From NCBI GenBank assembly GCA_000223315.2, contig AFUS01000005.1, positions 62,001-126,000 of the forward strand: 64,000 nt of DNA, written 5' to 3'. The notes beneath the pieces were generated by a model. The model searched no databases and had not been told where the DNA came from. It saw nothing but the letters and a program-made list of their open reading frames with translations. The stretch is from Parvimonas sp. oral taxon 393 str. F0440. GTDB lineage: Bacteria > Bacillota > Clostridia > Tissierellales > Peptoniphilaceae. Both the position numbers and the translations under genes were made by a program. Below, one piece after another: positions 1-64,000 of the stretch; position 1 is the stretch's first letter, and every line of letters begins with the position of its first letter.

Positions 1-282
1 TGCCATGTCTTTAATAATTTTTATATTTAAATTATAGTCTTTACATAAAAAATCCATAATATTTTCAATGATAGTATTAATAATTTCTAAAGTCAAAACA
101 ACTGCTATCATAATTAATATTACAGATAATTCTACATAAGATAAATTAAAAATTAAAGAACACAACAATACTAACACAGAAAACATTATATGAAATCTAA
201 AATTTCTCTCTGTTTTGAAAATGTATATTATACCTTTAAAGGCACAAAAAAAACTTTCCATAAAACTAGAATTCTTTTTCAT
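1..282 (-). CDS. dgkA: Diacylglycerol/undecaprenol kinase, 3' end cut by the window
   Basis: Small integral membrane lipid kinase of the DgkA family. In Gram-positives these mostly phosphorylate undecaprenol and so feed the lipid carrier used for cell wall and capsule synthesis. The visible 94 residues start with a basic stretch, then two hydrophobic segments, then the family signature EIINTIIEN, whose acidic and Asn residues bind Mg-ATP. The ATG at 282 overlaps the end of ybeY by 17 bases, so the two are translationally coupled. The order phoH-ybeY-dgkA is the usual one in Firmicutes. The C-terminal membrane segment lies beyond the window edge. Confidence 0.85.
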   Translation of the reverse strand, partial: MKKNSSFMESFFCAFKGIIYIFKTERNFRFHIMFSVLVLLCSLIFNLSYVELSVILIMIAVVLTLEIINTIIENIMDFLCKDYNLNIKIIKDMA

Positions 283-736
283 TTTTAAAAACTTCCATTA
301 ATTTCATAGTTTCTTTTTCCTTATTTCTCATAATTATTTTTTCAGACTCATCAATATGATCATATCCTAATAAGTGAAATACAGAATGACAAACTAAATA
401 TAAAATTTCTCTTTCAATACTATGTCCAAACTCTTGGGCCTGTTCAATTGATTTTTCTGTAGAAATTATAATATCTCCTAGAATAAAAGGCATACCTTCT
501 TCTGAAAATTCAAACTCCATCGGAAAAGAAAGCACATCCGTTTCCCTATCAATATTTCTAAATTCAGAATTTATACTCTTTATTTCTTCATTTGTAACAA
601 AAGAAACTGATACCTCAATATTATCTATCATTTTATTTTCAACTTTTAGAGCTGTTTCGATACATTCTATAATTTTTTCTTTAAGATTATCTGTAACTAT
701 GAACGCATCTTGCCTATCATCAAAAAGAACATTCAT
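266..736 (-). CDS. ybeY: Endoribonuclease YbeY (16S rRNA maturation)
   Basis: Zinc-dependent single-strand endoribonuclease acting in 16S rRNA 3'-end maturation and ribosome quality control. At 156 aa it has the normal length. It carries the zinc site CHSVFHLLGYDH (His117, His121, His127) and the upstream conserved block around NSEFRNIDRETDVLSFP. Its ATG overlaps the phoH stop codon by one base (TAATG), and its own end overlaps dgkA, so it sits in a tightly coupled operon. Confidence 0.95.
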   Translation of the reverse strand: MNVLFDDRQDAFIVTDNLKEKIIECIETALKVENKMIDNIEVSVSFVTNEEIKSINSEFRNIDRETDVLSFPMEFEFSEEGMPFILGDIIISTEKSIEQAQEFGHSIEREILYLVCHSVFHLLGYDHIDESEKIIMRNKEKETMKLMEVFKNEKEF

Positions 737-1704
737 TATTTTTTCTCCGCTAAGCTATCTTCATATTTTGTATAGGCATCTATTATTTTCATTACTATAC
801 TATGCCTTACAACATCAGAACTATCAAAATAATTAAAATTAATTCCCTTAATATTATTTAAAATTTTACTTACTGAAACAAGACCTGAAATTTTTCTTCT
901 ACCTAAGTCAATTTGAGTAATATCTCCAGTTATAACAGCTTTAGACTCAAAACCTATTCTTGTTAAAAACATCTTCATTTGTTCATTGGTTGCATTTTGA
1001 GCTTCATCAAGAATTATAAAAGCATCATCTAAAGTTCTCCCTCTCATATATGCTAAAGGTGCAACTTCAATGATACCTTTTTCTTTTAGTCTAAGGAAAT
1101 TATCATAACCTAATATATTATATAATGAATCATATAAAGGTCTTAAATACGGATCTATTTTTTCTTGTAGATCTCCTGGTAAAAATCCTAAATTTTCACC
1201 TGCTTCAACAGCAGGTCTTGTTAATATTATTTTTGAAACAGTATTGTTTTTTAATGCTTTAGCAGCCATTGCAATAGCTAAAAAAGTTTTTCCTGTTCCT
1301 GCAGGACCAATACCGAAAGTAATTATATTATCTTCAATCGCAGAGATATATTTTCTTTGTCCTAAGGTTTTTGGCTTTATAGGTTTTAATTTTGCATTCA
1401 AACAAATAACATAATCTAACCAATCATTTAATATCTCTTTATTTTCAGATTTTACTTTTTCAATTATATAAGAAATTTTTTGCTTATCTAAATTTTCGGA
1501 AGGATTATCTTTAACTAAAAACTCAATAGTCTTAACACATAATAAAACCATTTTTTCATCTCCTGTAATAGATAAACCTTCCTCACTATTTTTTATAGAT
1601 ACATCAAATTTTTTAGAAATAAAATCTATATTAGAATCTAAATTTCCAAATAAATTCCGAATATCATCAATATCTAAAATCAAATTTTCAGTAACTTTAT
1701 TCAT
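736..1704 (-). CDS. phoH: PhoH-like ATPase (PhoL)
   Basis: Cytoplasmic P-loop ATPase of the PhoH family, thought to work with YbeY in RNA metabolism. The 322-aa protein has an N-terminal KH-like region, Walker A GPAGTGKT at about residues 133-140, Walker B within FIILDEAQN at about 229-237, and the TRPAVEAGE motif between them that is typical of PhoH. It lies between a coiled-coil gene and ybeY, with which it overlaps by one base. Function in vivo is inferred from the family. Confidence 0.93.
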   Translation of the reverse strand: MNKVTENLILDIDDIRNLFGNLDSNIDFISKKFDVSIKNSEEGLSITGDEKMVLLCVKTIEFLVKDNPSENLDKQKISYIIEKVKSENKEILNDWLDYVICLNAKLKPIKPKTLGQRKYISAIEDNIITFGIGPAGTGKTFLAIAMAAKALKNNTVSKIILTRPAVEAGENLGFLPGDLQEKIDPYLRPLYDSLYNILGYDNFLRLKEKGIIEVAPLAYMRGRTLDDAFIILDEAQNATNEQMKMFLTRIGFESKAVITGDITQIDLGRRKISGLVSVSKILNNIKGINFNYFDSSDVVRHSIVMKIIDAYTKYEDSLAEKK

Positions 1705-1715
1705 TCTTTCTCCAA

Positions 1716-2189
1716 TTATTTCCTTAACTCACTTCTGTTATTATCCAAAACAGTAATTAAATCTCTCAATTTTTCTTGAGTTTTAGATAAAACATCATCT
1801 ACATAAGTATTAGTTTGCATTTTTATAGTTTTAGCGTTTTGTTCAGCTTTCAATAATATTTCATTTGCTTTACTTTCAGCAGCAACAACAACATCATTTT
1901 CATTAATCATCTTTTGATATCTTGCTTCAGCATCAGCTTTAATTTTAGAAGCTTCTTTATTTGCTTGTTCTAAAATTTGATTTGCATCTTTAGTTGCATC
2001 ATTTAAAATTCTATCTTTTTCTTCGTGAATCCATTCTGCTTGTTTAATTTCTTCTGGAATATTTTCTCTCATTTCTTTCAATATAAAAAATAAAGCTTCA
2101 GAATCTACCATAACTTTCTTTGAAAAAGGTAAACTTGAACTTTCTTCTACTAAGTCTTCAATACGATCAATTAATTCTAAAATTTCCAT
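1716..2189 (-). CDS. Coiled-coil protein of unknown function next to coaD
   Basis: This is a soluble 157-aa protein with a structured N-terminal region (residues 1-50, acidic, containing SLPFSKKVMVDSEALF) followed by a long charged alpha-helical coiled coil rich in Ala, Glu, Lys and Gln (about 60-150). The helix resembles the stalk of ATP synthase subunit b, and such proteins are often auto-named ATPase or vacuolar ATPase-like, but no membrane anchor or catalytic motif is visible. Homologues beside coaD are common in anaerobic Firmicutes. Its start overlaps the coaD stop by one base. A scaffolding or DivIVA-like role is possible but is a guess. Confidence 0.8.
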   Translation of the reverse strand: MEILELIDRIEDLVEESSSLPFSKKVMVDSEALFFILKEMRENIPEEIKQAEWIHEEKDRILNDATKDANQILEQANKEASKIKADAEARYQKMINENDVVVAAESKANEILLKAEQNAKTIKMQTNTYVDDVLSKTQEKLRDLITVLDNNRSELRK

Positions 2190-2668
2190 TACTCATTCCT
2201 CCTAAATTTTTCACCTAATATATCTAAAACAACTTTGTCTACATATAATTCGATATTGCCACCATTAAAATACACATCCTTAACAACAGTTGAACTTATA
2301 TGTTCATCTGATTTATCAGAGAAAAACAAAATTGTTTCCACACCACAAAGTTCCTTATTAACTTTAGCATTTATCTTTTCAGATTCAAAGTCTAAAGTAT
2401 TTCTAACCCCTCTTACCAAAACACTGACATTATTATTACTAATATAATCACATAATAATCCATAATGAATATGTACGTCAATATTTTTATATTTTTTAAA
2501 TATATCTGAAATAATATTTTTTCTTTCTTCAAGAGAAAAAAGAGCTTTTTTATTGAAATTATTTAAAATTACAATATCTACATAACCGAAAATATCTAAT
2601 GCTTTTAAAATAATATTCTTATGTCCATTTGTTAAAGGATCAAAGCTTCCCGGAAAAATCACCTTCAT
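2189..2668 (-). CDS. coaD: Phosphopantetheine adenylyltransferase
   Basis: Catalyses the fourth step of coenzyme A synthesis, 4'-phosphopantetheine plus ATP to dephospho-CoA. The 159-aa length is standard. The nucleotidyltransferase motif PGSFDPLTNGH is at the N terminus (His16 in the T/HxGH motif) and the second nucleotide-binding motif ISSTVVKD is near residue 125. The gene lies 2 bases after rsmD, the usual Firmicute pair. Confidence 0.96.
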   Translation of the reverse strand: MKVIFPGSFDPLTNGHKNIILKALDIFGYVDIVILNNFNKKALFSLEERKNIISDIFKKYKNIDVHIHYGLLCDYISNNNVSVLVRGVRNTLDFESEKINAKVNKELCGVETILFFSDKSDEHISSTVVKDVYFNGGNIELYVDKVVLDILGEKFRRNE

Positions 2669-2670
2669 AA

Positions 2671-3213
2671 TTATTTTTTCCTTCCTAAAAAAATCACTTT
2701 AATTTTTGAATATTTCTTTTCTTTTATTATTTCAAAATTTTCTATAGAAATATCTTTATCCGTTTCTATAATAATTATTCCATCTTCTTTTAAAATATTA
2801 TTATTCCAAATAAAATCCAAAGCCTTTTTTATATACTCATATTTATAAGGCGGGTCCAAAAATATATAATCAAATTTCAAACCATTATTATAAAAATAGT
2901 TCAAACAATCCATATAATCCTTATTTATGATTATTGATTTATCTAAGAATTCAGAATTTTCAAGGTTTTTTTTTGTGGTTTTCAAACTATCTTCTGAAAA
3001 ATCACAAAAATATACTTTTTTAGCTCCTCTACTTAAAAATTCAATACCAATTGCTCCACTTCCACAAAACAAATCTAAAACAATAGAATTATAATCTATT
3101 TCAAACAGAATATTAAAAATAGATTCCTTAATTTTGTCTGTAGTTGGTCTAACACTATAATCTACAGGTGATAATAATTTCAATCCCCTCTTTTTACCAG
3201 ATATTATTCTCAT
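2671..3213 (-). CDS. rsmD: 16S rRNA (guanine966-N2)-methyltransferase RsmD
   Basis: SAM-dependent methyltransferase that modifies G966 of 16S rRNA during 30S assembly. The 180-aa protein begins MRIISGKKRG, has the SAM-binding loop DLFCGSGAIGIEF at about residues 47-59, and the catalytic DPPY motif (FLDPPY) at about 118-123. It is the first gene of the rsmD-coaD-phoH-ybeY-dgkA operon and is divergent from mgtE. The 267-bp spacer holds the promoters of both directions. Confidence 0.95.
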   Translation of the reverse strand: MRIISGKKRGLKLLSPVDYSVRPTTDKIKESIFNILFEIDYNSIVLDLFCGSGAIGIEFLSRGAKKVYFCDFSEDSLKTTKKNLENSEFLDKSIIINKDYMDCLNYFYNNGLKFDYIFLDPPYKYEYIKKALDFIWNNNILKEDGIIIIETDKDISIENFEIIKEKKYSKIKVIFLGRKK

Positions 3214-3429
3214 TTTCCAACCCTAATCTTAATATTTTTTACTTATAATATATATGAAATAAAAATAATATTCAAACAAATATATTCATACTGAATTATA
3301 CCATAAAAAGATTAAATTTTCAACATTTTATTAAAAAACTTTTATGTAAAATATTATAAAAATTCAAACTTTTTTGTAAATAAAATATTTTTAAATTAAA
3401 AATAATTTTTTATAAAAGGAAAAATATGA

Positions 3430-3474
3430 TATAATGTACTAAGATATAATTTACTAAAATATTATAATAGGAGG
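3430..3474 (+). promoter_or_regulatory. Probable -10 elements and ribosome binding site of mgtE
   Basis: Three TATAAT hexamers occur at 3430-3435, 3445-3450 and 3463-3468, followed by AGGAGG at 3469-3474 before the ATG at 3481. The most upstream is the likeliest -10, but no good -35 is visible. No M-box magnesium riboswitch fold was recognised in 3214-3480, which is otherwise plain AT-rich spacer. Confidence 0.45.
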
Positions 3475-3480
3475 AGATAT

Positions 3481-4875
3481 ATGGACTTAAGAGAAAATTC
3501 TTTAGAAAAAAGCAAAATTATTGCTAATGAGTTAAAAACTTCTTTAGAAGAAAAAAATATTTTTCATTTAAGAGATATAATTTATGATACAAATGAAGTA
3601 ACCCTTGCAAATATATTTGAAGAATATTTTGAAATTAAAGACATCCTATTTATGTTTAAAGTTATAAAAAAAGAAAAAACTGCTGAAATTTTTGCCTATC
3701 TTCCTCAAAATATGAAACAACAAGTAATAAATGGCTTACAAGATCACGAAATAAAAGTTATGTTAGATTATATGTTTACAGATGATATTAGTGAGTTTTT
3801 AGAAGAATTACCTGCTAATATAGTAAAAAGAGTTTTAAATTCTGCATCTAATCAAAGACGTAGTGAAATTAATATGATTTTAAACTTTAAAGAAAATAGT
3901 GCTGGGTCTGTAATGAGTACTGATTATGTTGAATTAGATCCGGAAATTACAGCAGATGAAGCTTTAAAAATGATTAAAGATAAGGAAAGGCTTGCAGAAA
4001 CAATTTCTTATTGTTATATAACTAATAATCAACATATACTTTTAGGCTTTGTTTCAATGAAAAGTATATTATTAGCTTCTGCTAATACTTTGATTTCTGA
4101 TATAATGGAAACAGATGTCATATCAGTAGAATGTGATGAAGACCAAGAAGAAGTCGCTAAAATTTTTACTAAATATGACCTGTTAGTTTTGCCTGTTGTA
4201 AATGATCAACATAGACTTATTGGAATTATTACAATTGATGATGTATATGATATTATTCAAGATGAAGTTACAGAAGACTTACAAAAGATGGGAGGTATCA
4301 CTCCAATAGAAGGCTCTTACATAAATATGTCAATTATTGAAATGGTTAAAAGTAGAATAACTTGGCTTTTAATTTTAATGATATCAGCAACTGTTTCTGG
4401 ACTAATTTTATCAAAAAATAGTGATTTAACTTTAAAAATCCCATCTTTGGTTATTTTTATTCCTATGTTAATGGATACTGCCGGAAACGCAGGAAGTCAA
4501 TCAAGTGCAATGGTTGTTAGAGGAATTGCTGTTGACAATTTAAACATAGGTGATTTTAAATATGTTATTAAAACTGAATTTTTAAATTCTTTGATTTTAG
4601 GTGCTATTTTATTTGCTGTAAATATTCTAAGAATTTTAGTATTTATGCCAAAAATTTCAATGTCTATTGCTATTTTAATTTCAGCAACAATTTATATAAT
4701 TGTCACTATTGCTAATTTAATTGGAGGAATTCTGCCATTATTGGCAAGTACATTGAAACAAGATCCGGCTTCAATGAGCGGACCGATTTTGACAACTGTT
4801 TGTGATGCTATTTCTCTTACAATATATTTTTCTTTAGCTTCATTATTTTTAGGGGGTGGACTATATGGAATATAA
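3481..4875 (+). CDS. mgtE: Magnesium transporter MgtE, copy 1
   Basis: Mg2+-gated magnesium channel in the cytoplasmic membrane. The 464-aa protein has the full family layout: N-terminal superhelical MgtE_N domain (about 20-130), paired CBS domains (about 135-260, containing AGSVMSTDYVEL), a connecting helix, and five membrane helices (about 285-460) with the conserved pore sequence PMLMDTAGNAGSQSS. The start has an ideal AGGAGG. The gene is followed by a second mgtE that overlaps its last 11 bases. Confidence 0.95.
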   Translation: MDLRENSLEKSKIIANELKTSLEEKNIFHLRDIIYDTNEVTLANIFEEYFEIKDILFMFKVIKKEKTAEIFAYLPQNMKQQVINGLQDHEIKVMLDYMFTDDISEFLEELPANIVKRVLNSASNQRRSEINMILNFKENSAGSVMSTDYVELDPEITADEALKMIKDKERLAETISYCYITNNQHILLGFVSMKSILLASANTLISDIMETDVISVECDEDQEEVAKIFTKYDLLVLPVVNDQHRLIGIITIDDVYDIIQDEVTEDLQKMGGITPIEGSYINMSIIEMVKSRITWLLILMISATVSGLILSKNSDLTLKIPSLVIFIPMLMDTAGNAGSQSSAMVVRGIAVDNLNIGDFKYVIKTEFLNSLILGAILFAVNILRILVFMPKISMSIAILISATIYIIVTIANLIGGILPLLASTLKQDPASMSGPILTTVCDAISLTIYFSLASLFLGGGLYGI

Positions 4876-6240
4876 CTTTTTAGAATACAGCAAAGAACAA
4901 TTATCTTCCCTACTTCCTGAATTAATTAAAAACAAAAAAGTATTGTTAATAAGAGAAATATTTGATGAATATAATATAGTTGACTTAAGTGAAATATTTA
5001 GCGAATTAGAACTAGATGAAGCAATATTTGTATTTAAAATTTTACCAAAAGATATTTCTGCAGAATTGTTTACCTATCTAGATTCCGAACATCAAGAGAG
5101 ATTAATTTCAGCATTGTCATCTATGGAAGTAAAAAACATTCTCGACAATATGTTTAGTGATGATATAATAGATTTTCTTGAAGAAATGCCTGCAAATGTA
5201 ATAAAATATATTTTAGAAAATGTCCCTGCAGATCACAGGAAAGAAATTAATACCCTTTTAAGTTACGAAGAAAACACTGCCGGTTCTGTAATGAGTACAG
5301 ATTTTGTAGAACTTCATGAAGAGGATACTGTTGAAGAGGCAATAATAAAAATAAAAAACAAGCTGAAATTGCTGAAACGATAAATGTTTGTTTTGTAATT
5401 GATAAAAAAAGAGTTCTTGTTGGTGTAGTAAACTTAAGAGATATAATTATTGCAAAAAATGATAAACTTATTTCAGAAATAATGGACAAAAACATTCACT
5501 ATGTTTACACCAATACCGATCAAGAAGAAGTAGCTCGATTACTAAGCAAATATGACTTAACAACTATTTGTGTGTTGAATGATCAACATTGCTTGATTGG
5601 GATTGTTACCGCTGATGATGTTTTGGATATTTTGACTGAAGAAGCAACTGAAGACATTCATAAAATGAGCGGTATTATTCCAACAGATGGTTCATACTTA
5701 AAAACAGGAACTAAAGAAATGGTTAAATCCAGAATATCATGGCTTTTAATTTTAATGATTTCTGCTACTTTCACAGGATATATTTTACAGTATTTTGAAG
5801 ATAAACTAAGCGCAGTAGCTATTTTATCTGCATCAATTCCAATTATAATGTCCACTGCAGGAAATGCAGGAGCACAAAGTTCAACAATGGTTATAAGAGG
5901 TATAGCTGTTGATGACTTAAGTATAAACGACATATTTATTGTCTTGAGAAAAGAACTTTTTGTTGGTTTGCTTTGTGGGGCGATATTATTTATTACTAAT
6001 TTTATAAGGTTATTTATATTTGGATCAAAAAACACAACATTTAATATAAGTTTAGTAGTTAGCCTAACTATAACGATATCTTTAGTTTCTGCTAACATAG
6101 CAGGTGGAGTTCTTCCTTTACTTGCAAAAAAATTAAAAATGGATCCTGCGAGTGCAGCTGCTCCCCTTATTACGACTATAGTTGATGCAACAAGTTTAAT
6201 AATATATTTTATGTTAGCAATAGTAATACTAAAAATTTAA
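4865..6240 (+). CDS. mgtE: Magnesium transporter MgtE, copy 2 (frame broken at 5353-5358)
   Basis: A second MgtE paralogue with the same layout: MgtE_N, CBS pair, and five-helix membrane domain with STAGNAGAQSS. The ATG at 4865 is preceded by AGGGGG at 4851-4856 and overlaps copy 1 by 11 bases, so the two are co-translated. A GTG at 4856 is a weaker start. The reading frame stops at 5381-5383. Adding one A to the A6 run at 5353-5358 restores IKKQAEIAETINVCFVIDKK and joins it to the rest, giving 458 aa. The break is probably a sequencing deletion. If it is real, this copy is a pseudogene. Confidence 0.85.
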
Positions 6241-6283
6241 AAACTCATAGTTTAGATATTATTCTAATATTTATAATATACAG

Positions 6284-6323
6284 AAAAAAGTGTAGATGAA
6301 TTTATAAAACATCTACACTTTTT
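6284..6323. terminator. Bidirectional terminator between mgtE and the repressor gene
   Basis: Stem TGTAGATG (6291-6298) pairs with CATCTACA (6310-6317), flanked by A-run and T-run so that it works in both directions. It lies between convergent genes, as expected. Confidence 0.85.
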
Positions 6324-6351
6324 GTATTTACCATTTATATTATTTTTAAAA

Positions 6352-6990
6352 CTATAAATTAACACAATACATAACAACCTTACCTAGTATATTAAATTCA
6401 TCGTCTTTTGAAAATTTAAAATCTGTAAATGAATGATAAGTAGAAGCGGGTCTAAAAATTATATCATCTCCATCTCTAAAAAACAATTTTAAACTATACT
6501 CCCCATTATCAGAAAATACAACAATATCCTCATCTTCCAAGTTGTAAATAGGATAATTTAACTTAACAGCAATATAACTTCCATTAGGTATTATTTTATT
6601 CATACTCTCCCCGTTAACATGCATTATTAAAATATTATCATCGTTTGCGTATGGTCCCATAACAGAATCACTTATTTCAATTTTCTCAAAATCAACCTCA
6701 TAATTAGGTCCATCTGGACTTCCCGCTGATACTCCATAAGGCAAATAATTATATAATGATGCCTTTGTAGAATTAGGTGTATTTGAATAATGTTCCCATC
6801 CCAAAATTTCTATTGGACTTGAATTATAAATTTCAGCTAACTTTACTAAACGATCAATTGGAATATTAGTAATTATATCATTTTCATATTTAAATAAATT
6901 TTGTTTACTTGTACCTATTAGTTCACCCGCATCTTGTAATGTAAGATTTGCTTTTTGTCTGAGCTCTTTTAATCTTTCACCTGTAGTCAT
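6352..6990 (-). CDS. LexA/HdiR-like repressor: XRE helix-turn-helix plus S24 autoprotease domain
   Basis: Transcriptional repressor predicted to cleave itself on stress. The N-terminal XRE-type helix-turn-helix spans residues 4-60. A linker carries an Ala89-Gly90 cleavage site (GVSAGSPDG). The S24 peptidase fold follows, with nucleophile Ser129 in VNGESM and general base Lys168 in YSLKLFF. The distances between cleavage site, Ser and Lys are close to those of LexA. With an XRE instead of a winged helix it resembles HdiR of Lactococcus or phage CI-like repressors rather than classical LexA. It is transcribed away from a 43-aa peptide gene, and operator-like repeats cover both promoters. No other prophage gene is nearby. 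Confidence 0.88.
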   Translation of the reverse strand: MTTGERLKELRQKANLTLQDAGELIGTSKQNLFKYENDIITNIPIDRLVKLAEIYNSSPIEILGWEHYSNTPNSTKASLYNYLPYGVSAGSPDGPNYEVDFEKIEISDSVMGPYANDDNILIMHVNGESMNKIIPNGSYIAVKLNYPIYNLEDEDIVVFSDNGEYSLKLFFRDGDDIIFRPASTYHSFTDFKFSKDDEFNILGKVVMYCVNL

Positions 6991-7016
6991 ACTATCACCT
7001 CTACTATTCTATAATA

Positions 7017-7048
7017 ATTATACAATAAAATAACTTAAAAAGCAATTT
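7017..7048 (-). promoter_or_regulatory. Repressor gene promoter with overlapping operator copy A
   Basis: On the minus strand, TATAAT (7017-7022) lies 17 bp from TTGCTT (7040-7045). The operator-like sequence TAACTTAAAAAGCAATTT at 7031-7048 covers the -35 hexamer and part of the spacer, which would give autorepression. Confidence 0.6.
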
Positions 7049-7084
7049 ATTTTTTATATTTTTAAAATTTTTATCAAAAGTATC

Positions 7085-7136
7085 TTGACAAGTTATTTTT
7101 TATAGTATATAATATTAGTAACTTAAAAAGTGATTT
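7085..7136 (+). promoter_or_regulatory. Consensus promoter of the 43-aa peptide with operator copy B
   Basis: A perfect TTGACA (7085-7090), 17-bp spacer and TATAAT (7108-7113) are seen. TAACTTAAAAAGTGATTT at 7119-7136 matches operator copy A at 16 of 18 positions and sits at the expected start of transcription. It contains the dyad ACTT-AAA-AAGT. An inverted half-site AAGTTA overlaps the -35 end at 7090-7095. Confidence 0.65.
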
Positions 7137-7156
7137 TTTGATTGGAGGAAACAATT

Positions 7157-7288
7157 ATGCAAAAGAGAAAAAATAAGAATCAAGATATAAATACTTTAGA
7201 AATGGTTAAATTACTATTAACTTTCACAACTTTTACTTTATCCTGTTTTTTCATGATAATGTATGGAGTAACTGGAAAATTGATTTAA
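7157..7288 (+). CDS. 43-aa single-pass membrane peptide, probable target of the divergent repressor
   Basis: Not a recognised family. The ATG at 7157 follows a strong GGAGG (7144-7148). The peptide has a basic N terminus (MQKRKNKNQD), a short acidic turn, then one hydrophobic segment (about residues 17-38) and the tail GVTGKLI, so it should insert with its N terminus in the cytoplasm. It is expressed from a perfect consensus promoter that carries the same operator-like repeat as the divergent S24 repressor gene, and it is followed by its own terminator. By analogy, small one-helix proteins under LexA-type control in other bacteria block cell division (YneA, SidA), but this one has no LysM or other domain. 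Its function is unknown. Confidence 0.7.
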   Translation: MQKRKNKNQDINTLEMVKLLLTFTTFTLSCFFMIMYGVTGKLI

Positions 7289-7349
7289 TATAAATTTTAA
7301 TTATTAAGAAATAATTTTTATTTTATTAATTGTTGAGCAATACTGGATT

Positions 7350-7397
7350 AAAGAAACATTTCAATATTGAAAATATTGAGATGTTTCTTTATTTTTG
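7350..7397 (+). terminator. Terminator after the 43-aa peptide gene
   Basis: Two 19-base arms (7350-7368 and 7372-7390) pair with a single mismatch and are followed by ATTTTTG. Confidence 0.85.
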
Positions 7398-7437
7398 TTA
7401 TAATTTTTATAATATATATATATATTAGGAGGATTTT

Positions 7438-8046
7438 ATGAGAAATTATGATATCATTTTAGCAAGTAACTCACAAAGGAGAAAAGAGCTTTTAAAATTC
7501 ATATACAATGAATTCAAAGTAATTCCTGCTAATATTGATGAAAGAAAATTAGAACAAAAATTTTTAAGTAAAACATTTAAAGATAATAAATCAAAATTTA
7601 GTGAATTATGTGATATGCTATCTTTCGAAAAATGTAAGGACGTAAGTAAAAAACATAGTAATTCTCTAATCATTTCAGCTGATACTATTGTTTATGATGA
7701 TAAATATTTATTTGGAAAACCTAACAATCTGGATGAAGCCAAATATATGTTAGAGTATTTATCCGGAAAAGAACATATTGTACAAACCTCAGTTACAATA
7801 TACTTTAATGATACTTTCTCAACATTTTGTGAAAAAAGTTATGTATCATTTTATGACTTAGACGATATTCAAAAAGAAACAATTGAATCTTATATAAAAA
7901 ATGAAAATCCATATGATAAAGCTGGTGGATATGGAATACAAGATGGTGCTAGTCTTTTAATAAAACACATAAATGGTGACTATTTTAATATCGTTGGACT
8001 TCCAATTTCAAAACTGAATAGAAAATTATTAGAAATTATATATTAA
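7438..8046 (+). CDS. maf: Maf-family nucleotide pyrophosphatase
   Basis: House-cleaning nucleoside triphosphate pyrophosphatase that hydrolyses non-canonical or modified nucleotides. Overexpression of the B. subtilis homologue inhibits septation. The 202-aa protein has the N-terminal LASNSQRRKELL signature, the central ADTIV motif containing the catalytic Asp, GKP, and the late EPYDKAGGYGIQ-like block (ENPYDKAGGYGIQDGAS). It has an AGGAGG ribosome binding site and is flanked by terminators, so it appears monocistronic. Confidence 0.93.
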   Translation: MRNYDIILASNSQRRKELLKFIYNEFKVIPANIDERKLEQKFLSKTFKDNKSKFSELCDMLSFEKCKDVSKKHSNSLIISADTIVYDDKYLFGKPNNLDEAKYMLEYLSGKEHIVQTSVTIYFNDTFSTFCEKSYVSFYDLDDIQKETIESYIKNENPYDKAGGYGIQDGASLLIKHINGDYFNIVGLPISKLNRKLLEIIY

Positions 8047-8076
8047 AAAATCTAGTGACTAAACACTAGATTTTTT
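8045..8076. terminator. Bidirectional terminator after maf
   Basis: AAAAAATCTAGTG (8045-8057) and CACTAGATTTTTT (8064-8076) pair perfectly around a 6-base loop. It serves maf and the convergent truB operon. Confidence 0.9.
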
Positions 8077-8117
8077 CAATTTATTATATAATATTATTCA
8101 ATTAAAAATTTGAAATA

Positions 8118-9023
8118 CTAGATATCATCAACTTTATAGAATATATTTGTCATTTTTAATAATTTCCCATTTACTTGTGGAATAAGCTCTCCAATACCAA
8201 TAAAAATATTATCACAGTATATTTTAAATATTCCTTCTTGTTCAATATCGAATGTTTTTCGAAGTCCATTTACAATATGTTTAAAATACTTTTTATCAAA
8301 ATTTATTCTTTTATATTCAAGTACATCCTCTATTTTCACCAATGAATTATATAATTGTTTTTCATCAAACTTTTTAAGTCTTTCCAAAGAAAAAGCATTT
8401 TCAATTTTAAAAATTCCATATTTATTTCTACATAGAGAACTCATATAGGCAAAATTATCAGTATCTAACGCTATATCATTAAACAATGAGCGAATATATG
8501 TTCCTTTAGAACAATTTACTTCAAAACGTATTTTATTATCATAAAAATTAAGAATTATGAGCGAATCAATTTCAACTTCTCTTTTCTCTCGTTCTACTTC
8601 AATTCCTAACCTTGCATATTCATATAATCTTTTTCCATCTTTTTTCAAAGCAGAATACATTGGTGGTGTTTGCAAAATTGTTTTGTTATTATAGCATTTT
8701 ATAACTTCAAAAAATTTATTCTTATCCAAAAAGATTTCCTTAGAATTTAGACTTTCTCCCCAAATATCTAAAGTATCAGTCTCTATCCCTAAAGTCATTT
8801 CTCCTATATAACATTTCCCCATACTTTGAATATAGTCAACAATCTTTGTAGCATTGCCAATAGCAATAGGTAAAACCCCTGTTGCATTAGGATCAAGTGT
8901 TCCGGCATGTCCAACCTTTTTAGTTTTATATAACTTTCTAACAACATTTACTACATCTCTACTTGTAAATCCTTTTGGCTTATAAACATTTAATATACCA
9001 TTAAAATTCATTTGGATACTCAC
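8118..9023 (-). CDS. truB: tRNA pseudouridine55 synthase
   Basis: Forms pseudouridine at position 55 in the T-loop of tRNAs. At 301 aa it has the normal length. The N-terminal KPKGFTSRDVVN and the catalytic HAGTLDPNATGVLP (catalytic Asp in the LDP triad) are clear, followed by the Tyr of YSALKK and a C-terminal PUA-like region. It is the last gene of the rimP-nusA-infB operon and overlaps nrnA by 23 bases. Confidence 0.95.
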   Translation of the reverse strand: MSIQMNFNGILNVYKPKGFTSRDVVNVVRKLYKTKKVGHAGTLDPNATGVLPIAIGNATKIVDYIQSMGKCYIGEMTLGIETDTLDIWGESLNSKEIFLDKNKFFEVIKCYNNKTILQTPPMYSALKKDGKRLYEYARLGIEVEREKREVEIDSLIILNFYDNKIRFEVNCSKGTYIRSLFNDIALDTDNFAYMSSLCRNKYGIFKIENAFSLERLKKFDEKQLYNSLVKIEDVLEYKRINFDKKYFKHIVNGLRKTFDIEQEGIFKIYCDNIFIGIGELIPQVNGKLLKMTNIFYKVDDI

Positions 9024-9993
9024 TTTTCAATTTTTCTAAAAACAAATCAACAACACAATCAAAATTACCATCTATAAGACAACCAGCTGCTTTTGTATGT
9101 CCCCCACCATTAAGATGTTTACATACTTTAGATACATCAACAAATTCTTTACTTCTTACACTACCTTTAAATTGATTATCTTTTAATTCTTTAAATAGTA
9201 TAGAAACTTCAAATCCATTTATATCTCTATAATAATTTACTATATCATCAAGCATATCCATTGTTAAATCTGTACCTTCAAAATCCGATTTAAACATTCC
9301 GATTACAGCAACTTTATTATCAAAATATAATCTTGCTCTATTTATTAATTTATTCTTAAGCATTTCTACTTCAAAACTGTTATTTTGATAAAGTTTTTTA
9401 TAAATAAAATCTTTATCCGCTCCTAAATCATAAAGGTCTGCACAAGCTCTTAATGTAGAAGCTGTTGAAGTTTCGTATAAAAATCTATAAGTATCAGTAT
9501 TTATTCCTACTAATAAAGCATTCGCTACATCTTTTGAAATATTAAAATTAAATTCTTTAAACAAATTATAAACTATTTCACAAGTTGAACTCATATTAGG
9601 AAACACATAATTTAAGTCTCCAAAATAATCATTAGTTTTATGATGATCTATATTTATAATTTTTTTTGCTCTTGTTTTAAAAAGCTCACCAACTTCTCCG
9701 GGTCTATCTATTTCTCCACAATCTACATAAATTAATAAATCTAAATCTAGCTCCTCAATTTCTTTTATATTTTCAAGAGTGTCTAGAAATAATAAATTTT
9801 TTGGAAAGTTATCAACCTTTATTCCAAATATATTTTTATTTAGATTTTCTCTAATACCGAGTATTACTGATATTGTAGACCCTATATTGTCTCCATCAGG
9901 ATTTTTATGGGAAATAACTCCAATTTTTTCAGATGATTTTATTATATTTAAAATCTCTTCCGGACTATTGTTCTTCTTCATCAACATTACCAT
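9001..9993 (-). CDS. nrnA: DHH-family bifunctional oligoribonuclease / pAp phosphatase NrnA
   Basis: Degrades 2-5 nt RNAs and dephosphorylates 3'-phosphoadenosine 5'-phosphate. The 330-aa length fits. It has the phosphoesterase motifs ISHKNPDGDNIGS, YVDCGE and DHHKTND, and a C-terminal DHHA1 domain with GGGHTKAAGC. Three in-frame ATGs lie at 9993, 9987 and 9981. The first is given, but the last (MKKNNSPEEIL) may be the true start. It overlaps rbfA by 29 bases or fewer. Confidence 0.93.
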   Translation of the reverse strand: MVMLMKKNNSPEEILNIIKSSEKIGVISHKNPDGDNIGSTISVILGIRENLNKNIFGIKVDNFPKNLLFLDTLENIKEIEELDLDLLIYVDCGEIDRPGEVGELFKTRAKKIINIDHHKTNDYFGDLNYVFPNMSSTCEIVYNLFKEFNFNISKDVANALLVGINTDTYRFLYETSTASTLRACADLYDLGADKDFIYKKLYQNNSFEVEMLKNKLINRARLYFDNKVAVIGMFKSDFEGTDLTMDMLDDIVNYYRDINGFEVSILFKELKDNQFKGSVRSKEFVDVSKVCKHLNGGGHTKAAGCLIDGNFDCVVDLFLEKLKSEYPNEF

Positions 9994-10363
9994 ATAATTC
10001 TCTCTTTTCTCTGTCCTCTTTTGAAACTTTTATGATTAATTCATTCATTAATGCTGCTTTTTCAAAAGATTCATCTAATTTAAAAATTAATTTTGGAGTG
10101 TGTCTTAAATCTAAAGATTCTGAAATTTTTTTCTTCATATATCCGGTTGCACTTTCTAAACCTTTCATAGTTTTTTCTTTAGTTTTTTCATCTCCAAAAA
10201 TACCTATGTTAACGTAACAAATGCCTAAATCATTTGTTACGCTAACTTTAGTTATATTTGTTATTGATGGATTTATTCTGTTATCTTTTATTCCATTATA
10301 AATAGCATCTGATAATACTCTATTTATTTCAGATTCTATTCTTCCTAATCTTTTTTCATTCAT
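9965..10363 (-). CDS. rbfA: Ribosome-binding factor A
   Basis: Late 30S assembly factor that binds near helix 1 of 16S rRNA. The 132-aa protein has the N-terminal RLGRIESEINRVLSDAI pattern and the KH-fold core ending in RHTPKLIFKLDESF, both characteristic. It lies between infB and nrnA, the standard Firmicute order, with a strong ribosome binding site about 10 bases after the infB stop. Confidence 0.95.
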   Translation of the reverse strand: MNEKRLGRIESEINRVLSDAIYNGIKDNRINPSITNITKVSVTNDLGICYVNIGIFGDEKTKEKTMKGLESATGYMKKKISESLDLRHTPKLIFKLDESFEKAALMNELIIKVSKEDREKRELYGNVDEEEQ

Positions 10364-10372
10364 AAAAAACCT

Positions 10373-12994
10373 CTATCTTTCAACTTCCTTATCAATATAG
10401 GCTTCAATTATATCAGTTTCTTTCAAATCATTATAATTTGCAATTCCCAATCCACCTTCATATCCGGTTAAAAGTTCTTTAGCATCATCTTTAAATCTCT
10501 TCAATGAACTAATTTCACCCTCATGTAAAATTATTCCATCTCTAAGAAGTCTTACTTTTGCATTTCTGGTAATTTTCCCATTTAAAACATAAACTCCAGC
10601 TACAGTACCAATTCCAGGAACTTTAAATGTTGCTCTAACCTCTGCTCTTCCAATTACTTCTTCAACAAATGTAGGAGCTAACATACCTTTTACAGCTAAT
10701 TTAATATCTTCAATTGCATCATAAATTACTCTATATGTTCTGACATCAACATTTTCATGTCTTGATAAATCAATTGCACCTTGTGAAGGTCTAACATTAA
10801 ATCCAATTATTATTGCATTACTAGCTGCTGCAAGCATTACATCAGATTCATTAATACCTCCAACTGCACCATGGATTATATTAACCTTAACTTCTTCATT
10901 ACTTAATTTTTCTAAAGAATTCTTAACTGCATCAATTGTTCCTCTAACATCTGTTTTAACAATAATTTTAATTTCTTTTAAATTACCATCTTGAATTTTA
11001 TCAAATAAATCATCTAGAGAAACTTTATTTCCGGAAGCAATCATATTTTCTTTTTGTACATTTATAATTCTTTGAGCATATCCTCTTGCAGTTTTTTCAT
11101 CTTTAACTGCATATATAAAGCTTCCAGCTTCAGGGACTTCCGAAAGTCCTAAAATAACAGCAGGCATTGAAGGTGTAGCTTTTTTAATTTTCTTTCCTTT
11201 ATCATCAAACATAGCTCTAATTCTACCGGTAGATGTTCCTGAAATAACTATATCTCCTGAATTTAAAGTACCTTTTTGTACTAAAATTGTAGCAACAGGA
11301 CCTCTACCCTTGTCAAGTTGAGCTTCTATTACAGTACCAATAGCCATTCTATTTGGATTTGCTTTTAATTCTTCAACTTCAGCAACCATTAGAACCATTT
11401 CTAATAGTTCATCAATTCCTTCTCCCGTTTTAGCTGATACAGGCATCGTAATTACATCTCCACCCCAATCTTCAGGTAATAGTCCATTATCAGCAAGTTC
11501 AGTCTTTACTCTTTCAGGATTGGCTCCATCTTTATCTATTTTATTAATAGCTACAATAATTGGAACTCCTGCAGCCTTTGAGTGATTAATAGCTTCAATA
11601 GTTTGTGGCATAACACCATCATCAGCTGCAACTACAAGAATTGATATATCTGTAACCTTTGCACCTCTTGAACGCATAGCTGTAAATGCTTCGTGTCCAG
11701 GAGTATCTAAAAATACAATTTTACTATTATTAATATTTACAGTATAAGCTCCTATATGTTGTGTAATGCCTCCGGCTTCTTGAGTTGTAACTTTAGACTT
11801 TCTAATATAGTCTAATAAAGAAGTCTTACCATGGTCAACATGACCCATTACAGTTACAACAGGCGGTCTAGTTACCAAGTCTTCTTTTTTATCTTCATAG
11901 TCAAGTGATAAAATTTCATTTTCATCTGTAATTTCAGGAGTTTCTAATACTACTGTTTTTCCAAATTCTTCTGCAATTAAACTTGCACAGTCAAAATCAA
12001 TTTCTTGATTTAATCCTGCCATTATTCCAAGAGCAATCAATTTTGAAATTACTTGGGAACCACTTACTCCTAAAAGTTCTGAAAAATCCTTTACAGTTAT
12101 ACTTTCAGGAATTTTTATTTCTCCAACATTTTCTATTTTGTTTTCAAATTCTAAATCACTATCACTTTTAGTTTTATGATTGGCTTTATTTTCTTTTTTG
12201 CAGGTTTTAAAATAAGATTTGGATTTCTGTCTTCTCTCATTTTATGTTCATTTAATGACTTATTCTTTTTATTTTTTCTTGACCTTGAAGATGGGTTTTT
12301 CTTGCATCCCTTTTTTCTATTGATGGATCAACAACTTCAACAACATCATCTAAAAATTCTCTATTTCTATCATCAAACTTTCTTCCAAAATCTTTTTTAT
12401 CCTTTGTAAAATTCTTACTATCTTTACCAAAACCATCTTTTTTATCTTTGTTAAAAGGTCTATTATCTTTATTGAAATTTTGTTTTTTATCCCTATTAAA
12501 GCCTTCTTTTTTATCCTTACTATATCCTTTATTATCTTTGTTAAAGCCTTCTTTTTTATCTCTATTAAAAGGTCTGTTATCTTTATTGAAATTTTGTTTT
12601 TTATCTTTGTTATAACCTTCTTTTTTATCTTTACTATATCCTTTATTATCTTTGTTGAAACCTTCTTTTTTGTCTTTATTAAAAGGTTTATTATCTCTAT
12701 TATAATCTTCTTTTAAATTTCTATTGTCTTTATTAAAATTATCTTTTCTTTCTTTATTTACGTTAGTTTTCTTTTCATCAACTTTATTTTCTGATTTAAC
12801 TACTTTTTTTCTTCTTTTTTAGACTTTTCAGATTCAATTTTTCTAAAGTGTCCAATTACAACTTCTAAATCTTTTCCTTCAAGAATAGACATATGACTCT
12901 TAACTTCTACTCCCAATCCGTTTATTATATTTATTAATTCCTTGCTTTGAAGATTTAATCCTTTTGCAAGTTCATGTACTCTAACTTTACTCAT
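10373..12994 (-). CDS. infB: Translation initiation factor IF-2 (three frame breaks in the linker)
   Basis: GTPase that places fMet-tRNA on the 30S subunit. The repaired product is about 874 aa. The N-terminal IF2_N domain starts [20 protein letters not shown]. It is followed by an Asn/Lys/Asp-rich repeat linker, a second IF2_N-like segment, the G domain ([28 protein letters not shown]), and domains II-IV to the end. The frame breaks at T7 12805-12811, T5 12296-12300 and T6 12194-12199. One added base at each restores a continuous reading (for example [20 protein letters not shown]). infB is essential, so sequencing deletion is far likelier than mutation. Confidence 0.93.
12456..12710 (-). 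repeat. 114-bp imperfect tandem repeat coding the IF-2 linker
   Basis: Two 114-bp copies (12456-12569 and 12570-12683) plus a partial third from 12684 are seen. They encode five 7-8 residue units each, of the form K-x-x-F/Y-N/S-K/R-D-K/N (for example [22 protein letters not shown]). Related single units continue to about 12370 and 12760. Confidence 0.88.
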
Positions 12995-13009
12995 ACTAGC
13001 ACCCCTTTG

Positions 13010-13278
13010 CTATTTAATAGAATCTACATATTCTTTCAATTCTTCATAAAATTCTTTACTAATTTCTGATTCTAATGCAACATTTAATCTTTTATTTTTC
13101 TTAGCTTTATCAACACATTTATTAGAAATACAGATATAAGCACCTCTTCCGTTTTTCTTTCCTGAAATGTCTAATAAAACTCCTTCTTCTTTATTATTTA
13201 CAATTCGTATTAACTCTTTTTTTCTTTTTGCTCTCCACAAGCAACACATTTTCTCATAGGAATTTTTTTCGTTTTCAT
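13010..13278 (-). CDS. rnpM: YlxR/RnpM, RNase P modulator (frame broken at 13217-13223)
   Basis: DUF448/YlxR protein, which binds RNase P RNA and modulates its activity in B. subtilis. The ATG at 13278 has an AGGAGA site and gives MKTKKIPMRKCVACGEQKEKK, carrying the family CVACG motif. One extra base in the T7 run at 13217-13223 connects this to ELIRIVNNKE and the rest, for 89 aa in total, including the conserved GRGAYIC segment. A longer unrepaired frame from 13303 has the wrong N terminus. It sits between nusA and infB. The L7Ae-like ylxQ that often follows is absent. Confidence 0.88.
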
Positions 13279-13286
13279 ACAATCTC

Positions 13287-14402
13287 CTATAGCTTAAAAC
13301 CATTATCTATAAAATCTTGTTCCCCATCAAAACCGACTTCTATCAATCCGTTTTTTATATCTTCTTTATACTTTTCTAAACCTTTAATATCTATTCTCCA
13401 ATTTGTAAGTTTAGCTGCAAGTCTAGCATTTTGACCTTCTTTACCTATAGCCAACGATAATTGTGAATCAGGAACAATTATTCTTGCTCTATTTTCACTT
13501 TCATTAGTAAATACAGCAACAACTTCAGACGGACTAAGTGAGTTTGATAAATATTCTTTTACATCTTTGCTGTAAACTATTATATCAATTTTTTCTCCTT
13601 TTAGCTCATTAATAATTGAACTTACCCTAGATCTTTTATAACCAACACAAGCCCCTACCGGATCTACATCATCATTTTTAGAAAAAACTGAAATTTTTGT
13701 TCTACTTCCAGGTTCTCTTGCAATTGATTGAATCTCTACAGTTCCATCTAAAATTTCAGGAACTTCCAATTCAAATAATCTTAGAACAAAATTAACATCA
13801 GATCTTGAAAGTAATACTTGTGCTCCTTTAGTAGTATTCTTTACCTCTTTAACATAAAATTTTAATCTTTCACCAACACGATAAACTTCTGTTTTTATTT
13901 GTTCTGGAGGAGTTACAATAGCTTCAAGTTTTCCTAAATTTATAAATAAATTGTTTCTATCAATTCTTTGAATTTGTCCTGATATAAGCTCTCTTTCTTT
14001 GTCTTGAAAGTCATTATATATTACTTCTCTTTCAGCATCTTTAATCTTTTGTATAACAATATTTCTTGCGGTTTGAGCAGCAACTCTCCCAAAGTCCATT
14101 GTTTTCAATTTTATAGAAACATCGTCACCAAGTGAATATTTTGTACTAATGGATTTAGCATCATCCAAAGAAATTTCAGTTATATTATCATCAACTACCT
14201 CAACTACCTTCTTAATAGCAAATAGTTCGACTTTACCTGTTGTTCTATTTATATTTATTTTTACATTTTCATATTCACCAAAATTTTTTTCATAACTTTT
14301 TAAAAGTGCTTTTTCTAAAGAATCAAAAATTATTTCTTTAGAAACTCCTTTTTCACGTTCAATTTCATCTAATGCTCTTAAAAAATCTGTTGTTCCTTTC
14401 AT
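13287..14402 (-). CDS. nusA: Transcription termination/antitermination protein NusA
   Basis: RNA polymerase-associated factor that stimulates pausing and intrinsic termination. The 371-aa product has the N-terminal polymerase-binding domain (FLRALDEIEREKGVSKE), an S1 domain (about 130-200, GQIQRIDRNNLFINLG), and two KH domains (about 225-345, including SQLSLAIGKEGQNARLAAKL). The ATG at 14402 is preferred over one at 14423 because AGGAGA lies 7 bases upstream, and because it avoids overlapping rimP. No C-terminal acidic repeats are present, as is usual for Gram-positives. Confidence 0.95.
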   Translation of the reverse strand: MKGTTDFLRALDEIEREKGVSKEIIFDSLEKALLKSYEKNFGEYENVKININRTTGKVELFAIKKVVEVVDDNITEISLDDAKSISTKYSLGDDVSIKLKTMDFGRVAAQTARNIVIQKIKDAEREVIYNDFQDKERELISGQIQRIDRNNLFINLGKLEAIVTPPEQIKTEVYRVGERLKFYVKEVKNTTKGAQVLLSRSDVNFVLRLFELEVPEILDGTVEIQSIAREPGSRTKISVFSKNDDVDPVGACVGYKRSRVSSIINELKGEKIDIIVYSKDVKEYLSNSLSPSEVVAVFTNESENRARIIVPDSQLSLAIGKEGQNARLAAKLTNWRIDIKGLEKYKEDIKNGLIEVGFDGEQDFIDNGFKL

Positions 14403-14412
14403 TATCTTCTCC

Positions 14413-14877
14413 TTAAATTTCAATTTGTGATTTAATTATAGCAATATCTTTTCTCAAAAAATCAAAACTTGATTTGCCAATTATTAAAGTTAATTTTTCA
14501 TTATCAAAAGATTTCAAATTTCCTATAAATTCTTTCTCATTGTTTATCTTTTTATAACTTTTTACTAAAATTTTTTTCCCAATAAATGTTTTTAGTTGTT
14601 CATCATTTTTAATTTCTCTTTCTGCTCCAGGAGATGAAACTTCTAAAAAATATGAATCTTCTATAGGATCTACTTCATCAAGCCAATCACTAATTAAATT
14701 ACTTGCAATTTCACAAGAATCCAAATCAACTCCACCATCTTTATCAATAAAAATTCTGAGCACATATCCCCTTGGTTCTTTAACATATTCTACATCTACA
14801 AAATATATACCTTTTTCTAAAAATATATTTGTAAATGTGTCTTTAATAGTGTTTAATAATTCAGTTTCTTTTTTCAA
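14413..14877 (-). CDS. rimP: Ribosome maturation factor RimP
   Basis: 30S subunit assembly factor. The 154-aa protein has the N-terminal domain with VEYVKEPRGYVLRIFID and DLDSCEIASNLISDWLDE, and the SSPGAERE motif before the SH3-like C-terminal domain. It starts with TTG at 14877 behind AAAGGAGA. It is the first gene of the operon, with a consensus promoter and a hairpin in the leader. Confidence 0.94.
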   Translation of the reverse strand: MKKETELLNTIKDTFTNIFLEKGIYFVDVEYVKEPRGYVLRIFIDKDGGVDLDSCEIASNLISDWLDEVDPIEDSYFLEVSSPGAEREIKNDEQLKTFIGKKILVKSYKKINNEKEFIGNLKSFDNEKLTLIIGKSSFDFLRKDIAIIKSQIEI

Positions 14878-14903
14878 TTTTATCTCCTTTCAACTACTAA
14901 TTA

Positions 14904-14988
14904 AACTAAAACGAAAGAGTGGGATGACCCACTCTTAACTTAAAAGAATATTTTTATTTATTATAACATATATTATTTTTATTTTCAA
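14904..14988 (-). promoter_or_regulatory. rimP-nusA operon promoter and leader hairpin
   Basis: On the minus strand a TTGAAA (14983-14988), 17-bp spacer and TATAAT (14960-14965) form a consensus promoter. About 20-40 bases into the transcript is a strong hairpin, AAGAGTGGG (14915-14923) with CCCACTCTT (14928-14936), followed on that strand by an interrupted T-tract, TTTCGTTTTAG. It can end the upstream oxidoreductase operon and can also act as an attenuator for rimP-nusA. Confidence 0.7.
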
Positions 14989-15004
14989 CTAATTTTATAA
15001 TAAA

Positions 15005-15349
15005 TTACATATCTCTACTTGCAACTATATTTGCACCAGTATCTAATACATTTTCTAAAATAACATCGCCAACTTTTATTGGAGAAATAACTTCAATTTT
15101 ATTTAATTCTCTCATAATATCAAAAATCATATTTTTAGGAATTTCTGATGAAGTCTTAACAGGTAATCTATTGTGAATGGCATTCTTTATCTTCACAGTA
15201 GAAGTGATAGTTCTAGTTGGAAAAGTTAATTCTTTCTTTCCATAATTTGAACCTTTTGGACATTTATTTCCGATTACTTTATAATCATTTTCTTCATCAA
15301 CAGATATTCTACAACCAACCGGACAAACAATACATACTATATCCTTCAT
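15005..15349 (-). CDS. DUF1667 protein, third member of the GlpA-like oxidoreductase trio
   Basis: A 114-aa protein with the Cys-rich start MKDIVCIVCPVGCRISV and a later NKCPKGSNYG, so four Cys probably bind an iron-sulfur cluster or metal. DUF1667 proteins are encoded next to a GlpA-like FAD dehydrogenase and a second FAD/NAD oxidoreductase in anaerobic Firmicutes. The same three-gene arrangement is seen here, with a 2-base gap. Its biochemical role is not established. A function as an electron-transfer subunit is inference. Confidence 0.85.
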   Translation of the reverse strand: MKDIVCIVCPVGCRISVDEENDYKVIGNKCPKGSNYGKKELTFPTRTITSTVKIKNAIHNRLPVKTSSEIPKNMIFDIMRELNKIEVISPIKVGDVILENVLDTGANIVASRDM

Positions 15350-15351
15350 TA

Positions 15352-16629
15352 TTATTCATCTCCCTTTATCATTGAAATAACAATCTTATCAGTAGTAACA
15401 GACTCTACTTGCTTTTTTGTTAAGGCAATTTTTTCCATTTCTGCAGGTGCAACATGAGGTCTTTTAAATTCTTTTATAAGATTTCCATTCTCATCCGCAA
15501 CTGAAATTACAATATTTTTTTCAACACTTTTAACTCTGAAAAATATTTCCAATCTATTTTCCATATTTTCAACTCTTATATTTTGAGGAACAGTATAAAA
15601 AATTCCTTCTCCATTTAGAATTTCAATTTTTCTAAAATTAGAATTAGAATTTTCTAAAATATATTTTGTGGCAGCTCTTCCTGCTTTTTGACTTTCTCCT
15701 GTAACAAAATCAACTAAATCATGGACATGACATACATTTCCACAAGCAAAAACTCCATCCATACTTGTTTCCATATTTTCAAATACAAAAGCTCCTTTAG
15801 TTCTTGAATCAATATCAATCCCAATTTCACGAGTAATTTCATTTTCTGGAATTAGTCCGACAGAAAGTAACAATGTATCACATTCCAATTCTATTTCAGT
15901 ACCTTTTATAGGTATTCTATTATCATCAACTTTACTAATAACGACTTTTTCAAGTCTATCTTTTCCTATTATATCAGTAACTGTATGTGAAAGTAACAAA
16001 GGGATGTTATAATCATTCAAACATTGAACTATATTTCTTGCTAGCCCATTTGAATATGGCATAAGTTCAACACATGCAATGACTTCTGCACCTTCTAGAG
16101 ATAGCCTTCTTGCCATAATCAATCCAATATCTCCAGATCCTAAAATTACAACCTTTTTCCCACACATAAGTCCTTGCATATTAACATACATCTGAGCAGA
16201 TCCTGCAGTTAAAACTCCAGAAGGTCTATCACCTGGAATAGAGATAGCCCCTCTAGTTCTTTCTCTACATCCCATTGCAAGTATAATTGCTTTTGCTTGT
16301 ATTACTTGATATCCATAATCTTTACTTATCGCATGAATAATTTTATTTTCATCAAAATCAAGAACCATTGAATTTAATCTAATCTCAACATTGTATTCTT
16401 TTGCTAAATCTATAAATCTTTGAGCATATTCTGGTCCTGTTAATTCTTCTTTAAAATAATGTAATCCAAAACCATTATGAATACATTGATTTAAAATTCC
16501 CCCTGCTTCTTTATCTCTTTCTAAAATTAATACTTTATCTATTCCATTTTTCTTGGCTTCACAAGCAGCTGCAAGTCCAGCAGGTCCGCCTCCAATAACC
16601 ACCAAATCATAATTTTCTATATTAGACAT
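15352..16629 (-). CDS. FAD/NAD(P)-dependent oxidoreductase (GlpB-like partner)
   Basis: A 425-aa two-dinucleotide-fold flavoprotein. The FAD-binding VVIGGGPAGLAAACEA is at the N terminus, the NAD-binding VVILGSGDIGLIMARR is at about residues 155-170, and the FAD ribityl motif GVFACGNV is near 290. It overlaps the preceding GlpA-like gene by 8 bases. The family is annotated as sarcosine oxidase alpha or NAD(P)/FAD-dependent oxidoreductase. By context it is the partner that passes electrons from the GlpA-like subunit to NAD or another acceptor. The substrate is not proven. Confidence 0.85.
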   Translation of the reverse strand: MSNIENYDLVVIGGGPAGLAAACEAKKNGIDKVLILERDKEAGGILNQCIHNGFGLHYFKEELTGPEYAQRFIDLAKEYNVEIRLNSMVLDFDENKIIHAISKDYGYQVIQAKAIILAMGCRERTRGAISIPGDRPSGVLTAGSAQMYVNMQGLMCGKKVVILGSGDIGLIMARRLSLEGAEVIACVELMPYSNGLARNIVQCLNDYNIPLLLSHTVTDIIGKDRLEKVVISKVDDNRIPIKGTEIELECDTLLLSVGLIPENEITREIGIDIDSRTKGAFVFENMETSMDGVFACGNVCHVHDLVDFVTGESQKAGRAATKYILENSNSNFRKIEILNGEGIFYTVPQNIRVENMENRLEIFFRVKSVEKNIVISVADENGNLIKEFKRPHVAPAEMEKIALTKKQVESVTTDKIVISMIKGDE

Positions 16630-18066
16630 TTTTCTCCCCTTCTTTTGTTCTTCCTGTTATTATATAACTTCCAAAATTTGTATTATAGACTTCTTCAGGA
16701 GGAATATTTAATTCTCTTGAAATAATATCTAATACTTTTGGACCACAGAATCCACCTAAACATCGTCCCATACCGGCTCCTGTTCTTTTCTTAACAGCTC
16801 CAAGAGTTCTAGGAGGTAAAGGCATTTTTAAAGAATCTATAATTTCTCCCTCAGAAACAGTAATACATCTACATATTATATTTCCATAAAGAGGATTTTC
16901 TTTAATTTTTTCAGCCCTTTCCTCAGGTGATAAATGTTTTATTCTAATAATTTTTCTACTATCTATATAATTTTCTTTTTCTATAAAGTTCACACCGATG
17001 TCTTTTAAAATATCTAAACACATTAATCCAATAGCTGCACAAGAAGCCAACCCTGGAGATTTTATTCCTGCCAAGTCAATAAAATTTTTACAACTTTTAG
17101 ATTCTCTGATTATAAAATCAGCCTCTGTACTGTTTGCTCTTAATCCTGAAAAATTATTTATATTTTCCCAGTATGGAACATTAGAAATAGTTTTTGAAAC
17201 TTTTTCCTTTACTTCATTTAATCCTTCAAAAGTTGTAGATTTATCAGAAAATTCTGAATTACTTTCAGCATTTGGTCCTATAATGATATTATTATGTGAT
17301 GTAGGAGCAATCAAAACTCCTTTACCAACTTTAGATGGACATTGAAATAGTACATGTTTAACAAGATCTTTTTGACTCTTATCCAAAATAAAATATTGTC
17401 CTTTTGAAGGAATTATCTCAAATTCCTTATCACAAACCATATTATGAACTTTATCTGAATTTATTCCTGCTGCATTTACTATATATTTAGATTTATATGT
17501 ATTATCATTTGTTTTACTAAAAATGTATCATCTTCTTTTATAATATCTACAACTTCACTATTTAATTTTATTTCAACCCCATTAGAAACAGCAACTTGTG
17601 ACATTGCAATACATAATTCCCAAGGATCAATAACTCCGGCTCCTGGTGAATACAATGCTTTAGTAACAGTTTTATTTATATTAGGTTCAATTTTTTCAAT
17701 TTCTTTTTTATCAATTATTCTTAAATTTTCAACACCGTTTTTAATTCCATTATCTAATAATTTCTCTAAAGTTTTTTCATCTTCTTTGTTGAATGCCAAA
17801 ACCAATGAACCGCATTCATTGTATTGAACATCCAATTTTTTAACTAATTCCTTAATTCTCTTTGAACCTTCGACATTTAATTTTGCCATTAATGTTCCTG
17901 GTTCTGGATCATAACCCGAATGCAAAATTCCACTATTGGCCTTTGTCGTTCCATCAGCAACATCAATTTCTTTTTCAAGTACTAAAACTTTTAGATTATA
18001 TTTAGATAATTCATAGGCAACGCTGGCGCCAATCACCCCACAACCTATCACTATAATATCATACAT
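16622..18066 (-). CDS. GlpA-like FAD dehydrogenase with C-terminal [2Fe-2S] BFD domain (frame broken at 17512-17515)
   Basis: The repaired 481-aa product resembles anaerobic glycerol-3-phosphate dehydrogenase. It has an N-terminal FAD motif DIIVIGCGVIGASVAYELS, the substrate-domain block TTKANSGILHSGYDP, and a C-terminal BFD-type cluster domain with four Cys (IICRC and RCLGGFCGP). The frame stops at about 17480. One additional base in the T4 run at 17512-17515 gives FLVKTNDNTYKSKYIVNAAG and continues to the end. It is first in the trio with the FAD oxidoreductase and DUF1667 genes. The substrate could be glycerol-3-phosphate or another hydroxy acid. Confidence 0.83.
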
Positions 18067-18081
18067 TTCTTGTATCTCCTG

Positions 18082-18710
18082 TTAATTATTCATATTTTTC
18101 ATAAATGGATTATTTTCCTTTTCAAATCGTAAATTACTCTCTGCACCATGACCAGGTAATACTCTATAATCTTTTTTTAAATCATATAGTTTCTTTATTG
18201 AATTAATTATTTCGTCAAAACTTCCAGTGGGTAAATCGCTTCTTCCTATGCTCATTCTAAATAATGTGTCTCCTGAAAACATAACATTCCCCATAAGAAT
18301 ACATATACTACCGACTGTATGCCCTGGAGTTTCCATTATATAAAGTTTTTCTCCATAAAAATCAATTACCTCTCCATCATAAAGCCATCTATCAGCTATT
18401 AACTCTATATTTTTAAAAGGTGGAATTGACTTTGATAAATTTATAATAGGATCTTTTAGTAAATCTTTTTCTTTTATACTGGCATAAATTGGTACATTAA
18501 ATTTTTCTTTTATTATATTTACAGCTCCTATATGATCTGCATGTCCGTGAGTAAGTAATATAAACTCTAAGTTTATATTTTCTTGTTCAATAAACTTAAT
18601 TATGTCCTCACTATCTCCACCCGGATCAACTATAAAGCCTTTTTTTCATTATTATATACTATATAACAATTAACTGCATATACTCCAACAACAATCCTTT
18701 TTATATTCAT
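18082..18710 (-). CDS. MBL-fold metallohydrolase, glyoxalase II-like (frame broken at 18640-18646)
   Basis: The repaired 209-aa product has the metal-binding signature THGHADH, then TPGHTVGS, FSGDTLF, and a final PGHG. This is the YcbL/GloB-like short hydrolase family, often annotated hydroxyacylglutathione hydrolase. The ATG at 18710 lies behind AGGAGA. The frame breaks after YIVYNNEKK, and an extra base in the T7 run at 18640-18646 gives GFIVDPGGDSED and restores it. It is encoded directly after relA-dtd, an arrangement common in Firmicutes. The substrate is unknown. Confidence 0.85.
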
Positions 18711-18719
18711 CTTTATCTC

Positions 18720-19168
18720 CTAGTAACACTTTTTAGAATCCAATTGAATTGTAACTGGTCCATCATTTTCCAATAATACTTTCATGTCAGCTTGAAATTT
18801 TCCCGTTTTTACTACAATATGATTATCATAAAATAGTTCTAAAAATTCCTCATATTTCCTTTTAGCTTCAATACTGGATAAACTATTATCAAAACTAGGT
18901 CTATTTCCTTTTCTACAATCTCCATAAAGTGTAAATTGTGAAACAATTAATATTTCATATCCTTTATCTAAAACAGACAAATTCATTTTAAAATTTTGAT
19001 CTTCAAAGATTCTGAGATTTAAAACTTTTTTAAAAATATATTTTAAATCAACATCCGTATCTTCCTTACCAAAACCGACAAAAAGAAGAAGTCCTTTTTT
19101 ATTCTGGAAACTTCTTTTTTGTCAACTTCTACACTTGCAAAATTAACTCTCTGTATTATAGCTCTCAT
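18720..19168 (-). CDS. dtd: D-aminoacyl-tRNA deacylase (frame broken at 19095-19100)
   Basis: Removes D-amino acids (and glycine from tRNA-Ala) from mischarged tRNA. The repaired length, 149 aa, is that of the family. The N terminus MRAIIQRV, the SQFTLYGDCRKGNRPSF active-site block and the cross-subunit NDGPVTI motif are all present. The frame breaks at RIKK. One base added to T6 19095-19100 gives GLLLFVGFGKEDT. The ATG overlaps the relA stop by one base (TAATG). Confidence 0.9.
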
Positions 19169-21330
19169 TAAGCACGTACCCTATATACGTCTAGTATACC
19201 CTTTAAAGATTTTATTTTATTGATTAATCTTTCTAATTCGTCAATATTTTTTATTTCAACTATAATATTTGTAATAAAAGTTTTATCCTTTCCTGTTTTT
19301 GCAGTTATCCCTACTAAATTCAATTTAGACTCCGAAATAATATGAGCTACATCAGCCAATGCGCCAACTTGATCTAAAGATATAACAGCAACTTCTACTT
19401 TATAATATAAATTTTTAGTATTAGTCCATTCAACAGCAATAAGCCTATCTCGGTTTTCAACATTTTTTACATTAGGACAATTACAATTATGAATAGAAAT
19501 TCCTCTACCTTTTGTTATATAACCAACTATTTCATCGCCTGGAAGCGGATTACAGCATTTTGCAAAACTAACTTCTATATTATCAATACCTTTTACAATA
19601 ACGCCTTTAGAATTATATTTACTAGAAGATTTTTCACTTTTTACTTTATTTATTATATCATCAGCAGATTCTTGATAGTAATCACTATAAAATTCCTTTA
19701 ATCTTGGAATAATTTGTTTTAAGTTAATACTTCCAAAACCTATTGCTGCATACATTTCGTCAATAGTATTAAAACTTAATTTCTTTGCTATTTGTAAAAG
19801 CCAATCTTCTTTTAATATCTTACTATAAGTAAATCCTAATCTTCTAACTTCCTTTTCAAGCATATCTCTACCTTGAACAATATTTAAAGCCTTATTTTCC
19901 TTTTTAAACCATTGTTTTATTTTTGTTCTTGCTTGAGAGGACTTAACTATCTTAAGCCAATCTTTACTTGGTCCAGATGAATTTGGATTAGTAAGTATTT
20001 CTACAATATTTCCATTTTTTAATTTATAATTTAATGGAACAATTCTACCATCAACTTTAGCACCAACACAATTATTACCAACTGCAGTATGAACCTTATA
20101 AGCAAAATCTATTGGAGTTGCCCCAGCTATTAAATTTATGACATCTCCTTTTGGTGAAAAAACAAAAACTTCATCGGAAACAAAGTCCTCTTTAAAAGAA
20201 GTAATAAATTCTCTATTGTCATTTACTTCTCTTTGCCAATCCATAAGCTGTCTAAGCCAAGTTAATTTATCATCAAAACTAGTACTTCTATCAACACCTG
20301 CTTTATACTTCCAATGCGCAGCAATACCATATTCTGCTGTTTTATGCATTTCAAAAGTCCTTATTTGAACTTCAAAAACATCACCAGAATTACTAATTAG
20401 AGTATTATGCAAAGATTGATATAAGTTTGGCTTTGGAACAGCAATATAGTCCTTAAATCTTGAAGGAATTGGTTTCCACTTAGAATGAACTATTCCTAAA
20501 ACAGCATAACAATCACTAATAGTTGGAACTATAATTCTAACTGCAGTTAAATCAAAAATTTCATCAAAACTTTTATTTTGTTTATACATTTTTTTATAAA
20601 TACTATATAAACTTTTTGGTCTTCCGCTAATTTCTCCTTGAATATTGTGCTCTTTAAGACTTATGCTTATTTCTTCAATAATATCATTTATAATTTTTTC
20701 TCTTTCACTTCTCTTTTTCTTAACTCTTTCAGCTAAGTCATAATAAATTTCTGGTTCCAAGTATCTTAAAGATAAATCCTCAAGTTCCCACTTAACATTA
20801 CTCATACCTAATCTATAAGCAAGTGGAGCATAAATTTCTAAAGTTTCTTTAGCCTTTTCCAATTGCTTAGCTTTTTTCATATATTCTAAAGTTCTTATAT
20901 TATGGAGTCTATCAGCAATTTTTATTATTATAACCCTGATATCTGAGTTCATTGCTAAAAGCATTTTTCTCAAATTATCCGCTTGAGATTCTTGCTTGCT
21001 TTGATATTTTATCTTTTTAAGTTTTGTAACTCCATCCACAAGATTTGCAATTTCTTCATCAAACATTTCTGCCATCTGTTCAAAAGTAACTTCCGTATCT
21101 TCAAGAATATCATGCATAAGTCCTGCAATAATTGTTGCATCATCCATATATAAATCAGCTAAAATATTAGCAACTGCTACCGGATGAATAAAATATGGTT
21201 CTCCCGAATTCCTAAATTGACCTTCATGGCATTCTTTAGTAAAATTATATGCCTTTGTAATTTTTTCAACATCTGCATTTGGATTATAACTTTTAATTTT
21301 TGATAATAATTCCTCTAACATTTTGCTCAC
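19168..21330 (-). CDS. relA: Bifunctional (p)ppGpp synthetase/hydrolase RelA/SpoT
   Basis: Long RSH enzyme that makes and degrades the alarmone ppGpp in the stringent response. The 720-aa protein has the HD hydrolase domain (His73-Asp74 in LMHDILEDTE), the synthetase domain (EISGRPKSLYSIYKKM and EVQIRT, the latter containing the catalytic Glu), a TGS domain (VFVFSPKGDVINL, about 385-445), a zinc-finger/helical region with CCNPLPGD, and a C-terminal ACT domain. The intact HD motif suggests both activities. It is followed by dtd and preceded closely by recJ. Confidence 0.96.
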   Translation of the reverse strand: MSKMLEELLSKIKSYNPNADVEKITKAYNFTKECHEGQFRNSGEPYFIHPVAVANILADLYMDDATIIAGLMHDILEDTEVTFEQMAEMFDEEIANLVDGVTKLKKIKYQSKQESQADNLRKMLLAMNSDIRVIIIKIADRLHNIRTLEYMKKAKQLEKAKETLEIYAPLAYRLGMSNVKWELEDLSLRYLEPEIYYDLAERVKKKRSEREKIINDIIEEISISLKEHNIQGEISGRPKSLYSIYKKMYKQNKSFDEIFDLTAVRIIVPTISDCYAVLGIVHSKWKPIPSRFKDYIAVPKPNLYQSLHNTLISNSGDVFEVQIRTFEMHKTAEYGIAAHWKYKAGVDRSTSFDDKLTWLRQLMDWQREVNDNREFITSFKEDFVSDEVFVFSPKGDVINLIAGATPIDFAYKVHTAVGNNCVGAKVDGRIVPLNYKLKNGNIVEILTNPNSSGPSKDWLKIVKSSQARTKIKQWFKKENKALNIVQGRDMLEKEVRRLGFTYSKILKEDWLLQIAKKLSFNTIDEMYAAIGFGSINLKQIIPRLKEFYSDYYQESADDIINKVKSEKSSSKYNSKGVIVKGIDNIEVSFAKCCNPLPGDEIVGYITKGRGISIHNCNCPNVKNVENRDRLIAVEWTNTKNLYYKVEVAVISLDQVGALADVAHIISESKLNLVGITAKTGKDKTFITNIIVEIKNIDELERLINKIKSLKGILDVYRVRA

Positions 21331-21333
21331 CTC

Positions 21334-23078
21334 CTACCTTATATCTTTTATAAGTAATTGAATAGATTTAGTATTCATATACTCATTAATTACAGGAGTA
21401 TATAAAATATCTATAAATTTATTTTTAATATTATTCTGTTCTGATATAATGTCATTAGTTTTAAACTTTTCATTAAAATATTTAATATATTTTTCAAAAT
21501 TTGTAAAAATAATTCCGCTAAATTCTAAATCATCTTGACTCAAGACTAACTTTATAACATTTTTATTTTTACCTATAATTGAAATCGACTTAATTTCTAC
21601 ATTTTTTGCACCGAATAAAGGTTCCGGATTTGCCTTGCCATAAGGTTCCAATAACTTTAATTCCTCAACAATATTATAATTTAATAATTTAAAGTCCAAA
21701 GAACAATCTATCTTAACTTTTTCTATAAAATTTTCTAAAATCAAATCTGAATTTTTATTTAATTCATTTCTTAATATTTCTAAATTTTCTTTCTTTATTG
21801 AAAAACCGGCTGCCATAGCATGCCCTCCCAGTTTTTCAAAAAGATTTGAAAAATCTCTAAGTTTTGAAATTATATTATAATCTTCAATACTTCTGCCACT
21901 TCCCTTTAAAATACCATCTTCTTTGGCATTAGAAAAAACTAAAGTGGGTTTATAATAATAATCTTTTATTCTTCCTGCAACAATTCCTGCAATTGATTCA
22001 TGAATTTCATCATCATATACTACAATAATATCATCATCAAAATACTTATTATCTCTAATTTTCGAATTTATTCTGGAATATGCTTCATTAGTTAAATCTT
22101 TTCTCTTTTCATTCAACTCAACCAATTTTTTTGCATAATTACCAGCTATTTCTTCATTTTTTCTAAAAACAACTCTACACCTATACTTGCAGATTCTAGT
22201 CTACCAGCAGCATTAATGCAAGGTCCTAATTTATATCCTAATGAAGTAGTTGTAATCTTTCCAACTTCATTTTCTGCTTTTAACTTATTTATTCCAATAT
22301 TATCACTTGAATTTAGTATTTCTAATCCTTTTTTCACAAAAAATCTATTCTCATCAACCAAATCAACAACATCACAAACTGTTCCCATTGAAACAAATTG
22401 TAGTAAGTCTATTAAATAATCTTCATCTCCACCTAACTCATCATATAATGCCTGCATTAATTTAAAAGCTACACCAGCACCACATAATTCTTTAAACGGA
22501 TACTCACAATCTACTCTATGAGGATTAATAACAGCACTAGCTTTAGGCAATATTTGATTTCCTTCATCGTCAAAACACACTTGATGGTGATCTGTTATTA
22601 TCATTGGTATATTCAAAGAATTACAATAATCCGCCACCTCAAAAGCTGATATTCCATTATCACAAGTTATAATTAAATCTACTCCATTTTTTTTAGCATT
22701 ATCTACAATTCCTTTTGAAATACCATAACCATCTTCTATTCTATGAGGAATAGCAAAACTTATATTATCAGTAAAAAAACCTAGACCTTTCATTAAAACA
22801 ACTGTTGCAGAATTACCATCTTGATCATAATCACCGACAATTTGTATATGTAAATTATTATCTATTGCATCAACTAGAATTTCGATTGCTGTATCTAAAT
22901 CTTTCATCAAAAAAGGGTTATGAAGGTATTTATAATCAGGATATAAAAAATTTTTTACATTTTTATAGTCAATTTTTCTATTTGCTAAAAGTTGACAAGT
23001 TATATAAGAAAATTCACTATTATTTTTAAAATTTTCTTTAGTCAATCCATTATCAGACTTAATAAACCATCTTTTCAT
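21334..23078 (-). CDS. recJ: Single-strand DNA exonuclease RecJ (frame broken at 22157-22162)
   Basis: 5'-3' single-strand exonuclease for recombination and mismatch repair. The repaired product is about 581 aa. The DHH-type motifs VGDYDQDGNSATV, TCDNG, ITDHHQV and NPHR are in the first half, and the DHHA1 block KLGGHAMAAGFS is in the second. The frame ends after ELFLEK. One base added to T6 22157-22162 gives NEEIAGNYAKKLVELNEKRK and continues. The protein is short compared with Bacillus RecJ, which has an extra C-terminal domain. Confidence 0.9.
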
Positions 23079-23110
23079 AAATACCTCCTTTTTATACTAT
23101 CTATAAAGAA

Positions 23111-23133
23111 AAATAGACGAAATCCGTCTATTT
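23111..23133 (-). terminator. Terminator-like hairpin between yajC and recJ
   Basis: AAATAGACG (23111-23119) pairs with CGTCTATTT (23125-23133) and is followed on the minus strand by TTCTTTATAG. It would end or attenuate the yajC transcript before recJ. Confidence 0.65.
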
Positions 23134-23141
23134 AATAAAAA

Positions 23142-23462
23142 CTAATTTTCTTCACTATCTTCCTCTTCATCATCTTCTTCAACAGAAGACTCTTCAGATT
23201 TGCTAACGACAGAATGAATAGCAGATTTAATAAATTCTATTTTTGTTCCATCATCAGATGTCTCAATTACAACTTCAGTATCGCTAAGTTCAACAATCTT
23301 ACCTTTTATACCTCCAATAGTAATTATATTATCCCCTATCTTCAAATTATCTCTCATATCCATTATGGCTTTTTGTCTTTTCTTTTGTGGTTTAATCATA
23401 AGAAAATAAGCAATAACCATAAAACCACCTATAATAACTAATTGCATAGTTAACTGATCCAT
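23142..23462 (-). CDS. yajC: Preprotein translocase subunit YajC
   Basis: Accessory membrane subunit of the Sec translocon. The 106-aa product has one N-terminal membrane helix (LVIIGGFMVIAYFLMI), the conserved KPQKKRQKAIMDMRDNLKIG and the GGIKG motif, then an acidic tail that is unusually Glu/Asp rich. The start at 23462 (MDQLTM) is chosen over an upstream one because AGGAGG lies 6 bases before it. Confidence 0.93.
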   Translation of the reverse strand: MDQLTMQLVIIGGFMVIAYFLMIKPQKKRQKAIMDMRDNLKIGDNIITIGGIKGKIVELSDTEVVIETSDDGTKIEFIKSAIHSVVSKSEESSVEEDDEEEDSEEN

Positions 23463-23568
23463 AATATTCCTCCTAAACTTAAATATACGACTATATTTTA
23501 ACATAAAATGTATTTTATTTCAAATATTTATTTTAATATTTTTCAATCAATTCTAAATAAATTAGATA

Positions 23569-23596
23569 AAAGAGCTAATATTTTTCTTAGCTCTTT
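23569..23596 (-). terminator. Terminator of the dnaJ-clpB transcript
   Basis: AAAGAGCTAA (23569-23578) and TTAGCTCTTT (23587-23596) pair perfectly. On the minus strand it lies just downstream of the clpB stop and is followed by TTATC. Confidence 0.75.
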
Positions 23597-23615
23597 ATCT
23601 TTTTAAAATACAAAT

Positions 23616-26181
23616 TTATGAAATACAAATTTTTCCATTTATATTTTTAAAATTTATTGTGGAGTTTGGAGTAATTTTTCCTTCAATTATCTTTGTAGCT
23701 ATTTCAGTTTCAATATTTTTTTGAATGTATCTTTTTATTATTCTAGCTCCGTAGTTAAATGAATAAGTTGAATCTAAAATTAACTTTTTACAATCTTCAT
23801 CTAAATTAATCTTTACTCCAATATCTTTTAATCTGTTTTCAATTTCTGAAACAGTCATATCAATTATCTTATAAAGTTCTTCTTTTTGTAATGGTTTGAA
23901 TAGTACTATATCATCAACTCTATTTAAAAATTCAGGTCTAAAAGAGTTTTTCAACTCTTTCATAACTTCATTCTCAGCTTCTTTTGTAATTTTGCCATTT
24001 TCATCAATTCCATCAAGCAAGTAAGTTGAACCTATATTGGAAGTCATAATTATAATAGTATTTTTAAAGTCAACCACCCTTCCTTGATTATCAGTAAGTC
24101 TTCCATCATCAAGAACTTGTAATAAGATGTTAAATACATCCGGATGAGCTTTTTCTATTTCATCAAATAAAATTACACAATATGGATTTCTTCTAACTCT
24201 TTCTGTAAGTTGTCCTCCTTCATCATATCCTACGTATCCCGGAGGTGCTCCTATAAGTCTTGAAACTGAATGTTTTTCCATATATTCACTCATATCTATT
24301 CTAACAAGATTTTTTTCGCTATCGAACATACTTTCACATAATGTTTTTGCTAATTCTGTTTTACCAACTCCTGTAGGTCCTAAGAAAATAAATGAACCGA
24401 TAGGTTTATTTTCGTCTTTTAACCCACTTCTTGATCTTAAAATACAATCTCTAACTAAATCAATTGCTTCGTCTTGTCCAACAACTCTCTTATGCAAAAT
24501 ATCTCCGAGATGTAATAATTTTCTTTTTCTCCTTCGACCAATTTCTTTATAGGAATATTTGTCCACTTAGAAATTACTTCAGCTATTGTTTCTTCTGTAA
24601 CTTCTTCTTTTAAATAACTTTCTTTTTCTTTTTTCTTTTCATTAAGTTCAGCTAATTTTAATTCTAAATTTGCAAGTTTTCCATATCTTAATTCTGAAAG
24701 TTTTTCAAAGTCATATTCTCTTTCAGCTTTTTCAATATCTATTCTGACAGAATCAATTTCAGCTTTCACAGATTTTATTTCATTAATATCTTTTTTATCA
24801 CTTTCCCATCTAGCAAGTTCAACATTGTACTTGTTTTTCACATCGGAAAGTTCTTTTTCTAAGTTTTGCAACCTCTTTTTACTAATTTCATCAGTTTCCT
24901 TAACAAGACCTGCTTTTTCGATTTCTAATTGTAAAACTTTTCTTCTAAGGTCATCAATTTCTTGTGGCATTGAGTCAATTTCAGTTCTTACCATAGAAGA
25001 TGCTTCATCCATCAAGTCAATCGCCTTGTCCGGTAAAAACCTATCAGTAATATATCTATCACTTAGAGTTACACATGCAATAACTGCAGAATCAGTTATC
25101 TTTATTCCATGATGAATTTCGTATTTTTCTTTTATTCCTCTAAGAATTGAAATTGTATCTTCAACAGTAGGTTCCTTTACCAATACTTTTTGAAATCTTC
25201 TTTCCAAAGCTCCATCTTTTTCAATATATTTCCTATATTCATCAAGTGTTGTTGCACCTATTGTGTGCAATTCTCCTCTAGCAAGCATTGGTTTTAACAT
25301 ATTTGATGCATCCAAAGCTCCGTCGGTTTTTCCTGCACCAACTAAAGTGTGAATTTCATCAATGAATAAAATTATTTCGCCTTCTGAATTTTTGATTTCT
25401 TCAAGAACAGCCTTTAATCTTTCCTCAAATTCTCCTCTAAATTTGGCACCTGCTATTAAACTTCCCATATCTAATGAAAAATTATTTTATTCTTTAATCC
25501 ATCTGGAACGTCATTATTTACAATTCTTTGAGCTAATCCTTCAACAATAGCTGTCTTACCAACTCCGGGTTCGCCTATTAAAACAGGATTATTTTTTGTT
25601 CTTCTTGATAAAATTCTAATTGAATGCCTTATTTCTTCATCTCTACCAATCACAGGATCAAGTTTACCGTTTCTTGCTTCTTCTGTTAAATTTCTTCCAT
25701 ATTTTAACAATTCTTCGCTTGTACTTCCATCTTTATGTTCATTTTTCATATTCTTAATTCCCATCAAAGCATATTTAAAAGAGTTGTATGTTATGTTATA
25801 CTTTCTAAAAATATCTGATGATTTTATATTCTTTTCTTTCAAAAGAGAAAGGTAAATGTGTTCAGGTAAAATTGTACTATCTCCTGTTCCTTTTATTTCA
25901 TCTTCGGAATTAAGCAAAATTCTTTGATAAACGGTATTTGGATAAATATTAGAATCTCCATATTGTGAAGGTAAATTATCAAAAGCTATCTTAACATCAT
26001 TTCTATAGCTGTCTATATTCACATTCATTATATTCAAAATCTTAATAATTATATTATCATTATCAATCAAAGCTTTGTGTAAATGAATATCTGAAATTTC
26101 AACATTTGCATTTTTTATTGCCAAGCTTTGAGACTCTTCTACAATTTTCATTGCATCACTACTAAATTTTTCTAAATTCAT
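23616..26181 (-). CDS. clpB: ATP-dependent disaggregase ClpB (two frame breaks)
   Basis: Hsp100 chaperone that rescues aggregated protein with DnaK/DnaJ. The repaired product is 855 aa, typical of ClpB. It has an N-terminal repeat domain (1-145), a first AAA+ domain with [15 protein letters not shown], a coiled-coil M domain (about 400-520), and a second AAA+ domain with [14 protein letters not shown], ending in the C-terminal small domain. The M domain distinguishes it from ClpC/ClpA. The frame breaks at A5 25477-25481 (repair gives [17 protein letters not shown]) and T4 24519-24522 (repair gives [18 protein letters not shown]). It lies 144 bp after the dnaJ-like gene and is probably in the same CtsR-controlled unit. 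Confidence 0.93.
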
Positions 26182-26325
26182 AATACTCCTCCTTTTTTTT
26201 GAATTTAACTTTTCACTTAAAAATTAAATTCAACATAATTAAATATTTATTGCATAATAATAAAACTTTATTCAACTTAACATATACATTCTGTAATAGA
26301 TAAGTTAAATATCATTATTTTAATC

Positions 26326-27252
26326 TTATTTTTCCATTAATTTTTTATATAATTCTAATTTTTCACCTGATAAGTTTTTAGGATTATTTATAACTATTTC
26401 AAGATATAAATCTCCTGTTTTTCCTTTTAAATCAGTATATCCCTTGTTTGAAATTCTTATTTTTTTCATACTTTCTATCTTTGCAGGAATCTTAACTCTA
26501 ACATTTCCGTTTAAAGTTTCAATAACCTTTGTAACTCCAAAATATGCTTCCCATGGATATAAACTAACTGTCTTTATTAAGTCTAAACCTTCAAGTCTAT
26601 ATTCATCATTTATAACATTTATTTTTACATATATATCACCATCAAGCTTATACTTATCTCCATTGACTTTTACCTTTTTACCTGTTGTAATTCCTCTAGG
26701 TATCTTAACAGTTATTTTTTTAGGAGAATTATTTATATTGACGTAAAGTACTCGCTCTATTCCGGAATATGCTTCTTTAACAGATAAATTCAAGCTAGTT
26801 TCATATTTTTGTCTTTGAGGTTGTCTTCCAAATCCTGAGTAAGAATTTCCAGAATATGCATTTGAATTTGTAAAACCATCAAATCCTGAAAATCCGCTAA
26901 AATGTGATGAAGTTTTTCCGCTTCCACCAAAAAACATATTAAAGAAGTCAGAAAAACCACCCATATCACTTCCACTATAGGAAGCACTAAAACCATAATT
27001 TCTTGGGTCAAAATTATCTCCACCACTAAAATTATAATTTGATCCGAACATATCATATTGTTTTCTTTTTTCTTTATCAGACAAAACTTCATAAGCTTCA
27101 TTTATTTCTTTAAATTTATTACTTGCAGCTTCATTATTTTGATTAACATCAGGATGATATTTTTTTGCCAACTTTCTATATTCTTTTTTTATCTCTGCAT
27201 CAGTCGCGTTCTTATCGACGCCTAAAATTTTATAATAATCTTTATATTCCAT
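26326..27252 (-). CDS. DnaJ-like co-chaperone without zinc finger (CbpA type)
   Basis: Class II J-domain protein, 308 aa. The J domain (1-70) has the HPD motif in [10 protein letters not shown] long Gly/Phe/Ser-rich linker (about 70-150) follows, and then the two beta-rich C-terminal substrate-binding domains, with no CxxCxGxG zinc repeats. It would stimulate DnaK ATPase. Its position directly before clpB and behind a CtsR operator indicates a heat-shock disaggregation role. It is not the classical dnaJ of the hrcA-grpE-dnaK locus. Confidence 0.88.
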
Positions 27253-27266
27253 AAATTCCTCCTTGT

Positions 27267-27298
27267 TTTGACTTTCTTTGACCTTTAATTTTATTATA
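27267..27298 (-). promoter_or_regulatory. CtsR operator and -10 element of the dnaJ-like/clpB operon
   Basis: On the minus strand GGTCAAAGAAAGTCAAA (27267-27283) is an exact match to the CtsR heptad direct repeat RGTCAAA-NAN-RGTCAAA. It lies 9 bp after a TATAAT (27293-27298), so bound CtsR would block the transcription start. A weak TTGTTT lies 17 bp farther upstream. Confidence 0.85.
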
Positions 27299-27431
27299 CC
27301 CTATATAGAAAATTTAAACAATATTTTTATAAAAATTAAATATGATTTTTAACTTTATTTAAATTTTAATATTGATTTGTACACTAAAAATTCATACATG
27401 ATATTGCATACAAAAATATAAACTATTTTAC

Positions 27432-27460
27432 TTGTATTAATAATATTTATATTGTATAAT
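27432..27460 (+). promoter_or_regulatory. Promoter of yedF
   Basis: TTGTAT (27432-27437), 17-bp spacer, TATAAT (27455-27460), then GGAGG before the ATG at 27495. Confidence 0.7.
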
Positions 27461-27494
27461 TATATTGTATAAATTAATTTTTTGGAGGTAAATT

Positions 27495-28094
27495 ATGAAA
27501 GAAATAAATGCTAAAGGTTTAGCTTGCCCTCAACCATTGATTTTAACTAAAAGAGCTGTTGAAAGTTCAGAAGAAAAAGATTTTTTAGTTATAGTTGACA
27601 ATGATACTGCAGTAAAAAACTTAGAGAAATTTGCTAAAAGTAGCAATCTGGATTTTAAATTTGAGAAAATATCTGATAATGAATTTAATGTGTTTGTATC
27701 AAAAAATAACGAAACTTCTCTAAAGGAACCAAGTGCCTTTTGTTCTGTTGAAAACTCATCAGATACAGTAATAGCTATTTCTAAGAACTTTATGGGAAAC
27801 GGCTCTGAAGAACTTGGAAAATTGTTAATCAAAGGCTTTGTTTATACTTCAAGTGAATACGAAAAATTGCCAAAAACACTAGTATTTTTTAATTCAGGTG
27901 TTGAATTGACTTGTGAAGGATCACCTTGTATTGATGACTTAAAGAAACTTCAAGAAAAAGGAGTGGAAATTATTTCTTGTGGAACTTGTCTTGATTACTT
28001 CGGATTAAAAGAAAAACTTTTAGTTGGTGAAATAAGTAATATGTACACAATATATGAGACTCTTTTCAATGCAGGAAAAGTAATTAATATCTAG
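27495..28094 (+). CDS. yedF: YedF: TusA-like/DsrE-like selenium metabolism protein
   Basis: The 199-aa protein has an N-terminal TusA-like domain (1-75) with the CPxP motif in GLACPQPLILTKRAVE and a C-terminal DsrE-like domain with CEGSPC and SCGTCLDYFG. This two-domain form is the YedF family, which co-occurs with selenium donor-protein pathways in anaerobes. It is monocistronic here, between its own promoter and terminator. No selD, selA or selenoprotein gene is visible in the window, so the selenium link is from the family only. Confidence 0.88.
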   Translation: MKEINAKGLACPQPLILTKRAVESSEEKDFLVIVDNDTAVKNLEKFAKSSNLDFKFEKISDNEFNVFVSKNNETSLKEPSAFCSVENSSDTVIAISKNFMGNGSEELGKLLIKGFVYTSSEYEKLPKTLVFFNSGVELTCEGSPCIDDLKKLQEKGVEIISCGTCLDYFGLKEKLLVGEISNMYTIYETLFNAGKVINI

Positions 28095-28100
28095 TAAGCA

Positions 28101-28126
28101 AAAACCGGCTAATATTAGCCGGTTTT
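28101..28126. terminator. Bidirectional terminator after yedF
   Basis: A perfect 26-bp palindrome: AAAACCGGCTAAT (28101-28113) and ATTAGCCGGTTTT (28114-28126). It also serves the convergent polysaccharide operon. Confidence 0.92.
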
Positions 28127-28135
28127 AACTTTAAA

Positions 28136-29167
28136 TTATAATTTATATGATAATACTCCAATTATATTCTTTTCATAATTTTTTAAATTTTGTAATAATT
28201 TTTCAAAAGATGAATATCTAGTTATTCCATATTCTTCAACTAATATAACATTTTTTAAATTCATTATATTATTTAAGTCATTTGTTTTCAATATATTTAC
28301 TTTATCAATATTACAATCATTTAACTTATTAATAATATTTGAATTTGAACTAATTATACTTAATTCTTCAATATTTTCATTATTAATTTTATATTTCAGA
28401 ACTTCAAACAAATCATTATTATTTTTTATTTCTTGAACAAATTTTATATTATATTTTCTATAATCTCCTTCTCTGTTAATAGTTGGATCAAATATATACA
28501 TAACAAAATTCATAATAGCAACTAAAATTATTAAGGCTATTTCAGTTGCAAAAACTTTTACTAATAATTTTTTCATACTATATCCAGTATTAATATTTTC
28601 TTTAGAACTAAGTTCTTTAGAATAATTAGATTCAACTTTTTCAATAGTAACATTATTATAAACAGATTTATATTTATTTATTAATTCATCAAATTTTTTT
28701 CAATCAAATCATTTACCAATTTACTTGGTGTTAAAATTTTTACAGAAACGCCTAAATTAGTTGAAATATAATTTACTACTACTTTTTTGTCCCAATAATC
28801 AAAATTTGAATTTTTTAAAGTTACGGCTGATGTATCTAATTCTTTAGCCATTTGTGATAACTCTTTATCACTTACGTCATTAAATAAATAAGCACCATTT
28901 AAATTAGATACTAGTAATTTTTCATAAAAATCAGAATATCCTCTTCTACCATATAGTGCATTTGCATTGTCAGTTTCCGGAGCAGTAATCTTATAAGCCA
29001 AATAAGTAGAATATTGTACCCCTTCTTTTACTACTGTTTTTTGTTTATCGTTTGTAAAACCAACGGACAAACCAAAACAACACTCAGTACTAAAAACGCT
29101 ACTAAATTTAAAACTCTTTTTTATATATATTGGATAGTAAATCTCCAAATGAATAATTTTCAAACAT
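28136..29167 (-). CDS. Wzz/CapA-type chain-length regulator (three frame breaks)
   Basis: The repaired product is about 344 aa: MFENYSFGDLLSNIY, a first membrane helix (VLNLVAFLVLSVVLVCPL), a large extracytoplasmic region, and a second helix (ATEIALIILVAIMNFVMYIF), followed by a short cytoplasmic domain of about 110 residues. This topology is that of polysaccharide copolymerases. The cytoplasmic end has no Walker motif, so it is not a tyrosine kinase. Single-base repairs are needed at T6 29117-29122, T6 29037-29042 and T7 28694-28700. The ATG at 29167 has AAGGAG. It is the last gene of the surface polymer locus. Confidence 0.72.
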
Positions 29168-29168
29168 A

Positions 29169-30643
29169 TCATATCTCCTTCATTTTAAAAATTGTATAAC
29201 AATTATCTTTTGATATTAATTTTGCTACTACAAATATTAATAACACTATAAACCAAAATTGGAATGTAAGTAATATTGAAAAACTTTCTGAAAAACTGCT
29301 TCTAGGCATAAAAAACAAATTATTCAATATTATTAATGTACAAATAAAGCGTAAAGTTTTATTCTTATAAGAAACATTAAGCATTCTTATAAATAAAAAC
29401 CTAAAAATATACTAAATAAAAATACACCTAAGTATCCAAAATCAGTATAATTTTCCATTATAAAACTACTTCCTAATCCATGTCCTTGTAAATAATCATC
29501 TTTTATTGCTATATAAGAAATATTATGAGCATAACTATTACTTTTTATTGCTAATTCAATACTATTCGTTGTAGTTGTAAATGGCTTTGTATCAAACAAT
29601 AACTTACCAAAATTTCCATAAGTAAAATATTCAATAATCGGTCCAAAAGTAAAATTTGTAAAACTTCTTACAGCAATATTGCTATTATACAAAAATCCTC
29701 TTGCTAAAACTCCAAAACTTGTTCCCTGTTTATAGATAAAATCTACAAATATATCAAATATCTTAAAATTCGAAACCTCAACATTATCTCTGACATAATT
29801 TAAAAGTCCCATACCAACAATTATTATTGGAAGACTTGTATAAATTAATATCCTTTCTTTTACTCCTATCCATTTATTTTTAATATCTTCTTGTCCTCTT
29901 ATAAAGTAATATATAAAAGAAAATATCAAAGTTAAAATAAATGGATTTCTAGTCCCAATAACTAAGTATATTGCATTTGCAAACAAGTTGCTGATTAACA
30001 CTATAGTAGCATTTCTTTTGTTTGGTTTAGATGCCAAATATATACACATAGAATATACTGTAAAAACTGACAATATATATGTAAAGTAAGGCAAATTACT
30101 TTTAAATGATGCATAATATGTGTAATAGGATGTATTTAACTTAAATATCAACCTTTCAATTAGCCTTAAAGTATAAAATGGATATGTCAATATATATACT
30201 GCAAGTGAAACAATTCTTACATTTTTTAACCAAATAATATTTTCTATTTTTCTACTTTTATCATCTAATTTTTTATTTTTTTAGTTTTTAATAATGCTTT
30301 AGAAATAATTCCTCCAATAAACAGTCCAGAAAGTGAAATCATAACTATAATAAAAGCAAAAACATAAGCATCTTTTTGATAAGTATTAAAACTATAATTT
30401 CTTAAATAATCTATTGTAGGTCTTGAAACTAAAAATATAAAAATAGTTATATAAAAAATAAATGTATTATATAATACTTTATATCAGTAAAGCAAAATAT
30501 TATCAAGCTAACAAAAAAGGATAATAATGTAAAAAGTAATATATCCAATCTCTCTGTATATAAGTAGCTCACTCCAAGAAATAGAGTGAAAATAAAAGAA
30601 AATGCTGTAATTAAAGAATAAAATTTTTAAAAGTAATATTCAT
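29169..30643 (-). CDS. Wzy-like polysaccharide polymerase (four frame breaks)
   Basis: The repaired product is about 492 aa with 10 or more membrane segments. It includes GTRNPFILTLIFSFIYYFIRG and the late loop YLQGHGLGSSFIMENYTDFG, a pattern seen in oligosaccharide repeat unit polymerases. It would join lipid-linked repeats on the outer face of the membrane. The ATG at 30643 follows TGGAGA. Repairs are needed at A4 30620-30623, T3 30478-30480, T7 30276-30282 and A5 29395-29399. Many breaks in one gene could mean real decay, but all are one-base deletions like those elsewhere. Confidence 0.72.
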
Positions 30644-30656
30644 ATAATTATCTCCA

Positions 30657-31753
30657 TTATTCTATAATTTCATTTATATTTTTTATTTGTTCTGGAATAG
30701 TAAATTTTGTTATAAAATTTTTCATTTCTGATTTATCCGCTATTCTACAAGTTTCAAAAAAGTCAACAATATTTTCACAAGCTTCATCAATAGAGTTTAC
30801 AATTCTACCAAATTTACCGTTATTTGAAAGTTCCTTTACTCCTCCAACATCTGTAGAAATAAAAGGAACTCCTAAAGCTAATCCTTCAACAATAGCACCT
30901 GAAAAACCTTCTTGTTTAGACATTGAAAACATCAAATCCATTTTTTTATATATTTATATGGATTTTTTGATATCCTAAAAAATGAATATAATCTTCCAAA
31001 TTGTCTTTTTTTACCAACTCTTTTATATAATTTTCCAATTCTCCAGACCCTAAAAAATATAAATGATACTTTTTATTTAAATTTTTGTGTAATTTTTTAA
31101 TTGTTTCATAGACTTCTAATGAACCTTTTAAGTTTTCAATTCTACCAATTACACAAATTGCATTTTTTTCAATATTAATATCTGTAACCTCATTTGATTT
31201 ACCCAAAATACTATCAAAATCATAGCCATTATAAATAGTTAAAACTTTATCTTCGTACTCAGGATAAACCGAAATTATAGACTCTTTAGTTTTTTCTGAT
31301 ACAGAAATTATTTTATCAACCTCCTCTAAATGTTTTCTATGATTATTTCTTTTTTGAGAATCTTTCATAAAATCTTCAATACTTCCATGTATCCAAGCAA
31401 ATTTTTTTACATTCTCATCTTTTGAAAATTCAAAAGGAGGATTGATTATAGTAAATGAAATTTCTATATCATATTTTTCTTTAACCATTATTTTTCTTAC
31501 TAAATTTGGAAAAAACTTTCTTATTCTCCACAAAATAGCTCTTTTTACCTTAGATTGTCTATAATCTTGCCATGATTTTAATACTCTTACATTATCACTA
31601 ACGGGCTCATAACCCTTATCAAAATGCTCAATTTCAAGTATATCAATATCATATTTTTCGCTATCAAGATTATTTACAATTGTTGATAATATTTTTTCAG
31701 CCCCTCCCCCTAAAGAAAAGGACCATAAAAAAATAATATTTTCTTTTTTTCAA
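30657..31753 (-). CDS. Glycosyltransferase family 4 (four frame breaks)
   Basis: The repaired product is about 366 aa of GT-B fold. The N terminus KKILFFLWSFSLGGGAEKI binds acceptor, the middle has VIGRIENLKGS, and the C-terminal nucleotide-sugar site has SKQEGFSGAIVEGLALGVP with the EGxxxxxxEGLALG-type E-X7-E motif. It starts with TTG at 31753 behind AAGGTG. Repairs are needed at T7 31744-31750, A7 31727-31733, T6 30963-30968 and T7 30941-30947. It probably adds a sugar to the lipid-linked repeat. Donor and acceptor are unknown. Confidence 0.8.
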
Positions 31754-31762
31754 ATAATCACC

Positions 31763-32607
31763 TTATTTCCAAATTTCTTCATAATTTGTATAGCTATTTT
31801 TTAAATCTAAAAAGAGTAAATCATGATGCGGTATTTGTTTTCTTTGGGTGGTAATTTCATATAATCTCCAAATGCAGTTTTTAAATATCCATCATATCCA
31901 ATAGGAATTGGCATTTTTGTATCTTCAAAGTCAAAATACTTCTTATCTACAAACCATTCTTTTCTATACACCTTTTTCATATAATACGGTCCAGAACAAA
32001 GCTCTGTAATATATTTTGAATCATCAATTTTATATTTAGTCATCTTTTTTTCCGCGAACTTCCAAATTTTATATCTAATGTTATTAGATTTAAAAATTGA
32101 TAATAATAATTTAGAAACTTTTTTCTTTAAGCCTCCATGCTTTTCAGGTAAAACCTGAGCACAAAAAAGAGAATAAATAAGTCCCCACATAATTTGAAAT
32201 TTTCGCTGTGTTTTTTTGTTTGGACAACCATCAAGAGGTAAAATATCTAATGCTATCCCATGACTTATATTTAAGCCTTTTTGGTACGGTTTAACAGCAG
32301 TTGTTTCATTATCTCTAATAGTTATAAAAAGGTTATGGTCAACTAAATCTTTATTAGCTTTAACAAGTGAATATTTTTTAGTATTTGCCTTTTCATTCCA
32401 TATCATAACTAATTTTTCATAATCTTCTCTTGGCATAAAAAAGTCCAAATCATCATCCCACGGGATAAATCCAGAATGTCTTAAACTGCCAATAGCTCCA
32501 CCACCACAAAGATAACATAATAAATTATTTTCTTCACAAAAAGAGACAAAATATTTTCCCATTTCTAAACTCTTAAGTTGTAATTCTCTTAAATTTATTT
32601 CTTCCAT
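31763..32607 (-). CDS. LicD-family phosphotransferase (frame broken at 31838-31841)
   Basis: The repaired 281-aa product has the LicD nucleotidyltransferase signature GGGAIGSLRHSGFIPWDDDLD near residues 35-55, including the metal-binding Asp triad, and the C-terminal KQIPHHDLLFLDLKNSY after repair of T4 31838-31841. The unrepaired frame ends instead in KYRIMIYSF at 31807. LicD proteins transfer phosphocholine, or in other systems ribitol phosphate, from CDP-activated donors onto glycopolymers. The adjacent tarI-tarJ pair makes CDP-ribitol, so ribitol phosphate is the likelier donor here, as an inference from context. Confidence 0.85.
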
Positions 32608-32628
32608 AATTTATAAAATTTTTATTAA

Positions 32629-33648
32629 TTAAATATTCCACTTTGCAACAGTTTTAAAAGGAGTATTTAAGTCATTTTTGAAAAATCTGTGAATATCATC
32701 AATACTATTTATTTCATCATCTTCAAATACAATAGACTTAAATCTATTTTGAATTTTTTTGTTTTCAAGCATTTTTATAGCTTCTTCAAAATCTATCCTT
32801 CCTGATCTGGAGCATCCAATTAATGTTAATCCTTTCTCCAATATATCTCTAGTATTAACTGCAACTTTATTTTCACTAACACCCATCAACATAATTGAAC
32901 CTTGAGGTTTAATATACTTTATTATGTTATTAATAGCATCTTCACTTCCGGGCCCTCCAGCACACTCAAATCCATGATCTGTAGAAAAACCTTCAGGAAT
33001 ATCATCACTTGAATATACCTCATCAACAAATGAAAATATTTTTAATTTTTCCAAGTTTCTGCCGACAACAACTATTTTACTATTAGGAAATTTATATTTT
33101 AAAACATTTGCCATAATAAAACCTAAACTTCCATTTCCAAAAATAGTTATAGTTTCTTTACTTTCAAGTGAGTTTTTTACAAACCTATCATAAGCATGAA
33201 AACCTACCGAAATAAACTCTAAAATAGAAGCTACAGGTAACTCAATGTTATTAAACTTAACAAGTCTATCTGGAGAGATTTTTACAAATTCTCTCATAAA
33301 TCCATCATGACCACTTGACAAAAAATATGAGCCTTTTACATAATTTTCATAAATTCTTTCATCAAAATTACAAGGTGGTGTATTTGGAATCATTGAAACT
33401 AAATCTCCAACTTGAAAAGTATTTGTAGGATCAAAAACAACCTCACCACAAGATTCATGGATTGGAGCCATTGGTAATTTTTTTTCTAATACTTTCGGAT
33501 CTCTTTTTCCTAAATAATATCTCTGATCTGCATGGCATAAAGATACATATAAAGGTTTTACAATAACTTTATCTCCTAAAAAGCTTTCATCAACATATTT
33601 AACTGAAATAAAACCCGGTTTCATTAATTGAAAAATTCTATTTATCAT
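32629..33648 (-). CDS. tarJ: Ribulose-5-phosphate reductase TarJ-like zinc dehydrogenase
   Basis: Medium-chain Zn dehydrogenase, 339 aa. Zinc-site residues appear in SLCHADQRYYLG and IHESCGEVV, and the Rossmann motif is IFGNGSLGFIMANVLKYKFP. It lies 1 base after tarI. TarJ reduces ribulose-5-phosphate to ribitol-5-phosphate with NADPH, the first step to CDP-ribitol, and the pairing supports this over a general alcohol dehydrogenase. Confidence 0.87.
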   Translation of the reverse strand: MINRIFQLMKPGFISVKYVDESFLGDKVIVKPLYVSLCHADQRYYLGKRDPKVLEKKLPMAPIHESCGEVVFDPTNTFQVGDLVSMIPNTPPCNFDERIYENYVKGSYFLSSGHDGFMREFVKISPDRLVKFNNIELPVASILEFISVGFHAYDRFVKNSLESKETITIFGNGSLGFIMANVLKYKFPNSKIVVVGRNLEKLKIFSFVDEVYSSDDIPEGFSTDHGFECAGGPGSEDAINNIIKYIKPQGSIMLMGVSENKVAVNTRDILEKGLTLIGCSRSGRIDFEEAIKMLENKKIQNRFKSIVFEDDEINSIDDIHRFFKNDLNTPFKTVAKWNI

Positions 33649-33649
33649 T

Positions 33650-34357
33650 TTAAATCTCCATTAACATTGCTTTAGCTATCTTTAAATCTGTTACCGTAGT
33701 AATCTTTATATTTGAAAAATCACCATTAACCAAAAATACTTTTTCTCCATTTAATACAAATATTTTACAAGCATCTGTTAAAATATTTTTTTCTTCATCT
33801 GTTAATTTATTATAGTATTCCATAAATTTATTAATTTTAAATGTTTGAGGGGTTTGTCCTTGAAACATAGTTTTTCTATCAGGAATAGATGAAATAAATT
33901 TACCATCTTTAGAAACAACAATTGTATCAAAAGCGGGTACTACTGTGTCAATAATATTATATTTTTTGCAATTTTCGATGTTTTCATCAATCATTTTAAT
34001 TGAAACAAAAGGTCTAACTGCATCATGTGTCACAAGAATATCTTCATCTGTTAATCCATTATCATTATCAATAGCTGAAATAATATTTAAAATTGTAGAA
34101 TTTCTATCTTTACCACCATCTACAACAACAATTTTTTCAGATAAATAATTATAATCTTTTTCTATTATATCAACAAGATAGGAATTCCAATCAGGATTTA
34201 CTCCCACATAAATTTTGTCAATTTTGTTACTTAATAGAAATTTTTCAATTGTATGAATTATTATAGGTTTATCTCCAATATTTAAAAATTGTTTTGGGAT
34301 ATTGGAAATATTCATCCTACTACCTATTCCTCCGGCAAGAATACCAGCATAAATCAT
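33650..34357 (-). CDS. tarI: Ribitol-5-phosphate cytidylyltransferase TarI
   Basis: The 235-aa IspD/TarI-family nucleotidyltransferase has the CTP-binding AGGIGSRMNISNIPKQFL, the HDAVRPF motif and the late KITTVTDLKIA. The window contains a separate ispD in the isoprenoid cluster at 60426-61112, so this copy is best read as TarI. The neighbouring tarJ strengthens that reading. Product: CDP-ribitol for the surface polymer. The ATG follows AAGGAGG. Confidence 0.9.
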   Translation of the reverse strand: MIYAGILAGGIGSRMNISNIPKQFLNIGDKPIIIHTIEKFLLSNKIDKIYVGVNPDWNSYLVDIIEKDYNYLSEKIVVVDGGKDRNSTILNIISAIDNDNGLTDEDILVTHDAVRPFVSIKMIDENIENCKKYNIIDTVVPAFDTIVVSKDGKFISSIPDRKTMFQGQTPQTFKINKFMEYYNKLTDEEKNILTDACKIFVLNGEKVFLVNGDFSNIKITTVTDLKIAKAMLMEI

Positions 34358-34360
34358 AGC

Positions 34361-35361
34361 CTAGTCCTCCTTATTATATGTTTTTAAAAATGATGGGATT
34401 TTTAAAAATCCTATCAGTGTGCCATATCCATAACTTATATGTAAAAGGAAAATACAATCGGAAGCAATAAATTATAAGGATTAAATTTTCCTTTAAAAAT
34501 TGAACTTAGAGACATCAAAATATTCACTATAAGATATGAGCCAAATACCAATAAAAATAAGTATTTAGTAAAAAATAGTGAAATAATTGATACAAAAAGT
34601 GCAATCAAAAAAGCGAAAGGAATATAATGATATAAATTTAAACACTCGGGACAAACAGCAGTTGTAAGTCCTATCCACATTCCATTAGCTTTCTTTTGTT
34701 TAATCATTTTTGAAAGTGAATTTCTAGTATGTTGATAAGAAATAATATCATCATCATAACAAAGTTTATATCCAGCTTTTCTAATTCTATAGTGAAATTC
34801 ATTGTCCTCAGTTCTTAATAATTTTTCATTAAAAAATCCAACTTTTTCCAATACTTCTCTTTTATACATTGCATGAAACATAGACTTAACATATTTTTTC
34901 CCTGATGCATTTCTAAAAGGTGCAATCCCACTACCAAACATAGATGACTCTGCTTCCAAAAGCATTTTTTTATAAGCAGTATCCTCATCAATAATATTTG
35001 GTCTTTTTCCTCCTGAAACATCTTCTCCTGATTCTATATTTCTAACATTTTTTTCTATAAAATCTTTTGGAACTGATGAGTGTGCATCTATTCTTACTAA
35101 AACATCCCCTGTAAAATTTCTTATCACTATATTCCATCCTGCAGATTGAATCTTTTTTGGATTATCTATAATTTTAACATCTAAAAAATCATTATTCTCT
35201 TTAAAATCTTGCATAATTTTTTTTGTATTATCTGTAGATATTCCATCAACTAAAATTATTTCAATCTCGCTATGGGGATATGTTTGTAATTCAAAATCTT
35301 TAAAAAGAGAAGGTAAAGTTTTCTCCTCATTCAAGGCAACTACACCAATACTAACCTTCAT
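34361..35361 (-). CDS. Glycosyltransferase family 2 with C-terminal membrane helices (frame broken at 34443-34446)
   Basis: The repaired product is 333 aa. The GT-A domain begins VSIGVVALNEEKTLPSLF, with the DXD-like LVRIDAHS and the late RTEDNEFHYRIRKAGYKL, followed by two to three membrane segments (about 240-320). One base added to A4 34443-34446 gives HISYGYGTLIGFLKIPSF, a typical ending of ExoM-like transferases. The unrepaired frame stops at 34435. It is the second gene of the locus, after the priming transferase. Confidence 0.85.
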
Positions 35362-36062
35362 TATTTTTCCTCCAAAAAAACTGATAAAAATGTTTTAAAC
35401 ATAATTTTTATATCATACCAAAAAGAAAATCTTTCAATATATTCTAAATTATACTTCATTTTATCCGGTAAAATATAATTTACATAAATATCATCAATAT
35501 TTGAATCATTATCTAAGTGTTTGGATATTATTTCATCCTCATCTTTATAATTTATACTGGAATATGATGTAAGTCCCGCAGGGAGCAATAAAGTCGCATA
35601 CATATAATCAGAATACCTTTCAACATATTTTGTTACTTCAGGTCTCGTTCCAACAAAACTCATTTCTCCTAAAAATATATTAAAAATTTGTGGAAATTCA
35701 TCTAATCTATATTTTCTTAAAAATTTTCCAACTTTAGTTATTCTCGAATCTGATTTTACAGTTACAAGTGTTCCAATTTTATCCGCATTTGAAACCATTG
35801 TTCTAAATTTAAAAATTCTAAATTTTTTACCGTATGTTGTAACTCTTTCTTGTCTATAAAATATACTCCCTTTAGAATCTAACTTTATAGCTATTGAAAT
35901 TATAACTATCGGAATAAATAATATCAGTAAAATTAAAACAGAAAAAATAATGTCAAATATTCTTTTAAAAACTAAACTAAGTTTCTTTTTTGAAACTATT
36001 TCATAATATTTTTTTACAGAATCATTTTGAAACTCTGTAGGCAAATCTATAAATTTTATCAA
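35361..36062 (-). CDS. Initiating undecaprenyl-phosphate sugar transferase
   Basis: Bacterial sugar transferase (WbaP/EpsL-like short form, 233 aa) that puts the first sugar phosphate on undecaprenyl phosphate. One membrane helix or re-entrant segment (about 35-60, FDIIFSVLILLILFIPIVII) is followed by the catalytic domain with FYRQERVTTYGKKFRIFKFRTM, the acidic DxD-like region, the RKYRLDEFPQ motif and FVGTRPE. It starts with TTG at 36062 behind AAGGAG and is the first gene of the polymer locus. The donor sugar cannot be told from sequence. Confidence 0.92.
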   Translation of the reverse strand: MIKFIDLPTEFQNDSVKKYYEIVSKKKLSLVFKRIFDIIFSVLILLILFIPIVIISIAIKLDSKGSIFYRQERVTTYGKKFRIFKFRTMVSNADKIGTLVTVKSDSRITKVGKFLRKYRLDEFPQIFNIFLGEMSFVGTRPEVTKYVERYSDYMYATLLLPAGLTSYSSINYKDEDEIISKHLDNDSNIDDIYVNYILPDKMKYNLEYIERFSFWYDIKIMFKTFLSVFLEEK

Positions 36063-36123
36063 ATTATTTTCTCCTTATTTAAATGTCTGTAATATAATAA
36101 CATATATTTAAAATAAAGTAAAA

Positions 36124-37873
36124 TTAAAGAACTTTAACATCACCATCATAAACCAAACCACCAACAGTATCTATTGTTACAAGTTGACCGTCTTTAATTA
36201 AATTTGTTACATTTTCAGCACCAATAATTGTTGGAATATTAAAATGTAATGCAATTATTGCTGCATGAGAAGTTAAGCCTCCGGTTTCAACTATAATTCC
36301 TGATGCTCTATCAATAAATTCGACATATTCTCTATCCGTGAATTTAGATACTATTATATCTCCATCTTTAAATTTATTTTTTAAATCATCTTCACAATTT
36401 ATTACACAAACTTTTCCTGTTACTGAATCTTTTCCAATTCCAAATCCCTTTATCAAAATTTTCCCAACTGTATGCACTTTTATTAAATTTGTTGTCCCTG
36501 CAACACCAACCGGTATTCCTGCTGTTAGTACAACTGTATCTCCATCATTAATATAATTTGCATTTAAAGTAGCTGATATTGAACGTTCAATAACTTCATC
36601 AGTATGTTCAGATTTTTTGAAATCAAGCTAGTAACTCCCCAAAAAATTTGTAATTTTCTTCTAACTTTTTCAGAATAAGTTACAGCTATAATATCAACAA
36701 ATGGTCTAAATTTAGAAATTGATATTGGTGTAATTCCTGAAGCAGTTGCACAAATAATTGCTTTTGCTCTTAAATTTTCAGCAATTTCCTTTGTAGATAA
36801 ACTAATTGAATTCATCGTATTTAAAGCATCATGTCTGTTTTTGTTTTTATACTATTTTGAAAATCAAATGAATTTTCTGTTGTAATAGCTATATTATTCA
36901 TAACTTTAACTGCATCCTTTGGATATTTTCCTGCAGCTGTTTCACCTGATAACATAACACAATCACTTCCGTCAATAATTGCATTTGCTACATCTGTAAC
37001 CTCTGCCCTTGTGGGTCTAGGATTTCTAATCATAGAATCCAACATTTGAGTTGCAGTTATTACAGGTTTTCCTATTAAATTACATTTTCTAATAATTTCT
37101 TTTTGAATTTTTGGAATAAATTCCGTTTTTATTTCAACACCTAAATCTCCTCTAGCGACCATTATTCCGTCTGATGCTTCTATAATTTTATCAATATTTT
37201 CAACACCTTCTTGATTTTCGATTTTAGATATAATTTTAATATCAGAATTATTTTCATCTAAAATTTTTCTAATTTCATAAACATCTTCAGGTTTTCTAAC
37301 AAAAGAAGCAGCAATAAAATCTAAATCATTTTTTATTGCAAATAAAATGTCACTCTTATCCTTTTCTGTAATTGAAGGTAAATGTATTATTTCATTTGGA
37401 ATATTCACGCCTTTATTGCTCTTAATTACTCCGTTATTTTTTACCAAACATTTTATTTCTTTATCTGTTTTTGAAATAACTTCCATTTCTACCAAACCAT
37501 CATCAACTAGAATTGTTCCTCCAATTTTAACATCATCCGGTAGTAATTTATAAGAAACAGAACAAATTTCTTGATTTCCTAAAACTTCTTCAATTGTAAA
37601 AGTATAACTATCTCCTGATTTCAAAACAACTTCATCTACACTAAATTTTCCAAGTCTAATTTCAGGACCTTTAGTATCAAGCATTATAGCTATTGGCAAA
37701 TCTAACTCTTCTCTTGCCTTTTTTATATTATCAATTCTAACTTGATGTTCTTCCTTGCTTCCATGCGAAAAATTCAATCTACATATATTCATTCCACTAA
37801 GCATTAATTCTTTTAAACTTTCAACTGAATCTGAAGCAGGTCCAATTGTACAAATTATTTTTGTCTTTTTCAT
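36124..37873 (-). CDS. pyk: Pyruvate kinase with C-terminal PEP-utilising domain (two frame breaks)
   Basis: Last step of glycolysis. The repaired product is 583 aa, the length of Bacillus-type enzymes with the extra C-terminal phosphohistidine-like domain. The barrel has [31 protein letters not shown] and [10 protein letters not shown]. The extra domain has [19 protein letters not shown]. Repairs are needed at T5 36838-36842 (giving [19 protein letters not shown]) and T6 36613-36618 (giving [19 protein letters not shown]). It is the last gene of dnaE-pfkA-pyk. Confidence 0.93.
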
Positions 37874-37882
37874 AATTATCTC

Positions 37883-38842
37883 CTAAATAGATAGTTCATC
37901 AACTATATCATATAAATCTTTATTAAATATTTTTTTGCTTGAAACTGCAACTTCTATAGAAATATATTCAATACTATTATTTCTATATGCCAATGCTAAA
38001 TTTGTTTTATCTTTTAATAATAACTTAACAGCCATACTTCCCATTTGACTTGCAATTATTCTGTCAAATGAACTTGGAGTACCTCCTCTTTGAATATGTC
38101 CAAGAACAGTTACTCTTGTATCTATATTCGCCTTTTCTTGAACTTGTCTTTTAAGCTCATAAGGGCTTAAAATACCTTCTGTTAAAACAATTATATGATG
38201 TAACTTTCCTCTTTTTCTACCACGAATTATCTTATTACAAACTTTATCTATATCAAAGTCAACTTCCGGAACTATTATACTTTCTGCTCCTCCGGCAAGC
38301 CCGGAATTTAAAGCAATATCTCCACATTTTCGTCCCATAACTTCTAATATATTAGCTCTTCCGTGTGAAGATGAAGTATCACGAAGTTTTGATATAGCAT
38401 CTATAACTGTATTTACAGAAGTAAAAAATCCTACCGTATAGTCAGTATATCCCATATCATTATCAATCGTACAAGGTATAGCTATCGTCTTTATTCCATA
38501 TTTACTTAGTACATTAGCTCCTCTAAAAGTACCATCCCCTCCTAAAACTACAAGCCCTTCTATACCGTATTTCTCTAAATTTTTAACTGCCTTCTCCTGA
38601 CCTTCTATAGTCATAAATTCTTTACTTCTTGCACTACCTAATATAGTTCCCCCTTTTTGAATTATATCAGCAACACTGGATACATTCATTTCAAAAATAT
38701 CCCCTTTAATAAGACCATCATATCCAAATTTTACACCATAAATTCTAATATTATGATAAATACACGTTCTTACAACTGCTCTTATTACAGGATTCATTCC
38801 TGGAGAATCACCTCCACTCGTAAGAATAGCAATTTTTTTCAA
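37883..38842 (-). CDS. pfkA: ATP-dependent 6-phosphofructokinase
   Basis: Commits fructose-6-phosphate to glycolysis. The 319-aa length is standard for the bacterial allosteric enzyme. ATP motif TSGGDSPGMNPVIR, GGDGTFRGA, catalytic TIDND (PCTIDNDMG), and HIQRGGTPSSFDR are all present. The Gly in the GGDG motif indicates ATP rather than PPi use. It sits between dnaE and pyk, the conserved Firmicute order, 9 bases from pyk. Confidence 0.96.
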   Translation of the reverse strand: MKKIAILTSGGDSPGMNPVIRAVVRTCIYHNIRIYGVKFGYDGLIKGDIFEMNVSSVADIIQKGGTILGSARSKEFMTIEGQEKAVKNLEKYGIEGLVVLGGDGTFRGANVLSKYGIKTIAIPCTIDNDMGYTDYTVGFFTSVNTVIDAISKLRDTSSSHGRANILEVMGRKCGDIALNSGLAGGAESIIVPEVDFDIDKVCNKIIRGRKRGKLHHIIVLTEGILSPYELKRQVQEKANIDTRVTVLGHIQRGGTPSSFDRIIASQMGSMAVKLLLKDKTNLALAYRNNSIEYISIEVAVSSKKIFNKDLYDIVDELSI

Positions 38843-38854
38843 AATATACCTCCA

Positions 38855-41800
38855 TTAGTTTATACGAAAACAATCTTTTCCAAAATTATTTTCTAATTCA
38901 ATAAGTAAATTTTCATTTTTTAAATCAAATTTATTTTCTAATCTTAAAGTTTTATTGTTAGATAAAATATACAAAATTACTTGATTTTCTCCACCATATT
39001 TTTCTGAAAATTCTCCAAGTTTTTTCTTAATATTATTATCAAAATTTTCTAATTTTATATATAGTTTCTTACTATAAATTTCTTCAATTTCCTTAGCATC
39101 AATTATAGTATAATTAGTATTTCCAAATGAATTAACAGCTACTTTAACTGATATTTCATAAATTTTCCCTTTATGAATATCTAAATCCATTACATCTAAG
39201 AGTTCAATACTACTTGAAAAGTCTTCAACATTTACAGTTTTTAACATTTTATTTTTTTATTTCTTCTTGTTTTTACAGAATTTACATAAACTATTACTTT
39301 ATAGATACCTTTGTCTAAAACTTTTAAGTCAATCAACTTCATAGTTTTTTTAGATTTTATATATTCTTTATAATCATCTAATGGATGTGAAGAAATATAA
39401 AATCCTAAAACTTCTTTTTCAAATTCAAGAATATCGTCCTTTGAAAATTTTTCAGACTTAACAAATTTTTCTTGCATAAAATCCGAACTGATTAAAGAAA
39501 GCTGTCCCGATAATTCATTTTTACTTTTTGAAACTATTTGTGTAAATAAAGTTTCAAAAGAATTCAAAATTTCTATTCTGCTTTCTTCTATTTCATCAAA
39601 AGCCCCCGACTTTATTAAATTCTCAATAGATGTCAAATTAATATTCTTTGAATCTTTTAATTTTTCTAAGAATTCTTTGAAATTTTTAAATTTCCCATTC
39701 TTTCTTTCTTCAATTATATCTTTAGCTAAAAGTCTGTTAAATCCTTTTATCTGTGAAAAACCTATTCTCATAAAATTTTTTTCTGTACTAATTTTATAAA
39801 AACTAAAGTTTACACTTGGAAGTAAAATCTTTATACCCATCTTTTTAATTTCTTGAAAATATTGAAAAAATTGTCTTTCATAATTAATAACAGAATTTAA
39901 AAGGCAAACCATATATTCAAGTGGATAATAATATTTTAAATATGCAGTCCTATAAGCATTTAATGAATAACAAGCACTATGTGATTTATTAAATGCATAA
40001 TTTCCAAATTCCACAATTAAATCAAAAATATTTTGTGCAAGTTTCTCATCCACTCCATTTCTAACACAACCTTTAATTTTTATACTACCATCTAAATTAT
40101 CCAAGCCATAAATAAAAATCTTTCGATTATATTCCATAATATCCATATGTTTTTTCCCGATGGCTTTTCTTAAATTATCCGCTTGCCCCCAAGAATATCC
40201 TGCAAGCTCTCTAGCAATCTGCATAACCTGTTCTTGATATACAATAATTCCATAAGTAGATTTTAAATACTTTTCTAAACGCTTATCTAAATATCTAATA
40301 CCATTAGGATTTCTTTTATTTTTTATATAATTAGGTATTTGATTCATTGGTCCTGGTCTAAATAGAGAATTTGCTGCAACTAACTCATTAAAATTATCTG
40401 CTTTTAAATCTTTTAAAAACAACCTCATACCTGTACTTTCAAATTGGAAAACTCCAATTGTTTCTGCAGTTTTAAATAAATTTAAAACATTTTTATCATC
40501 TAATGAGATTTTTTCTATATCGATATCTTTATTATATTTTTCTTTAACAAGTTTTATAGTATCATCAATTACTGTAAGAGTTCTAAGTCCTAAAAAGTCC
40601 ATCTTTAAAAGACCTAATTCCTCTAATTCTATCATATTAAATTGTGTTACAATATTTTCTCCACTTTTTGAAAGTGGAATATATTCTGTAAGTTCTTCCT
40701 TAGTTATAACAATACCTGCAGCATGAATTGATATATGTCTATGAAATTTTTCAAATTTTTCAGAAGTGTTAATAAGTTTTTTTATATTTATATCTTCATC
40801 ATATAATTTTTTTAATTCTAAACTATCTCTTAATGCATTTTTAAAAGTAACATCCAAATTATTTGGAATTAGTTTTGCTACTTTATCAACAGTTGATAAC
40901 TTATATCCTAAAACTCTACCAATATCTCTAACTGCAGCTCGGGGTTTCATAGTTCCAAAAGTTACAATTTGAGAAACATGATTTTTTCCATATTTTTTAT
41001 TACATAATCAATAACTTCTTCACGTCTTTCATTACAAAAATCTATATCAAAATCAGGCATAGATATTCTTTCAGGATTTAAAAATCTTTCAAATATCAAA
41101 TCATACTCTATTGGATCTATATCAGTAATTTCTAAACAATATGCGACAATTGAATTGGCTCCGGACCCTCTCCCCGGTCCTACAGGAATTTTATTTTTCT
41201 TAGCAAAATTTACAAAATCCCAAACAATAAGGAAGTAATCTGTAAATCCCATTTTATTTATAATTGAAAACTCATAATTAACTCTTTTTTTGATTTCATC
41301 AGTAATATTTTCATATCTATTTTTCATGCCTTCAATAATTAAACTATGCAAATAGTCTTCCTTTGTACTTACACCATCAGGAACCTTATATTCAGGCAAA
41401 TGATATGTTGAAAAATCAAATTCTACATTACATCTTTGAGCAATCATTTTTGTATTATATATTGAATCTTTAAGCGAAGAAAATATTTTTAACATTTCTT
41501 CTTCACTCTTTAAATAATATTCTGATTTAGTAAAATTATCTTCCTTTAATTCAGACAGTAAAACTCCTTTAGATATACATCTTGCAATATTAAATAAGTT
41601 AAAATCTGTATTTTCTAAGTAATGGACGTCATTAGTTACAACAGTTTCTACATTAACTTCATTTGCAAATTCCAAATACTTATTTATCATCAATTCATCT
41701 TTTTCTTCAAAATGAAAATTTAATTCCAAGAATAAATCTTCTTTATTAAACAAACTTTTAAAATTTAATATTTCATTTTTTGCACTTTGAATATCATCTT

Positions 41801-42221
41801 TATACAAACATTTTCGAATAAAACTTCTCTTTGAACCAACTATTAAAATTAAATTTTTAGAATATTTTTCAAGTTCATCAAAAGTAATAAATTCTCCAGT
41901 CCTATTTTCAATAACATATAAATTAGAAACCAATTTACATAAGTTTTTATAACCGAGATTGTTTTTAGCCAATAAAATTATATTATAAAATTCGTTATTC
42001 GGGTATAACAAAGTTAACTCACAACCAATAATTGGTTTTATTGAATTTTTCTTACATTTTTTATAAAAATCAATAACACCATACATATTATTATAATCTG
42101 TAATAGCCATAGCTTTAAAATTTAATTCTTTTGCTTTTTCTATTAATTTCCCCATAGGATTATAATTGTTCAACAGACTATATTCAGTATGAACATTTAA
42201 ATGTACAAAATCATTAGCCAA
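38855..42221 (-). CDS. dnaE: DNA polymerase III alpha subunit DnaE (two frame breaks)
   Basis: Replicative polymerase of the C family. The repaired product is about 1122 aa. It has the N-terminal PHP domain ([12 protein letters not shown]), the palm with [10 protein letters not shown] and the catalytic Asp residues in MPDFDIDFC, the helix-hairpin-helix region, and a C-terminal OB fold. The start is taken as TTG at 42221 (GAGGTG then 6 bases). Repairs are needed at T6 40993-40998 (giving [19 protein letters not shown]) and T7 39252-39258 (giving [17 protein letters not shown]). PolC is also encoded in the window, as expected for a Firmicute with two C-family polymerases. Confidence 0.94.
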
Positions 42222-42341
42222 AATTATCACCTCTTTATTGATTTTACCATATTTTTAATAATTTTTAAATATATTTTTGTTAATCACTTTATATTTTTAT
42301 TATTTTATGTTACAATCTTATAGTATGAAGGGAGAAATGAT

Positions 42342-42731
42342 ATGAAATTTACATTAATAACCAATAATATTGACTTATATGAAAAAGTAAAAAATAAGAA
42401 AGATTTAGACATAATATTTAACGAAAAATATACATATGGAGATGTTTTGGATATAGTTAAGAAAAAACTTCAAGATGGTTATGAACTTTCTACTCACCCT
42501 CTTTGTGGAAGTATAAAACCTAACGAGACACCTTATAGATCTATTTTAATAACGAAATCCAAAGAATTAGATATTAAAGGAATAATAATAATTGATGAAG
42601 CAATAGAAACTTATAAAAAATTCCAAAATAATATGAAAACACCTCTATGGATTGATAGAGTTCTTAGAGATTTTAGGTATGTTGACTCTAATATTCTTGT
42701 TCAAACAATTGAAAAATTAGGAATAGAATAA
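42342..42731 (+). CDS. grdX: GrdX family protein
   Basis: A 129-aa protein of the GrdX family, first seen upstream of glycine reductase genes in amino-acid-fermenting clostridia. The block THPLCGSIKPNETPYRSI in the middle is the recognisable family feature. No other grd gene is nearby. It has a GGGAGAAATGATATG start region and its own terminator, so it is monocistronic. Its molecular function is unknown. Confidence 0.75.
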   Translation: MKFTLITNNIDLYEKVKNKKDLDIIFNEKYTYGDVLDIVKKKLQDGYELSTHPLCGSIKPNETPYRSILITKSKELDIKGIIIIDEAIETYKKFQNNMKTPLWIDRVLRDFRYVDSNILVQTIEKLGIE

Positions 42732-42810
42732 CTATTTAAAAGCCTTTTACATAATTATTCTAATTAAATAAAATAAAATTTAAAAACAAAAAATACCATG
42801 TTATTTTTAC

Positions 42811-42846
42811 AAGAAAAACCGCTAATTTTACTTAGCGGTTTTTCTT
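42811..42846. terminator. Bidirectional terminator between grdX and the CBS membrane protein
   Basis: AAGAAAAACCGCTAA (42811-42825) pairs with TTAGCGGTTTTTCTT (42832-42846), with A and T runs at both ends. Confidence 0.92.
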
Positions 42847-42893
42847 TATCTAATTTATTAATAATATGAAAACAAGAAGTATTATTCCAAAAT

Positions 42894-44252
42894 TTATTTT
42901 TCAGAATCTTTTTCTTCGTCCTCATCATTTTCTACAACTTCTTCTTTAGGAAGAACTATTCTAACCTTTTTAACTCTATGTTCATAAATTGATAAAATAT
43001 TATAAATAACGCCATTATCTTCAACAGTAAGCTTTTCCCCGTCATTTGGAATATAGCCTAAAAGGTACATAAGCATTCCACCTAATGTATCATAATCTTC
43101 AGAATTCTCATCAAGTTTTAGATTACAAGCATTATTAACATCCTCTATTTCACAAGCACCTGTGGCAATAAAATGTCTATCATCTATCTTTTTGATAGCA
43201 GGATTAGTTTTCTTATCATACTCATCATCTATTTCTCCCATAACTTCCTCAATCAAATCTTCCATAGTAACTATCCCTGTAAAACCACCATATTCGTCAA
43301 TTAATACAGCCATCTGATTTCTCGAATTTTTAAGTTCAAGAAATAAGTCATTTATATTCTTTCTTTCTGGAATAAAATATGCAGGTCTCAAAATAGAACG
43401 TATATTAACATTTTCAAATCCAACTTTATATGCCTCTAAGAAAAAGTCCTTAATATATAAAATTCCTATTATATTATCAATGTCATCCTCATAAACTGGA
43501 ACTCTTGAATACCTCATTTGCATTAATGTTTCAAAATCTTTATCAGGTTCATCAATATCAATCATAAATACTTCAGTTCTTGCAGTCATTACTTCTTCTG
43601 CTAAAATGTCATCAAAAGAAATTACACCATCAATCATTTCTCTTTCAGTAGGATTAATTATACCTTGTTCTTGACCTACTTCTACAATAGATTTTATTTC
43701 CTCAAGAGTAACTTTAGCTTCAACTCCAGTTGTAGGAACTGAAAAAATCTTTAATATGATATTTGTAGATAAAGATAGCAAATAAACAAATGGACTCATA
43801 ACTTTATAAACTAAATTTATAGTTCCAACTGAAAATAATGCAAACTTTTCAGCATTTTGTAAAGCTATTCTCTTAGGTACAAGTTCTCCAAAAACTAAAC
43901 TAAAATACGCTAAAATTATTGTTATTAAAATAAGAGAAACTCTATTTGCAAAAGGAATTGATAAACTTTCTAAAACGCTTCCAAATTTATCTGAAAGTCC
44001 TACTGCAGCAGAAGCTGATGTAAAAAATCCTGCAAAAGTGATACCAACCTGAATTGTTGATAAAAACTTTGAAGGTTCTTTTAAAAGTTTCTCAACTTTA
44101 ATAGCCCTCTTATCTCCTTGTTCTGACAAAGCTAATAACTTCTTTTTATCCATAGAAACTATTGCCATTTCTGATGCAGCAAAGAAAGCATTAGCTAAAG
44201 TTAATAAAATTAAAATAATAATTTGAAAATAGACCTCGGGTCCACTATCCAT
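42894..44252 (-). CDS. CNNM/CorC-type membrane protein with CBS domains (hemolysin family)
   Basis: A 452-aa protein with an N-terminal DUF21/CNNM membrane domain (four helices, about 8-190, with ANAFFAASEMAIVSMD), paired CBS domains (about 205-330, EVMTARTEVF and VLIDEYGGFTGIVTMEDL), and a C-terminal CorC_HlyC domain, ending in a very acidic tail. The family is linked to Mg2+/Co2+ efflux or homeostasis. The hemolysin name is historical. It could complement the two MgtE importers elsewhere in the window. Confidence 0.9.
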   Translation of the reverse strand: MDSGPEVYFQIIILILLTLANAFFAASEMAIVSMDKKKLLALSEQGDKRAIKVEKLLKEPSKFLSTIQVGITFAGFFTSASAAVGLSDKFGSVLESLSIPFANRVSLILITIILAYFSLVFGELVPKRIALQNAEKFALFSVGTINLVYKVMSPFVYLLSLSTNIILKIFSVPTTGVEAKVTLEEIKSIVEVGQEQGIINPTEREMIDGVISFDDILAEEVMTARTEVFMIDIDEPDKDFETLMQMRYSRVPVYEDDIDNIIGILYIKDFFLEAYKVGFENVNIRSILRPAYFIPERKNINDLFLELKNSRNQMAVLIDEYGGFTGIVTMEDLIEEVMGEIDDEYDKKTNPAIKKIDDRHFIATGACEIEDVNNACNLKLDENSEDYDTLGGMLMYLLGYIPNDGEKLTVEDNGVIYNILSIYEHRVKKVRIVLPKEEVVENDEDEEKDSEK

Positions 44253-44353
44253 AATAACCTCCTAAAAATTATTTATTTAGAAAAATTATACCAAAAAATT
44301 TAAATTTTGCAAATTTACATATAAATTATTATATCTATCTAAATTTTAAAAAA

Positions 44354-44380
44354 TAAAAAGTGTATAAAATACACTTTTTA
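44354..44380 (-). terminator. Terminator of the secG-hppA transcript
   Basis: TAAAAAGTGTA (44354-44364) and TACACTTTTTA (44370-44380) pair perfectly around a 5-base loop, just after the hppA stop on the minus strand. Confidence 0.88.
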
Positions 44381-44399
44381 TTAAAGTAATATATTAAAT

Positions 44400-46409
44400 T
44401 TATTTTAATAACATTCCACCATAATTTAGAATAACTTGAGCAAATACTAATGCTACAACTGTCATTAACTTAATTAAAATGTTTAATGATGGTCCTGAAG
44501 TATCCTTGAAAGGATCACCTACAGTATCTCCAACAACTGCTGCTTTATGTGGTTCTGAACCTTTTCCGCCATGATGTCCTTCTTCTATATACTTTTTAGC
44601 ATTATCCCAAGCACCACCAGCATTTGACATAAATATAGCCATTAAAACACCTGTTACTAATGAACCTGCCAATAATCCACCAAGAGCTTCTGCTCCGATT
44701 AAAAGACCAACTAGCACAGGAACAACTACAGCTAATAATCCAGGAATAACCATTTGTTTTAAAGCTGCCATAGTAGAAATATCAACACATTTTCTATAGT
44801 CAGGTGTTCCAGTTCCTTCCATAATTCCAGGAATTGTTTTAAATTGTCTTCTAACTTCTTGAATCATTTCATTAGCAGCATTTCCTACAGCTTCCATAGT
44901 TAATGCTGAGAATAAGAACGGTAACATACCACCGATAAACATACCTGCTACTACTTGAGGTTTTGTAACATCTATTGAAGTTAATTTTACAGCTTGAGTA
45001 TATGAAGCAAATAATGCTAATGCAGTTAAAGCTGCAGAACCAATAGCAAATCCTTTACCAATAGCTGCTGTTGTATTTCCAACTGAATCCAGTTTGTCAG
45101 TAATATTTCTAACTTCATGAGGTAATTCACACATTTCTGCAATACCACCTGCATTATCAGCAATTGGGCCATAAGCATCTACTGCGATTGTCATACCACA
45201 TGTAGAAAGCATACCAATAGCTGCTACAGAAATACCATATAATCCTTGACCAGCATTTGAAAATCCATTTGAAGCCATATAAGATACTAAAATACCTATA
45301 GCTATTACTATAATTGGACCAGCTGTTGATTTCATTCCAACAGCTAAACCGGAAATGATATTTGTTGATGAACCAGTTTCTGATTCTTCTGCTATATGTT
45401 GAACTGGTTTTTTATCTCCTGAAGTATAATATTCAGTAAATTGTGAAATAATCAAACCAACTAAAATACCTGCAACTGATGAAACAAATGCAGAATTATT
45501 TCCTAAAATTTTATTACTTAAAAAGTAAGTTACTATAATAGTTAAAATTGAACTTACAATAGTTCCCATATTTAATGATTTTTGTGGATCTTTATCTCCT
45601 CTTACACAGAACAATCCAACTAATGATGCTAAAATACCAGCTGCAGCAAGTGCTAAAGCAAATATAATACCTTCTTTACCAAAAGCAATTGAACCAAGTG
45701 TGATACCGGATAAAATAGACCCTACATATGATTCAAAAAGGTCAGCACCCATACCAGCTACGTCTCCTACGTTATCACCAACATTATCAGCAATAACTGC
45801 AGGGTTTCTAGGATCATCTTCAGGAATTCCTGCTTCAACCTTACCTACAAGGTCAGCCCCAACGTCAGCAGCTTTTGTATAGATACCACCACCAACTCTT
45901 CCGAATAAGGCAATAGATGATGCTCCAAAACTGAATCCTGTAACAATATTAACATCTCCAACTAAAAAGTAGCAAACTGTCATTCCTAAAATACCTAATC
46001 CAACTACAGAAAGACCCATTACAGCTCCACCTGAAAAGGCAGTTTGAAGTGCTTTTCCCATTCCATATTCTTTGGCGGCATTTGCAGTTCTAACATTTGC
46101 TTTTGTAGCAGCTTTCATTCCAAAAAAACCTGCTAAAATTGAACAAATTGAACCAGCTAAGAAGCAAACTGCAGTAAGTAGATTAATGGCAACCCCCAAA
46201 ATAATTGCTACAACAATAACGAATATAACTAAATATTTATATTCACGAACTAAGAAAGCCATTGCACCTTCTTCAATATAACCTGAAATTTGTTTCATTC
46301 TTTCATTACCAGGTTCAATTTTTGTAATGCTTAAATATTTAATATAAGCAAATACAAGTGCAATAGCACCTACGGCAATTGCACTATAAAAAATTAAATT
46401 AGTATCCAT
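44400..46409 (-). CDS. hppA: Membrane-bound ion-translocating pyrophosphatase, K+-dependent type
   Basis: Hydrolyses pyrophosphate and pumps H+ and/or Na+ across the cytoplasmic membrane. The 669-aa protein has about 16 membrane helices. The substrate site includes [20 protein letters not shown] and [20 protein letters not shown]. The sequence [14 protein letters not shown] has Ala where K+-independent enzymes have Lys, so K+ dependence is predicted. H+ versus Na+ specificity cannot be fixed by eye. It follows secG by 19 bases. Confidence 0.95.
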
Positions 46410-46428
46410 TTTTTCCTCCTAAAATTTT

Positions 46429-46653
46429 TTATTTAATCGCAGCCATAGCAATAGCTACTATAAAAAACACAACTGATGCTATAATAGTAATTTGACTTAA
46501 AACAGCGTCTCTAGATTTTTTTCCACCTTTTCCTGAAATATTAGTTTCTGCAGTCAAAGATGCAACACCATCTGACTTAGATTCTTGCATAAGAACAGCA
46601 ACTATTATTACAATACTAGTAATAAATAAAATTATTTCCATTAAAACTTGCAT
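46429..46653 (-). CDS. secG: Preprotein translocase subunit SecG
   Basis: Small Sec translocon subunit, 74 aa, with two membrane helices (about 5-22 and 52-72) and the conserved loop LMQESKSDGVASLTAETN. A strong GGAGG ribosome binding site is present. It is co-transcribed with hppA, which is an unusual but clear arrangement from the 19-base gap. Confidence 0.93.
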   Translation of the reverse strand: MQVLMEIILFITSIVIIVAVLMQESKSDGVASLTAETNISGKGGKKSRDAVLSQITIIASVVFFIVAIAMAAIK

Positions 46654-46710
46654 AACACACCTCCGTATATCTTAATTAACCTGCTAATAATAATATCATA
46701 TTTGCATACA

Positions 46711-46747
46711 AAAATCAACTTAAAATATTGAATTTTGAGTTGATTTT
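46711..46747. terminator. Terminator between the prepilin peptidase gene and secG
   Basis: AAAATCAACTTAAAAT (46711-46726) and the matching arm ending at 46746-46747 pair with one wobble, followed by T/A runs. It overlaps the 3' end of the prepilin peptidase gene on the minus strand. Confidence 0.75.
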
Positions 46748-47379
46748 AAAAATAAATTATAATTAAATAACTTATTAATATAAATGGAACCAATGGTATT
46801 TCATAATGTTTCAATTTTTTTAAATTTCTAACTATTAAAATTTTTACTAAATAAAAAATTCCTGCAACTATAAAAGTAAATAACCCTATATAAATAACTG
46901 TGTACCAATCTGATGAAAAACCAATAAAAGATAGCACATAAATATCTCCCGTTCCAAAAACTTCCGTTCCATAAATTAATTTAGAAATACCATATATACT
47001 CCCAAATAAAATCATTCCAGAAATCAATCCCCAAAAAGAAATAACAGAATAATTTCCATAGATATTTAATAATAAAATAGGTAAAGCAAATATCATAATT
47101 ATATTTAAAAAAATATTTTTACAAATCATATCAGTAAATGCACAAATATATATACATAAAAAACAAAGTAAATTTATCATATATAATATGTCATTATTTA
47201 AAAACAAGTATATAAAGTATAAATTTACAAGAAATATAATTATAAAATTTAATATATTATAATATCTTTTTAAATAAGAAATTGATACCTTTATAACATC
47301 CTTTTTATTTAAAAGTTTAATATCGATTGATGAAACAAATAAAAAACAAAAAACTTAATATTCCACCTATAAAATACAT
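46746..47379 (-). CDS. Prepilin peptidase, A24 family (N-terminal part uncertain)
   Basis: Aspartic membrane protease that processes type IV-like prepilins. The core (46746-47207) has several membrane helices and both catalytic Asp contexts, CAFTDMICK and the GxGD motif FGTGDIYVLS. Reading upstream, the same frame stays open into KKDVIKVSISYLKRYYNIL. Two one-base repairs in T-runs near 47330-47350 would extend it to an ATG at 47379, for about 211 aa. The start and the N-terminal 50 residues are tentative. No pilin or secretion ATPase gene is visible in this window. Confidence 0.68.
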
Positions 47380-47412
47380 ATTAGTATTTTCTTTCTATTT
47401 TACTATCTTTCA

Positions 47413-48123
47413 TCAATGCATCCATTTTTTTACATAGGCTACTTGTTCTTTAGCTTTTATTATATTTTTCTCAATTTCATCCTTAACTGATTCTAAAGCT
47501 AATTGTTTAGGATTTCTTTTTGATTCTAATTTTATTAAATGATATCCAAATTGTGTTTTAACCGGGTTAGTAACTTTCCCTACTTCAGCATCTATACATG
47601 CATTTTCAAATTCTAAAACCATTTGACCTTGAGTAAATTCTCCTAAATCTCCACCTACCTCTTTAGAAGGACACATAGAATGTTCTTTTGCTAAGTTTTC
47701 AAATTTTTCTCCATTTTCACAAAGTGCTTTTAATTCTTTCGCTTTGTCTTCACTCTCTACTAAAATATGTTTGGCATTAAAAGTATATTTACTCATAAAT
47801 AAATTTTTATTTTCTTCATAATATTCTTTTATTTCTTCATCACTGGCATGAATATTATCAAATAATTCATTTAAGAAATGTTTTGCTAAAATAGAACGTT
47901 TAATTTCATTAATCTCTTTAACAAAAGCTTCACTTTCATCTAACTTTCTATTATAACAATCTTGAATTATAAGTTCTTGTTTTACTAATTCTTCACATAA
48001 TTGTTTTTTCCCTTCAGGATTTTTATAAGGTAATGCTCTGTTTCCCATTAATTCTATAAATCTGTCAACATCACTTTCTAAAATTTCCACTCCATTTACA
48101 ACCGCCATTACTTTGCTTTCCAT
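47413..48123 (-). CDS. Parvulin-type peptidyl-prolyl isomerase without signal peptide
   Basis: A 236-aa protein with an N-terminal SurA-like helical chaperone region (1-110, MAVVNGVEILESDVDRFIE) and a PpiC rotamase domain (about 112-205, NAKHILVESEDKAKEL, GGDLGEFTQGQMVLEFE, TQFGYHLIKL). Secreted PrsA-type relatives carry a lipoprotein signal. None is present here, so it should act in the cytoplasm. It lies 13 bases after cvfB and is probably co-transcribed with it. Clients are unknown. Confidence 0.88.
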   Translation of the reverse strand: MESKVMAVVNGVEILESDVDRFIELMGNRALPYKNPEGKKQLCEELVKQELIIQDCYNRKLDESEAFVKEINEIKRSILAKHFLNELFDNIHASDEEIKEYYEENKNLFMSKYTFNAKHILVESEDKAKELKALCENGEKFENLAKEHSMCPSKEVGGDLGEFTQGQMVLEFENACIDAEVGKVTNPVKTQFGYHLIKLESKRNPKQLALESVKDEIEKNIIKAKEQVAYVKKWMH

Positions 48124-48136
48124 AAAAAATTCCTCC

Positions 48137-48976
48137 TTAAATTAATTTGATTCCATTTCCTTCAAATTTAATTTTTTTAGTCTTTAAAAGTCTTCCCACA
48201 GCCTTTTTAAAAGATGACTTGCTCATACCACAAATATCCTTAATTCTGTCAGGATCACTTTTATCATTCAAGTCTAAAAATCCACCTCTAACTTTAATAA
48301 TATCAAAAAGAATATCAGCATTATCATTTATTTCAATATGAGATAAGTTTTTCAAAACTAAATTTAAACGTCCATCTTTTTTTACCTTTGAAATTCTAAA
48401 ATTAATCGGCTCTCCAATTTCTAAAACTCCAACAATATCTTTATTCTCAATCATTGCATCATATTTTTTATCTACAGCAACAAAAGCACCATAATCTTTA
48501 TGAATTGAATAGATAATTCCTTCAACCCAGTCACCTTCTTTGTAAGGTGAATCAGAAGTTAAATAATCTCTTATTTTCATTGTTGCACAAAGTCTCTCAG
48601 ACTTGTCTATATATAAAGCAACTAAATATTTTCTTCCCTTTTCAAGTTTCATAGATTGTTCTTTGAAAGGTAAAAATAATTCTTTTTCAAGTCCCCAATC
48701 TAAAAAAGCACCAATTTTTGAAATATCCATTACTTCTAATGTTTCAAGCCTTCCCATAGAAATTTTTGGAATTTTCCTTGTAGCAACAAATCTAGCTTGA
48801 TTATCTTTGTAAATGAAAACTTCAAGTTCATCGCCTATTTTATCTGTTTCTAAAACTTCTTTTTTTGGCAATAATATATCAAGTTTTTCATTTTTCACAT
48901 CTTTTATACCGATATAAGCACCATTATTTTTAAAGCGTTTTATAATCAATTTTTGAAATTCTCCTAGATTATACAT
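48137..48976 (-). CDS. cvfB: CvfB-like S1-domain RNA-binding protein
   Basis: A 279-aa protein with three S1-like/OB domains in series and a C-terminal winged helix (about 215-279, GMSKSSFKKAVGRLLKTKKI). This is the layout of CvfB/YitL, an RNA-binding regulator of virulence and protease genes in Staphylococcus. Recognisable segments are GAFLDWGLEKELFLPFKEQ and DYGAFVAVDKKYDAMIE. It is the first gene of the minus-strand pair and faces away from the palindrome array. Confidence 0.9.
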   Translation of the reverse strand: MYNLGEFQKLIIKRFKNNGAYIGIKDVKNEKLDILLPKKEVLETDKIGDELEVFIYKDNQARFVATRKIPKISMGRLETLEVMDISKIGAFLDWGLEKELFLPFKEQSMKLEKGRKYLVALYIDKSERLCATMKIRDYLTSDSPYKEGDWVEGIIYSIHKDYGAFVAVDKKYDAMIENKDIVGVLEIGEPINFRISKVKKDGRLNLVLKNLSHIEINDNADILFDIIKVRGGFLDLNDKSDPDRIKDICGMSKSSFKKAVGRLLKTKKIKFEGNGIKLI

Positions 48977-49062
48977 ATTTTCTCCTTTATTTTATATTTT
49001 CTTAAAAAATTGTTATACAACTAATTATATTATAATTCCATTTTGATTATTAAATCAAAATT

Positions 49063-49301
49063 ATTATAATGAGACATTTATAGCTTTACAATCGGTCGTA
49101 AAACTATAGATATTATACCATAATTTCTTTTTTATTGCTAAGATTAATGTTATTATGGTGAAATTACTTTATCTTTACCACTTGGCGTAAAGCTAAAGTA
49201 ATTATACCTTAATTTCTTTTTTATACCTTAACTATTGTTATTATGGTGAAATTACTTTATCTTTACCATTTGGCGTAAAGCTAAAGTAATTATACCATAA
49301 T
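49063..49301. repeat. Three tandem 62-bp imperfect palindromes, period 88-89 bp
   Basis: Copies lie at 49063-49124 (diverged), 49152-49213 and 49240-49301. The last two are nearly identical. Each is an inverted repeat with about 28-base arms and a short loop; the copy-2 arm starts ATTATGGTGAAATTACTTT and its partner ends AAAGTAATTATACC. On the plus strand copies 1 and 2 are followed by TTTCTTTTTTAT. On the minus strand each begins with GGTATAAT. The 436-bp gap between divergent cvfB and the lipoprotein gene (48977-49412) consists mainly of this array. It has no ORF of note. Confidence 0.85.
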
Positions 49302-49348
49302 TGTCTAATTAATGTAACTATGAGAAATTAAAAAATTAATAGTTCATT

Positions 49349-49376
49349 TTGAAATATTATAAAAATGTAGTATAAT
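49349..49376 (+). promoter_or_regulatory. Promoter of the lipoprotein gene
   Basis: TTGAAA (49349-49354), 16-bp spacer, TATAAT (49371-49376), then AAGGAG before the ATG at 49413. It lies just beyond the third palindrome. Confidence 0.7.
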
Positions 49377-49412
49377 ATTTATATAAATACTTACTAAATA
49401 AGGAGTTTAAAT

Positions 49413-50249
49413 ATGTTTTATATAAAAAGAAGATACATTTTGATTTTATTTTCTGCTTTTTTACTAACATCTTGCAGTAAGACAGGGACTAAAAATGTTG
49501 ATAAAGTAAATAATGAAATAAAAAATTCAACATCACAATTTTCTCTAAATACAGAAGAATTAACCGTATTGGAAAAACCCTATGGTGATTTTTCAGATGA
49601 AGACAAAAAATTATTTAATAAAATATTAGAAAAATATAATAAATTTAAAAATGAATCATCTAATGATATAGCATTTGAAACAAAAATATTGGAAAAACTT
49701 CAAGAAATTGAAAATTTTTATGGTAAAAAATATATAAATTTTAAAAATGAATCTTCTATTGATGTTAAAGTTGAAGAAAAACTACTTAATCAAAATTCAA
49801 AAACAGAATTAAATAAAAAAGATTTTCCTTACGACAACTATTTAATAAAACTTACTGGAAAAGGTAATTTTAGGTATATAGTAAATAATAGAACAATTTC
49901 TGATGAAGTTTTAAAAGAAAATGAAAAACCAAGATATATTAGAATCAAAATATTAGATAATTCAAGTGTAGAATTTAATGGTGATATAATAGGAATTATA
50001 TTCAAAGATAACATACAGTACAATAAATTTAAAAATTTTCCAAGTGGAATTTTCGATGTAGATACTGATATTAAACATGGTAATTATAAACTGTCAAATA
50101 CAACGAAAGATACTATTATAAAAACAATTTCAAAAAACAATGAAGTGAAAGTTATAAAATTAAAAGAATCACACGAAATAAGATTGGAAGTCGGAATGAA
50201 ATTTATAATTTCAGGAGTTGACTATATTACACTAGAAAAGATTGATTAA
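49413..50249 (+). CDS. Lipoprotein of unknown function
   Basis: Not a recognised family. The 278-aa protein has a basic start and hydrophobic signal segment ending in the lipobox LLTSC (Cys about residue 21), so it should be a membrane-anchored surface lipoprotein. A Lys/Asn-rich linker and a charged helical region (about 45-110, with a twice-seen NKFKNESS/INFKNESS element) are followed by a beta-rich C-terminal half (about 125-278, FRYIVNNRTISDE, GNYKLSNTTKDT). It stands alone between its own promoter and a strong terminator. Confidence 0.82.
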   Translation: MFYIKRRYILILFSAFLLTSCSKTGTKNVDKVNNEIKNSTSQFSLNTEELTVLEKPYGDFSDEDKKLFNKILEKYNKFKNESSNDIAFETKILEKLQEIENFYGKKYINFKNESSIDVKVEEKLLNQNSKTELNKKDFPYDNYLIKLTGKGNFRYIVNNRTISDEVLKENEKPRYIRIKILDNSSVEFNGDIIGIIFKDNIQYNKFKNFPSGIFDVDTDIKHGNYKLSNTTKDTIIKTISKNNEVKVIKLKESHEIRLEVGMKFIISGVDYITLEKID

Positions 50250-50277
50250 AAAAGGAGACCATAAAAGGTCTCCTTTT
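50250..50277 (+). terminator. Terminator after the lipoprotein gene
   Basis: AAAAGGAGACC (50250-50260) and GGTCTCCTTTT (50267-50277) pair perfectly around a 6-base loop. Confidence 0.92.
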
Positions 50278-50344
50278 AAATTATTGTTAAATAACAAACT
50301 CCAGATATCTAACCTAACACAAAGTGTCATTGAAAGGTGAGTTG

Positions 50345-50858
50345 TTATTTTAATGATTTAGGTTTTCCGATAATCTCTGAATAAAGTACAGCTTTCGATA
50401 AACTTTCCTTACCCTTTAGAACAAACTTTTTTGTTTTCTTTCAATCAAATCGTCTAAAGTTAAAATATCTTTTCTCAGTGATACTCTCTCAGTTTTTCGA
50501 GAATTGTACATTTGACCAATTCCTTCAAAAGAAGTATTCATAATACTTTTACCTTCGATAGAAGTTGTCATAGCTGTCTTACCTTCATAAGAAAAATTTT
50601 CAATAGAATTTCCTTCAATACTAGAAGTCATAATAGTTGTTCCCTCAGGACTTTCATAATCTTCAAAATTATTAGTCTTATAAGTCTTGCTTTTTGAACT
50701 ATTATTATTCTTATTTTTTTAGTCTTAGACTTATTTGAAGTTTTTACAGTATCATTCTGATGTTTATCGTTTCCTACTTCATCAATTTGAGCTTTTATAT
50801 TATTAATCTCAGATTTTAAATCGTCAATAAAAGACAAAAAGCTTTTTTCATTTTTCAT
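50345..50858 (-). CDS. FloA-associated protein with five decapeptide repeats (two frame breaks)
   Basis: Not a recognised family. The repaired product is about 171 aa. It has an N-terminal helical segment (MKNEKSFLSFIDDLKSEIN, probable coiled coil to residue 30), a Lys/Asn/Ser-rich linker, then five tandem 10-residue repeats of the form x-S-x-E-G-x-x-x-x-x (ESPEGTTIMT, SSIEGNSIEN, FSYEGKTAMT, TSIEGKSIMN, TSFEGIGQMY), and a C-terminal tail ending ESLSKAVLYSEIIGKPKSLK. Repairs are needed at T7 50714-50720 and T6 50427-50432. Without the second the protein stops at 50416. The gene starts 13 bases after floA, so it is co-transcribed with it. A scaffold or membrane-raft partner role is inference. 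Confidence 0.75.
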
Positions 50859-50870
50859 AGAAATTCACCT

Positions 50871-51854
50871 CTATTCTGAAAGTGATTCTCTCATCTTAGT
50901 ATCAGATTTTAAATTCTTTAACTTTTCATATTCATATACAGAAATATTTCCTTCTTCAAATGCTTTTGCAATAGCAAGTGGAATTTTACTTTCTGATTCG
51001 ACAACTTTTGCTTTCATTTCTTCAATCTTAGCTTTGTTTTCTTGTTCAACCGCAACTGCCATAGCACGTCTTTCTTCTGCTTTTGCTTGTGCTATTTTCT
51101 TATCAGCTTCAGCTTGATCTGCTTGTAATTGTGCTCCTATATTTCTACCAATATCAACATCAGCGATATCGATAGATAAAATTTCAAATGCTGTTCCTAA
51201 ATCCAGTCCTTTTGCCAAAACCGTTTCTGAAATAGCATCAGGATTTTCAAGCACTAAACTATGTCTTTCTGCACTACCTACAGTAGTAACTATACCTTCT
51301 CCAACTCTGGCAATGATAGTTTCTTCACCGGCACCACCGATAAGTCTTGAAATATCGGCTCTAACTGTTACTTTTGCAATAACTATCACTTCAATACCAT
51401 TCATAGCAACTGCTGCTATTTTTGGAGTATTGATAACTTTAGGATTTACACTGACTTGAACAGCTTCCAACACATCACGTCCGGCAAGGTCAATTGCTGT
51501 TGCCATTTCAAAAGTCAATTCAATATTTGCCTTTTGAGCTGCAATCAAAGCATCAACTACATTATTTACATTACCTCCTGCCAAATAATGTGCTTCTAAT
51601 TCTGAAATGTTAATTCTAACATTAGCCTTTGTTGCTTTAATCAATGGATAAATAATTTTTGACGCTCTAACTCTTCTTAGTTTCATTCCTATAAGATTCG
51701 AAATCTTAACCTTAACTCCACTGAATAAAGCTGTAACCCAAAGACCTACGGGAACGAAATAAAAGAATCCGAACACCAAAACCACTGCTAAAATAACAAT
51801 AATACTATTAGTTTTTGGTAACAATTTCATAACTGTTTGTGGTAACATTCTCAT
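50871..51854 (-). CDS. floA: Flotillin-like protein FloA
   Basis: Membrane scaffold of functional microdomains. The 327-aa product has an N-terminal membrane hairpin ([22 protein letters not shown], a single hydrophobic stretch), the SPFH/FloA body, and a C-terminal Ala/Glu/Lys-rich coiled coil (about 235-310). The start at 51854 (MRMLPQTV) is preferred because GGAGG lies 7 bases upstream. The usual NfeD partner is not seen next to it. The repeat protein follows instead. Confidence 0.94.
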
Positions 51855-51932
51855 AATTAAACCCTCCATTTTTTATTTACACTAACGTGTATGCTTATAT
51901 TATATCACTTTTTATAAAAAATTCAACAAAAA

Positions 51933-51959
51933 AGAAACCAATTTATAAAATTGATTTCT
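51933..51959 (-). terminator. Terminator of the RsbW-like gene
   Basis: AGAAACCAATTT pairs with AAATTGATTTCT with one mismatch at the end of the minus-strand gene, followed on that strand by TTTTTTGTTG. Confidence 0.8.
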
Positions 51960-52359
51960 AAAAATCATTTCCCTCACATTTTATTTTTGCACTAATTTCA
52001 TTATTATTTATTTCTAATTCATCAACTAAATGTTTAACAATTCTAAGTCCACGTCCTGAAGTTGTCATATTAATATCTCTATTTTCATTGAAAATATAAT
52101 TTATTCCGTCTCCCTCATCTTTAACATTTATATGTATACAATCCATATTAACACAGACTTTTAAATTTATACCTTTTTCTTTATTACATTTATTACCATG
52201 TTCATAACTATTTATAACTATTTCATTTATAACAATTCGGATATTGAACATCAGTTCTTCATCTCTGATAACACTTGATAATTTCTCCAAAACAAAAGAA
52301 ACAGCCTCATCAATATCATCCAAATCACTTTTAATAACCTTAATATATTCAAAGTCCAT
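51958..52359 (-). CDS. RsbW-like anti-sigma factor/serine kinase (GHKL ATPase)
   Basis: A 133-aa stand-alone HATPase domain of the RsbW/SpoIIAB group: N box NEIVINSYEHGN, G1 box VKDEGDGINY, and G2-like SGRGLRIVKHLV. Such proteins bind an alternative sigma factor and phosphorylate an STAS-domain antagonist. No sigma factor or antagonist gene is beside it. The gene appears monocistronic, between its own terminator and the divergent rodA promoter region. Partner and regulon are unknown. Confidence 0.82.
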   Translation of the reverse strand: MDFEYIKVIKSDLDDIDEAVSFVLEKLSSVIRDEELMFNIRIVINEIVINSYEHGNKCNKEKGINLKVCVNMDCIHINVKDEGDGINYIFNENRDINMTTSGRGLRIVKHLVDELEINNNEISAKIKCEGNDF

Positions 52360-52430
52360 AATTTTCTCCTAATTATTAATATTTTTTATATACCCAATCA
52401 AAAATAATTGTTAACATTTTTTTATTTTAT

Positions 52431-52459
52431 TTGCATATTTAAAAAATTTCTAATATAAT
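52431..52459 (+). promoter_or_regulatory. Promoter of rodA
   Basis: TTGCAT (52431-52436), 17-bp spacer, TATAAT (52454-52459), followed by GAGGTG (52471-52476) and ATG at 52483. Confidence 0.65.
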
Positions 52460-52482
52460 ATATACATTATGAGGTGATTAAA

Positions 52483-53582
52483 ATGTTTTTTAAAAATAAA
52501 AATTTATATAAAATAGACTTATTTATTCTTATTTCTTTAGTTTTAATAATTCTAATTGGATTGCTAAATTTATATAGTGCAACATTAAGTTTAAAGAGAA
52601 ACTTTATGCTATCGCAATCTATTGCAACTATACTTGGTTTTATCTTAATGTTTATATTAATTGCGGTAAATATACAATTTTTAAAAAGACTATATTTACC
52701 TATTTATATAATTTCAATAGCACTTTTAATTTTGGTACTTATTATTGGTACAGGAGATTCTGTTGGTGCAAGAAGTTGGATAAAATTAGGTCCTATTTCT
52801 TTTCAACCATCTGAATTTGTAAAACTTGGTATGATTATCTGTTTAGCAACTGTTATTGAAAATAACAGTGCAAAATTGAATGAACCTAAAACTTTAATTA
52901 AAGTTTTGATTTTCGCTTTTATTCCAGTTGGATTAGTCCTTATGCAACCGGATTTTGGAACTGCTTTTGTATTTATACTAGTAATAGGATCTATGCTTTT
53001 TGTGGCTGGAATTAGCTTAAGACTTGTAGTATATACATTAATTACTGCTATTGCAAGTTTACCTGTTTTTATTTTAGCTTGTCTCCTTATCAAAAGAATA
53101 GAATCTTAAACTTTTTAAATCCTGAAAGAGACATAACAAATACCGGATATCAAGCAGTACAAGGAAAAATAGCCGCAGGTTCTGGAAAATTTATTGGAAG
53201 AGGACTTTTTAAAGGTCCCCAAAATCAATTTAACTTTATTCCAGAAAAACAAACAGATTATATATTTCCTGTCTTTGTTGAAGAAATGGGATTTGTTGGA
53301 GGAACAATTTTAATTGGTTTATACACAATTATGTTATACAGATTTGTAAGACTTTCCAAAAAAACAGCTAATAAATTTAATCAAATGTTAATTATAGGGA
53401 TATGTGCAATGTTTTTAGCACATATTTTTGAAAATATTGGAATGACTATTGGACTTATGCCTATAACCGGTATTCCTCTACCATTTTTAAGTTATGGTGG
53501 AACTTTCCAATTAGTAAATTTAATAGCAATGGGAATTGTATTATCCATATCTTGTGAAAAAACTCCGCTAGACTTTATGTAG
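52483..53582 (+). CDS. rodA: RodA/FtsW-family peptidoglycan polymerase (frame broken near 53066-53075)
   Basis: SEDS glycosyltransferase that polymerises lipid II. The repaired product is about 366 aa with about 10 membrane helices, and has GARSWIKLGPISFQPSEFVK, the catalytic-loop region RILNFLNPERD, and the late PLPFLSYGGTFQLVNLIAMG. Its short length and lack of long termini favour RodA (elongation) over FtsW. The ATG at 52483 is chosen because GAGGTG lies 6 bases upstream. The frame breaks after PVFI. One T added in 53066-53075 gives FSLSPYQKNRILNF. Confidence 0.88.
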
Positions 53583-53630
53583 TATATTTTTATTTTTTTC
53601 AATAATAATCTAATAGTTAAAATATATTTA

Positions 53631-53660
53631 AAAACTCAGTGCTAAAATGCACTGAGTTTT
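53631..53660. terminator. Bidirectional terminator between rodA and alr
   Basis: AAAACTCAGTGC (53631-53642) and GCACTGAGTTTT (53649-53660) pair perfectly. Confidence 0.92.
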
Positions 53661-54840
53661 ATAATTCATAGTAATTTTTTTCAGTTGATAGATAGTCTAC
53701 TACTCTTACGACTTTATTTCCCTCAAGATAAACTCTTGGAATTCTCATATTTATTCTACAGATTATATCATAGACATTTGTGTTTGCCATTTCTGCAATT
53801 TCAAAGATATCAAGTTTCATATTTTTATATTCACCATAAAGTAAAACTGTATCTCCAATTTTTACATCTTCAATTTCAGAAACATCTATCATTGTTTGAT
53901 CCATACATACTTTTCCTAAAATTTTAGCCTTTTTATTATTTATCATTACGTAACCCTTATTACTTAGTTCATAAGGATATCCATCTGCATAACCTACAGA
54001 AATTGTTGCAACTTTAATAGTCTTATCTGCACAGAAAGTTCTTCCATATCCAACTGTATCTCCTTTGTGGATATATTTTACATTACTAATAGTACTTACA
54101 AAACTTACAACTGTATCCATTTTTGTTTTAGAATTTTCTTTTACATATTTTGATGGATAATGTCCATATATTCCAATTCCAACTCTAACCATATCATAAT
54201 AATAATCATGAAGCAAAGAGCCACCATCATTTGCTATATGTAACATAGGTATTTTAAGATTTTCTTCTTCTAATAATCTTTTAACTTTCTCAAATTTTTC
54301 TACCTGTAATTTGGTAAATGAAAAATCATCAATATCTGAAACACATAAATGAGAGTACATTCCTTTAACAACAATATGTTTCATAGAATAAATCTCTTTT
54401 AAATAATCTTTTAACTTATCATCAATTAGAAATCCAAGTCTATTCATACCAGTATCTATTTTAATATGAATTTTACATTTTTTTCTACACTTTTCTGAAA
54501 TTTCATTTAATTCTCGTATCATTCCGATATTGTATACAGTTAATTCTACATTATTCTTTATTAGTTTCTCAAATAAAGCATTTGGAACATAACCTAAAAT
54601 TAAAATAGGTAATTTAATTTTCTTTTTTCTTAGTTCCATAGCTTCTGAAAAGTTTGCTACACAAAAATAATCTGCACCTTGTTTTTGTAAAAATTCAGCG
54701 ACAGTACAAGCTCCAAGTCCATATGCATTTGCCTTTAAAACTATTCCAACTTTTGCACCATTGCATTTTTCTTTTATTTTCAAAAAATTGTTTTTTAAAT
54801 TATCTAAATCAACAAAAATCAATGACTGATTTTCATACAT
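53659..54840 (-). CDS. alr: Alanine racemase
   Basis: PLP enzyme making D-alanine for peptidoglycan. The 393-aa protein has the PLP Lys in VGIVLKANAYGLG (about residue 38), the HIKIDTGMNRLGF block, and the catalytic Tyr motif DTVGYGRTF with the later CMDQTMID. It starts 4 bases after the acpS-nnrD fusion gene. acpS-nnr-alr neighbourhoods are common in Firmicutes. Confidence 0.95.
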   Translation of the reverse strand: MYENQSLIFVDLDNLKNNFLKIKEKCNGAKVGIVLKANAYGLGACTVAEFLQKQGADYFCVANFSEAMELRKKKIKLPILILGYVPNALFEKLIKNNVELTVYNIGMIRELNEISEKCRKKCKIHIKIDTGMNRLGFLIDDKLKDYLKEIYSMKHIVVKGMYSHLCVSDIDDFSFTKLQVEKFEKVKRLLEEENLKIPMLHIANDGGSLLHDYYYDMVRVGIGIYGHYPSKYVKENSKTKMDTVVSFVSTISNVKYIHKGDTVGYGRTFCADKTIKVATISVGYADGYPYELSNKGYVMINNKKAKILGKVCMDQTMIDVSEIEDVKIGDTVLLYGEYKNMKLDIFEIAEMANTNVYDIICRINMRIPRVYLEGNKVVRVVDYLSTEKNYYEL

Positions 54841-54844
54841 AATA

Positions 54845-56068
54845 TCACTTCCTAATATATTTAATTGCTTTTGGTAAAAATTTAATTATATCTGAAGCTA
54901 TTATAGAATCTTCACCAATTTCTTCTTTAGCAAAATCCCCTGCTAATCCATGTATAAAAACACCAAGTTTTGCAGAATTAAAAACACTTAATCCTTGTCC
55001 AAGTAAAGATAATATAATACCTGTTAAACAGTCTCCACTTCCTGCAGTAGCCATTCCACAGTTTCCAGTGTTATTTATGCATAATTCTTTATTCGACTTA
55101 ACTATGGTATTTTTTCCCTTTAAAACAATAGTAAATTTATAATTTTTTTCAAAAAACTTATTTACAATCCCTAATCTATTTTTCTTAATATCTTCTAAAT
55201 CATATAATGACATCCTGGAAAATTCAACTTCATGAGGAGTTATAATAATATTATCTCTATTTAAAATATCTGATTTAATGTCTTTTAAGAAAAAAATAGC
55301 ATCTGCATCAATAACTATAGGATTTTGAAAATTTTTTATAATCATTTCTAAAATTTTTCTATTTTCTTCATTTCTTCCTAATCCACATCCAATAGCTATG
55401 GCATCTAAATTTTTTATTTTTTCAATTATTTCGTCTACATATTTAAGAATAAAACAGCCTCTATTGTCATCATGAATAGATAAAACTATATTTTCAACAG
55501 CTTTTATTTGTAGAATATTAGAAATAGAATTAGGACAAATATTATATACAAGTCCACTACCGGTTCGAAGTGAAGCTTTAGCACACAAATCAACACTTCC
55601 ACACATTCCTACACTACCACCAATTATTCCAACTTTACCAAAATCACCCTTATGTCCATCAACTTTTCTATTTGACATAAGATTTTTATAAGCTAAAATG
55701 TTTTTAGTATCTAATTCTATACTTAAAAATTTAACATCCACTACTGCAATTGCATATTCAGAATCATGGGAAACAGAGCAAGAAATTTGTTCTATTATTT
55801 TAAATATTTCATTATGAATTATTAAATCAGGTTTACCGGAAAAATTATGTATAACTTCCACATCAATAGGTGAAATATTTCCAAATCCTGTACCTATTGC
55901 CTTAACAAATGCTTCTTTTAAGCAAAAAATACCAGCTATTGTCTCATCCCTTTTCCCAGTAGATGAAATATAATCAATTTCTTCACTTGTAAAATATCTT
56001 TTTATAAATTTTTCCAAATTTTTCATTTTTGAAAATCTGGTAATACTACAAATATCTATTCCTATCAT
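54845..56068 (-). CDS. Fused holo-ACP synthase (AcpS) and NAD(P)H-hydrate dehydratase (NnrD)
   Basis: The 407-aa protein has two complete domains. Residues 1 to about 113 are AcpS, which puts 4'-phosphopantetheine on acyl carrier protein (GIDICSITRF with the metal Asp, and FCLKEAFVKAIGTG). Residues about 135-407 are the ribokinase-fold dehydratase that repairs hydrated NAD(P)H (GDFGKVGIIGGS, PIVIDADAIFFL, ITPHEVEFSRM, GSGDCLTGIILSLLGQG). The YjeF N-terminal epimerase is absent. The linker shows no ribosome binding site or buried start and the frame is continuous without repair, so the fusion seems real. Its ATG overlaps the upstream stop (TAATG). Confidence 0.88.
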   Translation of the reverse strand: MIGIDICSITRFSKMKNLEKFIKRYFTSEEIDYISSTGKRDETIAGIFCLKEAFVKAIGTGFGNISPIDVEVIHNFSGKPDLIIHNEIFKIIEQISCSVSHDSEYAIAVVDVKFLSIELDTKNILAYKNLMSNRKVDGHKGDFGKVGIIGGSVGMCGSVDLCAKASLRTGSGLVYNICPNSISNILQIKAVENIVLSIHDDNRGCFILKYVDEIIEKIKNLDAIAIGCGLGRNEENRKILEMIIKNFQNPIVIDADAIFFLKDIKSDILNRDNIIITPHEVEFSRMSLYDLEDIKKNRLGIVNKFFEKNYKFTIVLKGKNTIVKSNKELCINNTGNCGMATAGSGDCLTGIILSLLGQGLSVFNSAKLGVFIHGLAGDFAKEEIGEDSIIASDIIKFLPKAIKYIRK

Positions 56069-57446
56069 TATTCAAATTCATCCACTTCTTTTTTAACAAA
56101 ATTATTTTCTAAAGAATTATATAAATCTTCATAATTCAAAGCCAATATTTCCTCTGGTCTCTCAACATCTTTTAGGAAATTTCTAATCTTATTCTCTATT
56201 TCTTTCATACTCTTGAAAGTAATTAAATTTGGAGAATATGAATTACAAATAAATTCCATCACAACATAAGAAATATCCCATTTTAATTTTGACTTATCAT
56301 CATTTGAAATATCTAATTCATCAACTGCACGTTTTACCCTTTTAACAACAGCATATACGATAAATTCTGAAAATAGTACAAATTCTTCACAAAAATCATT
56401 TTCTTCTATATCTTGAATAACTGAAAAAATCAAATTCCATTTAAAATCCTTATTTACCAATTCTAAAAGACCTGTTCCAAATTTCTTACATAAATCATTT
56501 TTAAATTCAATTGTATCACAAATTTCGAACGTTTCTCCAATAGTAATAGTTCTGTTATTTGCCCCGCTAAGTCTATTTAATAATTTAACAAAATAATCTT
56601 CATAGCGCATAGAATTATGAAATTTGTTTTTAGAAAAAATATAATCTACAATAATATTAGCACAATCTTTAAAATCAACTACAAAACCTGTACTTTCTTT
56701 AATTTTAACAGAATACAAATCATGCAACATCTTAGAAACAATTGTTTTTAACTGAATTTTTGATGAATCATAATTACTTTTATCTTCCACATTCTTTAAA
56801 TGATTATACACACTTTGTAGTTGATTATCTATCATTGTTAAATTAGCTTTAATTGAAAACATTATAGAACGAATAAAATCTTCAGTTATCATATAATTAT
56901 AGTTTTTATACAATACACTATGATCTATTTCTCCCCAAAATATATTTACTAAAGATTTTATTTGTAATTCAAAATTTACAAAATATCCACCTTCAACAAC
57001 ATATCTTCCATCAACTTTGTATATCTCAAAACCATTTTTTTGAAATGTAGGTTGTTTTTCACTTAGTTTTAATTCTATATTTGAATTTAGTTCACTTCTA
57101 TAAAATCCATTATCTAACTCAACGGTAAAATTTTTTGAAATTTCATCAAAAATTTTCTTTTCATCATCAATAAATCTACATTCAACTCTTATACCAATTA
57201 AGTCTGGAAGATTTTCTATTGCTAATTTATGATTAGGATATCTATAATAATAATTATTTCTTAATAATTTTTCTCTTATACTATCTTCACTTTTTATTCT
57301 AGCATTTGTATTTATAAAAAAATCACAATTCAAAAAAATATCATTAAAAAATTTTTTAATGCATCAGATGAACTGGAAATAAACTCCATATTATTGTCCA
57401 TATGCGCAATTGATTTTTCTAAAAATTGAAAAATTTCAAGTTTCAA
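56068..57446 (-). CDS. RelA/SpoT-domain protein with long C-terminal extension (frame broken at 57346-57357)
   Basis: The repaired product is about 459 aa. An alarmone synthetase-type domain lies in the first half: RIKSEDSIREKLLRN (substrate-binding Arg/Lys/Ser), LPDLIGIRVECRF, and FELQIKSLVNIFWGEIDHSVLYK, in which the Glu matches the catalytic Glu of RelA EVQIRT. There is no HD hydrolase, TGS or ACT domain. The C-terminal 230 residues are helical and unrecognised. It starts with TTG at 57446 behind GGAGGTG. One base added in the A6/T6 runs at 57346-57357 gives SDALKKFFNDIFLNCDFF. Synthetase activity is likely but not proven. Confidence 0.75.
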
Positions 57447-57518
57447 AAAAACACCTCCAATCACAGAAATATTTTACCATAGATTGAAAATATTTACAAT
57501 GTAAAATATTTATAAAAA

Positions 57519-57538
57519 AAGACTGCTCTCGCAGTCTT
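57519..57538 (-). terminator. Terminator of patB
   Basis: AAGACTGC (57519-57526), loop TCTC, GCAGTCTT (57531-57538), followed on the minus strand by TTTTTATAAAT. Confidence 0.9.
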
Positions 57539-57543
57539 AAAAT

Positions 57544-58733
57544 TTATAAACTATCTACAACTTTCTTTAATCTGTTTAATCCATCAGTAAGCATTTCTCT
57601 ATTACAAGCGATATTCATTCTGAAGAATAATTTTGCATTTTCTCCATATGTTATTCCTGAATTTAGTAATAATTTTCCTTCATTAATAAGTTTTTGATGT
57701 AACTCATCATGATCAATATCAAATGCTCTAAGATCTAACCATAATAAGAAACTGGCTTGTGGTCTTTTTACTTTAACTTTTGGAATTTCTCTATTTATAA
57801 AATCAATTGCAAAATCAATATTCTCTTCAATATAACTCATACATTCTTCAAACCATTCTTTACCATAAGTATAAGCTGCTACAAATCCAACAGCTGCAAA
57901 ACTTGCCATGTGGAAAATACCATATCCTACTAATCCGTTTATAAATCTATTTCTCAAATCTTCATTTGGAATTATGGCAACAGATTGAGCTAAACCGGCA
58001 ATATTAAAAGTTTTACTAGGAGCAGTTAAAGTAACAGTATTATATAAAAAATCATCGTTGATTGATGCAATTGGTGTATGTTTATAATCCTTAAGAATTA
58101 AATCACCATGAATTTCATCTGCAATCATCAATACATTGTGTTTTCTACAAATTCTTCCATATTCTTCTAATTCTTCCTTAGTCCAAACTCTACCAACCGG
58201 ATTATGTGGACTACACAATACACTTAATTTTACATTATTTTCTATAATTTTCTTTTCAAAATCATCAAAATCTATTACATATTTGTCTTCTAATTCAATT
58301 AATGGATTTTCAACAACAACTCTGTTATTTAAAGTTATAGCATTAAAGAAAGGAGGATATACAGGAGTATTTATAATAACAGAATCTCCCTCTTTTGTAT
58401 TGTGCAAAATTGTATTAGCAATTCCGGGTACTACACCGGGAACAGGAACTATCCATTCTTTCTTTATATCCCAGTTATTTTTTCTTTTTGCCACTTTATA
58501 AATGATGTAAAGAACTTTTCACAAGGACAGTCATATCCTATTACTCCATTTGATATTGGCTCTTTTAGTGCTTCTAATATTTCATCACAACACTTAAATT
58601 CCATATCTGCAATAGACATAGACAAAATTGAATGATCATTTTTTGGTGCACCTGCAGAAATCATATTATTCCATTTTTCAGCATGTGAATTTTTTCTGTC
58701 TACATATTCATTAAAATCATAACATTTTCCCAT
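57544..58733 (-). CDS. patB: PatB/MalY-family aminotransferase, probable C-S beta-lyase (frame broken at 58478-58483)
   Basis: PLP-dependent fold-type I enzyme. The repaired product is 396 aa. It has N-terminal SMSIADMEFKCCDEILEAL, the VPGVVPGIA block, CSPHNPVGRVWTKEEL, ADEIHGDL, and the PLP Lys in LTAPSKTFNIAGL. This group cleaves cystathionine or cysteine to thiols or H2S, ammonia and keto acid. Oral anaerobes use such enzymes to make H2S. One base added to T6 58478-58483 joins KWQKEK to NNWDIKKEWIVPVPG. It appears monocistronic. Confidence 0.88.
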
Positions 58734-58762
58734 AATAACATCTCCTAAAAATTTACATTAAT

Positions 58763-59941
58763 CTATATTAACTCTTTGATTTCGTCCACCTTATCTAATT
58801 TTTCCCAAGGTAAATCTAAATCATTTCTTCCAAAATGTCCATAAGCGGCAATTTGACGATATATTGGTCTTCTTAAATCTAAAATATCAATAATTGCAGC
58901 AGGTCTTAAATCAAATACTTTATTTATTATTTCAATTATTTTATCATCAGAAATTTTTCCTGTTCCAAAAGTATCAACATAAATAGAAAGAGGCTTAGCC
59001 ACCCCAATAGCATAAGAAATTCCTATTTCTAATTTTTCACATATTCCACTTGCAACAATATTTTTAGCAATATATCTTGCCATATATGCTCCTGATCTGT
59101 CAACCTTTGTTGGATCCTTCCCAGAGAATGCTCCCCCACCATGTCTTCCAAATCCACCATAAGTATCAACAATTAATTTTCTTCCAGTTAAACCGGAATC
59201 GCCCATAGGTCCACCGATTTCAAATCTTCCTGTAGGGTTCACATATATTTTAGTATTCTCATCAATTAAATGTTCTGGTATTACTTCATCAATAACCAAT
59301 TCTTTAATATCTTTTTCAATTTGTTCAGTTTTAACAGAAGGCCCATGTTGTGTAGAAACTACTATAGCTTCTATTCTTGTAGGAGTACCATCAATATATT
59401 CAACTGTTACTTGGCTCTTTCCATCAGGTCTTAAATAAGCTAATATATCATTTTTTCTAACATAAGCTAATCTTTTTGTCAATTTATGAGCCAAAGTAAT
59501 TGGTAAAGGCATAAATTCATCTGTTTCTGTACAAGCATAACCGAACATCATACCTTGATCTCCTGCTCCAACTGAATTATATTTATCTTCATTTCCTTTT
59601 TTATATTCTAAAGCACTGTCAACTCCTAATGCAATATCTCTTGACTGTTCATTTATACTTGTTAAAACTGAACAAGTTGATGCATCAAAACCAAATTTTG
59701 CTCTAGTATATCCTATTTCCTTTAAAACATTTCTTACAATACTTTGTATATCAACATACTTAGAAGTTGTTATTTCTCCAACAACCATAACAATTCCTGT
59801 AGTAGTTAAAGTTTCACATGCAACTCTTGCAACTGGATCAACCTTTAAAATCTCATCTAAAATAGCATCAGATACCTGATCACAAATTTTATCTGGATGA
59901 CCTTCAGTTACAGATTCAGATGTAAATAATATTTTTTTCAT
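58763..59941 (-). CDS. metK: S-adenosylmethionine synthetase
   Basis: Makes SAM from methionine and ATP. The 392-aa protein starts [21 protein letters not shown] at an ATG with AAGGAGG 6 bases upstream. [22 protein letters not shown], and [18 protein letters not shown] are the family hallmarks. In the raw sequence the frame runs on from ispF without a stop, but a missing base in T5 59957-59961 explains this. No SAM riboswitch is seen, since the gene follows ispF directly. Confidence 0.95.
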
Positions 59942-59951
59942 CTTTACCTCC

Positions 59952-60424
59952 TTAAATTTTTCAAGTAACACAACTGCATGAGATGAAATTCCTTCCTCTC
60001 TACCTTCAAAACCCAGATGTTCAGTTGTAGTTGCTTTGACACTTATATTTTCAATATCAGTTTCTAAAACTTTAGCTATATTTTTTCTCATTTCTAAAAT
60101 ATAACCTGAAAGTTTAGGTTTTTGAGCACATATAACACTATCAACATTTCCAATTTTATATCCCTTTTCTTTCATAAGCCTAACAACTTCTTTAGTCATT
60201 ATTAGAGAGCTTATATCTTTATATTTAGGGTCATTATCAGGAAATAATTTTCCAATATCACCTAAACATAATGCTCCAATTATAGCATCATTTATTGCAT
60301 GAACTAAAACATCTGCATCACTATGTCCTAAAAGACCTTTAGAATGCTCTATTTTAACTCCACCAATTATCAAATCTCTACCAACAACTAACTCATGAAC
60401 ATCAAATCCAAGTCCAATTCTCAT
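59952..60424 (-). CDS. ispF: 2-C-methyl-D-erythritol 2,4-cyclodiphosphate synthase (stop lost by a base deletion)
   Basis: Fifth enzyme of the MEP isoprenoid pathway. [12 protein letters not shown] (metal ligands Asp8 and His10), [13 protein letters not shown] and the late [19 protein letters not shown] are present. With one base added to T5 59957-59961 the protein ends LLEKI at a TAA (59952-59954), for 157 aa, the normal IspF length. Without it the frame reads on into metK. It begins 1 base after ispD. Confidence 0.93.
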
Positions 60425-60425
60425 A

Positions 60426-61112
60426 TTAAATGCCTCTTTCTAATAATATTCTTGCATAATTAATATCTTCTATTGTTGTTATTTTTATATTTGAATATTC
60501 ACCTTCAACAAGTTTTATTCTTACATTTAATTTTTCAACTATAGAAGCATCATCAGTAACAAAACCATTTTCTTCAAAAAATTTCTTATATCCCTCTAAA
60601 ATTATATTCTTTTCAAAAGCTTGAGGAGTTTGAATATTATATAATGAACGCCTATCAGGAGTAGAAACCACTTCTAAATCAGAGGAAATAATCTTCACAG
60701 TATCCTTAGCTTTTACACCGGTGATAACAGCTTTATAATTACTCAATTCATTTATAACATTTAAAATAGTTTTCTTACTTATAAGCGGTCTAGCTCCATC
60801 ATGACAGATAACAAAATTTGAATCATTTGATACTTCTTGTAATCCATTAAAAGTAGACTCTTCTCTTGAAGAGCCTCCTTCAACTAATTTAATATTTAAA
60901 GAAACACTTTTTATAATATTATTAAAATAATTAAAAAATTCTTTTTTTGTCACTAAAACAATCTCATAAATTTCAGGTATATCAACAAAAGCATTAATAG
61001 TTCTCTCAATAACAGATTGTCCACATAAATCTAAAAATATTTTATTTGTCCTTAATCCCATCCTATTTGAGGAACCAGCTGCAACAATTACAACAGAAAT
61101 TTGTTTTGCCAT
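60426..61112 (-). CDS. ispD: 2-C-methyl-D-erythritol 4-phosphate cytidylyltransferase
   Basis: Third enzyme of the MEP pathway, 228 aa. CTP-binding [20 protein letters not shown], the HDGARPLIS motif and the late [11 protein letters not shown] are present. Adjacent ispF confirms IspD rather than TarI; the TarI paralogue is at 33650-34357. A TACAAT -10 lies about 25 bases before its ATG on the minus strand. Confidence 0.93.
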
Positions 61113-61321
61113 AATTTCACCTCGACTTATATTGTACCATATTTGAAAGTAATTTTCTATAATTTATCGTAAAATTTATGAGTTTAGTATATATTTCACA
61201 TATAGTTTATTTTAAATAATTAAAGTACATACATATTTTTTCAAAAATTTTTTTATTAAAATAAATATATCTAACACTTCATCTTAACTTAATTCATTAA
61301 ATTATTTTTTATTTTTCAACA

Positions 61322-61347
61322 AAAAAGCGATGAATAATCATCGCCTT
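61322..61347 (-). terminator. Terminator of the rhodanese lipoprotein gene
   Basis: GCGATGA (61327-61333) pairs with TCATCGC (61338-61344) and is followed on the minus strand by TTTTTTGTTG. The rest of 61113-61325 is AT-rich spacer in which nothing else was recognised. Confidence 0.85.
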
Positions 61348-61365
61348 TAAAATTGTCTTATTGTC

Positions 61366-61790
61366 TTATTTTACAAGATCATATTTATATTGTTTTACAC
61401 CTTGTGCATTACTTACATTAGTGTATCCTAATTTTTTTAATTTTTCAAAAGCTTGTGAACTTCTGTTTGCAGTGTTACAATAAACAATAATTTTTGCATC
61501 TTTTTTAGGAACTTTAGCTTCAATATCTTTTTCAATAGTTTCTAATGGAATATTTATAGCATCTTTAATATGTCCTTCATTATATTGTTCAGCAACTCTA
61601 ACATCTATTACAGTAGCACCTTTCTTTTGTTCTTCTAAAACTGTTTCACCTTTCATTAAATCAGATGCTTTTTTATCATCTTTCTTTTCAGTTTGCTTTT
61701 CAGCTGGTTTATTTTCAGACTTTGCTCCACAACCAACTAAAGTTGTTGCTGTTACTAATGATAAAAGTAACATTTTTGATAATTTTTCAT
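61366..61790 (-). CDS. Rhodanese-domain lipoprotein (frame broken at 61783-61787)
   Basis: The repaired 141-aa product begins MKKLSKMLLLSLVTATTLVGC, a lipoprotein signal with lipobox TLVGC. A Lys/Glu-rich linker is followed by one rhodanese domain (about 50-140) with VIDVRVAEQYNEGHIKDAINI and the active-site loop YCNTANRSSQAF carrying the catalytic Cys. It should act outside the membrane as a sulfur transferase or persulfide carrier. The ATG at 61790 has AGGAGG. One base is missing in T5 61783-61787, directly after the second codon. Confidence 0.87.
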
Positions 61791-61890
61791 CAATTTACCT
61801 CCTAAATTTTAGTCAATAAGATAATACCATACATTCTAAAATATGTAAAATAGTTTTTTCTTATCAATTCAGTTTATTAATAAGTTTTTT

Positions 61891-63102
61891 CTATATAACA
61901 ATGTTTTTTATGTTATTAGTTATATTTTCCCAACTAAATTGAATAATTTTACTAGAAAAATCTCTTTCAAAATTATTATCATATAAGTTAATTATCTGAT
62001 TTTCTAAACCTATACTCAGTCTTTGAATATAGTCATCTACCTCACTATCAGCTACTTTATCTGTATCAAACAATTTAGGCATTTTTACAAACTCAATATT
62101 TTTAGACTTTACTATATCTTCCCCAACAAAATCAATAAAATTTTCAAGTTCATTCATAACAACTTTTAATCCGCATGCAATTGCTTCTATCGTAACAAGT
62201 GAAAGTCCTTCATAAAAAGACGGCATTATAAAAATATCACATGATCTAAACAAATCAGATATTTCTTTCTTGCTCATATAACCATATAATTTAACTTTAT
62301 CAGATAATTTTTTTGAAAACTCAATTATTTCTTTACATTCTTCTCCTGTTCCGTTTCCTGCTAAAATTAATTCTACATTATATTTATCTTTTATTTTTTC
62401 AAAAGCTTTAAGTAGATATATAACTCCCTTAGCTCTGCTAAATTTTCCTGCATATATTAGCTTTATTTTAGAATTTCTATCATATATTTTTTCTTTATCA
62501 TCATAGTAGAAATCAGTATCATATCCACCACCAATAACATAAACTTTATCTTTATTAAAATTAAAGACTTTTTCTATTTCATACTTTTGTTTTTCCGATA
62601 AGGCAAAAATACCATCAAGTTTTGGAATATTAGCTATTATAAAGTCTTTATGAATATCATTTTTATAAAGTTGTCTTAAATCTGTTCCATGACAAAAAGC
62701 AAAAATTTTACAGTTCAAATTAAGACTTGCTACAATAGATGTCATTATGTATAAATGATTTGTAAAAATGATATCAGGATTAAATTCCTCAACAATTTTT
62801 ATTATTTTATTTTTAAAAACTTCAATATATTTCTCTAATTTTTCTCCCACTAAATCAGAGAATAGAAAAGACTCATATGGCATTACATCACTCATACCAA
62901 CTACTGGAAAAGGTAATTCGTCACTTTTAAATTTTATTATTTCAACATCATTAAAATTTACATCAATAACATCATCTGAATTCATTGCACAAACAACTTT
63001 TTGAATATAATTCATAGACTTAAAATTTTTATATACTTCTGTTAAATATATACCACTCCCAGTCTTTGATGGATACTGACTAATTAAATGTAAAATTTTC
63101 AA
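61891..63102 (-). CDS. Glycosyltransferase family 4
   Basis: A GT-B fold transferase of about 403 aa. The N-terminal domain begins LKILHLISQYPSKTGSGIYL, with FAFCHGTDLRQLYKND. The C-terminal donor domain has LIYAGKFSRAKGVIYLLKAF and the E-X7-E motif in PSFYEGLSLVTIEAIACG. The TTG at 63102 is chosen because AAGGAG lies 8 bases upstream. It stands alone, far from the polymer locus, with intact frame. Acceptor and donor are unknown. A glycolipid or cell-wall sugar role is possible. Confidence 0.85.
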   Translation of the reverse strand: MKILHLISQYPSKTGSGIYLTEVYKNFKSMNYIQKVVCAMNSDDVIDVNFNDVEIIKFKSDELPFPVVGMSDVMPYESFLFSDLVGEKLEKYIEVFKNKIIKIVEEFNPDIIFTNHLYIMTSIVASLNLNCKIFAFCHGTDLRQLYKNDIHKDFIIANIPKLDGIFALSEKQKYEIEKVFNFNKDKVYVIGGGYDTDFYYDDKEKIYDRNSKIKLIYAGKFSRAKGVIYLLKAFEKIKDKYNVELILAGNGTGEECKEIIEFSKKLSDKVKLYGYMSKKEISDLFRSCDIFIMPSFYEGLSLVTIEAIACGLKVVMNELENFIDFVGEDIVKSKNIEFVKMPKLFDTDKVADSEVDDYIQRLSIGLENQIINLYDNNFERDFSSKIIQFSWENITNNIKNIVI

Positions 63103-63201
63103 TTTAATAACTCTCCTTAAATACAACTATACAATACAATTAAAAGACATAATATTAGTTTGTGACTTTGTTTTAATTATATCATATTATTATTAAATTG
63201 T

Positions 63202-63225
63202 AAAAAAAAAAGCTCCACACGGAGC
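63202..63225 (-). terminator. Terminator of rpsT
   Basis: GCTCC-ACAC-GGAGC (63212-63225) is followed on the minus strand by ten T residues. Confidence 0.9.
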
Positions 63226-63257
63226 AAATATAATGTGTTGGATCCATACACACTATA

Positions 63258-63530
63258 TTATGCTTGTGTTGAAGCATCATGTAATTTTTTACTTAATTTG
63301 CTAACTTTTTTCGCAGCAGCATTTTTATGAAATACGCTGTTTGTTGTAGCTTGTTTAAGTCTCTTATCAATTTTTCTTAGTAATTCATTAGCTATTTCTA
63401 AATTATTTTCTTCTACAGCTAATTCGAATTTTTTAATATAAGTTTTAATTTCAGATTTTCTACTTTTATTTTTAAGAGTTTGTTTTTTTGTAACATCAAT
63501 TCTCTTAAGTGCTGATTTAATATTTGCCAT
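63258..63530 (-). CDS. rpsT: 30S ribosomal protein S20
   Basis: Small-subunit protein that binds 16S rRNA helices, 90 aa. It has the basic N-terminal helix MANIKSALKRIDVTKKQ, KNKSRKSEIKTYIKKFE, and the conserved C-terminal HKNAAAKKVSKLSKKL. The ATG at 63530 follows AGGAGGTG; a GTG at 63539 lies inside that site and is not used. It has a consensus promoter and its own terminator. Confidence 0.96.
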   Translation of the reverse strand: MANIKSALKRIDVTKKQTLKNKSRKSEIKTYIKKFELAVEENNLEIANELLRKIDKRLKQATTNSVFHKNAAAKKVSKLSKKLHDASTQA

Positions 63531-63560
63531 TTTTTTCACCTCCTCAAAAATAACAGTAAT

Positions 63561-63589
63561 ATTATACTATAAATGTATTAACTTTTCAA
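63561..63589 (-). promoter_or_regulatory. Promoter of rpsT
   Basis: Minus strand TTGAAA (63584-63589), 17-bp spacer, TATAAT (63561-63566). The start of transcription would lie very near the ribosome binding site. Confidence 0.8.
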
Positions 63590-63675
63590 GTCTTTTTAAT
63601 AAATATTTTTAGGTTTATCTACATACAAACTAATTTGTAGATATTTTTACAATACCTATATAAATAAATAAAAAA

Positions 63676-63699
63676 AACTGTGAATATACATCCACAGTT
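63676..63699 (-). terminator. Terminator of polC
   Basis: AACTGTG (63676-63682) pairs with CACAGTT (63693-63699), followed on the minus strand by a T run. It lies 7 bases after the polC stop. Confidence 0.85.
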
Positions 63700-63705
63700 C
63701 AAATA

Positions 63706-64000
63706 TTACATTAAATCAAATAAACTTACTTGATTTGTTTGCTGTAAGTTATTTAAAACTCCATGTTCTTTTAAAGATTCTAAAGCATTTTTATTAATTT
63801 TTGTTCTCTCTTGAAAATCTTCAATAGATATAAATGGTAATTTTCTAACTTCTTCATATATTGATGTTGAGTTAACATCACTTACAAAGTCCAAAGCTCT
63901 AAAAGGAGGTAAGATTTTTCCTTTTCCATCAAGTAAAAATCTTGATGCATCAGACCTTTCTAAATCTACCTTACTAGCAACAATGCCTCTTAAATACATT
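63706..64000 (-). CDS. polC: DNA polymerase III PolC, C-terminal end (5' part outside the window)
   Basis: The last about 98 residues of the Gram-positive-type replicative polymerase are visible: DLERSDASRFLLDGKGKILPPF, then FISIEDFQERTKINKNALESL and the very end EHGVLNNLQQTNQVSLF, which closely follows the usual PolC C terminus. The helix-hairpin-helix segment between them matches the family less well than the ends. The gene continues beyond base 64000. Confidence 0.88.
   Translation of the reverse strand, partial: MYLRGIVASKVDLERSDASRFLLDGKGKILPPFRALDFVSDVNSTSIYEEVRKLPFISIEDFQERTKINKNALESLKEHGVLNNLQQTNQVSLFDLM

Follow-up and report, generated by a model that had tools for sequence, protein, structure and literature searches.

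What does a phage-type repressor regulate when no phage surrounds it, and why would a human oral bacterium of the genus Parvimonas keep it back to back with a gene for a 43-residue membrane peptide? The original prediction took the pair for a minimal damage-inducible switch. We examined the anatomy of the genes and of the sites between them, their conservation, the presence of RecA and LexA in the genus, and the kinship of the repressor, and we consider it fairly probable that a phage repressor, co-opted by the cell, runs a minimal switch responsive to DNA damage, with the membrane peptide as its visible target.

The locus and its setting

The window, i.e. the whole stretch of DNA that was analysed, is 64,000 nucleotides long and comes from a source genome (G000) of 1.48 Mb over five contigs that is about 90% complete. 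The divergent repressor and peptide genes are separated by 166 bp and are flanked by mgtE and maf. The order mgtE-repressor-peptide-maf is kept in five of the six genomes of the genus, so the divergent pair, whose conservation in relatives the original prediction had left to be checked, is in the same place in all but one. The repressor gene of the remaining genome, G004, is located elsewhere. Among named relatives that also encode the repressor, the closest are P. micra SYY (95%), P. parva S3374 (93%) and Tissierellia bacterium KA00581 (78%).

6285-6324, no strand assigned: hairpin, likely a two-way terminator, where the mgtE and repressor genes converge
6352-6990, minus strand: XRE-S24 repressor of the phage CI type, 212 aa
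7157-7288, plus strand: 43-aa peptide with one hydrophobic stretch
7438-8046, plus strand: maf (Pfam Maf, 1.1e-48)

The coordinates of the first hairpin were placed by eye, and it is not among the terminator-scan predictions. A Pfam search of the 13 neighbouring window proteins turned up neither integrase nor structural genes near the repressor; these neighbours carry housekeeping domains, with one protein lacking any family over the cut-off. The remainder of the window and the 12.6-kb locus of P. micra SYY were judged by eye for phage genes, with the same outcome. All this agrees with the original claim that phage genes are absent nearby.

Several frames in the window are split. The second mgtE (4856-6240) falls into two frames here, and in P. 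micra SYY (L048) it is one uninterrupted frame of 458 aa; genes that by eye are recJ-, clp-, dnaE- and ftsW/rodA-like seem to be broken into adjacent frames (21334-26181, 39241-42230 and 52474-53582). The number of split housekeeping frames suggests assembly or sequencing errors in the source genome.

A repressor with the features of self-cleavage

Both Peptidase_S24 and HTH_3, the latter N-terminal, exceed their Pfam cut-offs in the repressor. The protein has the Ala89-Gly90 cleavage site and the Ser129/Lys168 dyad of the S24 (CI/LexA) type, at the positions originally given for them, and these four residues are unchanged in nine aligned sequences and likewise across a second alignment of 11, of which two are partial; both alignments include the window protein. 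The best PHROG match is a transcriptional repressor (E 7.5e-33). Against the LexA equivalog model TIGR00498 the repressor scores 28.4 bits, with a curated cut-off of 110.95, and is thus not a LexA by this model.

In the AlphaFold2 model of the repressor (mean pLDDT 78.1, pTM 0.60), the C-terminal part matches RecA-filament-bound structures of LexA and lambda CI and the N-terminal part matches ImmR and P22 c2. The top full-length fold matches score low (TM 0.41-0.47) because the two domains are positioned differently. The catalytic residues and fold matches support a repressor of the self-cleaving type, the cleavage of which would be stimulated by RecA. S24 repressors are reported to be capable of responding to signals other than RecA, IrvR being an example (PMC7101444).

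Three predicted operators in the gap between the genes

The 166-bp gap contains two promoters and three copies of TAACTTNNNAAG, a pattern with four copies in the entire window.

7017-7045, minus strand: repressor promoter, -35 TTGCTT (7045-7040) and -10 TATAAT (7022-7017) with a 17-bp spacer
7031-7042, plus strand: predicted operator O_R, TAACTTAAAAAG, which overlaps the -35 and spacer of the repressor promoter; in five species the block 7027-7052 is invariant
7084-7095, minus strand: predicted operator O1, TAACTTGTCAAG, with the peptide -35 inside it; in five species the block 7084-7101 is invariant
7085-7113, plus strand: peptide promoter TTGACA-17-TATAAT (TTGACA at 7085, TATAAT at 7108-7113), 12/12 consensus
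7119-7130, plus strand: predicted operator O2, TAACTTAAAAAG, over the expected transcription start of the peptide gene; invariant block 7117-7131 in five species
7144-7148, plus strand: ribosome binding site GGAGG, kept in five species

None of 20,000 dinucleotide shuffles of a 166-bp stretch produced three TAACTTNNNAAG sites. In the five species none of the 36 operator columns varies, compared with 126 invariant columns of 166 across the whole gap (hypergeometric P of about 1e-5, with columns treated as independent). G004 retains O_R and has neither O1 nor O2. When read as CTTNNNAAG with TAA/TTA arms, the sites would be pseudo-palindromes, a form that fits a dimeric repressor. As O1 spans the peptide -35 and O2 the expected start, a bound repressor should, from its position, block the polymerase.

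Shared operators between the divergent genes were thus rightly anticipated, as was an 18-bp element that occurs twice, with cores at 7031-7042 and 7119-7130 and 16 of 18 bases in agreement. This pair is modest by itself, given that an equally good one arises in two of 300 dinucleotide shuffles of the gap, which is A+T-rich DNA. An inverted half-site had also been proposed on the peptide -35, and it does lie there on the opposite strand; it is, however, not a half-site but a full third site (7084-7095). The peptide promoter is the perfect consensus that had been described, although promoter-like sites overall are at chance level in the scan (13 found, 11.8 expected). The transcription start of the peptide gene was deduced from the position of this promoter. 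The repressor -35 is a weak match that was placed by eye and is not among the promoter-scan predictions.

A conserved membrane peptide

The GGAGG sequence, the strong ribosome binding site of the original prediction, precedes ATG 7157 by eight bases, which makes this codon the likely start and 43 residues the likely length. The most hydrophobic 19-residue windows (1.78) cover residues 16-34 and 17-35 and follow a basic N terminus. Strong scores for the peptide occur in five of the 130 genomes of the family, all of them Parvimonas, and there is no match in G004. Changes among the five species are restricted to residues 6-12 and 17, and residues 18-43 are identical. The dN/dS ratio is about 0.09-0.23 over ten pairs, with dN of 0.03-0.10 and dS of 0.22-0.71, values that derive from few changes (3-9.5 of one kind and 5-11.5 of the other). 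The conservation supports the divergent peptide gene being genuine. In every pair the peptide dS is lower than the repressor dS, and the DNA or RNA may therefore be under a further constraint.

Outside these five genomes, 42 of the 130 contain peptide matches at E <=0.5. They were taken as chance, the best (E 0.005) being 31 residues within a 136-residue frame. The same verdict was reached for weak matches to Pfam DUF4227 (E 0.44) and PHROG 13363 (E 0.037). The peptide is absent from the phage and plasmid records searched.

Possible actions of the peptide and the role of maf

Three further features separate the peptide gene from maf, which adjoins it in five of the six genomes.

7332-7349, plus strand: conserved 18-base element after the peptide gene and before the terminator
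7349-7391, plus strand: 20-pair hairpin resembling a terminator, assigned to the peptide gene
7376-7404, plus strand: probable maf promoter, 11/12, partly inside the hairpin

The hairpin corresponds to the terminator originally assigned to the peptide gene. The probable maf -35 lies within it, and transcription of the peptide gene and of maf may consequently affect each other. The original prediction named the peptide as the only local output; it stands as the sole clear target, but maf downstream had been overlooked, and read-through into maf as a second output is a matter of speculation. In the 18-base element, 15 of 17 columns are invariant in five species compared with 80 of 149 around it, the element having been picked after the alignment was seen. 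A search of Rfam up to E 1 returned only one chance-level microRNA match and nothing beyond chance for this element.

A finer version of our explanation, which we hold as a tentative possibility, is that the peptide inhibits division in the manner of SidA, SosA or YneA, perhaps together with Maf as a division checkpoint. A one-helix membrane peptide under an S24-type repressor has a precedent in SidA, a 29-aa SOS-induced inner-membrane protein that is described as acting on FtsW (PMC4211646). Maf, too, reportedly interacts with FtsW and blocks septation in B. subtilis (PMC3899018), and its gene adjoins that of the peptide in five of six genomes. However, the peptide has no family match to known division inhibitors at the thresholds used, a strong hairpin and a separate promoter stand between it and maf, and the adjacency of the two genes may be inherited gene order.

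TisB exemplifies another kind of action, that of a toxin-like or depolarising peptide which brings about dormancy under damage. The basic N terminus, the single hydrophobic stretch and the consensus promoter under double-operator control would all suit a TisB-like role, which we nevertheless regard as rather unlikely: Pfam, NCBIfam and PADLOC contain no matching toxin family, and as regards a possible antisense RNA, minus-strand promoter-like sites are at chance level, and the one Rfam match is at chance level as well.

RecA without a recognisable LexA

RecA and the repressor are each present in all six genomes of the genus. A profile search found no lexA over the curated cut-off in any of them (the source genome is about 90% complete, and the five fuller genomes agree). 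In five of the six, the sole weak match to the LexA profile is the repressor itself, and G004 has one additional weak match. Across the family, 76 of 130 genomes have a LexA score above the cut-off, and matches at 1e-20 occur in 34 of 39 genera, some of them covering the S24 domain only. As 45 of the 130 genomes are without a LexA match at 1e-20 and some matches are confined to S24, Parvimonas is not the sole lineage of this kind. Loss of lexA in Parvimonas would be the simplest reading of these searches. With no lexA over the cut-off and RecA present, control by damage is likelier than it would be from the sequence of the locus alone.

Error-prone polymerase and recA, genes that some repressors of the FddR and HdiR type control without this being a strictly defining property, show no sign of such control here. 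A Y-family polymerase (IMS domain) is encoded in one of the six genomes (G005, locus L097), where three CTTNNNAAG sites are found, all without the TAA arm. No operator lies within 600 bp of recA in any of the six genomes, where the sequence just upstream looks coding and the promoter may be further away. Judged by eye, the L097 polymerase gene adjoins an XRE gene of its own and a metallopeptidase-like gene, neighbours that suggest a mobile cassette outside the control of the repressor studied here.

It is rather unlikely that Parvimonas has both lost LexA-controlled SOS and reduced its damage response to one circuit, in which a captured phage repressor and a division-stopping membrane peptide operate, perhaps joined by maf through read-through, and no repair gene is controlled.

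Operator copies elsewhere in the genomes

The 18-bp element of the original prediction has exactly two copies in each of the five genomes that carry the switch pair, both at the switch, with no further exact copies; G004 has none. A genome-wide regulon defined by the strict operator is not supported: with up to two mismatches, the 19-base pattern falls short of its reversed control in every one of the six genomes. Paired operators, in contrast to their reversed control, number 11 vs 2 in G000, 14 vs 6 in G001, 20 vs 10 in G002, 6 vs 4 in G003, 9 vs 3 in G004 and 10 vs 7 in G005. A pair with O1 and O2 cores occurs only at the switch, in five of the six genomes; most of the other pairs look like coding DNA by eye, and one that is common to G001 and G002 resembles a hairpin.

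The loose pattern WAACTTNNNAAGW is twofold over its reversed control in G004 (L008; 125 vs 63), a genome that encodes the repressor and has no peptide match, and is close to the control level in the other four genomes counted. In G004, an O1-like site precedes a tRNA cluster by about 280 bases, and of two further sites in this genome one falls within a long coding frame and the other in a gap of a region that looks mobile by eye. One single-mismatch site of G001 sits in an apparent transporter gene (by eye). A second genome match of the intergenic DNA, immediately before a tRNA cluster of that kind, was taken as likeness between A+T-rich promoters.

These counts bear on whether the repressor acts as a master regulator of SOS, with the peptide as just one of many targets scattered over the genome under single operators. 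Its presence in G004 together with O_R and without a peptide match means that the repressor could persist for reasons other than the peptide, and the lack of a lexA over the cut-off, the loose-pattern excess in G004 and the paired-site counts in all six genomes point the same way. Yet a broad regulon of this kind is distinctly improbable, with the loose pattern near control in the other four genomes counted, the 19-base pattern below control in all six and no site near recA.

Phage kinship of the repressor

Matches to the repressor at 1e-20 are found in 19 of the 130 genomes of the family, the six Parvimonas and 13 others. The 13 contain 14 loci (L083-L096), the L096 protein being identical to that of L085, and ten of these were covered by a Pfam test of neighbours (all but L084, L090, L093 and L096). 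Eight of the ten have an integrase-type or Bro-N domain nearby: an integrase-type domain over the cut-off at L083, L091 and L092, an integrase match below the cut-off at L088 and L094, and Bro-N at L085, L086 and L087. A Cro/C1-type HTH protein is the neighbour at L089, and an uninformative domain that at L095. In the best-matching viral contig (L110, 43%), an integrase adjoins the repressor. Phage records matching the repressor number 76, all below 60% identity, with the best 15 of the 76 at 40%.

In a protein tree of 17 sequences (17 of 28 passed the filter, which dropped L087, L090, L094 and L111-L118), the six Parvimonas repressors form one group (support 99/99). The tree carries a long-branch warning and gives no precise phage origin for them. 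With such kin, the repressor of the original prediction is re-read here as a co-opted phage component, and the locus as a phage part that the chromosome appears to have taken over.

Less probable still than a broad regulon is residual phage immunity or superinfection exclusion, whereby the repressor would shut out incoming phages that share its operators, the peptide serving as an exclusion protein: the integrase-type or Bro-N domains at eight of ten tested loci and the 40% identity of the best listed phage records are in keeping with it, but the repressor is in all six genomes of the genus and at one housekeeping locus in five, the peptide is in no phage or plasmid record searched, and the 18-mer, which occurs in 96 viral-contig stretches, has one copy in each of the 80 that were listed, with no operator pair among them.

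A proposed model of the switch

From this anatomy we infer repressor binding, RecA-driven cleavage, induction by damage and an action of the peptide, and propose the following model. A phage CI-type repressor would have been captured by an ancestor of Parvimonas, whose lineage has no recognisable LexA, and would have become established there as a chromosomal regulator. In undamaged cells, a repressor dimer would bind the pseudo-palindromic TAACTTNNNAAG operators. Occupancy of O1 and O2, at the -35 and the start site, would keep the peptide gene off despite its consensus promoter, and occupancy of O_R would restrain the synthesis of the repressor itself. DNA damage would give rise to RecA filaments, on which the repressor would cleave itself at Ala89-Gly90, releasing a burst of both peptide and repressor. 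The peptide would then enter the membrane and most likely pause growth or division until repair.

Comparison with known systems

In the lysogeny switches of phages such as lambda and P22, the CI repressor gene is divergent from another gene and the two share several operators. The Parvimonas repressor gene has this arrangement as well. Unlike these switches, it has no surrounding phage, no Cro-like gene in the gap and a membrane-peptide gene as its divergent partner, and it is found genus-wide.

SidA, SosA and YneA are described as small SOS-induced membrane proteins that inhibit division, and the Parvimonas peptide may be of this kind. SidA of Caulobacter, for instance, is under SOS control and is reported to be able to block division (PMC4211646). 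No sequence kinship between the Parvimonas peptide and these proteins was found, and its predicted control is by a phage-type repressor and not by LexA.

A Gram-positive precedent for the repressor is HdiR of Lactococcus and Streptococcus, described as a phage-like S24 repressor that takes over in the absence of LexA (PMC8565304). The reported targets of HdiR include umuC and, in S. thermophilus, cinA-recA (PMC8565304), whereas five of the six Parvimonas genomes have no Y-family polymerase and no site is found near recA.

The closest described system found is FddR of Francisella, reported as an S24 repressor from phage that was co-opted in a genus lacking canonical LexA control and that acts on itself and on a divergent gene of unknown function and has a very small regulon (PMC13148647). 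Three traits place the Parvimonas repressor with FddR and HdiR: LexA was not found, the repressor is genus-wide and its kin are phage repressors. With FddR it further shares a divergent gene, but the FddR operator is given as GTG-N11-CAC and its divergent gene is a different one, whereas Parvimonas has three predicted operators and a 43-aa membrane peptide. FddR is, moreover, backed by RNA-seq and gel shift, and the Parvimonas switch is predicted from sequence. Titles and the beginnings of abstracts of open-licence papers contained no published account of the latter. In the proposal of the FddR authors, divergent units of this sort are the pieces from which SOS networks are rebuilt (PMC13148647). 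If our reading is true, Parvimonas would represent an independent phage-repressor stand-in for LexA in a human oral bacterium, at the smallest stage of one regulator and one clear target, and a membrane peptide as the only clear output would suggest that what selection keeps is growth arrest and not repair.
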